Shown one piece after another: positions 1 to 64,000 of a DNA stretch of 64,000 nucleotides. How positions within the stretch are numbered: position 1 is the stretch's first letter; each line of letters begins with the position of its first letter. Made by a program: the position numbers and the translations under genes. The DNA is from Halopiger xanaduensis SH-6 (lineage in GTDB: Archaea; Halobacteriota; Halobacteria; Halobacteriales; Natrialbaceae): positions 124,001 to 188,000 of the forward strand of contig NC_015666.1 of the NCBI RefSeq assembly GCF_000217715.1, given 5' to 3'. Under the pieces are notes generated by a model that saw only the letters and a program-made list of their open reading frames with translations, was not told the origin of the DNA and did not search any database.

Positions 1-24
1 CCGCGCCCCCGCTAGCTGGACCCA

Positions 25-768
25 GTGAGCGAGTTACCGGACAGTACCCGCGTCGAAACGCTCAAGCGACCCGCCCTCGCGGCGGCGCGTGAAACGATCG
101 CAGACGGCATCGGGCGCGACGCCCTCGTGACCGTCTTCGGCCGCTGTACCGTCGACTACGAGGGGCGCGCCTCGAGCCGGCTCGAGGCGGGCGATCGCCA
201 CGTCATGCTCAAACCCGACGGCGCGGCGCTGGTCCACACCGACGAGGGTCAGCAGCCGGTCAACTGGCAGCCGCCGGGCTGCGAGCACGACGTGTATCAG
301 GAGGACGACCGGCTCGTCCTCGAGAGCGTGCGGTCGACGCCCGACGAGCGCCTCCGGGTCAGCTTCGGGACCGTCCTGCAGGTGTCGGCGTTCTCGGGCA
401 CCGACGAGAACGACCTCGCGCTGGTCGGCACCGAGGAGGACCTCCGCGAGCACATTTTGGCGGAGCCGGACCTGCTCGAGCCCGGCTTCACGCCGCTGGC
501 GACCGAGCGCGAGACGCCGGCGGGCGCCGTGGACATCTACGGCAAGGACTCCGCAGAGCGGACGGTCGTCGTCGAACTCAAGCGACGCCGCGTCGGTCCG
601 GACGCCGTGAGCCAACTGCGGCGGTACGTCGACGCCTTAGAGCGCGATCTGCACGCTGACGCGACCGTTCGGGGGATTCTCGTCGCCCCGTCGGTCACGG
701 ACCGCGCGGACCGACTGCTGGTCGAGCACGGGCTAGAGTTCGTCTCGCTCGAGCCGCCGGCGGAGTAG
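25..768 (+). CDS. nucS: Endonuclease NucS (EndoMS), mismatch-directed DNA endonuclease
   Basis: 247 aa. NucS cuts branched or mismatched DNA and gives archaea a MutS-independent mismatch repair route. An N-terminal dimerisation/DNA-binding half is followed by a RecB-like nuclease domain. In the latter I see D170 (VDIYG), E184-x-K186 (VELKR) and Q198 (SQLRRY), the expected catalytic set. The length matches the family. Translation starts at a GTG that gives MSELPDST. The gene stands alone; MutS lies 1.5 kb downstream on the other strand. Confidence 0.93.
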   Translation: MSELPDSTRVETLKRPALAAARETIADGIGRDALVTVFGRCTVDYEGRASSRLEAGDRHVMLKPDGAALVHTDEGQQPVNWQPPGCEHDVYQEDDRLVLESVRSTPDERLRVSFGTVLQVSAFSGTDENDLALVGTEEDLREHILAEPDLLEPGFTPLATERETPAGAVDIYGKDSAERTVVVELKRRRVGPDAVSQLRRYVDALERDLHADATVRGILVAPSVTDRADRLLVEHGLEFVSLEPPAE

Positions 769-956
769 ACCGGCACCGTTCTCCCCTTCTGCGGTGGCGC
801 GGCAACTCACCGTCACCACGATAGCAGCACGATCGCTTTCATTTCGCCGCTCCTCGAGCATACGATACGGCCTCGGGAGTCCGTGCATCAACGCGCGTCT
901 CGGTCAGAGTAAAGCGTAACGAACGGTCCGCGACGCCTCTCGAGCTGTCTTTCCGT

Positions 957-1412
957 TCAGGCCGGATACGCCCCCTCGAGCGTCGCCTGCGAGATTACGT
1001 GGCCCTCCATCGCGTCTCGGAGCTCGTCGGCATCGGGATCGTCGTCGAGCTCGAGCGTGTTATTCAGCGCGAAAACCGTGAACCGGTAGGTGTGCTCCCG
1101 ATCCGGGGGCTTCGGGCCGCCGTAGCCGGTCTCGCCGTAGTCGTTCGTCGCCTCGTACGCGCCGGCGTCGTCGGGGTCCCAGTTCTCCGGAATCTCCGTC
1201 TGTTCCGACGGAACGTTCCAGACGATCCAGTGCTCCCACACCTTGCCCGCCGGCTCGACCGCGTCCGGGTCGTCTACGATCAGCGCGAACGTCTCGGCCT
1301 CCTCCGGCGGATCCTCGATCTCGAGCGGCGGGTTGACGTTGTCCCGCTCGTAGCCGTAGCGGTCGGGAATCCGTTCGCCGTCGTCGAACGTGTCGCTGGT
1401 TAGGTCGGCCAT
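957..1412 (-). CDS. YbhB/YbcL family Raf kinase inhibitor-like (PEBP) protein
   Basis: About 151 aa from the internal ATG (MADLTSDTF); a GTG four codons upstream (1424) is an alternative start. The PEBP-fold core is visible: a DPDAVEP stretch following ALIVDD, HWIVWNVP, and GGPKPPDREHTYRF, which match the ligand-pocket motifs of the YbhB/YbcL family. These are small soluble proteins whose prokaryotic ligand and role are unsettled. It is monocistronic and convergent with nucS, with about 190 bp of featureless sequence between them. Confidence 0.88.
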   Translation of the reverse strand: MADLTSDTFDDGERIPDRYGYERDNVNPPLEIEDPPEEAETFALIVDDPDAVEPAGKVWEHWIVWNVPSEQTEIPENWDPDDAGAYEATNDYGETGYGGPKPPDREHTYRFTVFALNNTLELDDDPDADELRDAMEGHVISQATLEGAYPA

Positions 1413-1696
1413 GAGCGTACTCACCTCGAGCGGACGGGCACCGCCGTCCTCGTCGCGATCGGGCCGTCCGCGACGACCCGCCGTCCCATCGTCTTACCGT
1501 CTCACTCGAGGGTTCGACGGCGAGCGGGAATAACCTTACAGTGGCTGCCCCGGTCGCTCGCAGGAGGACGGGTTCTCGAGTCACCGTCGTATCTGTCAGA
1601 AGGAATGCCGCGCCCGTCCTTTGAAGTGCGTCGTGACACCCAACAAATATTGGTTATACCACACGTCCGTTTGTGAACGGGACCGTATCGGCGAGC

Positions 1697-2221
1697 ATGG
1701 GCGACGAGCTATACGTCCGACGCTACCGGGCCGCGGACCGGGACCGCGTTCGCGAACTCCACGAAGCGGCCATGCGAGACGTCGGCGCCTACGCCGAAGA
1801 TAGGCCGGACGAAGATCTCGAGGCGATCCGGGAGACCTACCTCGAGGCCGGCGGCGCGTTCCTCGTGGGCGAGATCGACGCTCGGATCGTCGCGATAGGC
1901 GCGTTCCGGCCGCCGGGGGACGACCACTACCTCGAGCACTTCGTGGACCTGCCGGCGTCGGCCGTCGTGCTGACTCGCATGCGCGTCGAGCCCGAGCACC
2001 AGCGCCGGGGATACGGCCAGCGGATCTACGAGGCACTCGAGGCCCGCGCTCGCGACCGCGGATACGCGGCAATCGTCCTCGACACGATGGCGAGACAGAC
2101 CGCGGCCCGCGGGCTCTACGAGGCCAACGGCTTCGAAGAAGTGCGTCGCGAGCGCGTCGAGACGTTCGAGGAACCGTTCGATCTGCTCGTGTATCGGAAG
2201 TCGCTGTCCGAGTCAGCGTAA
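1697..2221 (+). CDS. GNAT family N-acetyltransferase
   Basis: 174 aa from the ATG (MGDELYVRRY). A GTG 24 nt upstream is open, but the AT-rich TATA-like stretch near 1646-1658 puts the likely transcript start around 1680, which favours the ATG. The acetyl-CoA binding motif A is clear (VEPEHQRRGYGQRIYEAL), followed by the family's end motif ARGLYEANGFEEV. The substrate cannot be told from sequence. The gene is convergent with mutS. Confidence 0.88.
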   Translation: MGDELYVRRYRAADRDRVRELHEAAMRDVGAYAEDRPDEDLEAIRETYLEAGGAFLVGEIDARIVAIGAFRPPGDDHYLEHFVDLPASAVVLTRMRVEPEHQRRGYGQRIYEALEARARDRGYAAIVLDTMARQTAARGLYEANGFEEVRRERVETFEEPFDLLVYRKSLSESA

Positions 2222-2244
2222 CGACCCGAGTCGGCTCAGACTGA

Positions 2245-5037
2245 CTACTCCTCGAGCAGTCGCTTCAGCCGATCCAACTCCGTCAGCGCCTCGACGGGCG
2301 TGAGGTGGGCGAGGTCGAGCGCGCGGAGTTCGGCGGCGACGTCGGTCGGGATGTCTCCACCGTCAGCGGTCGCCGGCGCGGTATCGCTCTGCTCGCCGGC
2401 CTCGAGCGGCGCGTCCGAATCCGAACCGTCAGCGCTCGAGTCGGAAACGCCGTCCGCACCCTCGAGCGCGTCCGCGCCCTCGTCGGCCGCCTCCGCGACC
2501 AGTTCTCGCGAGCGTTCGACGACGTCCTCGGGCACCCCTGCGGCAGTCGCGACCTCGACGCCGTAGGAGCCGGTCGCCGCCCCGGGGGCGATCTCGTGGT
2601 GAAAGACGACCTCGCCGTCCTCTTGGTCGACCTCGAAGTGCAGCGTAAAGGCACCCTCGAGGTCGTCGGCGAGTTCGGTCAGCGGGTGGTGGTGGGTCGC
2701 GAAGAGGGTCGTCGCGCCGACCTCGTCGTGGAGGTGTTCGGTGATCGCCTGCGCGATGGCCATCCCGTCGGCCGTCGAGGTTCCCCGTCCGACCTCGTCC
2801 AGCAGGACCAGCGAGCGCTCGTCGGCTTCGCGCAGGATCGTCGCGAGTTCGTCCATCTCGACCATGAACGTCGAGCGGCCGCCGGCGATGTCGTCGCTGG
2901 CGCCGACGCGGGTGAAGATCCGATCGACGGGCGTCAGCCGCGCCGATCCGGCGGGGACGAAGCTCCCGACCTGCGCGAGCAGGACGATCTGGGCGACCTG
3001 TCGCATGTAGGTCGATTTCCCCGACATATTCGGCCCTGTGATGACCGCCAGCCGCCGATCGCCGGTAAAGTGCGCGTCGTTCGGAACGAACGACTCCTGC
3101 GTGCGTTCGACGACGGGGTGGCGCCCGCCCTCGATCTCGAGGCTGCGGTTAGTGCCGTCACCGTTGCTGCCGCCTTCGTTCCCATTGCCGCGCTCGAGAA
3201 TCTCCGGCCGACAGTAATCGTACTGCGCTGCGGCCGTCGCCAGCGAGACGAGCGCGTCGAGGGTGGCGAGCGCGTCGGCGAGGTGCTGGACGCGCTCGAC
3301 CTCCTCGGCGACTTCGCGGCGCACCTCGCGGAACAGTTCGTACTCGAGGTCGTCCGCGCGCTGCTTTGCGCCGACGATCTCGTCCTCGCGCTCCTTGAGT
3401 TCGGGCGTGACGAACCGTTCGGAGTTCTTCAGCGTCTGGCGGCGCTGGTAGTCCTCCGGCACCGAATCGAGGTTCGGATTCGTGACCTCGATGTAGTAGC
3501 CGTGGACCGAGTTGTGGCCGACCTTCAGCGAGTCGATGCCGGTCCGTTCGCGTTCCCGTTCCTCCAAGTTGTCGATCCACTGCTCGCCGTCGCGGGCGGT
3601 CGACCGCAGATCGTCTAAATCCTCGTCGTACCCCTCGGCGATGATCCCGCCCTCGGTGATCTCGATCGGCGGGTCCGCGACGACGGCGTCGTCGATCAAC
3701 TCGCGCACGTCGACCAGCGGATCGAGGTTCTCGTGGAGCCGCCGGAGTCGCTCGCAGTCCGCGTCGGCGATCTCGGCCCGAATGTCGGGGACGACTGCCA
3801 GCGTGTCCCGCAGCGAGCGCAGGTCCCGGGCATTGGCACGTTCGCGGGAGATGCGGCCGATCAGCCGCTCCAAATCGTAGACCTCCCGCAGCAGTTCGTG
3901 GAGTTCCTCGCGAGTCTGGACCGCGCTCGTCAGTTCCTCGACCGCATCTAACCGCGCCTCGATTCGCTCGGGCTCGAGCAGCGGTCGCCGGAGCCAGTCG
4001 CGCAACTTCCGGCCGCCCAAGGCGCTCGAAGTCTCGTCGAGAACGCCCACGAGCGTCGCGTCGTCCCGGCCGTGGACGGTCCGGGGCTCGAACAGCTCGA
4101 GGCTGCGCAGCGCGACGGCGTCGAGCAGGAGGTACTCGCGGGGATCGTACCGCGTGAGGTGGGTGATGTAGTCGAGGGGGTTGCCGTCCTGCGGTTCGTT
4201 AGCCGGGTCTCGCGCCTCGGTGTCGCCGTCGTCCTCGCCGCGTTCGCCCTCGTGTGCGCCGCCGCGGACGTACTCCGCGTAGGAGAGCAGCGCTCCGCAG
4301 GCCCGAATCTCGGCGTCGCCGGCCAGCAGGGCGTCGGGATTCCGGAAGTACGTGGCGAGCTTCTCGCCCGCGCGCTCGCGGTCGAACGTCCGCTCGTCGT
4401 ACGGCGTCACCATGCACTCGGCGGGGAACAGGTCCGTCGGCGCGTCCGGCCCGACGACGGCCTCCGCGGGATCGAACCGGCTCACTTCGTCCGCGATGGA
4501 CTCCCTCGAGGCCGAACTCGTCGCGAGGAAGTCGCCGGTCGAGACGTCCAGCAGAGCCAAGGCGAGTTCGGCGTCCGGGCCGGCGTCGCCGTTGTCGGCC
4601 CCGCGGGCGACGGCCGCGACGAAGTTGTTGTCGTCGCTGGCCAGCAGTTCGTCCTCGGTGAGCGTGCCCGGGGTGATGACCCGCGTGACGGCCCGCTCGA
4701 CGACGCCCGAGGTCTCGCCCGGCTCCTCGACCTGGTCGGCGACGGCGACCCGGTAGCCGGCCTCGAGCAGTTCCTCGATGTACGATTCAGCGTTGTCGAT
4801 CGGGATGCCGGCCATCGGGTACTCGCCGGTGGAGTCCTCGCGGCTGGTCAGGGCGACCTCGAGCACCCGCGCCGTTCGTTCCGCTGCGCCGCAGAAGGTT
4901 TCGTAGAAATCGCCGACTTGGAAGAGGACGATCGCGTCGTCGTAGCGCTCGCAGAGATCGTGGTACTGACGCATCATCGGCGTCAGCTCGTCGCGTTTCT
5001 CGGCCATCTCCTCGGGAGGGCCAAGCGCCGGATCCAT
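2245..5037 (-). CDS. mutS: DNA mismatch repair protein MutS
   Basis: 930 aa from the ATG giving [11 protein letters not shown]; an open frame extends further upstream but lacks family sequence. It recognises mismatches and recruits MutL. The mismatch-binding Phe-x-Glu motif is present near the N terminus (F44-Y-E46 in GDFYETF). The C-terminal ATPase has Walker [10 protein letters not shown] near residue 663 and the downstream STFMVEMDE and [11 protein letters not shown] motifs. A low-complexity acidic insert precedes the C-terminal dimerisation helix. No mutL is in the window. Confidence 0.95.
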
Positions 5038-5202
5038 ACTCGAATTCCGCCGCCCGACGCGGAAATACCTTGCTGGATCGGCCGCTCCGCCGACCTGTTT
5101 CGAAGCCGCTCGGTCGGCTCGCACGCTGCATATATTCGTTCGGCTGACAGTCACGAAACCGGAAAAGCGTATTACGATCGATCTCGCAGGGACGGATACG
5201 CC

Positions 5203-6786
5203 ATGTACTCGAGGCCGTCGACGCGAGCGGTTGCGATCGTCGTCGCTGCCCTCGCCCTGCTCGGCGGGTTCGCGGCGCCCGCGGCGGGCGCCCCGATAGC
5301 CGACGGCGAATCGTCACTCGAGGCGGCGAGCGACGACGTCGACGTGTCGCTCACCGATGCAATCGTGGACGAGACGACGCTCGACGGGACGTCCGACGGT
5401 GACACCAACGACTCGCTCGACGACGATGAACCGGAGAGCGACGGGACCCTCGAGGATGCCACGACGAGCGGCGAGACCGACGATAGCGAGACGAACGATT
5501 CGCTCGATGACGCCGATAGCTCATCGAACGACGGTGATACCGAGTCCGACGACGCCGAAACGGAACTCGGCGACGACCTCGAAGAAAGGACGGACAGCCT
5601 CGAGGACGCAACGAACGAGACGACGGACAGCCTCGAGGATACGCCAAACGAGACAACCGATAGCCTCGAGAACGCGACGGACGACGTAACTGAGCCGCTC
5701 GAGGATACCACGAACGAAACGGCGGACGAACTCGAGGACTCTGCCGAGGACGAGGTGGTGGAGAATACGACGTCGACCGTCGACGATGCCGCGTTCCTCG
5801 AGACGGACGCTCGGTTCGGCGTTACGCTCGGCGTGGCCGATACCGGAAACACGACACTGAAAGCCGGACTCGAGTCCGGCAATCCGGGTTCCGGAGCGGG
5901 CGGAAGCGGATCGGCGGCCAGCGGCTCGAGCCAGTCCTCGAATTCGACGGGGTCGGTCGGTGAGTCGGATTCACACTCGCAGTCGGACGCTGTCCCGCCA
6001 ACGACTCCGTCGAAAGACGACACGGCGACGGACGCGGTGCTCGTCGGGCTCATGGGGACGATCACAGCCTCGAGCGCAGCCGCTGCGGGAGCGTCGAGCG
6101 CCGGTGCCGGCGCTGGGGCTGGTGCTGGCGCGGGTGCCGGAACGGGCGCTGGGCTCGGCAGTACTGCGAGCAACCTCGTCGCGAACTGGCTGAACCCGAC
6201 GCAGGGCCGGTGGCTCCGCCGCCTCCTCTCGCTGGCGCCCGCCGAACTTCTCTCCGTCCTCGGCTACAGCCGGTACGACGACTCCGATCCGCTCGAGAAC
6301 GAGCGCCGCGAGGCTATTTACGATCTGATCCGGGCGGAACCCGGCTGCTACCTCTCCGAGGTGGGCGACCGGCAGGACGTCTCGCTGTCGACCGTGCGCC
6401 ACCACGTGCGCGTCCTCGAGGAAGAAGGCCTGATCGCCTCGGTTACGATCGACGGCAAACGGCGATACTTCACCGTCGAGGACGAGGACGACGTCGCGCT
6501 CCACGCCGCGCTCGCCGAACCGGCGAAGCGGGAGGTGCTCGAGGCGCTGGCCGACCTCGGGCCGGTCAACAACGGTCGACTCGCCGACGAACTCGAGCGC
6601 GATCCCAGCACCGTCTCGCACCACCTCTCGGCGCTCGAGGACGACGGCCTGGTGGTCCGCGAGCGCGACGGCCGCGCGGTCGTCAACGACCTTACGGCGG
6701 ACACCGAGGCCGCGATTCGTGGCGAGTCCAGCGAGCTCGAGGAGAGCGAGCCGCGACCGTCGGTTCCGTCGCCGGCGGACGACTGA
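5203..6786 (+). CDS. Secreted/membrane-anchored protein with two C-terminal winged-helix domains
   Basis: 527 aa. The N terminus is a signal peptide ([21 protein letters not shown]). About 250 residues of Asp/Glu/Thr/Ser-rich sequence follow, with a repeated unit of the type [11 protein letters not shown] around residues 130-180. A hydrophobic Ala/Gly stretch runs from about residue 277 to 320. The C terminus holds two winged-helix domains, about 366-435 ([20 protein letters not shown]) and 440-505 ([19 protein letters not shown]). The order suggests an outside sensor or stalk, a membrane span and a cytoplasmic DNA-binding module. Haloarchaea have a family of membrane-linked wHTH proteins, but the ligand and target are unknown. 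Confidence 0.8.
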
Positions 6787-6816
6787 GCACCCGGTTCGCA
6801 TCTCGGTTCGAATCCG

Positions 6817-7146
6817 TTACTCGTCGGTCTCGAAGTACAATTCAGCGTGAGCCGCGCAGCCCGGATTGAACGCAGCATCGCAGGCCGGACACCGGTAGTC
6901 GGCCTCGAGATACTCGGGAACGGTGAGTTCGGTTCGGCAGACGCCGCAGAGCACCGACGGCTCGTCGAACCGCTCGCGGGGCCACGGAACGCCCTCGTGG
7001 TCCGTTAGTGCCTCGTGACAGCGAAAACAGGGGAAGTAGCCGTCGCAGCAGTTGAACCGGAAGGCGACGACGTCGCGCACAGTGTGGTAGTGAGCGCAGC
7101 GAGTGTCGTCGTCGATGTCGATCCCCCGAACGCGGACAGATGTCAC
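6817..7146 (-). CDS. CHY zinc finger protein
   Basis: 109 aa. The sequence carries a CHY-type zinc finger: CAHYHT, then FNCCDGYFPCFRCHE and HEGVPWPRE. A second cysteine cluster follows (LCGVCRTEL, CPACDAAFNPGCAAH). CHY fingers bind two or three zinc ions and may act in protein interaction; in haloarchaea the role is not defined. It is convergent with the winged-helix gene. Confidence 0.9.
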   Translation of the reverse strand: MTSVRVRGIDIDDDTRCAHYHTVRDVVAFRFNCCDGYFPCFRCHEALTDHEGVPWPRERFDEPSVLCGVCRTELTVPEYLEADYRCPACDAAFNPGCAAHAELYFETDE

Positions 7147-7302
7147 GGTATTCGGTTGATGTGACGGATCCGTCGCCTATCGTCGTTACGGTGCGACACG
7201 GACGGCGGAGGAAAATAGCGGCGATCGACACACGACCCGCTATCGGACGGGAGCGACGGGCGAGTGATCCGATCCGGATCGGACGAGTGCCGGCGACGAC
7301 CG

Positions 7303-7875
7303 TCAGTCGAACGCGGCGGTGTCGCCGCGCCGGTAGCGGTCGAGGCGGCGGTAGCCGTGGACGGTCGCGTTCTCGTTGAGTTCGATCTCGTACCGGCCGA
7401 TGATGTCCTGCGTGTCGGGGACGGCGCGGCGTTCGACGACCTCGACGACGGCGCGCCAGCCGTCGTCGGTCGGCGCGATCTCGCTGACGGCGTCGAACTC
7501 GCGGCCGATGAGTTCACCGGCCGACGACTGGACGGTTCGCCGAACGGCGAGGACGCCCTCGATCTCCTCGTGATCGGTGTCGACGTCCGCGTCGACCTCG
7601 TCGGGGTCGGTCTTTTCCTCGGCGGTCATGTCGGCGCCGAGGTCGCGGCTTCGAGGTTCCTCCTCGCTTTCGGCGTCGGCCGGCTGCTCGGCCTGTTCGT
7701 CTTCCTCGGCCTGTTCGTCCTCGACTGCTTGACTGTCGCTCACTGTTGGATCACTCTCGTCGTGCTGGAAGCAGAACCCGTCGTCCTTGGCCGGACGCGA
7801 ACAGCGCTCTCCGTCCTCGGTGAGCGCCTTGCACTGATCGTTCGATTGTTGGGTATCGGTATCGGCTTCGGCCAT
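7303..7875 (-). CDS. gvpO: Gas vesicle protein GvpO with N-terminal zinc-knuckle-like motif
   Basis: 190 aa. GvpO is an accessory protein needed for gas vesicle formation in haloarchaea. The C-terminal ~90 residues match the family (VLAVRRTVQSSAGELIGREF, GWRAVVEVVERRAVPDTQDI). The N terminus has a C-x8-C-x8-C-x2-H pattern (QCKALTEDGERC, then GFCFQH), a small zinc-binding motif. An acidic linker joins the two parts. It is last in the leftward gvpA-gvpN-gvpO unit, 55 bp after gvpN. Confidence 0.9.
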   Translation of the reverse strand: MAEADTDTQQSNDQCKALTEDGERCSRPAKDDGFCFQHDESDPTVSDSQAVEDEQAEEDEQAEQPADAESEEEPRSRDLGADMTAEEKTDPDEVDADVDTDHEEIEGVLAVRRTVQSSAGELIGREFDAVSEIAPTDDGWRAVVEVVERRAVPDTQDIIGRYEIELNENATVHGYRRLDRYRRGDTAAFD

Positions 7876-7930
7876 TGGTCCGGACCTGTTGGGTCGCTTT
7901 CGGGTAGTCGTGTGTCGGTTCGTCTCTGCC

Positions 7931-8968
7931 TCAGATCGCCTCGCGAATCCGCGATCGCAGGTCGTCCACGTCGGTTTGGTCGCCGGTCACCTTCGGCGAG
8001 AGCACGTCGGTGAAGACCTCCGCGAGCAGGTCGTCGTCGAACTGGCCGTTTTCGCTGGCCTCGCTGTTCCCAGCGCCGTCGAAAACCGCCAGCCCCTTCG
8101 CGGCCGTGATCGCCGCGCGGGTCCCGACGACGATATCGAGATCGTCCCGCAGCGCGCGCGTTGCGTCGACGACCGTCTCGACGCCCTCGTCGGAGAGCTC
8201 GACGTGCGAGCGGACGATCTCGCGCTCGGTCTCGTCGTCGTAGTAGTCGACGTGGACGCCGACGAACCGGTCGAGCAGCGCGTCCTGCTGCTCGTGGACG
8301 CCCGCGTACTCCACGTCGTTGGACGTGAAGATCGCCCGGAACTCGGGGTGGACGTCGATCGACCGGTCGTCGCCGCGCTTGCCGGGTCGCTCTAAGACGC
8401 CCTCCTCGAAGACCGACAGGAGGACGTTGTGAGCGGCGGGATCGGAGCGCGAGAACTCGTTGTAGACGAGCGTCGCGCCCTCTCGCACCGCGACGGAGAG
8501 GGGGTTGTCGACCCACCGTTCGCGGACGATCTCGGTCTGCTTGCTGACGCCGCTGACGAAGCGGTCGTCCTCCTTGTATCGTTCGCCGCCGGCGTGGTCG
8601 CCGACCAGCGCCGCGGTGTCGACCGCCTCGTCGCCGTTGATCCAGACAACTGGCCGGCCGCGTTCGGCGGCGGCCGACAGCGCGAGCGCCGTCTTACCAC
8701 AGCCGGTGGGGCCGATCAGGTGGACCGGCTGGTCGGCCTCGAGCCAGCCCGTGATGCGGCCGCGCAGCGACTGGACGGCGTCGGTCTCGACGAACGGTTC
8801 GGGGGCGACCTCGCCGGGATCCGAGAGAGGACTGTCGCCGTTGCGCTCGCCGGCGTTCGACGCCTTCCGCGCGAGTTCTTTCTTCGCTCGCCGACCCTCC
8901 TTCGAGGAGCGGTCGTCCCTGATCTTCCGACCGCGGACCTTGCGCTTGCGCGCGGAGTCGTCGGCCAT
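7931..8968 (-). CDS. gvpN: Gas vesicle AAA+ ATPase GvpN
   Basis: 345 aa. GvpN is an AAA+ ATPase of the MoxR-like type needed for normal vesicle growth. Walker A is at about residues 86-93 (GPTGCGKT), with sensor and arginine-finger regions further on (VYNEFSRSDP, FRAIFTSND). The first 45 residues are a basic haloarchaeal extension rich in Lys/Arg. It starts 5 bp after gvpA ends, with no gvpC between them. Confidence 0.95.
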   Translation of the reverse strand: MADDSARKRKVRGRKIRDDRSSKEGRRAKKELARKASNAGERNGDSPLSDPGEVAPEPFVETDAVQSLRGRITGWLEADQPVHLIGPTGCGKTALALSAAAERGRPVVWINGDEAVDTAALVGDHAGGERYKEDDRFVSGVSKQTEIVRERWVDNPLSVAVREGATLVYNEFSRSDPAAHNVLLSVFEEGVLERPGKRGDDRSIDVHPEFRAIFTSNDVEYAGVHEQQDALLDRFVGVHVDYYDDETEREIVRSHVELSDEGVETVVDATRALRDDLDIVVGTRAAITAAKGLAVFDGAGNSEASENGQFDDDLLAEVFTDVLSPKVTGDQTDVDDLRSRIREAI

Positions 8969-8973
8969 GTGGA

Positions 8974-9261
8974 TTATTCGGCGGCTGACTGTGGCGACGA
9001 TTCGGGCCGCGGCTCGACCTCGAGCTCCTCCAGTTCCTCGAGATCGCCCTCCGCGGTGGCTTGCTCAATTTTTGCGATCTCCTCCGCGTAGTGCAGGAAC
9101 GTGTCGACGGAGGCGACCACGACGCGCGCCTCGATCGTCAGCAGTTCGATCCCGACGACGGAGATCCGCGCCCAGACGTCGATGACGACGCCCTTGTCGA
9201 GGATCCGGTCCAGTACTTCCGCCAGACTCGAGGAATCGGGCCTTCGCTGTGGTTGTGCCAT
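8974..9261 (-). CDS. gvpA: Gas vesicle structural shell protein GvpA
   Basis: 95 aa. GvpA is the hydrophobic subunit that builds the ribbed gas vesicle wall. The core is nearly textbook ([20 protein letters not shown], then [13 protein letters not shown] and [14 protein letters not shown]). The usual length is about 76 aa; here an acidic tail of some 20 residues follows the core. The ATG giving [11 protein letters not shown] is used; another ATG lies three codons upstream (9270). It heads the leftward unit. Confidence 0.96.
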
Positions 9262-9689
9262 ACGACCCATCGTTCTCCGCGGTGTCGTAACACGGCTGGC
9301 GCTGCGTCTGCAAGCTAGCGGCCGCATACTCGACCCACAGTGCTCGATCCGCCCGTCCGGTCGCGTTTGGTAGTTCCGATGACGGCGGCTACCCGCACCC
9401 ACACGGCGATTGCAAGCACCACCGTGACACCCGGGGGTGATGAAACGCACACGACGACCGTGATCGGTCGCTCGAGGTCGCGTACCCGTAGGTGGCGCCA
9501 GCACCGGGCCGGACCGAACTGGCGCGGTCGGCGGTCGCCGTTCGACGGTCGACGGCTGCGACACCGGCCTCGAGTCGAGCCGACACCGATTCGACTCCCT
9601 CGCCATCCCATGATATCCGCTCGATCGATCCGTTTCGACGACCTCAGCGCGCGCGTATCGACGCAGCCAAAGCCGCGGGTGAGTCGCCC
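9262..9689. promoter_or_regulatory. Divergent intergenic region between gvpA and gvpF
   Basis: 428 bp separate the divergent gvpA and gvpF starts; no convincing gene lies here. I see a 12-bp palindrome at 9428-9439 (CACCC-GG-GGGTG). At 9441-9448 TGAAACGC resembles the first half of the TGAAACGG-N4-TGAACCAA activator site described for haloarchaeal GvpE. The second half is not recognisable. A weak TATA-like stretch for gvpA lies around 9323-9330 on the minus strand. Promoter assignment is tentative. Confidence 0.4.
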
Positions 9690-10319
9690 ATGACCAACCG
9701 CTACGTCTACGGCATCGTCGACGGCACCGAGGAGCCGATCGAGTTCGAGACCGACGCCGTCGGCGGCGCCGACCGCGTCTACACGATCTCGCACCGCCGC
9801 ATCGGGGCCGTCGTCTCCGACATCGACACCACCGATCCCGAGGAGACCGACGAGGACGCGCAGCGCCACGACGACGTCCTCCGCGAAGTCATGGAGTACG
9901 ACGGCGGCCGGTCGATCGTGCCGATGCAGTTCGGGATGGCCTTCGAGAGCGACCGCACGCTGAAGAACGTCCTCCGGGGCGCACGGCCCGCGTTCCGGCG
10001 CGCGATGAACGATGTCGAAGGACGGTTCGAACTGGGCCTCAAGGTCGTCCGCGACGCGGACGCCGACGTCGACACCGAGGCGGTCGAGGAGACCGTCGCC
10101 GGCGAACTCGAGCCGATCGCGGCCCAGTCGGTGCCGAACGACCTGTTCAGCGACCGGCTCGTGCTCAACCGGTCGTATCTGATCGACCGCGACGAGCGCG
10201 AGGCGTTCGACGAGGCGGTCGCCCGGCTGGAAGAGAAGCGCGAGGACCTAACCTTCCGGTACACGGGCCCGTTCGCGCCGTACAGCTTCGTCGACGTCAA
10301 AATCGGCGCCCAGCAGTAA
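9690..10319 (+). CDS. gvpF: Gas vesicle protein GvpF
   Basis: 209 aa from the ATG giving [13 protein letters not shown]. GvpF is a minor gas vesicle protein, thought to bind GvpA at the nucleation step. GvpF/GvpL family signatures are seen: YVYGIV at the start, the central segment [13 protein letters not shown], and the C-terminal [15 protein letters not shown]. It is the first gene of the rightward gvpFGH-I-JKLM unit. Confidence 0.95.
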
Positions 10320-10366
10320 TCGCTGACGATCAACCGCGACTCAAGACCAAGACTCACAACCAATCC

Positions 10367-10621
10367 ATGTTCATCCTCGACGACCTCCTGTTCCGGCCCG
10401 TCGTCGGCATCGTCGACACGCTCCACACGATGGCGCTCGACGAGATGTACGACCTCGAGGCGCTGGAAGCCGACCTCAAGGAGAACCAACTGCTGTACGA
10501 ACTCGGCGAACGCTCCGAGGAGGAGTACCGGCGCCGCAAGGAGGAACTCGAGGCGGAGATCGAGTTCGCTCGGGAGGTCCACGAACGACTCGCGAGCGGC
10601 CGCGTAGAGGTGAAATCGTAA
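10367..10621 (+). CDS. gvpG: Gas vesicle protein GvpG
   Basis: 84 aa. A small, mostly helical accessory gas vesicle protein. The start MFILDDLLFRPVVGI and the charged helical remainder (ELGERSEEEYRRRKEELEAE) are typical. Its stop overlaps the gvpH start (TAATG), implying translational coupling. Confidence 0.94.
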   Translation: MFILDDLLFRPVVGIVDTLHTMALDEMYDLEALEADLKENQLLYELGERSEEEYRRRKEELEAEIEFAREVHERLASGRVEVKS

Positions 10622-11238
10622 TGACAGAGAATCCACCGGACGACCGGGACCGCGATCGAGATCGAGACCGAGACGCGTCGCGCGACGACCACTGGCTCTC
10701 GAGCCTGCTCGACGCCCTGCTCTCCCTCGAGGACGACCGGAAGGGGACGGCTGAAAGTGATGACGACGAGTACAGATCGACCGGTCGGCGCCGCGGCGAT
10801 CGCTCCGTGATCGACTACGACGTCTCGATCCGGTCCGGAGAGGACCTCCTGGACGACGCGAGGCGGGGCGGCGAGCGGGCGCCGTTCGGGCGCGACCGCA
10901 ACCGAGACCGACCCGACCGCCGCGACGACGACCGAACGGGTCCGAACGGCCGGCGGTACAGTTCGTCGTTCCCCTCGAGCGACCACCACGTGACGACGCG
11001 AGCCTACGACGACGAACTGCTCGTCACGGCCGACGTCGCCGGCGTCGACCCCGACGAGGTGACGGTCGGCTTCGACGGGTCGACGCTCGTCGTCGGCGTC
11101 TCCGACCGGGAACTCGAGCGCGTCGACGTGCCCTGGGACGACCGGAGCGCGCAGGCGACGATCAAAAACGGCGTGCTCGCGGTTCGTGTCGTGCCGGAGT
11201 CGGCGTCCGAATCCGAACGGGGAGGCGAGGACGAATGA
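10621..11238 (+). CDS. gvpH: Gas vesicle protein GvpH, Hsp20-like
   Basis: 205 aa. GvpH is an accessory gas vesicle protein with a small-heat-shock (alpha-crystallin-like) domain. The C-terminal ~80 residues show it (LLVTADVAGVDPDEVTVGFD, then ATIKNGVLAVRV, the usual A-x-x-x-G-V-L end). The N-terminal half is a highly charged Asp/Arg-rich low-complexity region (RDRDRDRDRD). Overlaps of 1 bp upstream and 4 bp downstream show tight coupling. Confidence 0.9.
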   Translation: MTENPPDDRDRDRDRDRDASRDDHWLSSLLDALLSLEDDRKGTAESDDDEYRSTGRRRGDRSVIDYDVSIRSGEDLLDDARRGGERAPFGRDRNRDRPDRRDDDRTGPNGRRYSSSFPSSDHHVTTRAYDDELLVTADVAGVDPDEVTVGFDGSTLVVGVSDRELERVDVPWDDRSAQATIKNGVLAVRVVPESASESERGGEDE

Positions 11239-12224
11239 GCGACGCCGAATCCGCCGATGCCGACGAACTCGACTTCGGCGCCCTCCTCGAGGAGGCCGAG
11301 GACTGTCTCACGAACGTCGAGGATTGTCTGGGGGGCGTCGAGAACCTCGAAAATCTCGAGAACGACACGCTCGAGGAGTTGCTGGGCGACGTCGAAACCC
11401 TCGCACGGGTCGCGACGGAAGCGGAGGACCTGATCGAGGCGATCGACTTCAGTGAACTGCCCGAGGCGGTCAACGGGGACGAACTGCTCGAAGCGATCGA
11501 GATCGGCGAGATTCCCGATGTCCTGGCCGATGAGGATGCCGGAGCCACCGATCTCGTCAATTTCACTCAGTTGTTCCGGGCGATCAACCTGCTGAACGCC
11601 TGGGACGCGACCGATCTGGGCGACCTCTGGCAGGAGAAACAGGAACTCGAGGACGCAGTCGACGCCCTCGGCGACGGCGAGGACGCCGGGATGGTCGAGG
11701 ACGCCATCTCGGACATCACTGACGACGACGGGTCGCTGCTCGGGGGCGACGACGATGACGACGGCGACCTGCTCGAGACCGACCTCGGCGCGGAAGAGGC
11801 GAAGAACATGCTCGGCTCGCCCGACCCGGCAGAGGATCCGGAGGCCTATCAGGTGTTCATCCAGCAGCAGGCGATGAAGGGAATCGACGCCTTCCGCTCG
11901 GCGCTGCTCGAGACCCACGAGAAGTTCGAGCAACTCTACGAGTTCAACCGCGAGCGGATGCGCCGGCAGGATATGAGTACGAACTCGCGGAATCCGACGG
12001 CGTCCTCGACGGTGCCGGTCGATCGCCGCGACCTCGGGGGCGGCGCCCGGTACTCGACGGTCCCGCAGTCGGTCAAGTACTCGACGGCGCCCACGCGCAA
12101 GCGGATCTACGGCCGACGGTTCGAGATCGAGCGCGAGAAACAGCGACGGCGGAATCAGGAGGAACAGCGACGGCGGAATCAGGAGGAACAGCGACAGCGG
12201 ACTCAGGAGGAATCCCGACGATGA
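11235..12224 (+). CDS. Large acidic protein in the gvpI position
   Basis: 329 aa, at the place between gvpH and gvpJ where gvpI normally sits. GvpI is usually a short basic protein of roughly 140 residues. Here about 235 acidic, Leu/Glu-rich helical residues (EELLGDVETLARVATEAEDL) come first. A basic tail follows, ending in repeats of the type RRRNQEEQ. A segment around QVFIQQQAMKGIDAFRSALL may form an amphipathic helix. It could be a GvpI fused to, or extended by, a new acidic domain, or an unrelated replacement; I cannot decide from sequence. Start (ATGA overlap with gvpH) and stop (ATGA) are both coupled. Confidence 0.72.
   Translation: MSDAESADADELDFGALLEEAEDCLTNVEDCLGGVENLENLENDTLEELLGDVETLARVATEAEDLIEAIDFSELPEAVNGDELLEAIEIGEIPDVLADEDAGATDLVNFTQLFRAINLLNAWDATDLGDLWQEKQELEDAVDALGDGEDAGMVEDAISDITDDDGSLLGGDDDDDGDLLETDLGAEEAKNMLGSPDPAEDPEAYQVFIQQQAMKGIDAFRSALLETHEKFEQLYEFNRERMRRQDMSTNSRNPTASSTVPVDRRDLGGGARYSTVPQSVKYSTAPTRKRIYGRRFEIEREKQRRRNQEEQRRRNQEEQRQRTQEESRR
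12182..12217 (+). repeat. Short coding repeat at the end of the gvpI-slot gene
   Basis: Near-identical direct repeats of about 18 bp encode RRRNQEEQ-type units at the C-terminal end of the acidic protein (units near 12150-12215). The repeated block is highly basic/Gln-rich and contrasts with the acidic first half. Copy number could vary by slippage. Confidence 0.55.
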
Positions 12225-12334
12225 TCGACCCACCAACACCAACACCACCACGACGGACGGCGGCAAACGAGGTGACCGAACGATTCGAAACGCGAGCGCC
12301 GGCGGCGACCCCGCGAGGTGATCGCCGTGGTTGA
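12221..12334 (+). CDS. Candidate 37-aa Pro-rich small protein between gvpI slot and gvpJ
   Basis: The ATG overlaps the TGA of the upstream gene (ATGA), and the frame ends at a TGA overlapping the first codons of gvpJ. It would encode 37 residues starting MIDPPTPTPP and ending in an Arg-rich stretch. The two-sided overlap fits a translated coupling peptide in an otherwise seamless operon. It has no recognisable family, so it may simply be an untranslated gap. Confidence 0.35.
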   Translation: MIDPPTPTPPRRTAANEVTERFETRAPAATPRGDRRG

Positions 12335-12908
12335 CGACTTCCAGCCGAGCCGGCAGAAGGCCGACCTCGCCGAAGTCGTCGAGATGCTGCTCGACAAGGG
12401 GATCGTCATCAACGCTGACATCGCCGTCTCGATCGGCGACACGCAACTGCTCGGCGTCCAGCTCCGAGCCGCCATCGCCTCCTTCGAGACCGCGGCGAAG
12501 TACGGTCTCGAGTTCCCCGAGGGGACGGACATGCGCCGGGTCGCGGAGGCCGCCGGCGATCCGGAACTCGCGGAGATGGAGCGGCCGAAACCGCCGATCG
12601 ATCCGACCCGCGGGGTCAACGCGACGGCCGACGAGCGCTACGCGGACGAGGAACGGCTCGAGGGAGAGCGTGCGGACGACGCAGGCGAATCGGAGAGCGC
12701 GGACGGCGGCACCGAGAGCGACGAACCGCCGGCCCGCGGCAGCGAACGCGTCGGTGCGCGCCCGAATCCCGATCGGCCGACCAGCGGCGGAGTCGATCTG
12801 ATCAGCGGCGACGACTCGAGCGACTCGAGCGCTGAAAACGACGGTGATGACGGGAGCGATGCTACGAACAGCGAAACGGAATCCGACGAGACAACGGAGG
12901 GGAACTAA
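12318..12908 (+). CDS. gvpJ: Gas vesicle protein GvpJ (GvpA-like, extended acidic tail)
   Basis: 196 aa. GvpJ is a GvpA homologue needed for assembly. The GvpA-like core covers about residues 15-75 ([20 protein letters not shown], then [20 protein letters not shown]). The tail of some 110 acidic residues is longer than in classic GvpJ proteins of about 114 aa. Two GTG codons (12318, 12327) could start it; both lie within or next to the end of the small frame upstream. Confidence 0.92.
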
Positions 12909-12909
12909 C

Positions 12910-13254
12910 GTGACTAAGATAGACGTCGGCGACGGTGAGGACGCCCGGCAGGGACTGGTCACGCTCGTCGTCACCGTCGTCGAGATCCTGATGGACGCCC
13001 TCGAGCGCGAGGCGGTCCGGCGCATGGAGTCGGGCAACCTCGCGGACGAGGAGATCGAACGGCTCGGCGAGCAACTCGCGACGATCGAGGCGGAGATCGA
13101 GCAACTCAAAGAAGACGAGGGGATCGAGGACGGCGTCGACGACCTGCGCGGCGACCTCGACGGGCTGGTCAACGACGCGATCGAGCAACTCCACGGCGAG
13201 CCGACGATGACCCGCAAACCCGGCTACTCCGTGTTCGGAGGTGACGAGCAGTGA
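12910..13254 (+). CDS. gvpK: Gas vesicle protein GvpK
   Basis: 114 aa from the GTG giving [12 protein letters not shown], one base after the gvpJ stop. GvpK is a minor accessory protein of vesicle assembly. The family core is seen ([39 protein letters not shown]). The stop overlaps the gvpL start by 4 bp. Confidence 0.94.
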
Positions 13255-14285
13255 GCGCGAACGATCCCGGCTCGGAGGCCGACTCCGAACGGGCCAGTCG
13301 CGACGAGCGACTCGAGGGCGTCGACGCTGATGCAGACGCCGACGCCGCCGGCGAAGTCCCGGAGATCGACGAGGGGCGATACCTCTACTGTATCGTCCAG
13401 GTGGACAACGACGGCGCAGAGGGGGCCGATTCCGAGGACGACGCGACTGCGACCCTCGACACCACCGGCGTCGACGGCGAACCCGTCTCGGTCGTCGTCG
13501 AGGACGGCATCGGCGCGGTCGTCCACGCCTGCGACGGCATCTACGACTCCGCGGACCTCGCGCAGGTCCGGCGGTGGCTCGTGCGCCACCAGACGGTCGT
13601 CGACGAGGCCGGACAGGCCTTCGGGACGCCGATCCCGTTCCAGTTCGACACCATCCTCCGCGGCGACGACGAGCGCGTCCGCGAGTGGCTCCGCGAGGAA
13701 CGGGACACCCTCGAGCGCGCGCTGTCGGGGCTGGCGGACCACTGGGAGTACCGCGTCGAGGTCGTCGAACGCGACCCGATCGAGGACGCGGCACTGATCG
13801 AGCGCGACGAGCGGCTCCGCGAACTCGACGCGAAGATCGGCGACTCCGGAGAGGGGACGGCCTTCCTGCTCGAGAAGAAACTCGATCAGCGGCTCAACGA
13901 GGTCCGGGCGGCCCGTCGCGAATCGTTGACCGCCGACCTCGAGGAGCGACTCGCCGACGCCGCGCGGGAGGTCCACTCGCTCGAGCGGTCGCCGACGGCG
14001 TCGCTGGACGATGCAGTGGCGGACGATAGCGGCGGTAGCGGCGCTGAGAGCGATGGCAGTGCCGACGACGGCGGCGAAACCCTCTGCCGACTCACCCTGC
14101 TCGCCCACGAGGACGCCGAGAGCGAAATCGGCTCGATCCTCGACGACGTGGCGGCCGAGGACGGCCTCGAGGTCCGGTTTACGGGCCCGTGGCCGCCGTA
14201 CACGTTTGCGCCGGAGCTCGGCGGCGGGAGCGGTGAACCGGATGACAGTCAAACCCACGGTCGGGAGCAACGACGTGAGCCATGA
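13251..14285 (+). CDS. gvpL: Gas vesicle protein GvpL
   Basis: 344 aa. GvpL is homologous to GvpF and is a hub for interactions with other Gvp proteins in haloarchaea. Family motifs: RYLYCIVQ near the start, [11 protein letters not shown] in the middle and [16 protein letters not shown] near the end. A Gly/Ser/Asp-rich linker of about 25 residues interrupts the C-terminal domain. It overlaps gvpK and gvpM by 4 bp each. Confidence 0.94.
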
Positions 14286-14626
14286 GACCGCGCAAGGACG
14301 AGGAAACGCTCGTAGACGTCCTCGACGTCCTGCTCCGGGACGGCGCAATCCTGCGAGCGGACGTGATCGTCTCGGTCGCGGACATCCCGCTGGTCGGCAT
14401 CAAACTCACCGCGGCCATCGCCGGGATGCGGACGATGCAGGAGTACGGCCTCTTCGAGGAGTGGGACCTCGAGCACCGGCGCACGGCGATCACGCGCCGC
14501 CACCGCGGGAAAGGACGGCGGAAATCGAAGAAGCCGCTCGAGACAGGGACCGACGAGCAGGTCGCTCTCGAGCGAAGCGAAAGCGGGAGTCGCGAGGAGA
14601 CGGAGGAGCGAAGCGGGCCCGACTGA
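14282..14626 (+). CDS. gvpM: Gas vesicle protein GvpM (GvpA-like)
   Basis: 114 aa. GvpM is a GvpA homologue that interacts with GvpL and must be kept at low level. The GvpA-like core is LVDVLDVLLRDGAILRADVI, then VADIPLVGIKLTAAIAGM. A basic segment (RRHRGKGRRKSKK) and an Arg/Glu-rich tail follow. It is the last gene of the rightward gvp unit. Confidence 0.94.
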   Translation: MRPRKDEETLVDVLDVLLRDGAILRADVIVSVADIPLVGIKLTAAIAGMRTMQEYGLFEEWDLEHRRTAITRRHRGKGRRKSKKPLETGTDEQVALERSESGSREETEERSGPD

Positions 14627-14774
14627 CGGCGAATCCGAATGCAATTACGCCTTCGAAAACGGCCGCGAACTGAAATCAATCACCGCGATCACCGGAGCGG
14701 TCTGTTGTATCGTATCCAGGTGTCCCGGACCGAGTCGAGACGAGTCGTGGATCTCGTAGAGCCGCGCGCCGCGG

Positions 14775-14990
14775 TCACGCGTACTTCGGTCGCTCCTTGG
14801 TGAGTTCGACGTCGCCGGTGACGGTTTCCTCGTCGTGGTCGTCGTCGTAGATGTACTGGCCGGTCGACCCGCAGAGGGTGCACTCGTAGGTCTCGGAGAT
14901 CTCGTTGATGACCTCACCGTCCTCGAAGTAGACCCGGCTCTGCGTGATCTGCAGGAACTGTGGGGTTTCGCAGTTGGTGCAGGTGATCAT
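14775..14990 (-). CDS. Small haloarchaeal zinc-ribbon protein
   Basis: 71 aa with two knuckles, C4-x2-C7 (CTNC) and CTLC about 30 residues later, the spacing of a zinc ribbon. The middle carries YFEDGEVINEISETYEC. This is a conserved haloarchaeal type with no assigned function. A TATA-like stretch on the minus strand (about 15027-15036) would give a short leader. Confidence 0.82.
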   Translation of the reverse strand: MITCTNCETPQFLQITQSRVYFEDGEVINEISETYECTLCGSTGQYIYDDDHDEETVTGDVELTKERPKYA

Positions 14991-15000
14991 ATGCGACGGG

Positions 15001-15332
15001 TCGCGTCCACCAGTTGTAGTTATCCGGCTTGTAACCGAAAGCCAGCCCCTCCTACGTCCGAATTACCGGTCGGCAAACCGGCGGCTGAAGATCGACAATG
15101 TGTGTTAATTCTTGCCACACTTCTAAAACCGGTCGAAACACGGTAAATCGCCCTTAACCAACCGTTGACGGCAGCCACCCGCCGACCGAGTTCGGGTCGG
15201 TAGGCGCCGCAAACGCGAGCACAACCGGCGGTAAACTACGGTTAGTCGGTCGCTTACGGCGGGGTTCGACGGGCCGAATCCGGATCGATTGTCGGTCGGT
15301 CTCGAGGAGGGGTCTCGTGACCGTGGACGACC
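15001..15332. other. Intergenic stretch with no gene seen
   Basis: 332 bp between the zinc-ribbon gene and a small membrane-protein gene. It holds the likely zinc-ribbon promoter at its left end and several CCGGT-containing short inverted segments (around 15065-15085 and 15128-15135). I see no coding frame with haloarchaeal codon use and no RNA gene. Confidence 0.5.
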
Positions 15333-15653
15333 TCACTTCCGAGACTGTTCGGCGGGTCGCTCGAGGTCGATCCGACGGCGGCGGGCGGCCCGCCACTGCG
15401 CGTAGCCGTAGTACAGCACCGCGCCCTCGATGAGGAGCCCCGCGAACAGCGTCAGGAACAGCAGCCCGATCAGCGGATCGGCGGCGGCAGCCTCGAGCGG
15501 GCGTGCGGGGAATTGCTCGGCGGCGCGTCGCTGTGCCGGCGAGAGGCCGACGACGAGCACGCGGTAGGCGAGGTACGCCGTGGTCGCGAGCCAGCCGGCG
15601 TAGCCGACGCCGGCGACGGTCCAGCCGACGCGGCGGACGGTGTGGTCGGTCAT
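15333..15653 (-). CDS. Small two-helix membrane protein
   Basis: 106 aa from the ATG giving MTDHTVRRVGW. Two hydrophobic segments are seen, about residues 9-30 (VAGVGYAGWLATTAYLAYRV) and 58-82 (LIGLLFLTLFAGLLIEGAVL). A basic tail with RAARRRRIDLE follows and should stay inside. Function unknown; typical of haloarchaeal orphan membrane proteins. Confidence 0.7.
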   Translation of the reverse strand: MTDHTVRRVGWTVAGVGYAGWLATTAYLAYRVLVVGLSPAQRRAAEQFPARPLEAAAADPLIGLLFLTLFAGLLIEGAVLYYGYAQWRAARRRRIDLERPAEQSRK

Positions 15654-15840
15654 GCGCTCACCGTGGCAGTCATTCGTCGAGACGATTCGGCGGAGGGTCA
15701 CCGTATGCTTTCTGGAATGCCGACGACAGTTGGCGATCGAATTCCGGCGTGCTCGAGGTTGACCTCGCCGAGCGGTCGTCGCACGGCGTGTTGTTACGAC
15801 CGTGACTGCAGGGTTGTCACTACGGCGTTACTCGCGCTCG

Positions 15841-15848
15841 CTTTATCC
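15841..15848 (+). promoter_or_regulatory. TATA box for the 57-aa zinc protein (leaderless)
   Basis: CTTTATCC is centred about 26 nt before the ATG at 15871, the spacing expected for a leaderless haloarchaeal transcript. Confidence 0.55.
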
Positions 15849-15870
15849 CGTTCCGGGGCCTCGAGCCGAT

Positions 15871-16044
15871 ATGGCGCTTCACACCGGATCGAAAACGGCC
15901 GCCGTCTGCGAGGACTGCGGGAAGGCGGTCGCCGTCTGGGTATCGGACGACGGCACCGCGAGTCCGATCGGCCAGCGGCGCGGCTGTTCGTGTGGCAACG
16001 ACTCCTTCCGGCTTCTGTCCGATCGGCCGTCGCAGTCCGCGTAG
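15871..16044 (+). CDS. Small zinc-binding protein, 57 aa
   Basis: 57 aa from the ATG giving MALHTGSKTAAVCEDCGK. It has CEDC near residue 13 and a second pair CSCGN about 28 residues later, a compact zinc ribbon. Function unknown. The start is supported by the TATA box spaced for a leaderless mRNA. Confidence 0.78.
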   Translation: MALHTGSKTAAVCEDCGKAVAVWVSDDGTASPIGQRRGCSCGNDSFRLLSDRPSQSA

Positions 16045-16328
16045 TTTCGACCTATACCCGCGTTATCCGGGCCCTGCTACTGCTGGGGTGACGCTACGGT
16101 CGCCAAACCGGCTCCATAACAAAGGGTGCCCCTTGCAAACGTCGGCCTGCGGGGTGACGCGCCCCGTGTCGGGTACGCGCCTGGCCAGACGACGCGCTGA
16201 CCAGCCGATTGCGTGCGTTCGTGCCCGGATCGCTCGGAAGTGGACTCGCCCCCGCTTCGAGTACGCTCATGTCTCTCACGAGGGCGGGCCCCCGCCCCCG
16301 CCCGATTCCGCCGCACCGAGTTGCGGCG

Positions 16329-16919
16329 TCACGCCTCCCCGAACTGCTCCTTCCAGCACCGCCAGAGCGCCCGGTACAACGTCCATATATCGCACTCATA
16401 TCGGTCGCAAACGTCGCGACAGCGCTCGAGGTAGGTCTCGTACGCGTCGATCGACGGTTCGGGCTCGGGATACGGCGCGTCTAGTTCGCCGGCCTCCCGC
16501 AAGACCGTCCACTCGCGCTCGCCGACGACGACGTACCGATCCGGATCGAGGAAAAAGCAGAACGCCGACGCGACTTCCACTCCGACGCCTTCGAGGGCGG
16601 TGAGGCGGCCAACTGCTGCCGCGACATCGTCCGAACCTTCAGCCAGTTGCTCGAGGACATCGTCGACGACGTCTCGGACGGTCTCGAACTCGTTTCGCTC
16701 GAAGTGCGCCTCGGCCGTGCGCCGCTCGTCGTCCGGAGCGACACCGAGCGTCCGTCGGTAGTACCACCTGACGATCCACGCGCAGTCCCGGCGGCCGTAC
16801 GCGCCGCGCTCGAGCGCCGTCGGCAGGGTCTCGATCTGTTCCTGTTCGACGGAATAGAGCGGTTCCTGCTCGCGGTACTCGGCCGCTTTCGTCTCGATCA
16901 GCGACCGCGTGAGTTCCAT
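16329..16919 (-). CDS. Conserved haloarchaeal protein with helix-hairpin-helix (HhH-GPD-like) segment
   Basis: 196 aa from the ATG giving MELTRSLIETKAAEY. The segment LTALEGVGVEVASAFCFFLD, followed by PDRYVVVGEREW, resembles the helix-hairpin-helix and following strand of the HhH-GPD DNA glycosylase superfamily (GVG-x-x-x-AS). The usual catalytic Asp/Lys cannot be assigned, and no iron-sulfur cluster motif is present. It may bind DNA without being a glycosylase. The ~280 bp between it and the zinc gene at 15871 show no gene. Confidence 0.7.
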   Translation of the reverse strand: MELTRSLIETKAAEYREQEPLYSVEQEQIETLPTALERGAYGRRDCAWIVRWYYRRTLGVAPDDERRTAEAHFERNEFETVRDVVDDVLEQLAEGSDDVAAAVGRLTALEGVGVEVASAFCFFLDPDRYVVVGEREWTVLREAGELDAPYPEPEPSIDAYETYLERCRDVCDRYECDIWTLYRALWRCWKEQFGEA

Positions 16920-17156
16920 AGTGGTTTCGCACACGATGTCCGATGCTGTAGCCGTTACTGTCACCAGGACCAACCGGCCGCGATCGGGGCGGCCCGGGGA
17001 CGGTGACAGGAATGGCGAGACGGGGACCGGACTCGAGCGCGGGGCTCGAGTCGGCACGCTGCACATATTCGTGCTGAATGTTAGAAAGACTCATACACGT
17101 CGACGTAGTCACCTTTCGTGACGCGATTCGACCGCGACACCGCGGGGATGAAACCA

Positions 17157-19292
17157 ATGTCCAGCGACAACCAAGACACCGTCAAGACGATCTGTCCGTA
17201 CTGCGGCGTCGGTTGCGGAATCCAGGTACGGCAGGGTGAGGAACCGGGCGACGTACAGTTCATGCCCTGGGGCGAGGCGCCGGTCAACGAGGGCCGGATC
17301 TGCATCAAGGGCGGGGCGGCGACCGAGGTCGTCGACCACGAGGATCGGCTGACCGACCCGCTGATAAAGGAGGACGGGGAGTTCCGCGAAGCGAGCTGGG
17401 AGGAGTGTTTCGAGTACATCGTCGACGAACTCGAGCGCATCCGCGAGGAGTACGGCCCGGACGCGACGGGCTTTTTCGGCTCCTCGAAGACGATGAACGA
17501 GGAGAACTACCTCCTCCAGAAGCTCGCGCGCCGGTACGGGACGAACAACGTCGACAACTGCACCCGGATGTGTCACGCCTCGACCGTCTGGGCGCTGCGC
17601 ACGAGTCTGGGCGCGGGCGCGATGACCAACAGCATGCGCGACCTCCGGGAGGAGTGCGACCTGTTCTGGATCCAGGGGGCGAACCCGGGCGAACAGCATC
17701 CGATCGCGAACAGCCAGTACTTCCGCCAGGCCGTCCTCGACGGCGCGACGGTCATCCAGGTCGACCCCCACGCCAACAAGACGACCCGGTCGTTCCAGAT
17801 CGACGACACCGACCGCCACCAGCACCTGCAACTGAATCCGGGGACCGACATCCCGCTGCTGAATATCGTCCTCAAGACGATCCTCGAGCACCACGAGGAA
17901 AACCCCGAGGACGGCTGGATCGACGAGGAGTTCGTCGAGGCCCGAACGGAGGGGTTCGACCACCTGCAGGAGACCCTCGAGGACTTCGACAAGGAAGCCG
18001 CCGCCGAGGAGTGTGGCCTCCCGCTCGAGGACATCGAACTGGCCGCGAAGAAGTACGCCGAGGCCGACAACGCGGCCATCTTCACCGGGATGGGCATGAG
18101 CCAGCACGCCTGCGGCGTCGACAACGTGCAAAACGAGATCAACCTCGCGCTAATCACGGGCAACCTCGGCCGCGCCGGCACGGGGGTCAACCCGCTGCGC
18201 GGCCAGAACAACGTGCAGGGAACCTGTGACGTCGGCGCGATGCCGAACGTGCTGCCGGGCTACCAGCTCGTCGACGACGATGAGGCGCGGACCCGGGTCG
18301 AGGACGTCTGGGGATTCGAGATCCCCGACGAACCGGGGCTGACGAACGTCGAAATCTCCCACCAGTTCGGCGAGGCGGTCAAGGGACTGTACGTCATGGG
18401 CGAGAACCCCATCATGTCCGAACCGGACGCGAATCAGGTCGCCGAGCGGATCCAGGATCTCGAGTTCATGGTGGTCCAGGACATCTTCATGACCGAAACC
18501 GCCCAGTACGCCGACGTCGTCCTGCCGGCGACGACCTGGGCCGAGCGCGGCGGCACCGTCACCAACACCGACCGGCGCGTCCAGCGCATGCGCGGCGTCG
18601 AGAAGGTCCACGAGAACACGAAACACGACCTCGAGATCCTCTCGGAAGTCGGGACCCGCCTCTTCGACGAGGGGTTTGACTTCGAGGACTCCGAGGCGGT
18701 CTTCGAGGAACTCCGGCAGGTCTGCCCGATCTACCACGGGATGACCTACGACCTGCTCGGCGAGGAGGGCCTGCACTGGCCCTGCTACCAGCCCGGTGAC
18801 GAGGGCGACCCGTTCCTCTACGAACACGAGTTCGACACCGAGAGCGGTAAGGGCCACATCGAGGGCGTCAACCACCAGCCGCCCCGGGAGACCCCCGACG
18901 ACGAGTACCCGCTGATCCTCACGACGGCCCGACTCGAGGAGCACTACAACACCGGGACGATGAGCCGCCGGTCGCCGACGCTCAACCGGCAGACGCCGGA
19001 GAACTTCGTCGACGTCCACCCGAACGACGCCGAGCGGTACGGGATCGAAGACGGCGAGAAGGTCCTCCTCAAATCGCGCCGCGGCGAGATCACCGTCGAA
19101 GCGCAGGTCACCGAGGACATCAAGGAGGGATCGGTCTGGACGACGCCGCACTTCGCAGCCGCGTCCGCGAACCGGCTGACCAACGACGTACTCGACGAAC
19201 GGTCGAAGATACCCGAATACAAGGCCGCAGCCGCGGATATCGAGGTCGGCCTCGAGCCCGCGCCGGACGCGGAGTCGGCGGCTGACGACTAG
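17157..19292 (+). CDS. fdhA: Molybdopterin-dependent formate dehydrogenase, catalytic subunit
   Basis: 711 aa from the ATG giving MSSDNQDTVKTICPYCG; in-frame starts at 17118 (GTG) and 17148 (ATG) are alternatives. It oxidises formate to CO2 at a Mo/W bis-pterin site. The N-terminal [4Fe-4S] site is CPYCGVGC plus GRICIKGG. The metal-ligand position is cysteine (C139, in NCTRMCHASTV), encoded TGT, so it is not a selenoprotein. C-terminal pterin-binding motifs include TTARLEEHYNTGTMS and the NRLTNDVLD ending. No signal peptide, no partner subunit and no fdhD or mob gene are adjacent, so the electron acceptor is unclear. Confidence 0.92.
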   Translation: MSSDNQDTVKTICPYCGVGCGIQVRQGEEPGDVQFMPWGEAPVNEGRICIKGGAATEVVDHEDRLTDPLIKEDGEFREASWEECFEYIVDELERIREEYGPDATGFFGSSKTMNEENYLLQKLARRYGTNNVDNCTRMCHASTVWALRTSLGAGAMTNSMRDLREECDLFWIQGANPGEQHPIANSQYFRQAVLDGATVIQVDPHANKTTRSFQIDDTDRHQHLQLNPGTDIPLLNIVLKTILEHHEENPEDGWIDEEFVEARTEGFDHLQETLEDFDKEAAAEECGLPLEDIELAAKKYAEADNAAIFTGMGMSQHACGVDNVQNEINLALITGNLGRAGTGVNPLRGQNNVQGTCDVGAMPNVLPGYQLVDDDEARTRVEDVWGFEIPDEPGLTNVEISHQFGEAVKGLYVMGENPIMSEPDANQVAERIQDLEFMVVQDIFMTETAQYADVVLPATTWAERGGTVTNTDRRVQRMRGVEKVHENTKHDLEILSEVGTRLFDEGFDFEDSEAVFEELRQVCPIYHGMTYDLLGEEGLHWPCYQPGDEGDPFLYEHEFDTESGKGHIEGVNHQPPRETPDDEYPLILTTARLEEHYNTGTMSRRSPTLNRQTPENFVDVHPNDAERYGIEDGEKVLLKSRRGEITVEAQVTEDIKEGSVWTTPHFAAASANRLTNDVLDERSKIPEYKAAAADIEVGLEPAPDAESAADD

Positions 19293-19408
19293 CGCGACGC
19301 CGGTTTTCGTTCGGGAGACGCGACGGCGTTCGGCGTCGTCACTTCCGGGGACTTGTGAAATGAAGAAGCGAGTTCATCGGTCGCCTCGCGGCGACGGTCG
19401 AACCGTAG

Positions 19409-19603
19409 TTACTGTCGAACGACGTTCGTCGCGCGCGGACCCTTGGGGGCCTGCTCGATGTCGAATTCGATCTCGGTGCCTTCCGTGAGGTCCTCGCCGC
19501 CGACGTCCTCCATGTGGAAGAAAACGTCCTCGTCCGCGTCCTCAGTATCGATGAAACCGTAGCCGCCAGTATCGTTGAAGAAATCAACCTTACCGTTTGC
19601 CAT
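19409..19603 (-). CDS. cspA: Cold-shock domain protein CspA family
   Basis: 64 aa. A single cold-shock domain that binds single-stranded nucleic acid. RNP1 is GYGFID and RNP2 is VFFHMED; the start MANGKVDFFNDTGGYGF is typical of haloarchaeal Csp. A TATA-like CTTATCC on the minus strand near 19630-19640 supports the ATG chosen. Monocistronic. Confidence 0.95.
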   Translation of the reverse strand: MANGKVDFFNDTGGYGFIDTEDADEDVFFHMEDVGGEDLTEGTEIEFDIEQAPKGPRATNVVRQ

Positions 19604-19804
19604 TGCGATTACGTCGAGACAGCAGACACGGATAAGTGTTTTCACCTGTACTCGATAGCTGCGAATTAGAATACGATCGTTTACCGAAATAGAGATCCAG
19701 TAGATATTCGAACACGGAAATTGGGTTTCTAGTCGGAACGGCGACCGATCCGTCACGACAGCGGCGTACTTCCGCGGGAACCACAGATTCGATCAGCCCC
19801 ACGA

Positions 19805-20233
19805 TCATTCGACGTCGTCGTGGGTCAGCAGCGGCCGCTCGCGTTCGCCCGTGGGCGGTTCGTAGGTGATAACCTCGAGCAGATTGCCGTCCGGATCGAG
19901 AAAGTAGAACCCCTCGAACTCGTCCCAGTCGTAGGGCCCTTGATTGGGAAACTGGCCGTTCAACTCGTCCATCAGGGCCTCGTACTCCTCGCGGTCGGTC
20001 TCGAACGCGAGGTGGGCCTTATCCAGCGGGTGTGCGAGTCCGCGTTCGTCCCACCCGTCCGCGCGGCCGGTTTCAGCCAGCGTGACGACAGTTTCGCCGA
20101 CCTGGAACATCGCGTGTTCTCCCTTGAAGTCCGACGGCGGACGGCGCACCTCGAGATCCAGCACGTCGCGGTAGAACGCGTAGCTGGCCTCGAGGTCGTC
20201 GACGTCGACGTTGATGTGATCGACGGCTCGCAT
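19805..20233 (-). CDS. VOC family (glyoxalase-like) protein
   Basis: 142 aa. One vicinal-oxygen-chelate domain: DHINVDVDDLEASYAFYRDV at the start, and the closing strand FYFLDPDGNLLEVITYEP. Metal ligands could be H6, E51-region and the final E of LLEV. It could be an isomerase, lyase or dioxygenase. It is the last gene of a four-gene leftward operon with three binding-protein-like genes, starting 1 bp after the preceding gene, so it probably acts on the same compound. Confidence 0.88.
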   Translation of the reverse strand: MRAVDHINVDVDDLEASYAFYRDVLDLEVRRPPSDFKGEHAMFQVGETVVTLAETGRADGWDERGLAHPLDKAHLAFETDREEYEALMDELNGQFPNQGPYDWDEFEGFYFLDPDGNLLEVITYEPPTGERERPLLTHDDVE

Positions 20234-20234
20234 A

Positions 20235-21239
20235 CTAGCCGTCCACCCGGTCCGCGTAGTTCGCGAGGACCGGATCGTCCGTTTCCACGAACTCGTTCGT
20301 CCACACCGAATCGGCGTCGATCCCGCCCTCGAGCAGGTCCGTCTCCGCAAGCGTTCGCCCGAGCCGACGCCACCGCTGTCCGTCGTGGAGGCCCCAGCCG
20401 CGCCGGCGGACGACGTCGGTGAACTGGAGGTCCCGCGCGGCCGTCTCGAACTTCCGGCGTTCGACGTCTCTGGTGCGCTCGAGCGTCGCATTACGCGCGA
20501 CGAGGACGTCGATCGCCGCCTCGGGATCGGTCGTCGCCGCCTCCCAGCCCCGCGCCGTCCCGCGGAGGAAGGCCCGTACCGTCTCGGGGTTCTCGTCGGC
20601 GAACGCGGGGTCGGTGACGATCGTCATGCCGTAGACGCCGAGGCGGTCGCCGATCGGGAGTTCGTCGGCCGTCCGATCGTGTTCGCGCTCGAGTTCGTAG
20701 CCGTTGGTCACGACGCCGACCGCCGCGTCCACGTCGCCCTCGAGCAGCTTGTGCTGGACGCGGTGGTGCGTGTGGTCGTCGACCCCGAGCAGTTCGACCT
20801 CGTCGCGGATGCCTGCGTCCTCGAGCAACTGCGCCGCGAGGATGCGCGTCTTCGTGGCCGACGGCGCGATCGTGCAGCCGGCGAGCTGGGCGGGCTCCTC
20901 GAGCGGCTCGCCGAAGACGTCCCGCAGCGTGTAGATCGCAGCGGGGGTCTTCCCGGTGACGGCGGCGACCGCCAGCGGCTCGAGGCCACGGCTCTGGACC
21001 GAGAGGACGGCGCTGGCTCCCGCGAGGGCAAACTCGGCCCGGCCCTTCGCGGCCTGCTCGGCGGCGAAGGGCGAGCCGTGGCCTTCGACGAACCGCACCT
21101 CGAGGCCCTCGTCCGCGTAGAAGCCCCGCTCGCGCGCGAGGAAGTACGGCGCCTGGAAGCCGTTGGGCTCCCAGTTGAGCTGGAAGTCGACTGCCGTCGG
21201 CTCCGTGGCGTCCGCCAGTTCCGTCGCGTTCGACGTCAT
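20235..21239 (-). CDS. THI5/NMT1-like (ThiY-type) binding protein without signal peptide
   Basis: 334 aa. Periplasmic-binding-protein fold of the NMT1/THI5 family, whose members bind or make pyrimidine precursors of thiamine or related aromatic ligands. Seen: LNWEPNGFQAPYFLARERGF at residues ~20-40, EGHGSPFAAEQAAKG and the C-terminal VWTNEF. It starts MTSNATELADATEPTAV with no signal peptide or lipobox, so it should be cytoplasmic. It shares the motifs GWG..W and LLEG.D...VWTN with the lipoprotein at 24834. It overlaps the upstream gene by 4 bp. It may be a ligand buffer or an enzyme rather than a transport subunit. Confidence 0.85.
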   Translation of the reverse strand: MTSNATELADATEPTAVDFQLNWEPNGFQAPYFLARERGFYADEGLEVRFVEGHGSPFAAEQAAKGRAEFALAGASAVLSVQSRGLEPLAVAAVTGKTPAAIYTLRDVFGEPLEEPAQLAGCTIAPSATKTRILAAQLLEDAGIRDEVELLGVDDHTHHRVQHKLLEGDVDAAVGVVTNGYELEREHDRTADELPIGDRLGVYGMTIVTDPAFADENPETVRAFLRGTARGWEAATTDPEAAIDVLVARNATLERTRDVERRKFETAARDLQFTDVVRRRGWGLHDGQRWRRLGRTLAETDLLEGGIDADSVWTNEFVETDDPVLANYADRVDG

Positions 21240-22231
21240 TGGGTCGGAGTCACCTCCAGCCGGAACATGTCCTCGGGAATATGGTCGACGCCGAGCGCGT
21301 CCTTCCCGGCGACCTCGAGCAGGTGGTCGAACAGCCGCTCCATCGCCGCCACCTTCTCGCCGTCCCAGTCGGCGACGACCATCTCGCGCCAGCCGTCGCG
21401 GATGCCGCGGACGACGGCGGGGTCGTCCTCGTACATCATGCGCTCGCCGAGTTCCGCCCAGAGGTCGTCGTCGGTTTGCAGCCGCTCGACCGCGTCGGCG
21501 TAGGCGCGTTTGAATCCCTCGACGGCGTCGGGCGACTCGGCGAGGTAGTCCTCGCTCGTGAGAAACGTCGAAATCGGGAGCGTCTCGTCGGCACCAGAGA
21601 GCCGCTGGACGAGGTCGGCCATCGGCAGCGCCTCGCGGTACGGGCCAGTCTCGACGATCTCGGGGACGATCTGCCAGAACTGGAGGGCGGCGTCGACCTC
21701 GCCGTCGCGCAGCATTCGCGTGAGTTCGACTTTCGAGCCCGCTTCGACGGATATCGCCTCGTCCTCGGGATCGAAGTCGTGGTACTCGCGGCAGGCGGCC
21801 CGCGTGAGAATCCAGTTCTTGTCGAGCCGGCGGACGACGCCGACGCGGCAGTCGCGGAGGTCCGTCAGGCCCTCGATGGCGGAGTCCTCATGGACGACGA
21901 GCCCCCCAACTGTCCGCCCGTAGGGGTGGAAGGCCACGATCGGCGCGCCGCCGACCCGCTCGCGGGCCGTCGAGATGTAGTCGATGTCGATCAGGTCCGC
22001 GTCCCCCTCGTGGAGTTTCGCCTCGACAGTCTCGAGTCCGTCCTCGAGTTCGTCCGAGACGAGTTCGACGTCGAGGTGGAAGCCGTGGTCGCGGTCGAAG
22101 CCGAACCGCTTGATCGTATAGAGCAGGTAGCGCGGACTGCCGTTGTGCTCGAACCGCGCTCGCATCACCGGCAGATCGCCGGGGTCGTCGTGGTGGTCGT
22201 CGAGCGCGGCCTGTTGGGTGTCGATATCCAT
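21236..22231 (-). CDS. Binding-protein-fold protein, NMT1/dihydroxyphthalate decarboxylase-like, no signal peptide
   Basis: 331 aa. A type-2 periplasmic-binding fold is suggested by FGFDRDHGFHLDVELVSDEL, the DLRDCRVGVVRRLDKNW segment and REMVVADWDGEKVAAM. FHPYGRTVGGLVV is reminiscent of 4,5-dihydroxyphthalate decarboxylase-like proteins (weak). No signal peptide is present. It is second in the operon, 13 bp after the first gene and overlapping the third. Substrate unknown. Confidence 0.75.
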   Translation of the reverse strand: MDIDTQQAALDDHHDDPGDLPVMRARFEHNGSPRYLLYTIKRFGFDRDHGFHLDVELVSDELEDGLETVEAKLHEGDADLIDIDYISTARERVGGAPIVAFHPYGRTVGGLVVHEDSAIEGLTDLRDCRVGVVRRLDKNWILTRAACREYHDFDPEDEAISVEAGSKVELTRMLRDGEVDAALQFWQIVPEIVETGPYREALPMADLVQRLSGADETLPISTFLTSEDYLAESPDAVEGFKRAYADAVERLQTDDDLWAELGERMMYEDDPAVVRGIRDGWREMVVADWDGEKVAAMERLFDHLLEVAGKDALGVDHIPEDMFRLEVTPTQ

Positions 22232-22244
22232 AGGTTCGTCCTCG

Positions 22245-23147
22245 TTACTCGTGGGTCGGCGGCGCGACGATCGTCTCGATCTCCGCCCCGCCGTCGATCA
22301 GCTCGCGATCCTGCATCCACTCGAGTTGGCCCGCGAGGTCGTCCGCGGCCGCGATCTCGGGCGTCTCGTACTCCGGCACCGTCACCGACTCCCGGAGCGC
22401 GTCGAGGTTGACATCCTCGAAGAGGTCGGGCGCGACCGTAGCGTCCTTCTCAAGCATCTCGAGGTACTCCTCGCGGAACGCGTCGGGGTTGGCGTTGATC
22501 GTCTCGACGGCGCGCTCGTAGGCCCGCATGAACGCGTCGAGGGTCTCCCCCTCGAGTCCTTCGGCGCCGACGACGCCGATGTGGTTCGGGAACTCGAGGA
22601 GGCGCTCGAGCCCCAACTGATCGGCGAGCGTACTGTGAGGGTCGAGCAGCGTCGCCGCGTCGACCTCGCCGTCGCGAAGCGCCCGAAGCCGGTCGGTCGG
22701 CATGCCGTAGTGTTCGAGTTCGACGTCCTCGGGGGGCAGGTGCTCCTCGAGCGCGCGCATCGCGGTGTACTCCTGGCCCGTCCGCCGGTTGACCGCGACG
22801 GGGACGTTCGCGAGGTCCGCGGGCGTCTCGAAGTTCGATTCCGGGCGGACGTGCAGCGTGTACGGTAGGTCGGCGAATGCCCCGTGGGCGACGATCCGGC
22901 CGTCCTCGAGCGACCACGTCCGTCGCAGACTCTCCCACTTGCAGACCGGGTAGAGGTCGACGTCGTCGTCGCCGGTCAGCGTCCAGTCCGCCGGGATGTA
23001 CTTCCGGTCGACCTCTCGTCGGTCGCGCTCGAGCAGTTCGACGTCCAGCCCCTCCTCGGCGAAGTAGCCGCGTTCGGCCGCGACCCGCTGGGGAAGCATG
23101 AACGAGAACGGGAGGTGAAACACCCGCACCGTGTCACTGTATGACAT
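22245..23147 (-). CDS. Binding-protein-fold protein, NMT1-like, no signal peptide
   Basis: 300 aa. First gene of the leftward operon. RVAAERGYFAEEGLDVELLE and FETPADLANVPVAVNRRTGQ are the usual opening and first hinge of NMT1-like binding proteins; DRLRALRDGEVDAATLLDP gives the second lobe. No signal peptide precedes the fold (starts MSYSDTVRVFHLPF). Its promoter abuts the palindrome at 23178-23198. Confidence 0.78.
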   Translation of the reverse strand: MSYSDTVRVFHLPFSFMLPQRVAAERGYFAEEGLDVELLERDRREVDRKYIPADWTLTGDDDVDLYPVCKWESLRRTWSLEDGRIVAHGAFADLPYTLHVRPESNFETPADLANVPVAVNRRTGQEYTAMRALEEHLPPEDVELEHYGMPTDRLRALRDGEVDAATLLDPHSTLADQLGLERLLEFPNHIGVVGAEGLEGETLDAFMRAYERAVETINANPDAFREEYLEMLEKDATVAPDLFEDVNLDALRESVTVPEYETPEIAAADDLAGQLEWMQDRELIDGGAEIETIVAPPTHE

Positions 23148-23177
23148 GCAGTACTGCTGACGAGAAGCCGGCCAATA

Positions 23178-23198
23178 AAACGTTTCTAGGAAACGTTT
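23178..23198. promoter_or_regulatory. 21-bp perfect palindromic operator between divergent promoters
   Basis: Arms AAACGTTTC and GAAACGTTT flank a TAG spacer, a perfect 9+3+9 inverted repeat. It sits between the starts of the binding-protein operon (23147, leftward) and the cupin gene (23293, rightward). On its right edge GTTTATAC (23195-23202) is a TATA box for the cupin gene; on its left edge the minus strand reads TTTTATTGG (around 23172-23180), a TATA box for the operon. A bound dimer would block both promoters. Confidence 0.75.
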
Positions 23199-23292
23199 AT
23201 ACGAGCCTTCGTGGAGAAAATACAGTCATTCCAGTTCGGAATAAGCTTCACGTGGCGGACTATCGTGAGTGTTGGTCGTGGTGAATGCTTCC

Positions 23293-23631
23293 ATGGACCA
23301 CGTGAAGGCGGCGGACGCCGCCCTCGAGGAGGTCGCGGACGGCGTCTACCTCGGCGATCTCTCGACGGGCGACCGCGCGAGCATGAAGTACTGGCGCGTC
23401 GAACCCGGCGCGACGCTGCCCAGCCACGAGCACGAGCACGAACAGATCGGCTACGTGCTTCAGGGGACGCTAACGGCGATCGTGGACGGCGGCGAGGTCG
23501 TCCTCGAGGAAGGGGACGCCTACCGGTTCCCGAGCAACGAGCGCCACGGTGCCGAAAACCGGAGCGACGAACCCGCCGTCGGACTCGGAGTGCTCTCCCC
23601 GCCGCGGACGGTGCCGGACTGGCGTGAGTAG
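23293..23631 (+). CDS. Cupin domain protein
   Basis: 112 aa from the ATG giving MDHVKAADAAL; a GTG at 23269 would add 8 residues. A single conserved cupin barrel: metal ligands in SHEHEHEQIGYVLQGT and the second motif YRFPSNERHGAEN. It could be a small-molecule enzyme or sensor. It is divergent from the binding-protein operon and shares its operator, so probably the same regulon. Confidence 0.88.
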   Translation: MDHVKAADAALEEVADGVYLGDLSTGDRASMKYWRVEPGATLPSHEHEHEQIGYVLQGTLTAIVDGGEVVLEEGDAYRFPSNERHGAENRSDEPAVGLGVLSPPRTVPDWRE

Positions 23632-23648
23632 CGGTCGCGGTTCCGCCG

Positions 23649-24599
23649 TCAGTCGGCGCCCGCGGCATCGCGGCGCTCTCGCTCCGTGGCCGGAACCCAC
23701 TCGAGCAGCGGATCGTCCTCGGGGACGGCGACCGCGACGATCGGTCGACCGCAGTCCTCGCAGGTGGCCTCGAGGCCGACCTGGGGGCGCCGACAGCAGT
23801 GCTCGAGTCGCTCCCGAGTCGCGGCCGGCCGGCCGTCGCAGGTCGGTGCGGGACACCGCTGGCGGAGCAGTCGGAGTCCGGTGAGCACGTCTTGCCGGTC
23901 GTCGGCCTCGAGATCGTCCCACCCGTCAAGTCGATCGCGGAGTTCGCGATCGGCGGCGACGTCGGCCGCCAGCGCCGCATCGGACTCCCACCGACGACGA
24001 CGCGCCCCCTCGAGTTCGAAGGTGGTCTCGCCGCGCCGACGGACGTCGTCGGGCTCGAGGCCGACCAGGTCCGCGACGTCGGTCGCGTCCGGCGGAGTCC
24101 ACTCCCGGTCCGTCTCGGTTGTCGCCTGACGGTCGGGGTCGGCAGGGTTCCCGTTCGCGAACTGCTCGAGGCGCTCGTTCCATCGTCGCCGAAACGTTGG
24201 CGTGAGTTGCACCGGGGCCGTCGTCGATTTGTGCCGAGCGACAACGTCCGCCGCCGCCAGCGTCTCGAGTGCATCCTCGAGGTCGGCCGTCTCGATCGTC
24301 GGCCGCTCGGGCGCCTTCCCGAACGCGCGGAGGACGCGCTCGGGCAGGTACCGCTGCGTGAGCGTCGGCGTCCCCGGGATCAGGTACCCGCGAAGGGCGA
24401 TAATCGCGAGACAGCATGCGAACGCGAGCACGCCGGCGAGCGGCGAGACGACGCCGATACCGCCGGCGAGAACGAGCGCAATTCCGACGTTCACGACCGT
24501 ACAGGGCAGACAGCGGTTCCCACCAGTATACTCGGGTTGGCGGAGCCGCTCGAGCGCGTCGAATCGGTCGATCACGGGCACCACTGCCGGTTGCTTCAC
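23649..24599 (-). CDS. Haloarchaeal membrane protein with C-terminal zinc finger
   Basis: 316 aa. The N terminus has the motif YTGGNRCLPCTVVNVGIA, then two hydrophobic segments to about residue 75. A cytoplasmic part follows, with LERLEQFANGN-like charged sequence. The C terminus carries cysteines spaced as zinc ligands (CPAPTC, HCC, CEDCGRP). The NRCLPCTVVN motif recurs in haloarchaeal proteins of unknown function. It separates the two ABC-related gene groups and may be unrelated to them. Confidence 0.75.
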   Translation of the reverse strand: MKQPAVVPVIDRFDALERLRQPEYTGGNRCLPCTVVNVGIALVLAGGIGVVSPLAGVLAFACCLAIIALRGYLIPGTPTLTQRYLPERVLRAFGKAPERPTIETADLEDALETLAAADVVARHKSTTAPVQLTPTFRRRWNERLEQFANGNPADPDRQATTETDREWTPPDATDVADLVGLEPDDVRRRGETTFELEGARRRRWESDAALAADVAADRELRDRLDGWDDLEADDRQDVLTGLRLLRQRCPAPTCDGRPAATRERLEHCCRRPQVGLEATCEDCGRPIVAVAVPEDDPLLEWVPATERERRDAAGAD

Positions 24600-24833
24600 C
24601 GCGCCGGCCCAAAAATCGAACCCGCGGTTCCGTCAGCGGTCCGACCGCGTCACGGGACACCACGGGGGTCGGTCGCGTTTGTAAATCGTTCGCCCTGTCC
24701 GTGCAGCGAGCGGCGGAGCCGGATTTCGGAAATATCACCGGAGCGGACCGTCATACGCTGCAGAACCGACCTCTTAACCATTAATACAAATCCTTTATCC
24801 CGACCTCCGTGGACGCTCTCGGTGTGATATCTC

Positions 24834-26000
24834 ATGGCACGATTTCGCCACACGCGCCGTCGATTCCTCGCAGCGACCGGAACGGCGGCGGTAGCCGGTT
24901 GTCTCGGGGGAGACGCGGACGGTGAGGGGAACGGAGACGGCGGAGACGGCGGCGGTGGAAACGGAAACGCCACCGCACCGGCCGACGGAGCCGGGACCGA
25001 CGGCGAATCCGAGAGCGAACCTGCTGACGCCGACGGCGCCGAACTCGAGGTAACCGACGTCACGCTGTTGCTCAACTGGCAGATCAACGGTCTCCACGCG
25101 CCCTACGTCGCGGCACGCGAGGAGGGGTTCTACGACGAGGAAGGGTTCGAGACCGTCGAGATCGAGAGCGGCGACGGCTCGGACTTCGCCGCTAACCAGG
25201 CCGGCCTCGGCAACGTCGAGTTCGCGGTCTCGAGCCCCGACCAGCTCCTCAACGTCAACAGCCGCGGGCTCTCGCCCCGGTGCGTCGGCGTCGTCATGCA
25301 GCGCAACCCCAACGTCGTCTTCGCCACCCGCGACGGGTTCGGCGAACTCGACGATCCGGCGCAACTCGAGGACGCGACGGTCGGCAGCGGCCCCGGGATG
25401 GTCCGGCAGATGACGCAGGCCTACCTCGAGCACCACGGCGTCCTCGAGAGCGTCGAGTACGTCGACACGGGCTTCGACACGGTTCAGCAACTGCTGTCGG
25501 GCGAGGTCGACGCCGCGGGCGGCGTGTTCGGCGACGTCGTCGACGCCGAGCACCAGGGGGCCGAGGTCGACGTCCTCTCGATCCACGAGGCGATCCCCTC
25601 CTACGGGCACGTGATCGCCACCGACGAGGGGTTCGCGTCCGACAACGGGGCCACCGTCCGCGCGTTCCTCCGGGCGACCGCGCGCGGTGCCGTCTGGGCG
25701 ACGCAAAATCCCGAGGCCGCGATCGGTCACCTCGTCGCAGTTCAGGCGGAGCTCGAGGAGGTGCGCGAGAACCAGCGCGACAAGTGGGAGCGGATGCACG
25801 CCGAGTACATGCGGTCGGACGCCGTCGCCGAACGGGGCTGGGGGTGGAGCGAGTCCGAGCCGTGGCAGGCGACCTACGAGACGCTCGCGGACAGCGACGT
25901 GCTCGAGGGCGAGGTCGATCCGGAGACGGTGTGGACGAACGACTACCTCGACGCGGAGTCGGAGTACGTCGGCGATTACGCGGAACTGACCGACTCGTGA
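24834..26000 (+). CDS. ABC transporter substrate-binding lipoprotein, NMT1/THI5-like (Tat)
   Basis: 388 aa. A Tat signal (RRRFLAATG) with lipobox AVAGC, lipidated Cys23, then a Gly/Asp-rich linker to about residue 75. The binding domain opens LLLNWQINGLHAPYVAAREE and ends with VWTNDYLDAESEYVGDYAEL. It should capture the ligand outside the membrane, possibly a thiamine-pyrimidine or related heteroaromatic compound (inferred from family). It is followed after 33 bp by a permease. TATA-like TTAATA/CTTTATCC elements lie at 24780-24800. Confidence 0.92.
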   Translation: MARFRHTRRRFLAATGTAAVAGCLGGDADGEGNGDGGDGGGGNGNATAPADGAGTDGESESEPADADGAELEVTDVTLLLNWQINGLHAPYVAAREEGFYDEEGFETVEIESGDGSDFAANQAGLGNVEFAVSSPDQLLNVNSRGLSPRCVGVVMQRNPNVVFATRDGFGELDDPAQLEDATVGSGPGMVRQMTQAYLEHHGVLESVEYVDTGFDTVQQLLSGEVDAAGGVFGDVVDAEHQGAEVDVLSIHEAIPSYGHVIATDEGFASDNGATVRAFLRATARGAVWATQNPEAAIGHLVAVQAELEEVRENQRDKWERMHAEYMRSDAVAERGWGWSESEPWQATYETLADSDVLEGEVDPETVWTNDYLDAESEYVGDYAELTDS

Positions 26001-26033
26001 CGGGGAGCGATCGACCGACCGGAGACTGATTCG

Positions 26034-26861
26034 ATGACCGACGGACGAGCCGACCACCGACGACGGCAGGTTCGGGCGCCGACAGCGACGCGAACGGGAG
26101 TCGTCCGCGACGTGCTCGTCGGCGTCGGCCGGCGCGTCCTGCCGCCGGCGGTCGTCCTCGCGGCCCTGCTCGCCGCGTGGCACGCCGTCGTCGTCGCCTA
26201 CGAGATTCCGACGCTCGTCCTCCCGTCGCCCCGCGAGGTCGCGCTGGCGCTGCTCGAGACCTACCCAATGCTGCTCGGCGACGCGGCCGTGACGGGCGCG
26301 ACCGCTGCGCTCGGGTTGGGTGCCGGCGGTGTCGTCGGCCTCGCGCTCGCCTTCGCGATGACCCACTCGCGGACGGCGACCCGCACCCTGCTGCCCTACG
26401 TCGTCGCCCTGCGGATCGCGCCGGTGATCGCGGTCGCTCCCCTCCTCTTCCTCTGGCTGGGACGGGGGATACCGGCTCGAGCGGCGCTGGTCGCGACCCT
26501 GACGACGTTTCCGGTGACGATCGCCGCGCTGGACGGGCTGCGGGAGACGCCCGACGCGTACCTCGACCTCGCCGACTCCGTGGGTGCCTCGCGGCTCGAG
26601 ACGTTTCTGTTCGTCCGGGTCCCCGCAGCGGCCCCGAGCGTCGTCGCCGGGTTCAAGATCGCGAGCGCGCTCTCGGTCGTCGGAACCGTCGTCGCCGAGT
26701 TCGTCACCCTGCGGGCCGGCCTCGGGGCCCGCGTCTTCGAGACCGCGACCTACCTCGAGACGGCAGAGACCTACGCCGCGCTCGTCGTCCTCTCGGGGCT
26801 CGGGATCGGGTTCTACCTGGTGCCGGTGGCGCTCGAGCGGCTGTGTTGGGCGGAAGCGTGA
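26034..26861 (+). CDS. ABC transporter permease (NitT/TauT type)
   Basis: 275 aa, about six membrane helices. The EAA-like cytoplasmic loop is seen near residues 160-195 (DGLRETPDAYLDLADSVGAS). It belongs to the BPD inner-membrane family (ssuC/tauC/thiX-like). It forms a two-gene unit with the upstream lipoprotein but has no adjacent ATPase. The only ATPase is in the convergent operon, so the transporter looks split across two transcripts. Confidence 0.92.
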   Translation: MTDGRADHRRRQVRAPTATRTGVVRDVLVGVGRRVLPPAVVLAALLAAWHAVVVAYEIPTLVLPSPREVALALLETYPMLLGDAAVTGATAALGLGAGGVVGLALAFAMTHSRTATRTLLPYVVALRIAPVIAVAPLLFLWLGRGIPARAALVATLTTFPVTIAALDGLRETPDAYLDLADSVGASRLETFLFVRVPAAAPSVVAGFKIASALSVVGTVVAEFVTLRAGLGARVFETATYLETAETYAALVVLSGLGIGFYLVPVALERLCWAEA

Positions 26862-26890
26862 GCGCCGGTCGCTCGAGGTCTGGAACCGCT

Positions 26891-27742
26891 TCAGCCGCGG
26901 TCCGTCGCGTCGAACCCCAGCCACCGCCGGACCCCGCGCTGAACGAGCACGACCGACCCGTAGAGCGCCAATCCGAGCGCGAGCAGCACCGACAGCGCGG
27001 CCAACATCACCTCGGGCCGGACGTTCTCCGAGCCCATCAACACGAGAAAGCCCAGCCCGTCGTCCGCGATCACCCACTCGCCGACGACGGCGCCGACGAC
27101 CGCGAGCGTCACCGACTGCTTGAGTCCCGCAAAGACGTCCGGCAGCGCGTACGGCAGGTCGACGTAGGCGATCCGCTCGAGCGCGCCGGCGTCGACCGAG
27201 CGCAGCAGTTCGCGGTGTTCGGTCGGCGCCCTGTCGAGCCCCGCCGCGGTGTTCAGAACCAGCGGGAAGAACGTGATGAGCGCGACGAAAACGATCGCCG
27301 TCTCCGTTCCCGTGCCGAGGTAGATCAACAGCAGCGGCGCGACGGCGATCTTCGGCAGCACGCGCACGGCCACGAGGTAGGGGTAGACGGCGGTCCGAAC
27401 CCACGGCAGGTACGCGACCAGTACCGCCAGCAGGAAGCCGGTCGCGATCCCGACGCTGCCGCCGTAGACGACCTTCTCGAGCGTCGACAGCGCGTTCTGC
27501 GCGTACAGGTCGGGATTGCCGAGCAACTGCGCTGCAACGGCGGTCGGCGACGGGAGGATGAACGCGGGGACGGTGCCGACGGCCGTGACGACCCACCAGC
27601 ACAGGACGCCGATCGCGAGCGCGGCCGCCGGTGCGAGGACGTCGGCTGCAGCGCGTCGTCGGTCGGCGTCGGAACCGGTCTCGAGCGGCGCCGGCCGATC
27701 GGGCCGACCGGGCCGATCGGCCGCGGACTCGCTTTCAGTCAT
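26891..27742 (-). CDS. ABC transporter permease (NitT/TauT type), second paralog
   Basis: 283 aa. Six predicted helices with EAA-like loop GLDRAPTEHRELLRSVDAGA. It resembles the permease at 26034 (both have LPSPxxVA in the first helix-loop region and VGAVVGEWV or VGTVVAEFV). It overlaps the ATPase gene by 8 bp. The 29 bp between the convergent permease genes hold no gene. Confidence 0.92.
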   Translation of the reverse strand: MTESESAADRPGRPDRPAPLETGSDADRRRAAADVLAPAAALAIGVLCWWVVTAVGTVPAFILPSPTAVAAQLLGNPDLYAQNALSTLEKVVYGGSVGIATGFLLAVLVAYLPWVRTAVYPYLVAVRVLPKIAVAPLLLIYLGTGTETAIVFVALITFFPLVLNTAAGLDRAPTEHRELLRSVDAGALERIAYVDLPYALPDVFAGLKQSVTLAVVGAVVGEWVIADDGLGFLVLMGSENVRPEVMLAALSVLLALGLALYGSVVLVQRGVRRWLGFDATDRG

Positions 27743-28502
27743 CGCTCGCCCTCGCGTCCGCCTCGTAGCTCTCGTGGAGCGTCTCCCGAACCTGCGCGAC
27801 CTGCTCCTGGAACGCTCGCGAGCCGAAGACCGACGCGTCGCGAGGGTCGGGAAGATCGATCTCGAACGCCGCCTCGAGCCGGCCCGGCCGGTCGCGCATG
27901 ACGAGACAGCGGTCGGCGAGAAACACCGCCTCCGGGACGCTGTGAGTGACGAACACGACGGTCTTGCGCTCGCGGCGCCAGAGGTCCCGAATCTCGACGC
28001 CGAGTTCGTCGCGCGTGATCTCGTCGAGTTCGCCGAACGGTTCGTCCATCAGGAGGACGTCGGCGCCCAGGTGTAGCGCCCGGGCGATCGCGACCCGCTG
28101 TCGCATCCCGCCGGAGAGTTCGGCCGGCCGGGCGTCCTCGAATCCCTCGAGTCCCATCGATCGGAGCAAGGCCCGCGCGTCGCCCTCGTTCGCGGGCTGG
28201 TCGGCCAGTTTCCGGAGGAAGGTAACGTTCTCGAGGGCCGTCTTCCACGGGAGGAGGGTGTGGCGCTGAAAGACGAAGCCGAGGTCGGCCGCGGCCTGCG
28301 CGGCGGCGGGCGAGCGACCGTCGATCCGAACCCGGCCGGCCGTCGGCTCCTGCAGACCGCCGATCGTCCGCAGGAGCGTCGTCTTCCCGCAGCCCGAGGG
28401 GCCGACGACGGTGACGAACTCGCCCTCGTCGATCCGCAGATCGATATCGGCGACGGCGGTGAACTCGTCGAAGGTGACGGTGACGTTCTCGAGGTCGATC
28501 AT
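27735..28502 (-). CDS. ABC transporter ATP-binding protein (NitT/TauT type)
   Basis: 255 aa from the ATG giving MIDLENVTVTFDEF. Walker A GPSGCGKTT, Q-loop QRHTLLPWKT, signature LSGGMRQRVAIARAL, Walker B VLLMDEP and H-loop VTHSVPEA are all intact. Its start overlaps the stop of the HTH fusion gene (ATGA). It probably powers both permeases. Confidence 0.94.
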   Translation of the reverse strand: MIDLENVTVTFDEFTAVADIDLRIDEGEFVTVVGPSGCGKTTLLRTIGGLQEPTAGRVRIDGRSPAAAQAAADLGFVFQRHTLLPWKTALENVTFLRKLADQPANEGDARALLRSMGLEGFEDARPAELSGGMRQRVAIARALHLGADVLLMDEPFGELDEITRDELGVEIRDLWRRERKTVVFVTHSVPEAVFLADRCLVMRDRPGRLEAAFEIDLPDPRDASVFGSRAFQEQVAQVRETLHESYEADARASDD

Positions 28503-29866
28503 GGTTCGGCGAGGAGGTCCGCCTGCGCCAGCGCCGTTCTGAGTCGGTCCCACATCGCTTCCCGCTGCCATCCCCAGCCGTGCTCGGCGACGGCGTCGCT
28601 GCCGCCGAACTCCGCGGCGGCCTCCGCGAACTCGGCCTCGATTCGAGCCGTCGACTCGTCGTCCTCGGAGCGGGCGTCGGGACGGTCCTCGTCGCGGCGC
28701 GCGGCGATTCGCTCGGCCGCCGGTCCGGCGTCCTGCTGCGCCGCAACCCACCCGGCGGTGGTTCCCGCGAGCATCCCGCGCAGCGCCGGCCGTCGCTCCG
28801 CGAACGCTTCTTCGCGGACGATGAGCGTCGGGCCGTAGATCGGGAAATGATCGGCCAGCGGCAGGACGTCGACGCGTTCGCCCCGCCGCTCGAGCGCGCG
28901 CGGATCCGAAAACGAGCCGGTGACGACGTCCGCGTCGCCCCGTCGGAGGGCGTCCCGCTCCTCGCCGTTCGTGTCGACGATCCGGACCCCGTCGCCGAGG
29001 GCCGTCTGCGAGAGGAACAGGCGACCCAACAGCCGGGTCTCGGAACTGGGCGGCATTCCGATCCGTCGTCCCTCGAGTTGGGCGACGCTCCGGAACGGCT
29101 CGCCGAAGACCTCCCGAAGGGTGTAGAGAACGGTCATCGCCCGCTGGTAGCAGACCGCGATCGGGACGACGGGTTCGTCTGCGGCACGCGCGCGAACGAC
29201 CGTCGCCGCGCCGGCGATACCGACGTCGGCCGCGCCCGAGCGGACGCGCTCGAGCGCCCGCCGCGAGCCGTCGCAGTGGTCGACGCGGAGGTCGACGCCG
29301 AAGGTCTCGTACCACCCGGCCTCGAGCGCGGCGTAGATCGGCGCGTGCAGGGCGTTCGGACGCCAGTTGACGGCGAGCGTAACGAGGGGATGGTCGCCAG
29401 CGTCGGTGCCGTCGGCGTCGAGCTGTTCCGATCCGTCGGGACTTTCCGCGCCGTTCCCGTCCCCGTCCCCATCCTCCCCGTTCGCCGCGCCGTTCGTGTG
29501 GCACGCCGCCGCCTGCTCGAGCAGCGCCTGCCCGTGGCGGTCGTAGACCCGCCGAACGGTCGGCTCGACGCCGGCGGTCGGCTGCCAGGCCGTCTGGGGG
29601 CGGCCCGGCGCCGCGTCGTCGTCCCGAACGGACGACCGCTCGAGGAGGTCCAGCGCCTCGAGGCGCGCGGTCGCGTCGCTGATCGCCGGGCGGTTACAGC
29701 CGGTGCCGATCCGGAGGTGGACGGTCGTCGTCGGGTCGGACTCGCGCTCGGCCCGCAACAGCAGGTACGCGAGAACGCGGGCCGCAGTGCGGCCGAGGCC
29801 GGCCGCGAGCCGCGCGACGAGGCGCCCGTCCGCGTCGTCGAGCACCCAGAACGAGCGCGAGTGCAT
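28499..29866 (-). CDS. Winged-helix/NMT1-like binding-domain fusion, putative ligand-sensing regulator
   Basis: 455 aa. Residues ~15-100 form a winged-helix domain (AAGLGRTAARVLAYLLLRAE, then CNRPAISDATARLEALDLLE). A Gly/Asp-rich linker (120-155) leads to an NMT1-like binding domain, ~160-455 (LAVNWRPNALHAPIYAALEA; C-terminal EHGWGWQREAMWDRL). The second part matches the lipoprotein at 24834 and the cytoplasmic protein at 20235 in the GWG..W motif. There is no signal peptide. I infer a cytoplasmic one-component regulator that senses the imported ligand and controls this ABC operon. Confidence 0.85.
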   Translation of the reverse strand: MHSRSFWVLDDADGRLVARLAAGLGRTAARVLAYLLLRAERESDPTTTVHLRIGTGCNRPAISDATARLEALDLLERSSVRDDDAAPGRPQTAWQPTAGVEPTVRRVYDRHGQALLEQAAACHTNGAANGEDGDGDGNGAESPDGSEQLDADGTDAGDHPLVTLAVNWRPNALHAPIYAALEAGWYETFGVDLRVDHCDGSRRALERVRSGAADVGIAGAATVVRARAADEPVVPIAVCYQRAMTVLYTLREVFGEPFRSVAQLEGRRIGMPPSSETRLLGRLFLSQTALGDGVRIVDTNGEERDALRRGDADVVTGSFSDPRALERRGERVDVLPLADHFPIYGPTLIVREEAFAERRPALRGMLAGTTAGWVAAQQDAGPAAERIAARRDEDRPDARSEDDESTARIEAEFAEAAAEFGGSDAVAEHGWGWQREAMWDRLRTALAQADLLAEP

Positions 29867-29894
29867 GGGTCGCGGTGACTATCCACGCGTCGGT

Positions 29895-29923
29895 TGATAA
29901 GCGTATTTTCGTTCGGACGAACG
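29895..29923 (-). promoter_or_regulatory. Promoter and inverted repeat upstream of the HTH-binding-protein fusion
   Basis: On the minus strand CTTATC (about 29895-29900) lies ~28 nt before the ATG at 29866, as in a leaderless promoter. Just upstream is a 14-bp inverted repeat at 29910-29923 (CGTTCG-GA-CGAACG), placed where an autoregulator or activator could bind. Confidence 0.55.
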
Positions 29924-30188
29924 GTCGTCGTGCGACGTATGTTCACTCGGCGGAGACGACGGCGCTCGAGGAGGCGAACGGCGGGCCGTAGGATCGACGA
30001 AACGACGGATAATTGTCGTCTACTGCGCCGATCCGAGCGTTCACTACGAACGAAAACTCGACGAACGGCGCCCGTAGCGGGGATTCGTTTCCGTTTCCCG
30101 AACACTAATTTAGACTTCGACTATCGTATTGGAATCCTTCGATAACGATTATTCGTCACTGTGATGTCGTGCCGTGTGTGGTTTAACC
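29924..30188. other. Intergenic stretch upstream of the quinoprotein operon
   Basis: Together with the promoter above, about 320 bp lie between the divergent HTH fusion and quinoprotein operons. The right half is AT-richer, with TATA-like sequences (for example CGATTATTCG near 30145-30154) suitably placed for the ATG at 30189. No gene seen. Confidence 0.5.
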
Positions 30189-31109
30189 ATGGCACAGATA
30201 ACCACGGCGCCGACCGCAACGATCGCGGACCGACGCGATCTCGCCGAGACGCTCGGCGTCGACGCAACTGGCGACGGAGACGGGGAGTTAACGTGGGGTC
30301 GACTCGCCGGCGCGATCGAACCGACGACCGAACCGGCGTTCGCCTCGAGGGGTGAAGCGATCCGGGCAGCCCTCGACGGCAAACTCGATCCCGAACTGAT
30401 CGAGCGGGAGCGCGAGCGCCTCGTAAAAGCGATCGACCGCCTGCCGGCCGTCCGCGACGTCGGGATCCCGGACGGGACGGACGGGCCGTACACCGAGATC
30501 GCTGAACCGGGCTGGCGACTCTACGACCACCTGCTCGAGGTCGGCTTCTTCGAGAGCGTAGAGGAGCACGCGCTCCGGTTCGAGCCGGAGTATATCACGG
30601 CGACGACGCGGGAACTGGTTCGAACCGAGTCGCTGGGCGCGGCGCTCGGCGAAGCCGGCTTCGACGAGGACGAGAAGATCGCACTGCTGACAGCGGTGGC
30701 GAACAACGACGAACGACTCTCGCGGTGGGTACCGTCGAATCAGATCCCCGAGGGCGTCGAGTACGACACGTCGAACGTCCCGCCGCTGCACCAGCGCGCG
30801 ATGGGCGGCGCGTTGCTCTGGATCGACGGGCTCGACCGACACCTCTGGCAGAACGAACCGCTCGTCACGGACGCGATCCTCGACGACGCCGTCCGCCACG
30901 TCAAGGGGATGCTGGGCGGCCTCTGCGTGACGGCGACGGCCGTCCACGATCTCGCGACGGACGGCGAGTTCACGGACGAGGGACTGATGGCCGCGTTCAC
31001 CGCCGGCGCCGCGATCCAGATCGTCGAACAGGAGGACGTGCTCCACGACGTCTTCTACATCACGGACGAGATGCGCGCACCGAGCGAACTGCGGGACGAG
31101 ACGAGGTGA
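30189..31109 (+). CDS. Unknown protein coupled to a PQQ-dependent dehydrogenase
   Basis: 306 aa from the ATG giving MAQITTAPTATIADRR. No family recognised. It looks largely alpha-helical and acidic, with segments GWRLYDHLLEVGFFESVEEH, RWVPSNQIPEGVEYD and MLGGLCVTATAVHDLA. No signal peptide or membrane span. The stop lies 5 bp before the dehydrogenase start, so it probably serves that enzyme as chaperone, maturation factor or subunit. That role is inferred from position only. Confidence 0.72.
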   Translation: MAQITTAPTATIADRRDLAETLGVDATGDGDGELTWGRLAGAIEPTTEPAFASRGEAIRAALDGKLDPELIERERERLVKAIDRLPAVRDVGIPDGTDGPYTEIAEPGWRLYDHLLEVGFFESVEEHALRFEPEYITATTRELVRTESLGAALGEAGFDEDEKIALLTAVANNDERLSRWVPSNQIPEGVEYDTSNVPPLHQRAMGGALLWIDGLDRHLWQNEPLVTDAILDDAVRHVKGMLGGLCVTATAVHDLATDGEFTDEGLMAAFTAGAAIQIVEQEDVLHDVFYITDEMRAPSELRDETR

Positions 31110-31114
31110 TCCAC

Positions 31115-32824
31115 ATGGCACTCCGCAACGACAGGGCCGTTCAGGCCGCACGAGACATCGAACTGAAGGAGATCGAAGACGGTTACACGCTGGTCGGCGG
31201 GCCGGAGGAGTCGATCACGCAACAGCACGACACCGACCGTATCCCCGAGGTCGACGTCGACCAGGAGATGCTGAGCGGGTCGGGCGAGGACCCCGAAGCC
31301 TGGTTGATGTACGGCGGCAACTACGAACAGCAACGGGTCACGACCGCCGACGTCATCACGCCCGACAACGTCTCCGAGCTCGACCTCGAGTACGAGATGT
31401 CGGTCGGCACGGGCTCGAGCATGGAGGGGACGCCGATCGTGGTCCCGGGCGACCCGCCGGTGATGTACCAGACCAACGGACCGAACCACATCAAGGCGAT
31501 CGATCCCCGGGAAGGGGAGGTCCTCTGGAGCTACACCTACGCGCCGCCGATCGGCGTCGAACTCTGCTGCGACGACAACAACCGCGGGGCCGCCGTCTAC
31601 GGCGACAAGGTGTACATGACGACGCTCGACTCGGGCGTCATCGCGCTGAACCGCTACACCGGCGAGGAGGAGTGGTACACGCAGACGGCGGACCACCAAT
31701 CCGGCTACTCGGCGACGTGGGCACCGGTAGTCCACGACGGGACGATCTACACGGGAAGCGCCGGCGGCGAGTACGGCGTCCTCGGATTCATCGCCGCTCT
31801 CGACGCCGAGAGCGGCGACATGGTGTGGCAAACCGACACGCTTCCGGAAGACGAGTGGGTCGGCATGAGCCGCGAGCACGGCTGCGGAACCAGCTGGATG
31901 ACGCCGACGATCGACGAGGAGCGGGGCGTGCTCTACTCCCCGGTCGCGAACCCGGGGCCGGACTTCGACGGCACCGTCCGGCCGGGTCCGAACTTCCCCA
32001 CCTGCGGGACGATCACGCTGAACCTCGAGGACGGCAGCAGGGAGTGGGGCTTCCAGAGCAGTCCGCACGACGTCTGGGACTACGACGCGGCGGCCCCGCG
32101 GGTACTGCTCCGCGACGTGGAGGCAAACGGCGAGTCGATGGACATGGTCGTCAGCTCCGACAAGGCCGGGTGGGTCTACACGCTGGACGCCGACTCCGGA
32201 CAGCTCCACGAGCGCAGCGAGGAGATCTGCCAGCACATCAATATGTGGGAGATGATCCCCCACATCAGCGCGGACGAGCGGATCCCGTTCGTCCCCGGCG
32301 CGCCGGGCGGCAACGACTGGCAGCCGCCGTCGTACAACCCCGAGACGGGGTACGTCTACGTCGTCCACCAGAACTTCCCGCAGGATCTGTACTGGCGCTA
32401 CGAGGAGTACAGCGAGGGCAACCCCTACTGGGGCGGCGGCCTGGACGATCCGGCCACCGAGTTCCCCGACGAGTGGAACGGGAACATCACCGCCTTCGCG
32501 GCGGTCGATCCGTCGACCGGCGAGCGCGTCTGGCGCGACTGGATCGAGAGCGAGGACGAATTCTACATGTGGGGCGGCTCGATGTCGACCGCGACGGGAC
32601 TCGTGTTCAACGGCACCCAGAACGGCAACCTCGTCGCCTACGACGGCGAGAGCGGCGAGCGCCTCTGGGAGTACGAGTTCGACGTCCCGATCAGCGCCTC
32701 CCCCATGAGCTGGTACGACCCCGGCGAGGAGAAACAGTACGTCGCCGTGCAGGTCGGCGGCAGCGGCTGGCTCCGACAGGGAACCCGCGGCGACACGCTC
32801 GCCGTGTTCTCGATGGACGCCTGA
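31115..32824 (+). CDS. PQQ-dependent alcohol/methanol dehydrogenase-like quinoprotein
   Basis: 569 aa beta-propeller. Vicinal cysteines C151-C152 (ELCCDDNNRG) match the disulfide ring facing PQQ in methanol/ethanol dehydrogenases. Putative metal ligands align as E219 (GGEYGVLG), N279 (VANPGPD) and catalytic D322, with D324 two residues on (PHDVWDYD). An Asp at +2 is the hallmark of lanthanide-dependent XoxF/ExaF-type enzymes, where calcium enzymes have Ala or Ser. There is no signal peptide although such enzymes act outside the membrane. It is followed after 27 bp by a Tat-exported cupredoxin. Confidence 0.9.
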   Translation: MALRNDRAVQAARDIELKEIEDGYTLVGGPEESITQQHDTDRIPEVDVDQEMLSGSGEDPEAWLMYGGNYEQQRVTTADVITPDNVSELDLEYEMSVGTGSSMEGTPIVVPGDPPVMYQTNGPNHIKAIDPREGEVLWSYTYAPPIGVELCCDDNNRGAAVYGDKVYMTTLDSGVIALNRYTGEEEWYTQTADHQSGYSATWAPVVHDGTIYTGSAGGEYGVLGFIAALDAESGDMVWQTDTLPEDEWVGMSREHGCGTSWMTPTIDEERGVLYSPVANPGPDFDGTVRPGPNFPTCGTITLNLEDGSREWGFQSSPHDVWDYDAAAPRVLLRDVEANGESMDMVVSSDKAGWVYTLDADSGQLHERSEEICQHINMWEMIPHISADERIPFVPGAPGGNDWQPPSYNPETGYVYVVHQNFPQDLYWRYEEYSEGNPYWGGGLDDPATEFPDEWNGNITAFAAVDPSTGERVWRDWIESEDEFYMWGGSMSTATGLVFNGTQNGNLVAYDGESGERLWEYEFDVPISASPMSWYDPGEEKQYVAVQVGGSGWLRQGTRGDTLAVFSMDA

Positions 32825-32851
32825 CCAACACACAGCAATCACAATCCAACT

Positions 32852-34357
32852 ATGTCAAACGAACACGATTCACGCGAGAACCTCTCGCGCCGTGGCGTGT
32901 TGAAGGGAACAGCGGCACTCACGGGTATCGCCGCGCTCACCGGCGAAGCCGGTGCCTATCGCGACGCGTTCAACTTCCCGATGCCCGTCGCACAGAGCGA
33001 CGGCGCGGCCCGGACGCTCACGCTGGTCGGCATCGTCGGCGGCTGGCTCGGCGTCGCGCCGCACGAGATCGACGGCCAGTCCAACCCGCCGCTGCGGCTG
33101 ATCGAAGGCGAAGAGCACGAAGTCATCTGGATCAACGGCGACGGCTCGATGCACAACTTCAACATCACCGCCGGTAGCTCGGTCGCCGACGACGTCGAGG
33201 TCCTCGAGGCCACCGAGACGGTGACCGAGCAGGGCGAGTACACGTCCATCCGGTTCACCGCCACCGAGGAGATGGAGGAGTACTTCTGCATGCCGCACCC
33301 GGCCCAGATGCGCGGCCCGGTCGAACTGATCGATCCCGGCGACGTCCACGAACTCTCGGTGACCGTCGAGGACGAGAGCGGCGAACCCCTCGGCGCCGAG
33401 GTCTACGTCGGCGACATGCACTCGTACTCTGACCTCGCCGCCCGACCGGACCCGTTCGCGGAGGAAGGGCAGAGCGAGGAGTCGGAGGCGCAGGAGCCGG
33501 GGAACGAAAGCGCCGGCAACGCCAGCGCCGGCAACGCCAGCGACGGCGGCAACGGCGACGTCGAAGGCGAACAGACGCAACCGCCCGCGATCGCCCGTTT
33601 CGACCTCCTCGAGAACGGCGAGTACGACATCGAGGTCTGGACCTACGGCCACGAGCGGGTGTCGGAGACGGTAACGATCGACGGCGAGGACCGGCAGCTC
33701 ACCGTGACGCTTCCCGAGATCGAACCCGGTGAGCCGGCCGAAACCTTCTCGATGCGGCTCGAGGACGGCCAGTGGGTCGGCCAGTCACCCGACGCCATCG
33801 CCGACCAGCCGAACCCGACGCTCGACCTCGAGGTGGGCGAGTCCTACGCGATCGAGTGGGAGAACGCGATCGGTCGCCTCGAGCCGGAGGGCGAAAACAG
33901 ACACTACGAACCGCTCCCGGGACACAACCTCGCCATCGCCAGCGGCGGCGAGACGATCGACTGGAACACGTTCGTTCGATCGGACTTCACCGCCGAGGAG
34001 GGCGCGACCCAGACGGTCGAGTTCGTCGCCAACGAGGAGATGGCCGTCTACCTGGACCAGTCGCAACTCGATGCGATCGGCGAAATCTCCGTCAGCGGTG
34101 GCGGCGAGACGCCCGCTGCCGCGGACGCGCCGGCCGGGGCGAACGGCAACGCAACGGTCGAAGAGGGCGGCAACGAGACGGCTATCGGAGCCGGCAACGA
34201 AACGGACGGGAACGAGACGGCGATCGGAGCGGACAACGAAACGGACGATAACGAGACGGTCACCGTCGACGGTAACGAAACGGACGGCAACGAGACGATC
34301 GATGCAGGCGGTAACGAGACGACCGCCGTCGACGGCAACGAGACCGACGACGTCTGA
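32852..34357 (+). CDS. Tat-exported cupredoxin (halocyanin/plastocyanin-like) with sequon-rich tail
   Basis: 501 aa. Tat signal LSRRGVLKG then a hydrophobic stretch to about residue 35. The first cupredoxin domain (55-165) has a full type 1 copper set: H101, C146, H149 and M153 (MHNFN, YFCMPHPAQM). A middle segment (170-300) looks like a carboxypeptidase-regulatory-like beta domain. A second cupredoxin-like domain (305-425) lacks the Cys/His/Met ligands. The tail repeats NET sequons. It is the natural electron acceptor for the quinoprotein upstream (inferred). Confidence 0.88.
   Translation: MSNEHDSRENLSRRGVLKGTAALTGIAALTGEAGAYRDAFNFPMPVAQSDGAARTLTLVGIVGGWLGVAPHEIDGQSNPPLRLIEGEEHEVIWINGDGSMHNFNITAGSSVADDVEVLEATETVTEQGEYTSIRFTATEEMEEYFCMPHPAQMRGPVELIDPGDVHELSVTVEDESGEPLGAEVYVGDMHSYSDLAARPDPFAEEGQSEESEAQEPGNESAGNASAGNASDGGNGDVEGEQTQPPAIARFDLLENGEYDIEVWTYGHERVSETVTIDGEDRQLTVTLPEIEPGEPAETFSMRLEDGQWVGQSPDAIADQPNPTLDLEVGESYAIEWENAIGRLEPEGENRHYEPLPGHNLAIASGGETIDWNTFVRSDFTAEEGATQTVEFVANEEMAVYLDQSQLDAIGEISVSGGGETPAAADAPAGANGNATVEEGGNETAIGAGNETDGNETAIGADNETDDNETVTVDGNETDGNETIDAGGNETTAVDGNETDDV
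34180..34348 (+). repeat. Repeats encoding N-E-T glycosylation sequons
   Basis: Degenerate direct repeats of about 12-18 bp built on AACGAGACG or AACGAAACG encode nine Asn-Glu-Thr tripeptides, plus one Asn-Ala-Thr just upstream, in the cupredoxin tail. Each is an N-glycosylation sequon. Confidence 0.7.
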
Positions 34358-34509
34358 CGCCGCTTCTCGGCTCGGAGTCGTCCGTTTTTCTTCGGCGCTG
34401 ATCGGTCGGGACACGAGCACTGCCGCCGTTTGATCCCGTGGTTCGTCGGTCTCACGCCGCGGACGCGTCCGTGTGTCGGATAGAACGGGCGCCGAACCGG
34501 CGGAGGTCG

Positions 34510-34929
34510 CTACGAGGAGAGGTCGTCGAATTTGTCGACGCCCGACTGCGCGACGTCCATATCCTGCGCGACTTCACCGCCGCTGACGCCGATCGCGCCG
34601 ACGACCTCGCCGTCCCGCTCTAAGGGATAGCCGCCGCCGAAGATCACCATTCGGCCTTGATTGGTATTCTGCAGGCCGTACAGCGATTCGCCCGGTTTGG
34701 TCGGCTCGGCCAGTTCGTCCGTCGGCATGTCCAGCGCGGCCGCCGTATAGGCTTTGTTCCGCGAGATATCGACCGATGCGAGCCACGCACCGTCCATCCG
34801 ATGCTGTGCGACGAGATTCCCCTCGGAGTTCGCAACTGTGATAACCATGGGGTTGTCGATTTCGTCGGCTCGTTGCTCGGCTGCGTCGATAACTGCCTTT
34901 GCCGTCTCGAGCGGTACTGAGTCGACCAT
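34510..34929 (-). CDS. GlcG/HbpS family heme-binding-like protein
   Basis: 139 aa from the ATG giving MVDSVPLETAKAVIDAA. GlcG/HbpS/PduO-C fold: PMVITVANSEGNLVAQHRMD, SRNKAYTAAA, and the closing GGGYPLERDGEVVGAIGVSG. Family members bind heme or corrinoids and often sit beside alcohol or diol oxidation genes, which fits the quinoprotein and zinc dehydrogenase on either side. No signal peptide. Confidence 0.9.
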   Translation of the reverse strand: MVDSVPLETAKAVIDAAEQRADEIDNPMVITVANSEGNLVAQHRMDGAWLASVDISRNKAYTAAALDMPTDELAEPTKPGESLYGLQNTNQGRMVIFGGGYPLERDGEVVGAIGVSGGEVAQDMDVAQSGVDKFDDLSS

Positions 34930-35119
34930 GCTGGTGGTCCCCACAGGATGCCGTTGCATAAACACCCGCTATGAAAATGCCACCTGTATTCGTTTTGTAC
35001 CGATAATTTTCGTTCCGTCTGGTATCAGCAGGATACACTTTCGATATTTTGTGGTGAAGGTCGTTACCAGGAAGGTTTACAACAGTGCTTGTGGTCCGTG
35101 TACCGAGGTTCGATACCAC

Positions 35120-36286
35120 ATGTCAATGGATGCCGTCGTTTATCAAGGACCGAACGATGTAGCGATCGAAGAAGTCGACGAACCCGAAATCGAACACGAG
35201 AACGATATCATCGTCGATATCACGACCACGGCGATCTGCGGCTCGGATCTCCACATGTACGAGGGTCGGACCTCGGCCGATCCGGGGATCGTCTTCGGGC
35301 ACGAAAACATGGGGACCGTCATCGAAACCGGCGACGCCGTCACCTCGCTCGAGGAGGGCGACCGCGTCGTGATGCCGTTCAACGTCGCCTGCGGCTTCTG
35401 CCGAAACTGCGAGAACGGCTATACCGGCTTCTGTACCAACGTCAACCCCGGCTTCGCGGGCGGCGCGTACGGCTACGTCGCGATGGGGCCGTACAAGGGC
35501 GGGCAGGCCGAGAAACTCCGCGTTCCGTTCGCCGATTTCAACGCGCTGAAACTCCCGGAGGGGAACGAACACGAGGACTCCTTCGTGCTCCTCGCGGACA
35601 TCTTCCCGACGGGGTGGCACGGGACCCGACTCGCGAACCTCCAGCCCGGCGAGTCGATCGCGGTCTTCGGCGCCGGTCCCGTCGGTCTGATGGCCGCCTA
35701 CAGCGCCAAGCTACAGGGCGCCTCGGAGATCTACGTCGTCGACCGCGTGGAGAGTCGCCTCGAGTTGGCCGAGGATCACTGCGACGCTCGCGCGATCAAC
35801 TTCGAGGAGCGCGATCCGGTCGAGCAGATCAAAGACCTACACGGCGGGGGCGTCGACAACGGCGTCGACGCCGTGGGCTATCAGGCGATCGATCCCGAGA
35901 CCGATCCGACCGACGACGCCTACGATCCGGCGCGGGAGAACCCAGCGATCGTGCTCAACCAGTTGATCCAGACCGTTCGGCCGACCGGCGAACTCGGCGT
36001 TCCGGGGCTGTACGTCCCGTCGGACCCCGGCGCGCCCGACGAGATGGCCGCCCAGGGCCGCCTCGGCATCGACTTCGGGAAACTCTTCGAGAAGGGGCTG
36101 AAGGTCGGTACCGGCCAGTGTAACGTCAAGGAGTACAACCGAGAGCTGCGCGACATGATCATCGAGGGACGGGCAGATCCCAGTTGGGTCGTCTCCCACC
36201 GCGTCGATCTCGACCAGGCGCCGGAGATGTACGAGAAGTTCGACGAGCGCGAGGAGGGCGTCACCAAGGTTCTGCTCGAGCCCTAA
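35120..36286 (+). CDS. fdhA-like: Glutathione-independent formaldehyde dehydrogenase-like zinc alcohol dehydrogenase
   Basis: 388 aa from ATG 35120 (ATG 35126 is also possible). A zinc MDR dehydrogenase: catalytic zinc ligands C40 and H61-E62 (FGHENMG), structural zinc C91, C94, C97 and C105, and the NAD site FGAGPVGLMAA. Length and the long insert near QAIDPETDPTDDAYDP match the glutathione-independent formaldehyde dehydrogenase group. It probably turns formaldehyde or another aldehyde into the acid. A TATA-like GGTTTACAAC (about 35073-35082) gives a short leader. Confidence 0.88.
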   Translation: MSMDAVVYQGPNDVAIEEVDEPEIEHENDIIVDITTTAICGSDLHMYEGRTSADPGIVFGHENMGTVIETGDAVTSLEEGDRVVMPFNVACGFCRNCENGYTGFCTNVNPGFAGGAYGYVAMGPYKGGQAEKLRVPFADFNALKLPEGNEHEDSFVLLADIFPTGWHGTRLANLQPGESIAVFGAGPVGLMAAYSAKLQGASEIYVVDRVESRLELAEDHCDARAINFEERDPVEQIKDLHGGGVDNGVDAVGYQAIDPETDPTDDAYDPARENPAIVLNQLIQTVRPTGELGVPGLYVPSDPGAPDEMAAQGRLGIDFGKLFEKGLKVGTGQCNVKEYNRELRDMIIEGRADPSWVVSHRVDLDQAPEMYEKFDEREEGVTKVLLEP

Positions 36287-36316
36287 CCGGCTCGCGACCC
36301 GCGGCCCGCGGTCGGC

Positions 36317-38482
36317 TCAGTCGTTATCGACGGGGCGACCGTCCGTATGCGGTTCCGATGCGCGCTCGGAGTCCCGTTCCTCGACCGTCGGCAGCGTAAA
36401 CGAGACGGTCGTTCCCTCGCCCGGTTCGGACTCGACCCAGATGTCGCCGCCGTGGCGTTCGACGATGCGCTCGCACAGCGCGAGTCCGATGCCGGTCCCG
36501 GAATGGGTGTCGCGGCTGTGGAGTCGCTGGAAGACGTCGAAGATGCGGTCCTGATCCTCGGGATCGATGCCGATCCCCTCGTCCGCGATCGAGACCGTCC
36601 ATCGGCGTCCGGACTGCTCGGCGGAGACGTGAATCCGCGGCGGCTCGTCGCCGCTGTACTGGATCGCGTTGGCGAGCACGTTCTGGAAGATTTGCCGTAG
36701 TTGCCCCCGGTCGCCATTGACGCGAGGGAGCGACTCGGCCGTGATCTCGGCGTCCGTTTCCTTTATTTTCACGCGAAGGTTGTCGCGAACGTCCGCGAGC
36801 ACCGCGTTCAGGTCGACCGGTTCGAACTCGTCGCCGCCCGTCTCGACGCGGGAGTACTGGAGCAGTCCCTCGATCATCTCGCGCATGCGGTCGGCGCCGT
36901 CGACGGCGAACGCGAGGAACTCCTCGCCGTCCGCGTCGAAGGCGTCGCCGTACCGGTTCTCGATCAGCCGGAGGTAGCTCGAGACCATCCGCAGGGGCTC
37001 TTGCAGGTCGTGTGAGGCCGCGTAGGCGAACTGCTCGAGCCGTTCGTTCGACTCCTCGAGGTCGGCGACCAGCGTCTCGAGTTCCGCCTGATACTGCTGG
37101 CGCTCGATCGCTTCGGCGAGGACGTTGGCGACGCTCTGGACGAAATTCACGTCCTCGTCGGTGAACGTTTTGCGCTCGGTGTCGTGGGTCCCCAGGATCC
37201 CCCACGGCTCGTCGGACGGGCCGATAACGGTACTGATACCGCTGCGGACGTCGTGGTCTCGGAGCAACGCGGGCCCGCCGAACCGGGCTTCCGTCTCGAT
37301 GTCCTCGACGACGATCGGGTGATCGTGTGCGAGGGTGTAGGCGGCCTGCGAATCCGCTTCGACGGCGGACACCGCCGCCTCGCCGACGATGCCGTCGTCC
37401 CACCCGACGCCCTGGCGGAGCAGGAGTTCGTCGCGCCTCGCGTCGAGATCTAGCACCTTGCAGTACTCGTTGTCGAGAACGACCGCCACCTGCCGGGCCG
37501 CTTCGTGCATGAGTTCGTCTAGGTCGTCGGTCTCGAGGGCCAGTTGCCCGAGGTCGGCCACGACCTGCTGTTGGCGCGCCCGCTGCTCGAGTTCCCGTTC
37601 GCGCTCCGTCCGCGCCGAGATGTCGCGGCCGATCCCCGCCAGCACCACCTCGCCCTCGGGCGTCTCGAGCGTCGAGGCTGCGTACTCGTAGGGGATCCGC
37701 TCGCCGTCTTTGGTGCGCAGTTCCGCCTCGACCTGGAGACTCCCGGTTTCGAACCCGCGTACGAGCGCGTTCTCGATCTGCTCGCGGTCCTCGGCGTCGA
37801 AGAAGTCGACGGCGTTCATCGACGCGACCTCCGCGTCCGAATAGCCCGTCACCGCACAGAGGCTCTCGTTCCACCGCTGCAGCGTGCCGTCCTTCTCGAT
37901 AACGTAGAAGATGTCGTGAATCGCGTTCAGCACGTGATCGGTGTACTCCCGGTAGTGCTCGAGTTGCTCGTTCGAGGTCGCGAGCCGCTCGTTGGCTCGC
38001 TCGAGTTCGTCGACCGTCTCCTCGAGTTCCGATTGCGTCACCTGAAGCTCCTCGTTTCGCTGCTCGAGTTCGCGCGTTCGCGTTTTGGCCTCCGCGTCGT
38101 GGAGTCCGACGGCGAAGCCGGCGACGCTGCCCAGCGCCGTCAGGATGAGGATCGTCGAGAAATCGTCGACGATCTCGCCGGGCTGGAGACTGTAGACGAC
38201 GAGGACGGTCCCCATCGCCCCGAAGCCGCCGAGACACCACGCCGCGATAGCGTCGTAAAACTCGGCGCGGATGTCGAACGCGGGTAAGCGGTAGCCGAAG
38301 TAGAGGAGCGCGAATCCGGGACCCGCGACGAGCAGCGATATGACGAGGACGTTTCCCAACGGCGTCTCCGCCGCAGTTCGCGCGACGGCCCATCCCGTAG
38401 TGAGCGCCACGTACGCCGCTCCGAGCGCGACGACGATTCGTCTCCCGCCGACGGCTGAGATGGGACGGTTCCAGATAGCCAC
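36317..38482 (-). CDS. Membrane sensor histidine kinase (TM-PAS-GAF-HisKA-HATPase)
   Basis: 721 aa. About four membrane helices to residue ~125, a coiled coil (TRELEQRNEELQVTQSELEE), a PAS domain (~185-295, IHDIFYVIEKDGTLQRWNES), a GAF domain (~305-460), a HisKA domain with phospho-acceptor His in YAASHDLQEPLRMV, and an ATPase domain (N box NVLANAIQYS, G1 DEGIGIDPEDQDRIF, G2 GTGIGLAL). No receiver domain and no adjacent response regulator. Its HisKA region is nearly identical to that of the kinase at 49761. Confidence 0.92.
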   Translation of the reverse strand: MAIWNRPISAVGGRRIVVALGAAYVALTTGWAVARTAAETPLGNVLVISLLVAGPGFALLYFGYRLPAFDIRAEFYDAIAAWCLGGFGAMGTVLVVYSLQPGEIVDDFSTILILTALGSVAGFAVGLHDAEAKTRTRELEQRNEELQVTQSELEETVDELERANERLATSNEQLEHYREYTDHVLNAIHDIFYVIEKDGTLQRWNESLCAVTGYSDAEVASMNAVDFFDAEDREQIENALVRGFETGSLQVEAELRTKDGERIPYEYAASTLETPEGEVVLAGIGRDISARTERERELEQRARQQQVVADLGQLALETDDLDELMHEAARQVAVVLDNEYCKVLDLDARRDELLLRQGVGWDDGIVGEAAVSAVEADSQAAYTLAHDHPIVVEDIETEARFGGPALLRDHDVRSGISTVIGPSDEPWGILGTHDTERKTFTDEDVNFVQSVANVLAEAIERQQYQAELETLVADLEESNERLEQFAYAASHDLQEPLRMVSSYLRLIENRYGDAFDADGEEFLAFAVDGADRMREMIEGLLQYSRVETGGDEFEPVDLNAVLADVRDNLRVKIKETDAEITAESLPRVNGDRGQLRQIFQNVLANAIQYSGDEPPRIHVSAEQSGRRWTVSIADEGIGIDPEDQDRIFDVFQRLHSRDTHSGTGIGLALCERIVERHGGDIWVESEPGEGTTVSFTLPTVEERDSERASEPHTDGRPVDND

Positions 38483-38701
38483 GAGTACTCATGGGGCGAC
38501 CGTCACCATGAGAATTGTGGCGTTCTGCTAACGCAATTGACGGTATCAGCCCCGAGAGCGGCCGTATTGATACTCGAGTGATACGTGGTACGTAGTCCCG
38601 GGCGACTGTGCGTCCGGTTTTGCCGCGCGGTAATAGAGTGCGAGCGAGTCGAACCGGCCACTCGGAGCGAGCGCAGTGCGGGCGGCGAGCGAGCCGCGGC
38701 G

Positions 38702-38869
38702 TCAGCTTCGCAGCCAGACTCTGGGATGTTCGTCGCGAAGGTGATCCTGATACCGCTTGATCAGCTTCGGATAGGAACTCGCGACCCCGTACCACTCGCA
38801 GTGGTCGCACTCTCGGTCGACCGCGTCGGTTGCGTTCCGAACGTAGCTCCCTCGTCGATGCATACGCAT
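38702..38869 (-). CDS. 55-aa zinc-finger-like protein
   Basis: Encodes 55 residues from the ATG giving MRMHRRGSYVRNATDAV. One finger-like pattern is seen: CDHC, then about 19 residues, then a histidine pair (HLRDEH) and a C-terminal VWLRS. The family is common in haloarchaea and unassigned. A TATA-like GCTATAGC (38887-38894) about 22 nt upstream fits a leaderless mRNA. Confidence 0.7.
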   Translation of the reverse strand: MRMHRRGSYVRNATDAVDRECDHCEWYGVASSYPKLIKRYQDHLRDEHPRVWLRS

Positions 38870-39062
38870 CGTCGCTCTACCGCGAGGCTATAGCTCTTCC
38901 GGCTCCGGATCCGGCCCCAGCTCGTCTGGCCCGCCCCGTTCGATCCCCGACCGCCGCGCGAGTCCGCCGGCGCTGCAGTCGAGACCGGGACGCTCGAGCG
39001 CGAGGACGGCCGGGACCGCGCACGGAGAAACGGATATCCCGTCGCCCGACGTAGCAGATTCT

Positions 39063-39221
39063 ATGTGCCAGTACTGCAGCTACACCTACCACGACGGCTG
39101 GACGGGGCTCCTCGAGTACGACGACGTCTATCAGGACGCCCTCCCCGACCGGACGGCGGACCGGTCGACCCACGGCTTTCACGAGTCGTGGGAGGAACTC
39201 AGCGAGCAACTGGAGTCGTAG
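39063..39221 (+). CDS. 52-aa CxxC protein
   Basis: 52 aa starting MCQYCSYTYHDGWTGLLE and ending in an acidic helix. A C2-x2-C5 pair at the very N terminus could bind metal with H10 or the later histidines. A TATA box GGATATCC (about 39032-39039) is spaced for a leaderless transcript. It is convergent with the CobW-like gene, 15 bp away. Function unknown. Confidence 0.68.
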   Translation: MCQYCSYTYHDGWTGLLEYDDVYQDALPDRTADRSTHGFHESWEELSEQLES

Positions 39222-39236
39222 TCGCGGGGCGGCCGG

Positions 39237-40373
39237 CTACAGCGGGAACGGATCGGCCGCGTCCGTCGCCTCCGCCGCGTCCGGTTTGTCACCCTCGAGG
39301 AGACACGCCTCGAGTTCGTCGCGAATCCGCTCCTCGTCCATCTCCCGGCCGATGAACACCAACTGCGTCCCGCGGTCGTCGTCCGGCCGCCACTCGCCGA
39401 TCGGGCCGGCGCTGACCGACGGCCCGGCCTGGCTGACGCCGATCACCTCCTCGCGGTTCGCGACGTAACAGACGCCCTTGGCGCGGACGATCGAGCCGTC
39501 CCACTCCTCGAGCCAGTCCGCGAGCCGCTCCGGATGGAACGGGCGGTCGGAACGGAAGACGAACGACGAGACGCCGTGGCGGTCGGCGGCCGTTTCCGCG
39601 GCGTCGTGCTCGTCGTGATCGTCGGGTTCGGCGCCGTGACCGTGTCCCTCTCCGCGCAGGTGGCGCTTCCACCCCTGCGAGCGTTTCGCCGCCTCGAAAT
39701 CGAACCGGCCGGTGTCGAGGATGACGTCCGGATCGACCTCGGAATAGGTCGTTCGAAGCCGCTTCGCCCGCGGCTGGAGCTGCTCGACGACCGCCTCGAT
39801 CTCCTCGAGGACGTCGTCGGGGACCATGTCGGTCTTGTTCAAGAGGAGGACGTCGCAGAACTCGATGCCCTCGACGAGGACGTCGCTCAGCGGCCGGTCG
39901 GTGTCCGGTTGGGCGCCCTCGGGCAGCGCCGCGCCGGCGTCGAACTCCTTCCAGAACCCGTACGTATCGAGAACGGTCACCATCGTATCCAGCCGAAAGC
40001 GATTCGTCGGGTCGACGTCGCTGTCCTCGGTCCCCTCGGTGAACACCTGCGCGACGGGGATCGGTTCGCTGATCCCCGAGGACTCGACCAGCAGGTAGTC
40101 GAACGCCCGGCTCTCCGCGAGTTCGGCCGCCTCTGTGAGGAGGTCGTCCTGCAACCGACAGCAGATGCAGCCGTTCGAGAGGTCGACGATTCCCTCGTCC
40201 TCGTTTTCTCGCGCGATGAGATCCGCGTCGACGTTTACCTCGCCCATGTCGTTGACGATCACCGCGATCCGTCGGTCGCCCGGGTTCGAAAGCACGCGGT
40301 TGAGCAGCGTCGTCTTCCCCGCGCCGAGGTAGCCGCTGACGACGGTGACGGGAATTCGGTCATTCGACACCAT
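39237..40373 (-). CDS. CobW/COG0523 family metal-chaperone GTPase
   Basis: 378 aa. P-loop G14-x-x-GAGKT (GYLGAGKTTLL), the metal-binding C69-x-C71-C72 motif (GCICC) and the guanine motif LLNKTDMV. A His/Asp-rich loop (GHGHGAEPDDHDEHD) precedes the CobW C-terminal domain (~265-355). COG0523 proteins hand over zinc or cobalt; the nearby ArsR-type gene may regulate it. Confidence 0.92.
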   Translation of the reverse strand: MVSNDRIPVTVVSGYLGAGKTTLLNRVLSNPGDRRIAVIVNDMGEVNVDADLIARENEDEGIVDLSNGCICCRLQDDLLTEAAELAESRAFDYLLVESSGISEPIPVAQVFTEGTEDSDVDPTNRFRLDTMVTVLDTYGFWKEFDAGAALPEGAQPDTDRPLSDVLVEGIEFCDVLLLNKTDMVPDDVLEEIEAVVEQLQPRAKRLRTTYSEVDPDVILDTGRFDFEAAKRSQGWKRHLRGEGHGHGAEPDDHDEHDAAETAADRHGVSSFVFRSDRPFHPERLADWLEEWDGSIVRAKGVCYVANREEVIGVSQAGPSVSAGPIGEWRPDDDRGTQLVFIGREMDEERIRDELEACLLEGDKPDAAEATDAADPFPL

Positions 40374-40499
40374 GTGATACCGTCTACCACTACGGGACCG
40401 ACTCTAAATGCTCGGCCCGATCACACCGACAGTCACCCGACCGAGACAGTTATCCTGCGAGAGACGCGCTCGAGCGTTCCGCGGACCGACGACTCTAGC

Positions 40500-40796
40500 T
40501 TAGCGGTTCGGCGCATCCCCATCGACGTCGTCGGCCTGCAGGACGAACGTCCGTTCGGGCGGCGGCGCGATCTGTAACTCGACGGCCGCAGTCAGTTCGT
40601 AGTACTTCCGGTTGCCCCGCATGTAGTGGTCGACCAGCCCGGCCTCTTCGAGCGTCGAGAGGTGGTGGACGGCCGTCTTCCCGTCCATTCCGGTCGCCTC
40701 CGCGAGTTCGGTGACGTACTTCGGTTCCCGGGAGAGTTCGCGGAGGATCTCGAGGCGCGTGCCGTTTCCTAACGCCTCGATGAGGGTCAGCGACAT
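40500..40796 (-). CDS. ArsR-like winged-helix regulator
   Basis: 98 aa. A single winged helix: LGNGTRLEILRELSREPKYV, then TELAEATGMDGKTAVHHLST and the wing YMRGNRKYYEL. No cysteine pair that would show metal sensing. It lies 127 bp upstream of, and parallel to, the CobW-like gene, so it may regulate that gene or amphi-Trp across the divergent promoter. Confidence 0.88.
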   Translation of the reverse strand: MSLTLIEALGNGTRLEILRELSREPKYVTELAEATGMDGKTAVHHLSTLEEAGLVDHYMRGNRKYYELTAAVELQIAPPPERTFVLQADDVDGDAPNR

Positions 40797-40880
40797 GCCA
40801 CCCCCTTCGACGGCCGCCTTGAGAAGGATTTCGCCGGTACGGACCGCGTACCTACACGAGTTCCTGTACGTTGGTGCAGG

Positions 40881-40886
40881 TTTATG
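40881..40886 (+). promoter_or_regulatory. TATA box of the amphi-Trp gene (leaderless)
   Basis: TTTATG centred 27 nt before the ATG at 40911; predicted transcript start falls on the start codon. Confidence 0.55.
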
Positions 40887-40910
40887 CCGCCGACCGTGGT
40901 ACGAACTCTC

Positions 40911-41213
40911 ATGTCCGATCGGGTCAACATCCCCGAGGATCGGGACCGCGACCGGCGCACGATCACCGACGGGTTCTTCGAGCGAGAAGTGTACCTCTCG
41001 CGGACGGAAACCGCCGCCTTCCTCCGCGATCTCGCGGACCAGCTCGAGGCCGACACGCGGGTGACGATCACGGGCGACGACTGGGAGATCCCCTTCGAGT
41101 ACCGCGATCCGATCGAGGTCGAGATCGAGTTCACGGCCCAGCGCGAGCGCGAACTCGAGTTGGAACTCGAGTTCAGCGAGGCCAGCGGCGGGTCGGATCT
41201 TTCGGTTCGATAG
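40911..41213 (+). CDS. Amphi-Trp domain protein
   Basis: 100 aa. An amphi-Trp domain: the VYLSRTETAAFLRDLADQLE helix, TITGDDWEIPFEYRDPIEVE strand with the conserved Trp, and the Glu-rich final strand ELELELEF. The function of this family is unknown. Its stop codon lies inside the octamer repeat described next. Confidence 0.85.
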   Translation: MSDRVNIPEDRDRDRRTITDGFFEREVYLSRTETAAFLRDLADQLEADTRVTITGDDWEIPFEYRDPIEVEIEFTAQRERELELELEFSEASGGSDLSVR

Positions 41214-41264
41214 TTCGGTAGCTCAATAGCTCGATAGTTCGGTAGTCCGGTAGTTCGATAGGCT
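41209..41264 (+). repeat. Seven degenerate 8-bp tandem repeats
   Basis: Units GATAGTTC, GGTAGCTC, AATAGCTC, GATAGTTC, GGTAGTCC, GGTAGTTC and GATAGGCT follow head to tail (consensus RRTAGYYC). The array begins at the amphi-Trp stop codon (TAG in the first unit) and ends 29 bp before the YqeC-like gene. Confidence 0.75.
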
Positions 41265-41293
41265 CACGGTCCTCGCCGGCGAACGCGGGCGTA

Positions 41294-42181
41294 ATGACGC
41301 CAGCCGAGGCCCTCTGCGTCGCCGTCGACGAGGCAGACGGAGCGAAGGAGCAACGGGAGCAGGTACGGTTCGATCCGACCGCCGCAGTCGCCGTCGTCGG
41401 CGCCGGCGGCAAGAAGACCACGCTGTACACCCTCGCCGAGCAACTCGAGCGGGCCGTCGTCACCGCGTCGGTTCGCATTCCGATCTTCGACTCCGCCGTG
41501 AGCCGCGTCGCCGTGACCGAGTCGCCCCTCGAGGCGCTTCGGTCGGCCGAGCCGGCGGATTTCCCCCTCGGGCTCGTGCCCGAACGGGAGGGCGACTCGC
41601 GCTACCTCGGCTACGACACCGTCGCCGTCGACCGGATCATCGAGGCTCACGACGGCCCGGTACTGATCAAGGCCGACGGAGCCCGCATGCGCGAGTTCAA
41701 GGCGCCGAACGACCGGGAACCCCAAATTCCGTCGGCGACGGACGTCGTCGTCCCGATCGCCAGCGCCCACGTCGTCGGCGAACCGCTCACCGACGAGGTC
41801 GTCCACCGCCCGGAACGGGTCGCAGCCGTCGCTGCCGATACGGGACTGGACATCGAGGTGGGGGACGTCATCGAACCGGTACACGTCGCGGCCGTCCTCG
41901 CCAGCGAGCAGGGGGGACTGAAGGGAGCGCCCGAAGGCGCGGCCGTCGTTCCGCTGGTCAACAAGGTCGACGACGCCGACGACGAGGCGGTCGCTCGCGA
42001 CATCGCGAGCGCGTTCTACGAGCAGTTCGAGGGCCTCGAGCGAGGGGGAGAACGAGAGCGGGAGCAAGACGACGGTGACGCCGGCATCACGGTCGATCTG
42101 GACGCGAACGGTCGACGGGCGCTCGTTCCCTACGTCGTCCTCGCGCGGATGGCCGAGGGGGTCGTCGTCGATCGCGTCTGA
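41294..42181 (+). CDS. yqeC: YqeC family selenium-cofactor/molybdenum-hydroxylase accessory protein
   Basis: 295 aa. A P-loop-like motif GAGGKKTT (36-43), then IKADGARMREFKAPNDREPQ and ADFPLGLVPEREGDSRYLGY, which are diagnostic of the YqeC family. YqeC is associated with selenium-dependent molybdenum hydroxylases in bacteria. No such hydroxylase lies here, so substrate and partner are open. A charged linker with REREQDD sits near the C terminus. Confidence 0.86.
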   Translation: MTPAEALCVAVDEADGAKEQREQVRFDPTAAVAVVGAGGKKTTLYTLAEQLERAVVTASVRIPIFDSAVSRVAVTESPLEALRSAEPADFPLGLVPEREGDSRYLGYDTVAVDRIIEAHDGPVLIKADGARMREFKAPNDREPQIPSATDVVVPIASAHVVGEPLTDEVVHRPERVAAVAADTGLDIEVGDVIEPVHVAAVLASEQGGLKGAPEGAAVVPLVNKVDDADDEAVARDIASAFYEQFEGLERGGEREREQDDGDAGITVDLDANGRRALVPYVVLARMAEGVVVDRV

Positions 42182-42262
42182 GGGACGCCGGGGAAGGAGA
42201 GGGCCGCCCAGCCCGAGGCGACGCCGTGATAGGGCCCTGGCGCTAATCGCGACGTACTACCA

Positions 42263-42904
42263 ATGCCGACGAGCGACTCGAACGGATCCCCGGACGAGCC
42301 GGACGGAGAAACCGACACGGGCAGCGGCGCCGATACGGAGTCCGACGAACTCCCCGACGACGTCGTCGACGACGCCGAACGACTCGCCCACCTCGAGCGA
42401 GCGGCGGTCGACGACAACGAGGCGGACGCCTACGCCGAGCGGCGCGACGACATTCTCGAGGACCACGATTTCACGTCTCGGATCCGCGAGGAAGACGACG
42501 CGACGCTCGTGCTCCACCCCGAGGAGTGGCACGACGACGAGGCCGGCGTCATCAGAACCGACCGGATCGACGACCTCTCGCGGGCCGTCGAAATTCCGCT
42601 CGAGGGGACCGGCGATCCGGACGACTGGGACGACGTCGACGAACACAACCGCGAACTCGTCGCCGCAGTCAGAGAGGAGCACGGCGACGTCCACGGCGCT
42701 AACGCCGAAACGCTGGCCGATTTCGTCGGCAACCACTACGCGAAGCCGATCGAATCGCTCACGGGATCGGAACTCCGGGAGTTTCGGACCGACTACTACG
42801 TCCGCAATGCGTGGCCGTCAGAAAAACAGCAGGACGTGATCGACGAATCGATCGCGCTCGTGTACGACGCGGCCGACGAGCCGGTGCCCGAATTCGACTC
42901 GTAG
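42263..42904 (+). CDS. Haloarchaeal rnhA-operon-type protein (DUF7108-like)
   Basis: 213 aa. An acidic N-terminal tail leads into LPDDVVDDAERLAHLERAAV, ERRDDILEDHDFTSRIREED and LVLHPEEWHDD, the pattern of the haloarchaeal rnhA operon protein. No rnhA gene adjoins it here. Function unknown. Confidence 0.75.
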   Translation: MPTSDSNGSPDEPDGETDTGSGADTESDELPDDVVDDAERLAHLERAAVDDNEADAYAERRDDILEDHDFTSRIREEDDATLVLHPEEWHDDEAGVIRTDRIDDLSRAVEIPLEGTGDPDDWDDVDEHNRELVAAVREEHGDVHGANAETLADFVGNHYAKPIESLTGSELREFRTDYYVRNAWPSEKQQDVIDESIALVYDAADEPVPEFDS

Positions 42905-42962
42905 GCCGCATCAGGTCGCTCGCGATTCGTCGCTGGTGGTCGTCGAACCGCTGTCGTCGATC

Positions 42963-43328
42963 TTAGTTCTCGAGACTCTCGTCGACGATCTCGCGGATCT
43001 CGTCCGCGCGATCCTCGCCCGTGACGACCTTCGAGAGCGTCCAGCGGACGCCGTCGAGGACGGCCTCGTAGCCGTCGTCGGTCAGCGAGTACTGGTTCGT
43101 TCGCTTGTCGAGTTCGCTCTTCTCGACCAGGCCGAGTTCGACGAGCTCGTCGAGGTTCGGGTAGAGACGACCGTGGTTGACCTCGGTCCCGTAGTACTCC
43201 TCGAGTTCTCGCTTGATCGCCAGGCCGTACATCGGCTCCTTGGCGAGGATGACGAGGATATTCGTCTGGAATGCGGTAAGTTCGCGTGCGATGCCCTGTT
43301 CGCCGGTGATTGATTGTGCCTCTGACAT
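42963..43328 (-). CDS. PadR family transcriptional regulator
   Basis: 121 aa. A PadR-type winged helix: TAFQTNILVILAKEPMYGLA, IKRELEEYYGTEVNHGRLYP and the wing DKRTNQYSLTDDG, then a dimerisation helix. A minus-strand TATA box (TTAAATA, 43351-43358) is 26 nt before the ATG, so the mRNA is probably leaderless. Targets unknown. Confidence 0.93.
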   Translation of the reverse strand: MSEAQSITGEQGIARELTAFQTNILVILAKEPMYGLAIKRELEEYYGTEVNHGRLYPNLDELVELGLVEKSELDKRTNQYSLTDDGYEAVLDGVRWTLSKVVTGEDRADEIREIVDESLEN

Positions 43329-43350
43329 ACGTGTGCAAATGTCACCAGAC

Positions 43351-43358
43351 TATTTAAG
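43351..43358 (-). promoter_or_regulatory. TATA box of the padR gene (leaderless)
   Basis: CTTAAATA on the minus strand, centred about 26 nt upstream of the ATG at 43328. Confidence 0.6.
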
Positions 43359-43529
43359 ACTTGCCAACCATTCAGTGGTATCAGTCAGCTAGACATCGAT
43401 ACCCCGATGGCGCAGTAGTGGACGGTTACTGTCGTCCAATACGTGTCTTTCGGCTGTCTGGTGGCCGTCACATGTAAGTGAGAATCGATTACGAAAGTAC
43501 TTTTTGATCGACCGTGGAGTCTCACGTAC

Positions 43530-44063
43530 ATGGTCAACCTCTGGGAAGACCTCGAGACTGGACCGAATCCGCCGGAAGAGATCTACGCCGTCGTCGAGTG
43601 TCTCAAGGGCGAGCGCAACAAGTACGAGTACGACAAGGACGTTCCGGGCGTCGTGCTGGACCGCGTGCTCCACAGCAACGTCCACTACCCCTCCGACTAC
43701 GGGTTCATCCCGCAGTCGTACTACGACGACGAGGACCCCTTCGACGTCCTCGTCCTCGTCGAGGATCAGACGTTCCCGGGCTGCGTCATCGAGGCCCGTC
43801 CCGTCGCCCTGATGAAGATGGACGACGACGGCGAGCAGGACGACAAGGTCATCGCCGTCCCCAGCGAGGACCCCCGATACGACCACATCGAGGACCTCGA
43901 GGACATCCCGCAGCAGCAACTCGACGAGATCGACGAGTTCTTCGCGACCTACAAGAACTTGGAGGAGGGCAAGGAAGTCGAGACGCAGGGCTGGGAGGAC
44001 AAACAGGCTGCCTACGACGCGATCGAGCACGCCCAGGAGCTCTACGAAGAGAACTTCCAGTAA
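43530..44063 (+). CDS. ppa: Inorganic pyrophosphatase (family I)
   Basis: 177 aa. Hydrolyses pyrophosphate to phosphate and drives biosynthetic reactions. The active-site signature DEDPFDVLVL and the substrate segment YPSDYGFIPQSY are intact, as is DDKVIAVPSEDP. Length matches the family. An AT-rich tract upstream (around 43494-43508) may be its promoter. Confidence 0.96.
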   Translation: MVNLWEDLETGPNPPEEIYAVVECLKGERNKYEYDKDVPGVVLDRVLHSNVHYPSDYGFIPQSYYDDEDPFDVLVLVEDQTFPGCVIEARPVALMKMDDDGEQDDKVIAVPSEDPRYDHIEDLEDIPQQQLDEIDEFFATYKNLEEGKEVETQGWEDKQAAYDAIEHAQELYEENFQ

Positions 44064-44088
44064 CCGCTCGAATCGTCTCCGAAACTCG

Positions 44089-44931
44089 TTATTCGTTTTC
44101 GTCCGGTTTGACGGTCTCGTCGGCCAGCGCCGCCAGCGCGTCGAACCGATCGATCATGTCGACCGTTTCGTCGTGAGCCGCCAATGACACCCCGTCCCGG
44201 TAGGCTCGCCGAAACGCGATCCGTTCGCGGATGCCGGGCCCCGGCGAGTCGTCTCGCTCGAGGTGACTCGAGCGGGCGAACCCCGGAAGGAACCGGTCGA
44301 ACTGGCTGTCCTCGAGCGCCTCGAGGACGCGCCGTTCCTCGTTGTCCCCCTTGACGCGGTTAGGGACGATCGCGAGGATTTCGATCGGGTCCGAGTCGGG
44401 AAGGCGATCCGAGAGCGGAAACAGCTGGTTCGTCACCGTTCGCACCAGCGCGTCGGCGCTCGGTTTCGACAGCTGCATCGGCAACACGGCTCGCCGCGTC
44501 GCGACCAGCGCCGCGTCGGCGAGCGGGCCGATCGTCGGCGGCGCGTCGAAGACGATCCAGTCGTACCGGTCCGACAGCGGACGGACGAGCGAGCGGTAGA
44601 GTTTCGCTTCGCCGTCGTCGGCCGTCTGGATCGTCGCGCTGACCTGGTGGAGCGCCGCGTTCGAGGGGACGAGATCGACGCCCCACGGCTCGGTGTCCGT
44701 CCGGAGCAGATCGCTCGCGGAGGACGGATCGTCCGGATCGAGGACGTGTGCCAGGTGGGTATCGGCGGTGTAGGCGTCGCCGCAGCCGAGCGCCTCCGTC
44801 GCGCTCCCTTGCGGATCGACGTCGACGAGCACCACCTCGTGGCCGCGGGCCGCGAGCCGATCGGCCAGGTTGGTCGCGATCGTCGTTTTGCCGACGCCGC
44901 CCTTCTGTAACATGACGGTGAGTCCGTTCAT
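44089..44931 (-). CDS. ParA/Soj family ATPase, orphan
   Basis: 280 aa from the ATG giving MNGLTVMLQKGGVGKTT. The deviant Walker A (KGGVGKTT), ATNLADRLAARGHEVVLVDVD and PQGSATEALG are typical of ParA-type partitioning ATPases; IVFDAPPTIGPL is the switch II region. No parB-like gene adjoins. A minus-strand TATA box (TTTTATATC, about 44996-45004) gives a leader of some 40 nt. Confidence 0.93.
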   Translation of the reverse strand: MNGLTVMLQKGGVGKTTIATNLADRLAARGHEVVLVDVDPQGSATEALGCGDAYTADTHLAHVLDPDDPSSASDLLRTDTEPWGVDLVPSNAALHQVSATIQTADDGEAKLYRSLVRPLSDRYDWIVFDAPPTIGPLADAALVATRRAVLPMQLSKPSADALVRTVTNQLFPLSDRLPDSDPIEILAIVPNRVKGDNEERRVLEALEDSQFDRFLPGFARSSHLERDDSPGPGIRERIAFRRAYRDGVSLAAHDETVDMIDRFDALAALADETVKPDENE

Positions 44932-45077
44932 CTCGAGTGTCCCTCGTACGCCGCTCCTGGGTTCGAACGCGTACACCGCCCTCCACTCGCGTGTTTGATA
45001 TAAAACTGATCGCCCCACGACCGGATACCCGCCAGTTATCCCGCCGCCGGGGTCACATGCATTATGAGCATGGGTAA

Positions 45078-45084
45078 TTTTATT
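45078..45084 (+). promoter_or_regulatory. TATA box of the 41-aa gene
   Basis: TTTTATT centred about 31 nt before the ATG at 45112, consistent with a leader of a few nucleotides at most. Confidence 0.5.
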
Positions 45085-45111
45085 GGGGAACGTGACGTAC
45101 GTGTATCTGTT

Positions 45112-45237
45112 ATGGCAGCATCCACGCCCTCCGCTCACGACGCGCCCGAATCGTCCGACGGCGTCGGGATCGACCACCTGACGGTCGTCCCTGCGAACTT
45201 CGAGCCGCCCGCGGACGACGGCGAACGCGACGACTAA
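45112..45237 (+). CDS. 41-aa acidic small protein divergent from parA
   Basis: 41 residues, MAASTPSAHDAPESSDGVGI at the N terminus, ending in GERDD. An in-frame ATG at 45064 lies upstream of the TATA box, so 45112 is preferred. It is divergent from the orphan parA gene and shares its short upstream region. No family recognised. Confidence 0.5.
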   Translation: MAASTPSAHDAPESSDGVGIDHLTVVPANFEPPADDGERDD

Positions 45238-45414
45238 TCGCGGGTTGCCCCATCGCCTCGAGTCGCCGGTCGCCGCGGCGATTTAGATCCGAATCGTCCT
45301 ACCCGTCGTAGCCCGTCATCCCTGGCCACCCAGACCACGTTATTCGGTGGCACACCCTCTCAAAAGAGTGTCTCGAAACGAACCTTCTTGTATGCGCTCG
45401 AACAACCACCGCCT

Positions 45415-46758
45415 ATGGGTCTGTTCGATCGACTGCGGGGCGACGACGCTCCCCGCGTCGCGTTTATCGGCGTCGACGGTGTGCCGTATAGTCTCTTAGC
45501 AGAGAACGAGGATCTATTCCCCAACTTCGCGGCGATCGCCGACGACGGAACCGCAGGCGAGATTTCGAGCATCGTGCCGCCCGAATCCAGCGCCTGCTGG
45601 CCGTCCCTAACCACCGGCGTCAATCCCGGCGAAACGGGCGTCTACGGGTTCCAAGACCGCGAAGTCGGAACCTACGACACGTACGTGCCGATGGGGCGAG
45701 ACGTTCAGGCGGACCGCGTCTGGGACCGCGTTCAGGAGGAAGGCCGTCAGGCCACCGTGATGAACGTCCCCGTCACGTTCCCGCCAGAGCGCAACGTCCA
45801 GCGGATGGTCTCCGGCTTCCTCTCGCCCGGCCTCGAGAAGGCCGCCCACCCCGACGACGTCCGCGAGTACCTCGAGGGGCTGGACTACCGGATCGACGTC
45901 AACCCGAAACTCGGCCACCAGGAGGACAAGTCGGAGTTCATCGAGGACGCCCACGCGACCGTCGACGCGCGGTTCGAGGCGTTCCGCCACTACATCGAGG
46001 AGGACGACTGGGACCTCTTCTTCGGCGTCTTCATGACGACCGACCGGGTCAACCACTTCCTGTTCAAGGACTACGAGCGCGACGGCGAGTACAAGGACGA
46101 GTTCATCGAATTCTACCAGAAGGTCGATGACTACATCGGCCGCCTGCGCGAGTCGCTGCCGGAGGACGTCACCATGATCGTCGCCTCCGACCACGGCTTT
46201 ACTAGCTTGGACTACGAGGTCCACTTCAACGAGTGGCTCCGAGAGAACGGCTGGCTCTCCTTCAAGACCGACGACCCCGAGGAGTTGGGCGACATTTCCG
46301 ACGACACGAAGGCCTACTCGTTCATCCCCGGTCGCTTCTACATCAACCTCGAGGGCCGCGAACCCCGCGGCTCCGTCCCCGAAGAAGAGTACGACGAGGT
46401 CCGCGACCAGCTCAAGTCGGAGTTGCTCGAGCTCGAGGGGCCCGAGGGCCGGCAGGTCGTCGACCGCGTCGTCGAGAAGGAAGACGCCTTCCGCGGCGAC
46501 CACGACGACATCGCGCCGGACCTGGTCGCGATTCCGAACAAGGGCTTCGACCTCAAATCCGGCTTCAAGGGCGACGCCGAAATCTTCGACACCGGCCCGC
46601 GCAACGGAATGCACAGCTTCGACAACACGTCGCTGTACATCGACCACCCCGACGCGACCATCGGCGATGCCGACCTGTTCGACATCACGCCGACGATCCT
46701 CGACCTGATGGACGTCGAGTACAGCCGCGGCGAGCTCGACGGCGCGAGCCTGCTCTAA
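45415..46758 (+). CDS. Alkaline-phosphatase-superfamily phosphodiesterase/nucleotide pyrophosphatase
   Basis: 447 aa from the ATG giving MGLFDRLRGDDAPRV. Metal and nucleophile motifs of the type I phosphodiesterase family: FIGVDGVPYSLL with the first Asp, SSACWPSLTTGVNPGETGVY carrying a Thr/Ser nucleophile candidate, TTDRVNHFLF, and IVASDHGFTSL. No signal peptide, so probably cytoplasmic. Substrate unknown (nucleotide or phosphonoester). Confidence 0.93.
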   Translation: MGLFDRLRGDDAPRVAFIGVDGVPYSLLAENEDLFPNFAAIADDGTAGEISSIVPPESSACWPSLTTGVNPGETGVYGFQDREVGTYDTYVPMGRDVQADRVWDRVQEEGRQATVMNVPVTFPPERNVQRMVSGFLSPGLEKAAHPDDVREYLEGLDYRIDVNPKLGHQEDKSEFIEDAHATVDARFEAFRHYIEEDDWDLFFGVFMTTDRVNHFLFKDYERDGEYKDEFIEFYQKVDDYIGRLRESLPEDVTMIVASDHGFTSLDYEVHFNEWLRENGWLSFKTDDPEELGDISDDTKAYSFIPGRFYINLEGREPRGSVPEEEYDEVRDQLKSELLELEGPEGRQVVDRVVEKEDAFRGDHDDIAPDLVAIPNKGFDLKSGFKGDAEIFDTGPRNGMHSFDNTSLYIDHPDATIGDADLFDITPTILDLMDVEYSRGELDGASLL

Positions 46759-46822
46759 TCGGGCGCTGAACCCCGACCTGACCGACCGGGACCATTTTCT
46801 AACCCGTCTGACAGTACGTCGT

Positions 46823-47023
46823 ATGAACGACACCGCCGTTATCGGGGGCTGTATGCTTCTGACGATGCTGGCTGCGGGGTTTGTGGGCCTGCTCACCGGG
46901 AGTTACGCGACGGTTTTCGCCGGGACACCGGTCGGGTTCGCCGTCTACCTCGCCGTCGGTATCGGCAACGTACTCGGTGCGATCGTCCGAGCGTTTCGAT
47001 CCGGCTACCGCGCCGGTGCCTGA
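46823..47023 (+). CDS. Small two-helix membrane protein
   Basis: 66 aa. Two hydrophobic helices, about residues 5-30 and 32-56 (CMLLTMLAAGFVGLLTGSYA, then GFAVYLAVGIGNVLGAIV), and a short basic tail. Unknown function. Its end overlaps a possible GTG start (47016) of the following DUF371 gene. Confidence 0.68.
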   Translation: MNDTAVIGGCMLLTMLAAGFVGLLTGSYATVFAGTPVGFAVYLAVGIGNVLGAIVRAFRSGYRAGA

Positions 47024-47120
47024 CTCGAGCGGCGATCACGAGGTACGAGGGTCCGTCCACACCGGCGACGGGATCGGCGGAATTCGAGTCCGTTTTCCGA
47101 TCGGCCACGAACCGCTCGGC

Positions 47121-47534
47121 ATGGAAGAGATCATCCACGCTCGCGGGCACGAGAACGTCTCCGCCGAGCACGCGAGCACGTTCGAGGTAACGACCGACGA
47201 CTATCTCACCCCTGCGGGCGACTGTATTCTCGCGATCGAAGCCGACCGCGCCCCCGCGGATTTCGACCCCGATTTCATTGCGGCCTGTCAGGACCGCGAG
47301 GCCACGATTACGTTCGAAATCGAAGCCGACGGCCACCGCGACTCCGTCGTCGGTCGGGGCGACCCCGACCTCGAGTTCACCAACGAGCGCAGCGCGGTCG
47401 GCCGGACGAGCGAGTACGTCGACGATCGGACGATCATGAACGGGGCCGCGTTCGCCGCCGAGGGCTTCGACCGCGAACTGGTCGAGGCGCTGGCCGACGG
47501 GGCCGAGGCGACGGTGACCATCACCGTCGAGTAG
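47121..47534 (+). CDS. DUF371 family protein
   Basis: 137 aa from the ATG giving MEEIIHARGHENVSAEH, where family similarity begins; GTG 47016 would add 35 residues and overlap the upstream gene. FEVTTDDYLTPAGDCILAIE and the closing FAAEGFDRELVEALADGAEA are typical. DUF371 is an archaeal family without known function. Confidence 0.87.
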   Translation: MEEIIHARGHENVSAEHASTFEVTTDDYLTPAGDCILAIEADRAPADFDPDFIAACQDREATITFEIEADGHRDSVVGRGDPDLEFTNERSAVGRTSEYVDDRTIMNGAAFAAEGFDRELVEALADGAEATVTITVE

Positions 47535-47617
47535 TCGGGCGATCTCGACAGCTCGTCGTCTCAGCTGTTTGTCCAGTGGCCGAAACAATAAATGGGGGAT
47601 GTCGTCAATCGGAGAGT

Positions 47618-47803
47618 ATGTCACAACGGGTCGTCTGCCCTCACTGCTCCGAGAAGACGTTCGTCGATATCAATCGAAAGGTACAGCGAACGAAAACGGA
47701 GGTGGGCACCCTGAACGACGGATACGATCGATCGGGCACCTGCTCGAAGTGCGGTGAGAAGTTCGCCTGTAAGGTCGCCGATCCGTCCCGACAGCGGCGA
47801 TAA
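47618..47803 (+). CDS. Small zinc-ribbon protein, 61 aa
   Basis: 61 aa from the ATG giving MSQRVVCPHCSEKTFVD. Two knuckles, CPHC and CSKCGEKF, spaced by about 30 residues, form a zinc ribbon. Function unknown. A TATA-like ACAATAAATG near 47584-47593 lies a little over 25 nt upstream. Confidence 0.78.
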   Translation: MSQRVVCPHCSEKTFVDINRKVQRTKTEVGTLNDGYDRSGTCSKCGEKFACKVADPSRQRR

Positions 47804-47946
47804 TCTCGTTTGGGCTCTTCTCATAACCTCGAATCGACTCAGCACCTGTTCTGCGTGCTCCCTCGAGCAGGGAAACGGAGCCGTCCTCCTCGGTTGTACA
47901 GAATGAATCCGGTATCCACACGTGCGTCCGGGCCGTACCTGCGCGC

Positions 47947-48771
47947 ATGACCGACGAGGAACCCGCCGTCAACATCAGCGGCGGCACCGCGGGCGGCGGC
48001 ATCACCGCCGAGTTCGATCCCGCGACCGCCGACACGCGCGCGGAGGAGATCGTCGATCGACTCGGGGAACTGTACTGGCAGAAAACCTACGGCGGGCGGG
48101 ATGCCTTCACTTGCCTCGTACGGACGATTCTGAGCCAGAACACGAGCGACAAGGCGAGCCAGCCGGCTCACGACGCGCTGATCGAGCGCTACGACGGCGA
48201 AGGAATTGATCTCGCGGAGTCGCTCGCGGGCGCCGAACAGTCGATCCTCGCCGAGACGATCCAGCCCGCCGGCCTCTACAACCAGAAGTCCGAAATCATC
48301 ATCGACACGGCCGAGTGGGTCCTCGAGGCGTTCGGCTCTGCGGCCGCCTTCGACGAGTTCGTCAAGGACGAAGATCCCGCCGAGGTGCGCGAGACGCTGC
48401 TCGAGGTCCGCGGCGTCGGTCCCAAAACCGCCGACTGCGTGCTCCTGTTCGCGGGCGGCCGCGGCGGCGTCTTCCCCGTCGATACGCACGTTCACCGGAT
48501 CTACCGCCGGCTGGGCATCGCGCCGGCCGACGCCGACCACGAGGCGGTCCGGGCCGTTCTCGAGCGCGAGGTGCCCGCCGAGAAGTGCGGCTTCGGCCAC
48601 ACGGCGTCGATCCAGTTCGGCCGCGAGTACTGCTCGGCGCGCAAGCCGGCCTGCCTCGAGGATCCGGAGGCGTGTCCCATGGCCGATCTCTGCGAGCAGG
48701 TTGGCGTCTACCCCGAGACGGGCGAGGTCGTCGATCCGGCCGAGGCGCCCGAAGCGGAGACGAGGGGCTGA
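47947..48771 (+). CDS. nth: Endonuclease III (Nth), DNA glycosylase/AP lyase
   Basis: 274 aa. Base-excision repair enzyme that removes oxidised pyrimidines. The HhH motif LEVRGVGPKTADCV contains catalytic K160, and D179 is in VFPVDTHVHR. The [4Fe-4S] cysteines are C229, C236, C243 and C249; the middle gap is longer than the classic 2 residues, as in haloarchaeal Nth. An N-terminal extension of ~25 residues precedes the core. Confidence 0.95.
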   Translation: MTDEEPAVNISGGTAGGGITAEFDPATADTRAEEIVDRLGELYWQKTYGGRDAFTCLVRTILSQNTSDKASQPAHDALIERYDGEGIDLAESLAGAEQSILAETIQPAGLYNQKSEIIIDTAEWVLEAFGSAAAFDEFVKDEDPAEVRETLLEVRGVGPKTADCVLLFAGGRGGVFPVDTHVHRIYRRLGIAPADADHEAVRAVLEREVPAEKCGFGHTASIQFGREYCSARKPACLEDPEACPMADLCEQVGVYPETGEVVDPAEAPEAETRG

Positions 48772-48805
48772 ACGGCGCGTCCGCGTGCGGTGGGGTCCGT
48801 CGGCA

Positions 48806-49333
48806 TCACGCTGACTCCGTATCTGACTCGGGTCCAACGTACCGCATCGGAACGAGGTTCTCCTCGCCGCCGTCCGGCAGTTCGGCGATCATCTCGTGGC
48901 GCTCGAATCCGCAGTCCTCGTAGAAGGGGACCAAGCCTTCGCGACAGTCCAGCGTCAGCACCTCGAGGTCAGCGAGATCGGGGTGCGAGACGATCGCCTC
49001 GAGCAAGTCCCGGCCGAGTCCGTCGCCGCGTCGAGGTTCGGCGACGATAACGTTCACGAGAGCAAAGCTCTCGTGCAGCCCATCAGACGCGCAAAGCGCT
49101 TCTGAGGACGTCGTAGATCTTCCCGTAGTAGACGAAGTCCGTGAGGACGCGGCCGGCGGCCACGAGCTTGCCCGTCCGCTCGTCGCGGAGACCGACGACC
49201 GCGTCGGTGTTTTCGATCGCCGTGCGAACGTCCTCGAGAGTGCGGTCGTCCTACCACGCGTAGTTCCGGTAGCGCTCGTGGAGGTCGCCGAAGTTCGACT
49301 CGGTGAGTTCGTAGACCGTTTCGTACGACATGC
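48806..49333 (-). pseudogene. GNAT acetyltransferase pseudogene, interrupted
   Basis: Read from 49333: MSYETVYELTESNFGDLHER, YRNYAW, then an in-frame TAG (49251-49253), then DDRTLEDVRTAIENTDAVVG, VYYGKIYDV. A 54-bp insertion (49054-49107) then shifts the frame, and the C-terminal half resumes as VIVAEPRRGDGLGRDLLEAI and FYEDCGFERHEM. Removing the insert with one copy of its 4-bp ACGT duplication joins IYDV directly to IVAEPRRG in frame. Both lesions show the gene is dead, unless the 83-aa C-terminal piece (GTG start 49057) is translated. Confidence 0.85.
49054..49107. mobile_element. 54-bp double-hairpin element with 4-bp target duplication
   Basis: Two 21-bp hairpins: CACGAGAGC-AAA-GCTCTCGTG (49055-49075, perfect) and CAGACGCGC-AAA-GCGCTTCTG (49084-49104, one mismatch), joined by 8 bp. 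ACGT flanks the insertion on both sides (49050-49053, 49108-49111). Clean excision restores the host reading frame. It resembles a REP/BIME-like or miniature non-autonomous element; no transposase is nearby. Confidence 0.75.
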
Positions 49334-49760
49334 CCAAAAGGTAGAAATTTGATGCCACTAATACGTTGTTCTGACTCGATCGAGCGGGCAGCGGCCGCGC
49401 GCCTCGTCTCGACATGTAGCCCTCGGCGGAAAGTGACGCCCTCCAACCACGAACGCGACTCACTCGGACGACGGTTCAAACCGAATTGAGCCCGTTAAGA
49501 AGCGTTGCCTCGCTGACGTAGGGGTACCGTCCCGCCGATACAGATCGACGGAGACGGTGAAACCATCCCGTCACTGTGCGAACAGAAACCACGACGACTT
49601 TTTCCCTTCTGCGGGCCTCTGTTCGCCGTATGATTCCCGCTCGGATGCTTTCAATCGAGTCAGCGGCTGTAGCCAAACAGCCAGTCTGCTCCGCCATTCG
49701 TTTCAGTCTCTATCTGTGCGGATTCGAACCCGCGACGATCCGGCTCGAGAGGAGTAGCGT
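49334..49760. other. Intergenic stretch upstream of a histidine kinase
   Basis: 427 bp. The open frames here have poor codon use and no family likeness. A segment near 49725-49745 reads like the T-arm of a tRNA on the minus strand but lacks the rest. GAGGAG just before the kinase ATG could be a ribosome binding site. Confidence 0.45.
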
Positions 49761-51698
49761 ATGAGCAGAAACGCCTTCCGAAACGACGCAGCGAGTGAAT
49801 CAGGCTCCATCACGACCGCGTTCGAGGCGCTCCAGTCGAGCCCGGAGTTCCGCGGGCCGGTCGAACCCCTCGAGGACCACGAGCACGTCCACGCGAACGA
49901 CCACTTCGCGCTCATCTACGAGTCCCAGGAGGAGCAGTTCGCCGCCGTCATTCCGTTTCTCCGGCAGGGACTCGAGCGCAACGAGCGGTGTCTGTACATC
50001 ACCGCCGAGAACTCCCGCGAGGAGGTTCTCGAGGCGATGCGCGAACGCGGAATCGACGTCGACGCCGCCCTCGATTCGGGCCAACTCTCCGTTCACGACG
50101 AGACGGAAACCTACCTCCGAAACGAGACGTTCGACGCGGACGAGACGGTCGCGTTCATCGACGCCGCGATCGAGGACGCGACGGAGGAGTACGAGGCGCT
50201 CCGCATGGCCGGCGAGATGAGCAGCGTCTTGCAGGAAGACCCCGAGGGCGAGGAACTCGTGAAGTGCGAAGCCAAGGCGAACTATCTCTTCGACGACGCG
50301 GACGGCATCGCGCTCTGCCAGTACAATCGGAACCGATTCCCGTCGGACGTCATCCACGACGTCGTTAGCACCCATCCCCTCCTCATCCACGACGAGCGAG
50401 TCAGTTACAACGTCTACTACACGCCGCCCGGCGAGTTCTTCGGCCCCGAGAAGACCGCCCGCGAGGTCGATCGCCAGCTCGAGGCGCTTCGAGACCAGAC
50501 CGACGCGAAAGTCGAACTCCAGCGGCGCGAGCGCTTCCTCCGGGAAAGCCACGAGATCACCGCCGAGCCGGAACTCGACTTCGAAACGAAGCTCGAGGAA
50601 CTGCTGGATCTCGGGTGCGAGTGGATGGGTCTCGACGCGGCCGGATTGACGCATCTCCCGGCGCGGGACGACAAATTCCACAACCAGTGTACCATCGGGT
50701 ACGGGGACGGGTCGGACGAGGGACGGACCGATCCCGGAGAGGGATGTTACTGCAGGCGGGCGATCGAGAGCGACGAACCGGTCGGGATGGCGGACGTCCG
50801 CGGGACAGAGTGGGAAGACGACGAGATCTATCGGGAGCACGGACTGGCCTGTTACCTCGGGACGAAGGTGACGAACGGCCCGACGCCGTACGGGACGCTC
50901 TGGGTCGGGAGCACCGAACCGCGCGACCGCGAGTTCACGGACACCGAGCGGACGTTCCTCGAGCTGATGGGGCAGTGGGTGAGCTACGAGATCGAGCGAG
51001 AACACCGGGAACGGTCGCTCGAGGCCTCGAACGAGCGCTTAGAGCAGTTCGCCTACGCGGCCTCACACGACCTGCAAGAGCCCTTGCGGATGGTCTCGAG
51101 CTACCTCCGACTGATCGACACGCAGTACGGCGACGCCTTCGACGCGGACGGCGAGGAGTTCCTCGAGTACGCCGTCGACGGCGCCGACCGCATGCGCGAG
51201 ATGATCGACGGCCTGCTCGCGTACTCGCGGGTCGAAACCGGCGGCGATCCGTTCGAACCGATCGAGTTAGAGACCGTGCTCGACGACGTACTCGAGGACC
51301 TCCAGCTCCGGATCGAGGACGCCGACGCCGAGATCACGGCCGGCGACCTGCCCCGCGTGGAGGGCGACGGCAACCAACTCCGTCAAGTCCTCCAGAACCT
51401 GCTGGACAACGCGATCACGTACGGCGGGCGGTCGCCTCCTCGCATCCGGATCGATGCGACGCGTCGAAAGCGGGAGTGGGTGCTTTCGGTCAGCGACGAC
51501 GGAATCGGTATCGAACCGGAGAATCAAGACCGGATCTTCGATATCTTCGACCGATTACACAGCCGCGACGAGTACGACGGGACGGGGATCGGACTGGCGC
51601 TCTGTCAGCGGGTCGTCGAGCGCCACGGCGGCGAGATGTGGGTCGAGTCCGAGCCCGGCGAGGGATCGACCTTCTTCTTCACGCTCCCCGCTGCGTAA
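49761..51698 (+). CDS. Sensor histidine kinase with MEDS, GAF, HisKA and HATPase domains
   Basis: 645 aa, no membrane helix. Residues ~45-225 are a MEDS (DcmR-type sensory) domain: HFALIYESQEEQFAAVIPFL, ERCLYITAENSREE, and KCEAKANYLFDD. GAF domain ~265-420 (LLDLGCEWMGLDAAGLTHLP). HisKA ~430-500 with His in YAASHDLQEPLRMV; ATPase ~535-645 (NLLDNAITYG, DDGIGIEPENQDRIFDIFDR, GTGIGLAL). No receiver domain. The HisKA block is almost identical to that at 36317. Confidence 0.93.
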   Translation: MSRNAFRNDAASESGSITTAFEALQSSPEFRGPVEPLEDHEHVHANDHFALIYESQEEQFAAVIPFLRQGLERNERCLYITAENSREEVLEAMRERGIDVDAALDSGQLSVHDETETYLRNETFDADETVAFIDAAIEDATEEYEALRMAGEMSSVLQEDPEGEELVKCEAKANYLFDDADGIALCQYNRNRFPSDVIHDVVSTHPLLIHDERVSYNVYYTPPGEFFGPEKTAREVDRQLEALRDQTDAKVELQRRERFLRESHEITAEPELDFETKLEELLDLGCEWMGLDAAGLTHLPARDDKFHNQCTIGYGDGSDEGRTDPGEGCYCRRAIESDEPVGMADVRGTEWEDDEIYREHGLACYLGTKVTNGPTPYGTLWVGSTEPRDREFTDTERTFLELMGQWVSYEIEREHRERSLEASNERLEQFAYAASHDLQEPLRMVSSYLRLIDTQYGDAFDADGEEFLEYAVDGADRMREMIDGLLAYSRVETGGDPFEPIELETVLDDVLEDLQLRIEDADAEITAGDLPRVEGDGNQLRQVLQNLLDNAITYGGRSPPRIRIDATRRKREWVLSVSDDGIGIEPENQDRIFDIFDRLHSRDEYDGTGIGLALCQRVVERHGGEMWVESEPGEGSTFFFTLPAA

Positions 51699-51890
51699 TC
51701 TACTGTCGTTCTCTCTCCTCGTGGTCGCCTCTCGGGAGGACCGCGACACCGAACGCGTCGTCACGAACGCCGCCACCCTCGTGGCGGTACGCGGCGACGT
51801 CGATACCGTCGCCGCGGGTAACCCTGAAATCCGTCGCCGAGGAGTGACGCTCCGCAACCACTAAACGCGACTCACCCCTACGACGAGTCA

Positions 51891-53426
<1,536 letters not shown>

Positions 53427-53525
53427 GCGGATCGATCACTCTCTCGTGAGAGACATATCGAAACATAGACTGAACGACACTATTACGTCGCTCCGCAGCG
53501 TCACGTGCTGACGGTGAACGGGCCC

Positions 53526-53726
53526 ATGACCGACCAGCAACGCTGTCCACTCTGTGCGGAGCACTACGCCGAGCGAACGGACCTCCGAATCCACCTCGAG
53601 GTCGAACACCGCAAATCCGAAATCGTCTCGGAGTTGATCGACGTCCGCCGCCACCTGTCCGGCGAAATGGACGAGGAGGACGACTCGGTGGCGATCGACG
53701 GCGAGCCACAAGCACCGCGGACGTGA
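53526..53726 (+). CDS. Small C2H2-type zinc-finger protein
   Basis: 66 aa from the ATG giving MTDQQRCPLCAEHYAER. CPLC, then about 15 residues, then HLEVEH gives a C2H2 finger. A helical, acidic C terminus follows (SELIDVRRHLSGEMDEEDD). Haloarchaeal type, function unknown. A TATA-like CTATTACG lies at ~53480-53488. Confidence 0.78.
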   Translation: MTDQQRCPLCAEHYAERTDLRIHLEVEHRKSEIVSELIDVRRHLSGEMDEEDDSVAIDGEPQAPRT

Positions 53727-53875
53727 CCCGGAACTGACCGCCGGTCAGGCGGCGGCTCAGTGTCCTGCGGCCGCGTTCGAAGCTCTCTCCGTTTTCCGCG
53801 ACGTCTCCGTCACCAGCGGCTCGAGCCGGTTGTCTCGGTCCAGCGGGTCGTCACGATTTTCGCCGTCCGGAACGC

Positions 53876-55090
53876 TCAGAGCAGCCCTAACTCGGTGCCG
53901 ACCGTCCGGAACGCCTCGAGGCAGGCGACGATGTCGTCCTTGTCGTGGGTCGCGATCGGCGTCACTCGAATTCGACTCTCCCCTTCGGGTACCGCCGGCG
54001 GGCGGATGGCCGGCGCGACGATATCGCGCTCGCGCAGTCCCTCGGCGAGCGCCAGCGCGTCCTCGCGGTTGCCGACGATCACAGGGAGGATCTGCGAGTC
54101 GCCGGGGGCGTCGAACCCCATCGACTCGAGGCCGTCCCGAAGGTGGGCGACGTTTTCCCAGAGTCGCTCGCGGGCGTCGCTGTGGCGCGCGAGGTGCAGC
54201 GCCTCGCTGGCCGCCGCGGCGGCCGGCGGCGTTAGCCCCGTCGAGTAGACGAACGACCGCGCGTCGTTGATCAGACACTCGATCAGTTCGTCGCTGCCGG
54301 CGACGTAGCCGCCCTGGCTGGCCAGGGCCTTCGAGAGCGTTCCCATCTGGACGTGGATGCGGTCCGCGAGTCCCTCCGCCTGGACGACGCCGCCGCCGTC
54401 GACGTACAGTCCCGTCGCGTGGGCTTCGTCGACCATCACCCACGCGCCGAACGCCTCGGCGAGGTCGCAGATCGACTCGAGAGGCGCGACGGTGCCGTCC
54501 ACGCTGAAGACGGTATCCGTGATGATGAGCCAGCGCTCGTCGGCCGCGTCGTCCTGCTCGGCGCGCGCCTCGAGTTTCGACCGCAGGTCCGCGACGTCGC
54601 GGTGGTCGTAGACGACCGTCTCGGCGCCCGAAAGCCGGCAGCCGTCGATGAGGCTCGCGTGGTTCAACTCGTCGGAGAAGACGACGTCGGGCTCGAGGGC
54701 CGTGATCGTCCCGACGTTGGCTGCATACCCCGAGGAGAAGGTCAGCGCCCGCTCGCAGTCCTTCGTTTCTGCGAGCAGTCGCTCGAGGTCGCGGTGGACC
54801 ATCGTGTCGCCGGTGACGAGTCGGCTCGCGCCGGCGCCCGTGCCGACGGTCGCGGCGGCCTGACGGGCCGCGTCCTGAACCCGCCGGTCGGCGGTCAGGC
54901 CCAGGTAGTTGTTCGACGCGAACACGAGCGCCTCGTCGGTCTCGAGGACCGGCAGGTCGCCCCCGGAGGGTTCGGCGAAGTAGCCCCGCTCGGCGACCCG
55001 GTCGACGGGCGAGAGGGTCCGCTTCAGGTCGCCGTCCTCGAGGGTTGCGAGCCGATCCTCGAGGTCGAACCCGCGGTCGCGGTCTTCCAT
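53876..55090 (-). CDS. bioF: 8-amino-7-oxononanoate synthase (biotin synthesis)
   Basis: 404 aa from the ATG giving MEDRDRGFDLEDRLATL; upstream ATGs at 55108 and 55150 are also in frame. A PLP enzyme of the alpha-oxoamine synthase family that condenses pimeloyl-CoA/ACP with alanine. Seen: FASNNYLGLT, MVDEAHATGLY and the PLP lysine in TLSKALASQGGY. Placement after bioB makes BioF more likely than glycine C-acetyltransferase. bioA and bioD are not in the window. Confidence 0.9.
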   Translation of the reverse strand: MEDRDRGFDLEDRLATLEDGDLKRTLSPVDRVAERGYFAEPSGGDLPVLETDEALVFASNNYLGLTADRRVQDAARQAAATVGTGAGASRLVTGDTMVHRDLERLLAETKDCERALTFSSGYAANVGTITALEPDVVFSDELNHASLIDGCRLSGAETVVYDHRDVADLRSKLEARAEQDDAADERWLIITDTVFSVDGTVAPLESICDLAEAFGAWVMVDEAHATGLYVDGGGVVQAEGLADRIHVQMGTLSKALASQGGYVAGSDELIECLINDARSFVYSTGLTPPAAAAASEALHLARHSDARERLWENVAHLRDGLESMGFDAPGDSQILPVIVGNREDALALAEGLRERDIVAPAIRPPAVPEGESRIRVTPIATHDKDDIVACLEAFRTVGTELGLL

Positions 55091-55177
55091 TCGCGTGAAC
55101 GGAGTCATCGACGTGGTATCACTTTCACGGTTCTCGGTCGGCGGACGCACAGTTACGGCTGGGCGGGACGGGTGGCC

Positions 55178-56281
55178 TCAGTCCGTGTTCGGTTCCGCAT
55201 CCGTACGCGTCGCCTCGCTCGTCGACGCCCCGGCGTCTCCGCGACGGGCCGTCACCGCTTCGGGGTCGAACGCGTTCGTCTCGCGATTCGGCTCGAGGCC
55301 CGCGCGCTCGATGATCTTCAGATCGTCGGCGGGCGACTGGCCCTCGGTCGTGAGGTAGTCGCCCGTCAGCAGACCGTCGGCGCCGGCTTCGAGCGGCAAG
55401 TGCTGTTCGTCGGGCGCGAGGTTGGCCTCGCGACCGCCGGTGAGCCGAACCCGCGCTTCGGGGTGAAGCAGCCGGTAGACAGCGATTGTCTTGACGATCT
55501 CCTCGGTCGTGATCTCGACGCCCCGCTCGGCCAGCGGCGTCCCGGGAACCGGATTCAGGACGTTTACCGGCAGCGAGGAGACGCCGATGTCCTGCAGGGC
55601 GATCGCCGCCTCGACGCGATCGGTCGGCGTCTCGCCCATCCCGAGGATCACGCCGGCACAGAGGTCCATGCCGGCGCCCTTGGCAACCTCGAGCGTCTCC
55701 ACCCGATCCTCGAAGCTGTGGGTGTCGACGATCTCGGGGAAGTACCGCGGCGAGGTCTCGATGTTGTGGTTGTAGTGCTTTATCCCCTCCGCGGCGAGGA
55801 TCTCCGCTTCCTCCTCGGTGAGGATTCCGAGGGAGGCGTCGACCTCGAGGTCGCACTTATCGCGGACGAGGCGGATCGCCTCGAGGACTTCCGCCCATTC
55901 GTCGGGCCGACGTTCCTTCGAGACGCCTTTCTCCGCGACGACGATGCCGAACCGCTGGGCGCCGTCGCGTTCGGCGCGCTTTGCCGCCTCGAGGATCTTC
56001 TCGGGACCGAGAAAGTCGTAGGTGTCGATGCCGGTGTCGAAGTGGACCGACTGCGCACAGAACCCGCAGTCCTCGGCGCAGTTACCCGCCTTCGCGTTGA
56101 CGATCGAGCAGGCGTCGACCGTGCCGTCACCGAAGTGATCGCGCACGGTCGCGCCGGCCTCGGCCAGCGGCTCGACCGGCTGGGCGATCAGCGCCAGTCC
56201 GTCGGTGCGATCGAGCCGCTCGCCGGCCAAGACCCGCTCGAGCGCGTCGTCGACCGTTTCGTTTCCCGTCTCGTAAACCAT
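55178..56281 (-). CDS. bioB: Biotin synthase (radical SAM)
   Basis: 367 aa. Inserts sulfur into dethiobiotin. The radical-SAM cluster motif is C68-x3-C72-x2-C75 (NCAEDCGFC), with MGETPTDRVEAAIALQDIGV and LNPVPGTPL following. A haloarchaeal acidic tail of ~30 residues ends the protein. It is first in a bioB-bioF unit. Confidence 0.94.
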   Translation of the reverse strand: MVYETGNETVDDALERVLAGERLDRTDGLALIAQPVEPLAEAGATVRDHFGDGTVDACSIVNAKAGNCAEDCGFCAQSVHFDTGIDTYDFLGPEKILEAAKRAERDGAQRFGIVVAEKGVSKERRPDEWAEVLEAIRLVRDKCDLEVDASLGILTEEEAEILAAEGIKHYNHNIETSPRYFPEIVDTHSFEDRVETLEVAKGAGMDLCAGVILGMGETPTDRVEAAIALQDIGVSSLPVNVLNPVPGTPLAERGVEITTEEIVKTIAVYRLLHPEARVRLTGGREANLAPDEQHLPLEAGADGLLTGDYLTTEGQSPADDLKIIERAGLEPNRETNAFDPEAVTARRGDAGASTSEATRTDAEPNTD

Positions 56282-56302
56282 ACTAGATAGATCAGTTGAC
56301 GG

Positions 56303-56310
56303 AAATATAA
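56303..56310 (-). promoter_or_regulatory. TATA box of bioB (leaderless)
   Basis: TTATATTT on the minus strand, centred about 26 nt upstream of the bioB ATG at 56281, predicting a leaderless bioBF transcript. Confidence 0.6.
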
Positions 56311-56546
56311 CGGTTGGGGACGGTCGCGGTGCGTGGACCGTCTGAAGAGGGAGATCTTACGGCTGGCGGGTAGTCTTTTTCTGATTAGCGAATTCAATCC
56401 GTTCGTAGTGGCTATTTGTAAACCCGAACCGGCAAATCGAGCCGAAAACGGCCGTCACGCTAATGTGGTACTCCCCTAACGAATCGAGACTGAAAAAATT
56501 GCCAAACTTAATGACGTGTGATTATGTAGACCTACAGAGCGAGCCT

Positions 56547-57356
56547 ATGAGCGAAAGTACGATCGACGAAAAATCGGGCGACGGCGGGTTCGACGCGGGG
56601 GCGAGCGCCGACGATCTGTTCGGGGCGATCGCGGACGACGAACCCGAGACGGCGGGGACGGGGGTCGATCGAGACGAGGACGCCGACGCTGCCGACGAGC
56701 GCGGCGACGACGGGATCGAAGACCGAACCGCGGCGAACGTCTTCGGGCAACTCAAAGACGACGTCGACGGCGACGAGGATACCGACGACGTCCTCGAGGG
56801 CGAGACGCCCGAGGAGATCATCGCGAGCGCGGACGAACCCGTGGAACCGGACTGGGACGTCGACGACGACCTGCTAGCCGACGAGGAAGCACTCGAGAGC
56901 CTCCTGTTGTCGGGCCGGACGAAGGGCGAGGAGTTCCTCTGGGTCGATCCGGACGGGTCCGATTCGCCAGAATCGGGTTCGGACGACGACCCGACCGACG
57001 AACTCGACGAGTCCGCCGAGGCCGACGGACGCTCCGCCGACGCGGAATCGGACGCGTCCAGCGCCAGCGAACCGTCCGCCGACGAGGCAGCGGCGCCGAC
57101 CGTTGATACGTCGGATGACGAGGCCGACGGACGAGCTCAGGACGAACCCACGGAATCCGCTGCTGAACCGTTCGTCGACGAGCAGTCAGCCGACGAACCC
57201 GCTGACGACGAAGCGGACGTACCCGCGGCTGACGACGGGGAACCAACCGGTGTCGATTCCGACATCGACGACCCGGCCGACGAGACCGAAACGGCCGACG
57301 AAGAGGACGACGACACATCCGGCCTCCTCGGCTGGGTTCGGTCGAAGTTCTCGTAA
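56547..57356 (+). CDS. Acidic haloarchaeal protein, function unknown
   Basis: 269 aa from the ATG giving MSESTIDEKSGDGGFD. Extremely rich in Asp/Glu/Ala/Ser. A small conserved-looking core is VFGQLKDD...DWDVDDDLLADEEALES...GEEFLWVDPDG, and the end GLLGWVRSKFS looks like an amphipathic helix. No fold recognised; the rest may be disordered. Shorter homologues could exist in haloarchaea. Confidence 0.65.
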   Translation: MSESTIDEKSGDGGFDAGASADDLFGAIADDEPETAGTGVDRDEDADAADERGDDGIEDRTAANVFGQLKDDVDGDEDTDDVLEGETPEEIIASADEPVEPDWDVDDDLLADEEALESLLLSGRTKGEEFLWVDPDGSDSPESGSDDDPTDELDESAEADGRSADAESDASSASEPSADEAAAPTVDTSDDEADGRAQDEPTESAAEPFVDEQSADEPADDEADVPAADDGEPTGVDSDIDDPADETETADEEDDDTSGLLGWVRSKFS

Positions 57357-57432
57357 CGCTGCTCGAGCGCATCACTCGACCGCTATCGGAGGGGCAACGC
57401 GGTCGCTGCGTACGAGTTCTCCTGTTCTCGTT

Positions 57433-57585
57433 CTACGGCGCCGGATGCCACGCGAGCCCCGCCCGAACGACCGTATACGGGTTTCCGCCACACTCCGGAC
57501 AGCCCGTTCCCGTCTCCGGATCGAACGGCCGCTCCGGAATCGTGTGCGCGGCGCCGCAGACGTCGCACTCGAGGTGGACCGGCAC
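57433..57585 (-). CDS. 50-aa zinc-ribbon protein
   Basis: Read from a GTG at 57585: VPVHLECDVCGAAHTIPERP, then CPECGGNPYTVV, ending HPAP. C-x2-C pairs 22 residues apart define a zinc ribbon. Frame and codon use favour this over the larger overlapping frames in the same strand. No other start codon is in frame upstream, so translation from GTG is inferred. Confidence 0.68.
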   Translation of the reverse strand: MPVHLECDVCGAAHTIPERPFDPETGTGCPECGGNPYTVVRAGLAWHPAP

Positions 57586-57774
57586 GGAGCCGGTACGGTG
57601 CGATTCGGGATGGCAATTCTGCCGGGAAGTGACGGGGTGTGAGTGACGGTGCCGAGTATCAGTGGACGACAGGACAGCGACCGGCGGGCCGCTCCTCGAG
57701 GATCGCTCGAATTCGCTCGAGCCGCAAAACAGAAGTAAAGAGACGGTACGCGGCGGGAACGTTCCGCCGCGCGA

Positions 57775-58647
57775 TCAGGCGAGGAACTCTTCGATGTGGT
57801 CGGCGACTTCCTCCGGCGTGTCGCCGACGGGGACGCCGGCGTCGTTGAGCGCCGAAATCTTGCTCTCGGCGGTGCCGGTACCCGAGCCGGAGACGATCGC
57901 GCCGGCGTGGCCCATGCGCTTGCCCGGCGGGGCGGTCCGGCCGGCGATGAAGCCGGCGACCGGCGTGTCGACGTGCTCGTCGATGTACGCGGCGGCCTCC
58001 TCCTCGTCTTCGCCGCCGATCTCGCCGCACATGACGATGGCTTCCGTTTCGGGGTCGTTCTCGAACAGCTCGAGGGCGTCGACGAAGTCGGTGCCGATGA
58101 TCGGGTCGCCGCCGATGCCGATCGCGGTGCTCTGGCCCATGCCGCGGTTCGTCAGGTTGTCGACGACCTGGTACGTGAGGGTGCCCGAGCGGGAGACCAG
58201 ACCGACGTTGCCCTCGGAGAAGATGTTGCCGGGGAGGATGCCGAGTTTGGCCTCGCCGGGCGTGATGAGACCGGGACAGTTCGGGCCGATCAGGCGCGTG
58301 TCGGTCTCGGTTAGGCGCTTGTTGACTCGAGCCATGTCCTGAGTCGGGATGCCCTCCGTGATGGCAACCGCGAGGTCGAGGTCCGTATCGAGGGCCTCGA
58401 AGATGGCGTCGCCCGCGAACGCTGGCGGGACGAAGATGACCGAGGTGTCGGCATTCTCCTCTTCGACGGCCTCGTGGACCGTGTCGTAGACGGGGACGCC
58501 GTCGACTTCCTGGCCGCCCTTGCCGGGGACCGCGCCGGCGACCACGTTGGTGCCGTACTCCATCATCTGCTTGGCGTGGAACTTGCCTTCCCCGCCCGTG
58601 ATGCCCTGTACCACGACGCGCGTGTCGTCGTCGACTAGTACACTCAT
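57775..58647 (-). CDS. sucD: Succinyl-CoA ligase (ADP-forming), alpha subunit
   Basis: 290 aa. TCA cycle enzyme; the alpha subunit binds CoA and carries the phosphohistidine. Seen: [40 protein letters not shown] and [18 protein letters not shown] with the active His. It overlaps sucC by 4 bp. Confidence 0.97.
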
Positions 58648-59792
58648 GCTTCCACCTCGTCAGCGTATTCGACGGCACGCTGAACCGCGTCCTCGAGGGT
58701 CTGCTCGACCGTCACGAGGTCTTCGTTGAGAATCTCCATGCCTTCCTCCCAGTTGGTGCCGGCCAGGCGGACGACGACCGGCTTGGGGATTTCGTCGAAC
58801 TGCTCGAGCGCCTCGTTGATCCCCCGGGCGACCTCGTCGCCGCGGGTGATCCCGCCGAAGATGTTGAAGACGACGGAGTCGACGTTGTCGTCCGAGAAGA
58901 CCATGTCCAGGGCGTTGGCGATGCGCTGCGCCTTTGCGCCACCGCCGACGTCCAGGAAGTTGGCGGGCTGGCCGCCGTAGTGGTCGACGAGGTCGAGCGT
59001 GGTCATGACGAGACCGGCCCCGTTGCCGATGATGCCGACGTTCCCCTCGAGGCGGACGTAGTCGAAGTCGTACTCGTCGGCCTTCTGCTCGAGTTCGTCG
59101 CCCGAGGACGCCTCCTCTTCCATTTCGGCCAGTTCGGGCTGGCGGAAGAGCGCGTCCTCGTCGATGTTCATCACGGCGTCGGCCGCGATGACCTCGTCGT
59201 CCGAAGTAACCATCAGCGGGTTGATCTCGGCGTCGGCACCGTCGCGGCTGTCCCAGAGATCGTACAGCGTCGTGAGGACGCTCGAGACGTCGCGCGCGAC
59301 GGACTGGTCGACGCCGGCGTCGTAGACGGCCTTTCGGGCCTGGTACGGATGCATGCCGAAGGAGGGGTCGATGTGTTCCCGAGCGATGGCGTCGGGATCC
59401 TCCTCGGCGACTTCCTCGATGTTAACCCCACCCTTGGTCGAGACCATGGCGACGGGCTTGCCTTCGCCGCGGTCCATCGTGATGCCGACGTAGAGCTCGT
59501 TAACGAAGTCGACCGCTTCCTCGACCAGAACCTGATCCACGCGGTAACCCTTCAGGTCCATTCCGAGGATGGACTCGGCCGCCTCGCGGGCCTCGTCCTC
59601 GTCCTCGGCGAGTTTAATACCGCCGGCCTTCCCGCGGCCGCCGACCTGTACCTGCGCCTTGACTGCGACTGGATACCCGATCTCCTCGGCCGCGGCGATA
59701 ACGCCGTCGACGTCGGAGGCGAGTTGGGATGCCGGCGTCGGAATGCCGGCATCGGCGAAGACGTCCTTCGCCTGATATTCGTGAAGCTTCAT
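58644..59792 (-). CDS. sucC: Succinyl-CoA ligase (ADP-forming), beta subunit
   Basis: 382 aa from the ATG giving [20 protein letters not shown]; an open frame continues upstream but is not family sequence. ATP-grasp subunit: [16 protein letters not shown] and [20 protein letters not shown] are typical. A TATA box (minus strand GATTTAAG, 59821-59828) gives a leader of about 6 nt. It is the promoter-proximal gene of sucCD. Confidence 0.97.
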
Positions 59793-60257
59793 AGGCATTC
59801 GAACCCGCGTTCCGACCCCGCTTAAATCCTGCCAGTTTCCACTCGCGACGGGAATCCATCGACGGGTATGGAACTCCGCCGCTCGAGCGGCTATAGAATC
59901 GAACTTATAACCCGTCATTTGTTCCGCATCTAAACCACGTGTGGGAGATACGCACACAGTCGTGGATGTTTCGGGGGTCGATACCGCGATCCCTGCGACG
60001 TTTGTCAATTTTTCTCGATCTGCGTGCGGTTCGAATTTGTCGGAGCGAGCACCGCCTCGCGTCCGCGTCGCTGCGGTCGAGCGACCGAACGCGTCGCCCC
60101 AACCGCAGCGTTTGACTCGCGCGAGTCCCAATAGCAAAGCGACGCCGGGACTGGAACCGCGACCGGGCGCGCGATTAGGACCGGTCCCAAGAACGTCACG
60201 CCGATCGAAACCACACATGGGACACCCCACCCGAGCCACGCCGGAGGTCGACCCCCG
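59793..60257. other. Intergenic stretch between sucC and a UbiA-family gene
   Basis: 465 bp. Contains the sucC promoter at the left end. The rest has short open frames with no family likeness and poor start context. No RNA gene or strong inverted repeat was noticed. Confidence 0.45.
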
Positions 60258-61130
60258 GTGACGACCCCGATTCGCACGCGCCGCGTCCGGCGGTGGGCGT
60301 CGTCGCTCGAGAGCGCCCTCCGGTTTCTGGTTCACAGCAACCTCTTCATCTCGCTGGCGACCGTCGGCGTGGCGACGACGACGATCCTCCTCGCGGACCT
60401 ACCGGTCGAACCGCTCCCGATCTTCATCGTCTTCGCGGCGACGCTGTTCGTCTACACGATCAACCGGTTCCTCGACCTCGAGGAGGACGAGCAAAACGTG
60501 CCCCGGCGGGCCGCGTTCGTCAAGCGCTACGGCCGCTTCTGGCTCGCGCTCGGCAGCGGGCTCTACCTCGCGGCGATCGGGGTCGCGGTCGCGCTGGAAC
60601 TGCCGGGCGCGGGATACATGCTCCTGCCGGTTGCGGTCGCCGTCCTCTACTCGCTGGCCGGGGTCAAGCGCGTGTTTCTGGTGAAAAACCTGTTCGTGGG
60701 CTTGGCGTGGGGTATCATCCCGCTCGGCGTCGGCTACTACTACGGGCAGCTCCAGTCGCTCGACATCCTGTTCGTCGCCGGCTACATCACCGCCATGATC
60801 ACGATCGCGGCCGTGATCTTCGACGTCAAGGATATCGAGGGCGACCGCGAGGAAGGGATCGCGACGGTGCCGAACCGGTACGGGCCGGCGACGACCCGAC
60901 GCGTCTGTCAGGCCGCAAACGTTGCGGTCGCCGCGGCGGTCGTCGCCGTCGTCGCGCTCAGTTCTCTCTCCGGCCGGTTTCTCGTCGTCCTCGCGATGAA
61001 CGCCTACGTGGCCTGTTACATCCCGTTCGCGACCGAGGACCGCGGCCCGCTGTTCTACGGGTTCGTCGTCGACGGCGAACACGTCTTCCTGGCCGCGCTG
61101 GTTATCGCGCTCGAGTGGGCGGTCTGGTGA
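60258..61130 (+). CDS. UbiA family prenyltransferase
   Basis: 290 aa with about eight membrane helices. The two Asp-rich substrate motifs are a variant first motif, NRFLDLEEDEQN (N69 to N80), and DVKDIEGDREEG. Such enzymes attach isoprenoid chains in quinone, archaeal-lipid or carotenoid pathways; the substrate is uncertain here. Basic N terminus (RTRRVRRW) faces inside. Confidence 0.92.
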   Translation: MTTPIRTRRVRRWASSLESALRFLVHSNLFISLATVGVATTTILLADLPVEPLPIFIVFAATLFVYTINRFLDLEEDEQNVPRRAAFVKRYGRFWLALGSGLYLAAIGVAVALELPGAGYMLLPVAVAVLYSLAGVKRVFLVKNLFVGLAWGIIPLGVGYYYGQLQSLDILFVAGYITAMITIAAVIFDVKDIEGDREEGIATVPNRYGPATTRRVCQAANVAVAAAVVAVVALSSLSGRFLVVLAMNAYVACYIPFATEDRGPLFYGFVVDGEHVFLAALVIALEWAVW

Positions 61131-61205
61131 CACCACGTAGCGCGGCCGCTAGACAATGGGTCGGGTTCCGGTCCGAACGAAGAGGCGCGGTTCCGGCCGA
61201 AGCGA

Positions 61206-61433
61206 TCAGTCGCGGTCGGCCTCGCTCCAGTCGCAGTCCTGGCACTTCCATCCGGTCACGAGTTCCGTCACCGACGGCATGTACGTGACTTTGAGGACGT
61301 TGCCGCCGCAGTCCGGACACTCCCTGTCGGCCTCCTCGATCGAGTCGACCTCCATGACGGAGTCGCCCTCGACCAGTTCGGCGAGTTTTTCGGCCGTCAC
61401 CATACGCCCCTGAACGACGCGATTCTCGCTCAC
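61206..61433 (-). CDS. DUF5795 family zinc protein
   Basis: 75 aa from a GTG giving MSENRVVQGRMVTAEKLAEL. Two pairs, CPDCGG and CQDCDW, about 30 residues apart, form a zinc ribbon. Conserved haloarchaeal family without known function. Convergent with the UbiA gene. Confidence 0.87.
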   Translation of the reverse strand: MSENRVVQGRMVTAEKLAELVEGDSVMEVDSIEEADRECPDCGGNVLKVTYMPSVTELVTGWKCQDCDWSEADRD

Positions 61434-61617
61434 ACTCGAGGTAGCACCCTGGCCGCCCTAAGCGTTTCCGGACCGATTGCCGACAGCCGTCGCGGTTGGC
61501 GGCGAGGCGTCTATCCAGCACAGGGCTCGTCTTCCGAGTGAAATACGGCAGGGTTGCAGGCGCCAACCTGTCGTTGCGGGCACAATAGTATAGGGTCTCC
61601 CCTCCCAACGGAGCGGT

Positions 61618-61935
61618 ATGGAGACGCGATGGGCCACCGTCGACGGTGTGCACCTGCAACTGCCCGACGACTGTACCGTCGAGCAGCTTCGAGACGAGTT
61701 GCACAAACCCGAGGACGCGGTACTGGTCGCAGTGACGGGCGATCTCGTGTCCGTCGTGCACACCGACGATCGAGCCCTCTCCGAGATGGTCGCCGGCTGT
61801 GCGGACACCTACTACTTCAGACGGCCGTCCGACGACGATCGAAACGAAATCCTCGGTGCGCCGGAGATCGAGCGCGCGCTTGCGGATCCGACGGACGACG
61901 AGACGACCTTCCCACGGCCGGGTATCGACCACTAA
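61618..61935 (+). CDS. Conserved haloarchaeal protein, possibly ubiquitin-fold
   Basis: 105 aa. VHLQLPDDCTVEQLRDELHK and DAVLVAVTGDLVSVVHTDDR suggest a beta-grasp-like beta-alpha pattern (tentative). The C terminus is charged. A TATA box TAGTATAGG (61586-61594) about 28 nt upstream predicts a leaderless mRNA. Function unknown. Confidence 0.66.
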   Translation: METRWATVDGVHLQLPDDCTVEQLRDELHKPEDAVLVAVTGDLVSVVHTDDRALSEMVAGCADTYYFRRPSDDDRNEILGAPEIERALADPTDDETTFPRPGIDH

Positions 61936-62025
61936 GGATTGTTTTCCGTCCCGCAGCAGTTCGATCTCACGGACCGCCGATACGGACCGACGTTTCTCGA
62001 GTCGCGCGAACGCGGCGACGAGCGG

Positions 62026-62280
62026 TTACGTTCGCTCGATCCGCAGTTCCGGATCGTCGTCGAACGTGATCGTAATATCGTAGCCGGCGTACGGAAACTC
62101 GACGCGACCCGACCGCGAGACGCCGGATTCGGTAGCCGAGAAGACGGTCAGCAGGGCGTCGGGATCGACCGCGTTGAACAGCGGCGGGAGCTCCGTCGGA
62201 TCCGTACCGTCGATCGCCGCGACCTCGGTCACGATCCGTTCGTAGACCCGGTCCGGCTCCGTCTCGAGTGTCCGTGCCAT
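62026..62280 (-). CDS. HalOD1 output domain protein
   Basis: 84 aa from the ATG giving MARTLETEPDRVYERIVTEV. HalOD1 is a small haloarchaeal domain found alone or at the end of response regulators. LPPLFNAVDPDALLTVF and the closing VEFPYAGYDITITFDDD match it. A minus-strand TATA box (GTTATTAA, 62305-62312) lies about 29 nt upstream. Confidence 0.88.
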   Translation of the reverse strand: MARTLETEPDRVYERIVTEVAAIDGTDPTELPPLFNAVDPDALLTVFSATESGVSRSGRVEFPYAGYDITITFDDDPELRIERT

Positions 62281-62454
62281 TGCTACGTAGGGCCACATTC
62301 GGCCGTTAATAACTTTCGGAACGAACGCGGGTATTAGTAAGCCGAACGAGCGGTGAAAGACGGCGAACGTAGTTTTCTATGACGGAACGACAGGGAACAA
62401 TAGACAGAATGATCGGCTGCAGGTTGAAGAAGACGTATGTCTAATTCCCTCCCG

Positions 62455-62480
62455 ATATATCGTTCTCAGATTGATCTGAG
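62455..62480 (+). promoter_or_regulatory. TATA box with adjacent 16-bp palindrome
   Basis: GATATATC (62454-62461) is a strong TATA box. Immediately downstream CTCAGAT-TG-ATCTGAG (62465-62480) is a perfect inverted repeat with 7-bp arms, sitting between TATA box and predicted transcript start (~62484). It looks like a repressor site for the following gene. Confidence 0.6.
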
Positions 62481-62539
62481 TGGACGTCGGTCGGAGAAAG
62501 TTTGAAGGTATCCGAACCCATTGAATGAGGTACGATAAC

Positions 62540-62749
62540 ATGGGACAGAAAGTTACGATCGAACGGATCGAGGAGGTACCCGCGGAATCGCGGGTCTGCC
62601 ACTACGACGAACTCGGCGAAGCGGCGAAGGCGACGCTTCCAGCGCTCACAAACGACGGTCCCGTAGCAGTGGACGGGTCGGTTGCAGCGGGCTTCCGTGA
62701 TTGTGACCTCGTGAAGTACACCGATTACTACGAGATTTCCGTTCGGTAA
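62540..62749 (+). CDS. Small conserved haloarchaeal protein, 69 aa
   Basis: 69 aa from ATG 62540 (MGQKVTIERIEEVPAES); ATG 62525 would add five residues. Motifs include VCHYDELGEAAKATLPAL and CDLVKYTDYYEI. Family type known only from haloarchaeal genomes; function unknown. It is preceded by the TATA box/palindrome. Confidence 0.68.
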   Translation: MGQKVTIERIEEVPAESRVCHYDELGEAAKATLPALTNDGPVAVDGSVAAGFRDCDLVKYTDYYEISVR

Positions 62750-62898
62750 CCGTCGCCTCTAGCGGCGGGTCGCGACGGCCGTCAAACTGCTTGCTCAGTC
62801 AGTAGACGAGCACCTGGAAGACTCGTGCTCGAACAGCTGCGACCGACTCGAGTCACCGGTACCCCAACCACTTTTCGCGTGTCGATCGTCCGTCGCCT

Positions 62899-63738
62899 AT
62901 GGGAGTCGACGACGCCGACGCGATCGATCCGGAACTGTGTCCGACCGCTAGCGGCATTCCGATGCTCGGGCTCGGGACGTGGCAAAATACGGGCGACCAG
63001 TGTGCCGAGAGCGTCCGCACGGCGCTCGAAATGGGCTACCGCCACGTCGATACCGCACAGGGCTACGACAACGAAGCGGCCGTCGGCGAGGGGATCGCGC
63101 AGGCCGACGTCGACCGCGAGGAGATTTTCCTCGCGACCAAGGTTTCGACGTCGAACCTCGCGCACGACGACGTCCTCGAGACGACCCGCGCGAGCCTCGA
63201 CCGGCTCGGCGTCGACTACGTCGACCTGCTGTACGTCCACTGGCCGGCCAGAACCTACGATCCCGAGGGGACGCTGTCTGCGTTTTCGAAACTGTACGAC
63301 GACGGACTGATCGAGAACGTCGGCGTGAGCAACTTCCAGCCCGCACAACTCGAGGAGGCCGTCGACGTCTGCGACGCCCCGATCCTCGCGAATCAGATCG
63401 AGTGTCACCCCCTGCTACCGCAGGAGGAGGTCCGCGAGGCCTGCGAGCACTACGACATCGAGGTCGTCGCGTACAGTCCGCTCGCGCGCGGCGGCGTCTT
63501 CGACCAGCCCGAGATTCGGGAGATCGCGGACGAGCACGCCGTTACCGAGGTGCAGGTCAGCCTCGCCTGGCTGCGCGAGAAGGGGATTACGGCGATTCCG
63601 AAGGCTACTGGAGAGGCCCACATCCGGGATAACTTCGAGTCGCTGACCCTCGAGCTGGATCGGGAGGACATCGACGCGATCGACGCCATTCAGGAGACGA
63701 ACCGCACGATCGATCCCGGATTCGCCCCGTGGAACTGA
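62899..63738 (+). CDS. Aldo/keto reductase
   Basis: 279 aa TIM barrel, NADPH-dependent. The catalytic tetrad is present: D51 and Y56 (DTAQGYDNE), K81 (ATKV) and H114 (VHWP). Family segments GVSNFQPAQLEEA and IPKATGEAHIRDN follow. It probably reduces small aldehydes or ketoacids (2,5-diketo-D-gluconate reductase-like group); exact substrate unknown. Confidence 0.94.
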   Translation: MGVDDADAIDPELCPTASGIPMLGLGTWQNTGDQCAESVRTALEMGYRHVDTAQGYDNEAAVGEGIAQADVDREEIFLATKVSTSNLAHDDVLETTRASLDRLGVDYVDLLYVHWPARTYDPEGTLSAFSKLYDDGLIENVGVSNFQPAQLEEAVDVCDAPILANQIECHPLLPQEEVREACEHYDIEVVAYSPLARGGVFDQPEIREIADEHAVTEVQVSLAWLREKGITAIPKATGEAHIRDNFESLTLELDREDIDAIDAIQETNRTIDPGFAPWN

Positions 63739-63874
63739 CCGGTTCGCATCGCCCCGAATCGCGACGGTCGGCCGCCCTCGCTCGAGGTCCGCCGCCGGCG
63801 ATTCCGATCGCTAACCTGTAACGTATCCTGAAAAAGAAGGAAAGCTTACGGTACGCCGGCAGTTTGGATCGGGT

Positions 63875-64000
63875 ATGTCCACCCGCACACGGAGTCGTGG
63901 CGGTGGTGGGATCGTCGGTGCGGTCAAGACCGACTTACAGCGGTTACACGGTGCCTGGATGGAGATCGTCTTCCCCAGGCAGCGCGGCCGCGGCCACTCC
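63875..64000 (+). CDS. N-terminal part of a conserved haloarchaeal protein (cut by window end)
   Basis: 42 codons are visible from the ATG giving MSTRTRSRGGGG; then IVGAVKTDLQRLHGAWMEIV and FPRQRG, an opening typical of a haloarchaeal family of unknown function. The gene continues beyond 64000. TATA-like AGCTTACGG (~63842-63850) is about 28 nt upstream. Confidence 0.66.
   Translation, partial: MSTRTRSRGGGGIVGAVKTDLQRLHGAWMEIVFPRQRGRGHS

Follow-up and report, generated by a model that had tools for sequence, protein, structure and literature searches.

REP-type hairpin elements and the enzymes that mobilise them have been studied almost only in bacteria. In one TnpA-REP system, cleavage takes place at a dinucleotide next to an 8-bp hairpin whose loop has 3 nt (PMC8266576). 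The CGTC-tagged REP repeats, which have no known transposase, have been reported from five bacterial phyla only (PMC3733652). On the archaeal side, the SMR-A repeats of Haloquadratum are about 110 bp long, bear prominent inverted repeats at their termini and strongly prefer the palindromes of PATEs and of IS605-type elements, and SMR repeat movement was termed 'enigmatic' in the same study (PMC3119063).

Here we describe a small double-hairpin element that interrupts an acetyltransferase gene of Halopiger xanaduensis SH-6. We favour, with a probability of about 70%, the reading that it is a copy of a haloarchaeal non-autonomous REPIN-like family, mobilised in trans at CG by a putative recombinase that recognises the hairpins.

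Results

The element and its host gene

The window, that is, the whole 64,000-nucleotide stretch of DNA analysed, contains the following features at this locus:

48806..49331, minus strand: host gene, the pseudogene of a GNAT acetyltransferase, whose frame is shifted by the insert and which also carries an in-frame TAG (ORF fragments and Pfam GNAT matches)
49051..49108, minus strand: inserted double-hairpin element, 58 bp (empty site in L011; GNAT frame regained on removal; covariance-model score 79.8 bits)
49051..49054, plus strand: CGTT tag at one end (AACG on the minus strand), holding one of the two CG dinucleotides (AACG in 136/146 copies, GACG in 7, AGCG in 3)
49055..49075: hairpin 1, CACGAGAGC-AAA-GCTCTCGTG, a perfect 9-bp stem with an AAA loop
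49076..49082: conserved linker CAGCCCA (TGGGCTG on the minus strand, the form found in 131/146 copies)
49083..49105: hairpin 2, TCAGACGCGC-AAA-GCGCTTCTGA, 23 nt with one mismatch and an AAA loop
49106..49108: GGA (TCC on the minus strand), terminal tag at the hairpin-2 side (TCC in 141/146 copies)
49109..49110: target CG, which occurs singly in the empty site and here a second time at 49051-49052

On the plus strand, 49051-49108 runs through CGTT, a 9-bp hairpin (21 nt), the linker CAGCCCA, a 23-nt hairpin and GGA, and on the minus strand the order is TCC-hairpin2-TGGGCTG-hairpin1-AACG. With its borders (49050-49111, plus strand), the locus reads ACGT-T-CACGAGAGC AAA GCTCTCGTG-CAGCCCA-TCAGACGCGC AAA GCGCTTCTGA-GG-ACGT, the leading C of hairpin 1 coming right after ACGTT. 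An earlier, sequence-only reading had described two 21-bp stem-loops with AAA loops in a 54-bp insert bounded by ACGT. Both stem-loops and the ACGT on either side are indeed present in this copy, and the element folds far better than its shuffles (z = -4.55; 0/200 equally good). The length given for the stem-loops holds for hairpin 1 (21 nt) and not for hairpin 2, which has 23 nt and one mismatch, and the insertion itself measures 58 bp (window 49051-49108).

Removal of these 58 bp from the window gene restores the GNAT frame (...GKIYD-VIVAEPRRG..., the same frame as in L011), as had been anticipated for a deletion of the insert. The comparison with relatives that had been suggested as a check points the same way. 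In a genome of the same genus (G001, locus L011), the gene is uninterrupted, with an open 165-residue frame, and the site reads GACGTGATC with no insert; a region of G023 (L012) likewise aligns as an uninterrupted gene, that is, as an empty site. Insertion at this site is confirmed by the same-genus empty site L011. The window gene carries a second lesion, an in-frame TAG at about 49253 on the minus strand compared with TGG in L011 (YAW*DDR). The acetyltransferase is a pseudogene for two reasons, the frameshift by the insert and the in-frame TAG.

Extent of the family

When 60 relatives were searched with the insert and its flanks, the empty sites came up and, as a separate group, many 80-88% matches to the insert alone in other haloarchaeal genomes; overall, hits of 80-89% identity occur in many haloarchaeal genomes. 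Twenty sequences were aligned to one plan, and 18 were used for a covariance model that matches 269/293 Halobacteriales genomes and 81/87 genera, the highest score being 85 bits. Of 120 genomes drawn from across the phylum, 23 had matches, 18 of them Halobacteriales; the five outside the order reached at most 33 bits, and beyond Halobacteriales the family is seen as weak matches only. A DNA pattern made of hairpin 2 and the linker was found in at least 114 stretches of GTDB genomes, and 80/80 titles among the matches listed are Halobacteria. The 40 plasmids matched are, where named, all haloarchaeal. The phage records and viral contigs searched held no match to the element, and Rfam held none to four copies with flanks at up to E = 1.

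Within the own genome, hairpin 1 with up to 3 mismatches has no other copy, and the covariance model finds two divergent matches only:

G000:C3:3570735-3570799 (L044, 33 bits): divergent double-hairpin match that still begins with CGTT and ends with GACG and whose linker contains AGCC
G000:C3:1221588-1221645 (L045, 27 bits): divergent double-hairpin match

The hairpin pair has two divergent matches in the own genome and relatives in 269/293 Halobacteriales genomes, and mobility, which a lack of both copies and empty sites was to have spoken against, is not refuted. The view of a REP-like mobile element too small to encode anything is borne out by relatives in almost all haloarchaeal genomes searched, by precise empty sites and by covarying stems.

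Variants with the linkers CGCG, TGGC, GCC or TGTGCG and other stems have the same CG-bounded two-hairpin plan (L205, L145, L155, L212, L238, L262). A further double-hairpin repeat of another kind, GTGGCGC-loop-GCGCCAC-GGGCAA-CCGGCGGC-loop-GCCGCCGG, lies near the element, in its right flank, at L293, L296, L297, L300 and L301.

Our literature search, which covered sources other than subscription papers and supplementary tables, found no description of this family, and the Haloquadratum supplement may list it. The double-hairpin element family is apparently undescribed so far.

Insertion rule and stem covariation

The 146 copies that were dissected have a common layout. Given for the strand opposite to that of the window, it is 5'-RNCG^TCC-hairpin-TGGGCTG-hairpin-AACG^YY-3', in which TCC, hairpin 2, TGGGCTG, hairpin 1 and AACG succeed one another. 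Of these copies, 71 are 56 bp long, 23 are 60 bp, 18 are 57 bp and 17 are 58 bp. The family ranges over 53-62 bp, with hairpins of 19-25 nt, a short linker, typically of 7 nt, and variable loops, mostly of 3 nt.

The target carries a purine at -4 in 136/146 copies and a pyrimidine at +1 in 142/146 and at +2 in 136/146, preferences that the detector did not impose; the CG of the 146-copy statistics is partly imposed by it, and the first, unfiltered BLAST loci show CG too. Since several contexts recur, independent insertions are fewer than copies; with each context counted once, 55 distinct sites follow R-N-CG^Y-Y, extended to C-R-N-CG-Y-Y-G, a target roughly symmetric around CG. Across all loci, 432 pairs of flanks adjoin directly (0 nt) and the spacing is otherwise mostly 56/57/58/60 nt, and empty sites are found at L011, L106, L120, L125, L136 and L201. 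Because the flanks are 0 nt apart when the site is empty and mostly 56-60 nt apart when it is filled, the insertion is precise and leaves a CG at both junctions.

In this regard, only CG is always present at both junctions, with no duplication beyond it. In the 146 copies, the left CG is preceded by a variable base (A/C/G/T) and the right CG nearly always by A, and the 4-bp ACGT duplication is therefore fortuitous: what had been taken for the target duplication is a coincidence of the window copy. Judged by sequence, one of the two CGs may equally well be a 2-bp duplication or belong to the element. The aligned junctions show that the ends of the element and its target obey one R-N-CG^Y-Y rule, as a joined circular form would.

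Both stems are maintained by paired change. Pairing is found in 97% of cells, 42 cells are changed on both sides, and the stem covariation amounts to 0.312 versus 0.095 for shuffles, slid registers pairing in just 26-52% of cells. Target sites were also considered as hairpin sites. Their hairpin enrichment is at best weak (p about 0.01 to 0.5, depending on the interval scored) and we do not rely on it.

Copies carried by other mobile elements

Copies are often hosted by tnpB genes, by a transposase gene called IS6-like on the strength of its translated motif rather than a database match, and by the repeated noncoding ends of IS1341-type elements. The copies of G014 stand in one common context. 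Those of G077 and G040 were considered as recent bursts and dismissed as such; all of them lie in one host context, which gives no evidence of recent independent transposition. Judging from such contexts, seemingly recently amplified copies in one genome are carried by the host element.

In two recurrent contexts with tnpB signatures, the copies are 57 or 60 bp long, so that 24/24 lengths are divisible by three, compared with the usual 56 bp of copies elsewhere, a pattern that suggests selection for keeping those insertions in frame. One tnpB element of G111 is empty (L281) and its relatives L282 and L283 contain an in-frame 60-bp copy, a polymorphism within one genome. In-frame copies of 57 or 60 bp within TnpB coding sequences occur at L018, L027, L040, L095, L282 and other loci; they lengthen the protein by 19-20 residues, either close to its C terminus or internally. 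Copies at the 3' end of tnpB may overlap the guide-RNA region. Frameshifting copies occupy the same codon (WLYAA) of the IS6-like transposase gene in several genomes (L014, L076, L079, L080, L106, L248), either as one old insertion that has spread or as a site repeatedly hit. At L018 and L164, an IS core has apparently been deleted between two element copies, a single copy being left at the fusion.

Inside a multicopy insertion sequence, such as a tnpB element or one with the IS6-like transposase gene, the element is also carried along as a passenger, and this accounts for much of its copy number.

Search for a mobiliser

About 1.1 Mb of loci contained no autonomous element with these ends and no mobilising gene. 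Half elements, sought as marks of an autonomous transposon, all proved to be related variants or else copies that were truncated or slightly diverged, with no gene-bearing version, and the larger insertions at the same target that were dissected looked like second elements or IS copies.

Y1 transposase genes are present in 50/99 genomes, IS110 enzymes in 11/99 and serine recombinases in 46/99; among 80 good genomes, IS110 occurs in 10 and serine resolvase in 44. Copy number in these 80 genomes (counted up to about 18 per genome) is not significantly correlated with Y1 (rho 0.22, p 0.053), IS110 (rho 0.06) or resolvase (rho 0.03). Its correlation with TnpB (rho 0.30, same genomes and counts) is expected, because copies ride in TnpB elements. 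The 15 genomes without Y1, IS110 and serine recombinase hold a median of 7 copies. On genomic grounds, these observations weaken Y1, IS110 and serine recombinases, each as sole current mobiliser, and are compatible with past activity.

The Y1/RAYT/IS200 partner envisaged by the sequence-only reading did not materialise. The own genome contains no Y1 gene, no Y1 element among the 30 Y1 loci examined has the element's hairpins at its ends, and the IS605-type ends of haloarchaea that were mapped via paralogous copies (TTTAGCTGA... and ...GTAGTTCAC or ...GTAGTTTAC) are unrelated to the element.

Discussion

Precise RNCG^YY insertion, stems kept by compensatory change, and conserved hairpin feet, linker and ends are read directly from the copies. 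On the favoured reading, a hairpin pair with a short linker and conserved tags would insert precisely at the CG of R-N-CG^Y-Y, adding 53-62 bp, through an enzyme that acts in trans, recognises the folded hairpins together with the tags and exchanges strands at CG. In H. xanaduensis SH-6, the element has inserted into the acetyltransferase gene and shifted its frame. A single-strand, HUH-like, hairpin-dependent mechanism would best fit the conserved hairpin feet, and we infer that the hairpins are recognised, probably while the DNA is single-stranded, in the way that REP sequences are by TnpA-REP.

The HUH-like part of this explanation, though not mobility itself, competes with a double-strand recombinase that uses a 2-bp core (IS607-type serine or IS110-type DEDD) and would insert a small circle at CG, the hairpins being protein-binding or incidental. 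Such a core is established for both IS607-type serine recombinases and IS110-type DEDD enzymes, CG is the sole common dinucleotide in a roughly symmetric target, and the junctions fit equally well. We nevertheless regard this as unlikely, given that IS110 (10/80 genomes) and serine resolvase (44/80) do not follow copy number, that the 15 genomes lacking both as well as Y1 still hold a median of 7 copies, and that the stem covariation would be left unexplained. A smaller chance is accorded to the element being a terminal-only PATE, in which the near-terminal palindromes of a core-deleted IS200/IS605-type transposon have fused and are moved by Y1 TnpA. The Haloquadratum example, with 52 bp, 22-bp palindromes and the lack of target duplication by PATEs, is similar in size and plan (PMC3119063), but the mapped IS605-type ends are unrelated to the element, 0/30 Y1 loci have these hairpins as Y1-element ends, the own genome is without a Y1 gene, and a TGGGCTG linker conserved across genera is unlike what separate core deletions would leave.

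On a purely passive view, the element would have entered insertion sequences in ancient times and have been multiplied by the transposition of these and by hairpin-to-hairpin recombination, which would account for the many copies in the same host context and for the apparent removal of IS cores by recombination between copies (L018/L164). This view is very improbable given the 55 distinct RNCG^YY contexts and the many precise empty sites, among them one for the plain acetyltransferase gene that is interrupted here. That the stems covary would also suit an immobile structured RNA or regulatory hairpin (terminator, sRNA), an idea rendered hardly credible by clear empty sites at many loci, by loops that vary, by copies inside genes as well as between them and by the lack of an Rfam match.

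Haloarchaea seem to hold several double-hairpin families in mosaics. We raise only tentatively, as a possibility that we doubt, that these have in common an order-wide archaeal hairpin-transposition system, with a CG-centred strand-exchange enzyme of a type new to mobile elements. In any event, over 90% of the Halobacteriales genomes searched hold the family, its insertion rule is exact, and empty and filled sites occur naturally in dozens of pairs, so that the way in which transposase-free haloarchaeal repeats move can be tested directly in hosts amenable to genetics. The family likewise explains small hairpins that disrupt haloarchaeal genes, as well as in-frame additions to TnpB proteins.

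Comparison with known systems

Among organelle double-hairpin elements, adjacent hairpins, selfish spread and a lack of coding capacity recall the present family; they are not known to follow an RNCG^YY site-specific rule. Classical MITEs share terminal inverted repeats with a DDE transposon and usually have a target duplication of fixed length, whereas the element has no terminal inverted repeat beyond the CG-tag and just CG in common at its junctions.

The haloarchaeal repeats of Haloquadratum come closer. PATEs, in particular the 52-bp terminal-only PATE, resemble the element in being haloarchaeal, in size (about 52-58 bp) and in their two ~22-bp palindromes (PMC3119063). PATEs cause no target duplication, and the element has only CG at both junctions, which may be a 2-bp duplication or element-borne. 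PATEs have ends in common with IS605-type transposons, and no such parent was found for the element among the mapped ends. SMR-A is likewise transposase-free, without clear target duplication, often located in IS605-type elements and without a known mobiliser (PMC3119063); the element differs in its length of about 56 bp and its ends TCC and AACG, with no such terminal repeats.

Bacterial REPINs and CGTC-tagged REP dimers share with the element two short inverted hairpins with unpaired outer tags (CGTC and CGTT in the element) (PMC3116915, PMC3733652), a short linker and copies in and between genes. Unlike them, the element is archaeal, with other stem sequences, mostly 3-nt loops and a fixed RNCG^YY rule. 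GTAG-type REPs/REPINs have a GTAG tag and a RAYT (Y1) gene flanked by hairpins, in contrast to the CGTY tag of the element. CGTC-type REPs have an 8-9 bp stem with complementary A/T at its first two positions, a 4-5 nt loop and a CCA-like tail, whereas the stems of the element begin with TCAG or CAC and its loops are mostly 3 nt. The element nevertheless bears the REP/REPIN hallmark, an inverted pair of short hairpins with outward CGTC/CGTT tags and a 7-nt linker. Because each of the systems compared departs from it in at least one tested defining feature, we call the element REPIN-like and do not file it as a member of any of them.
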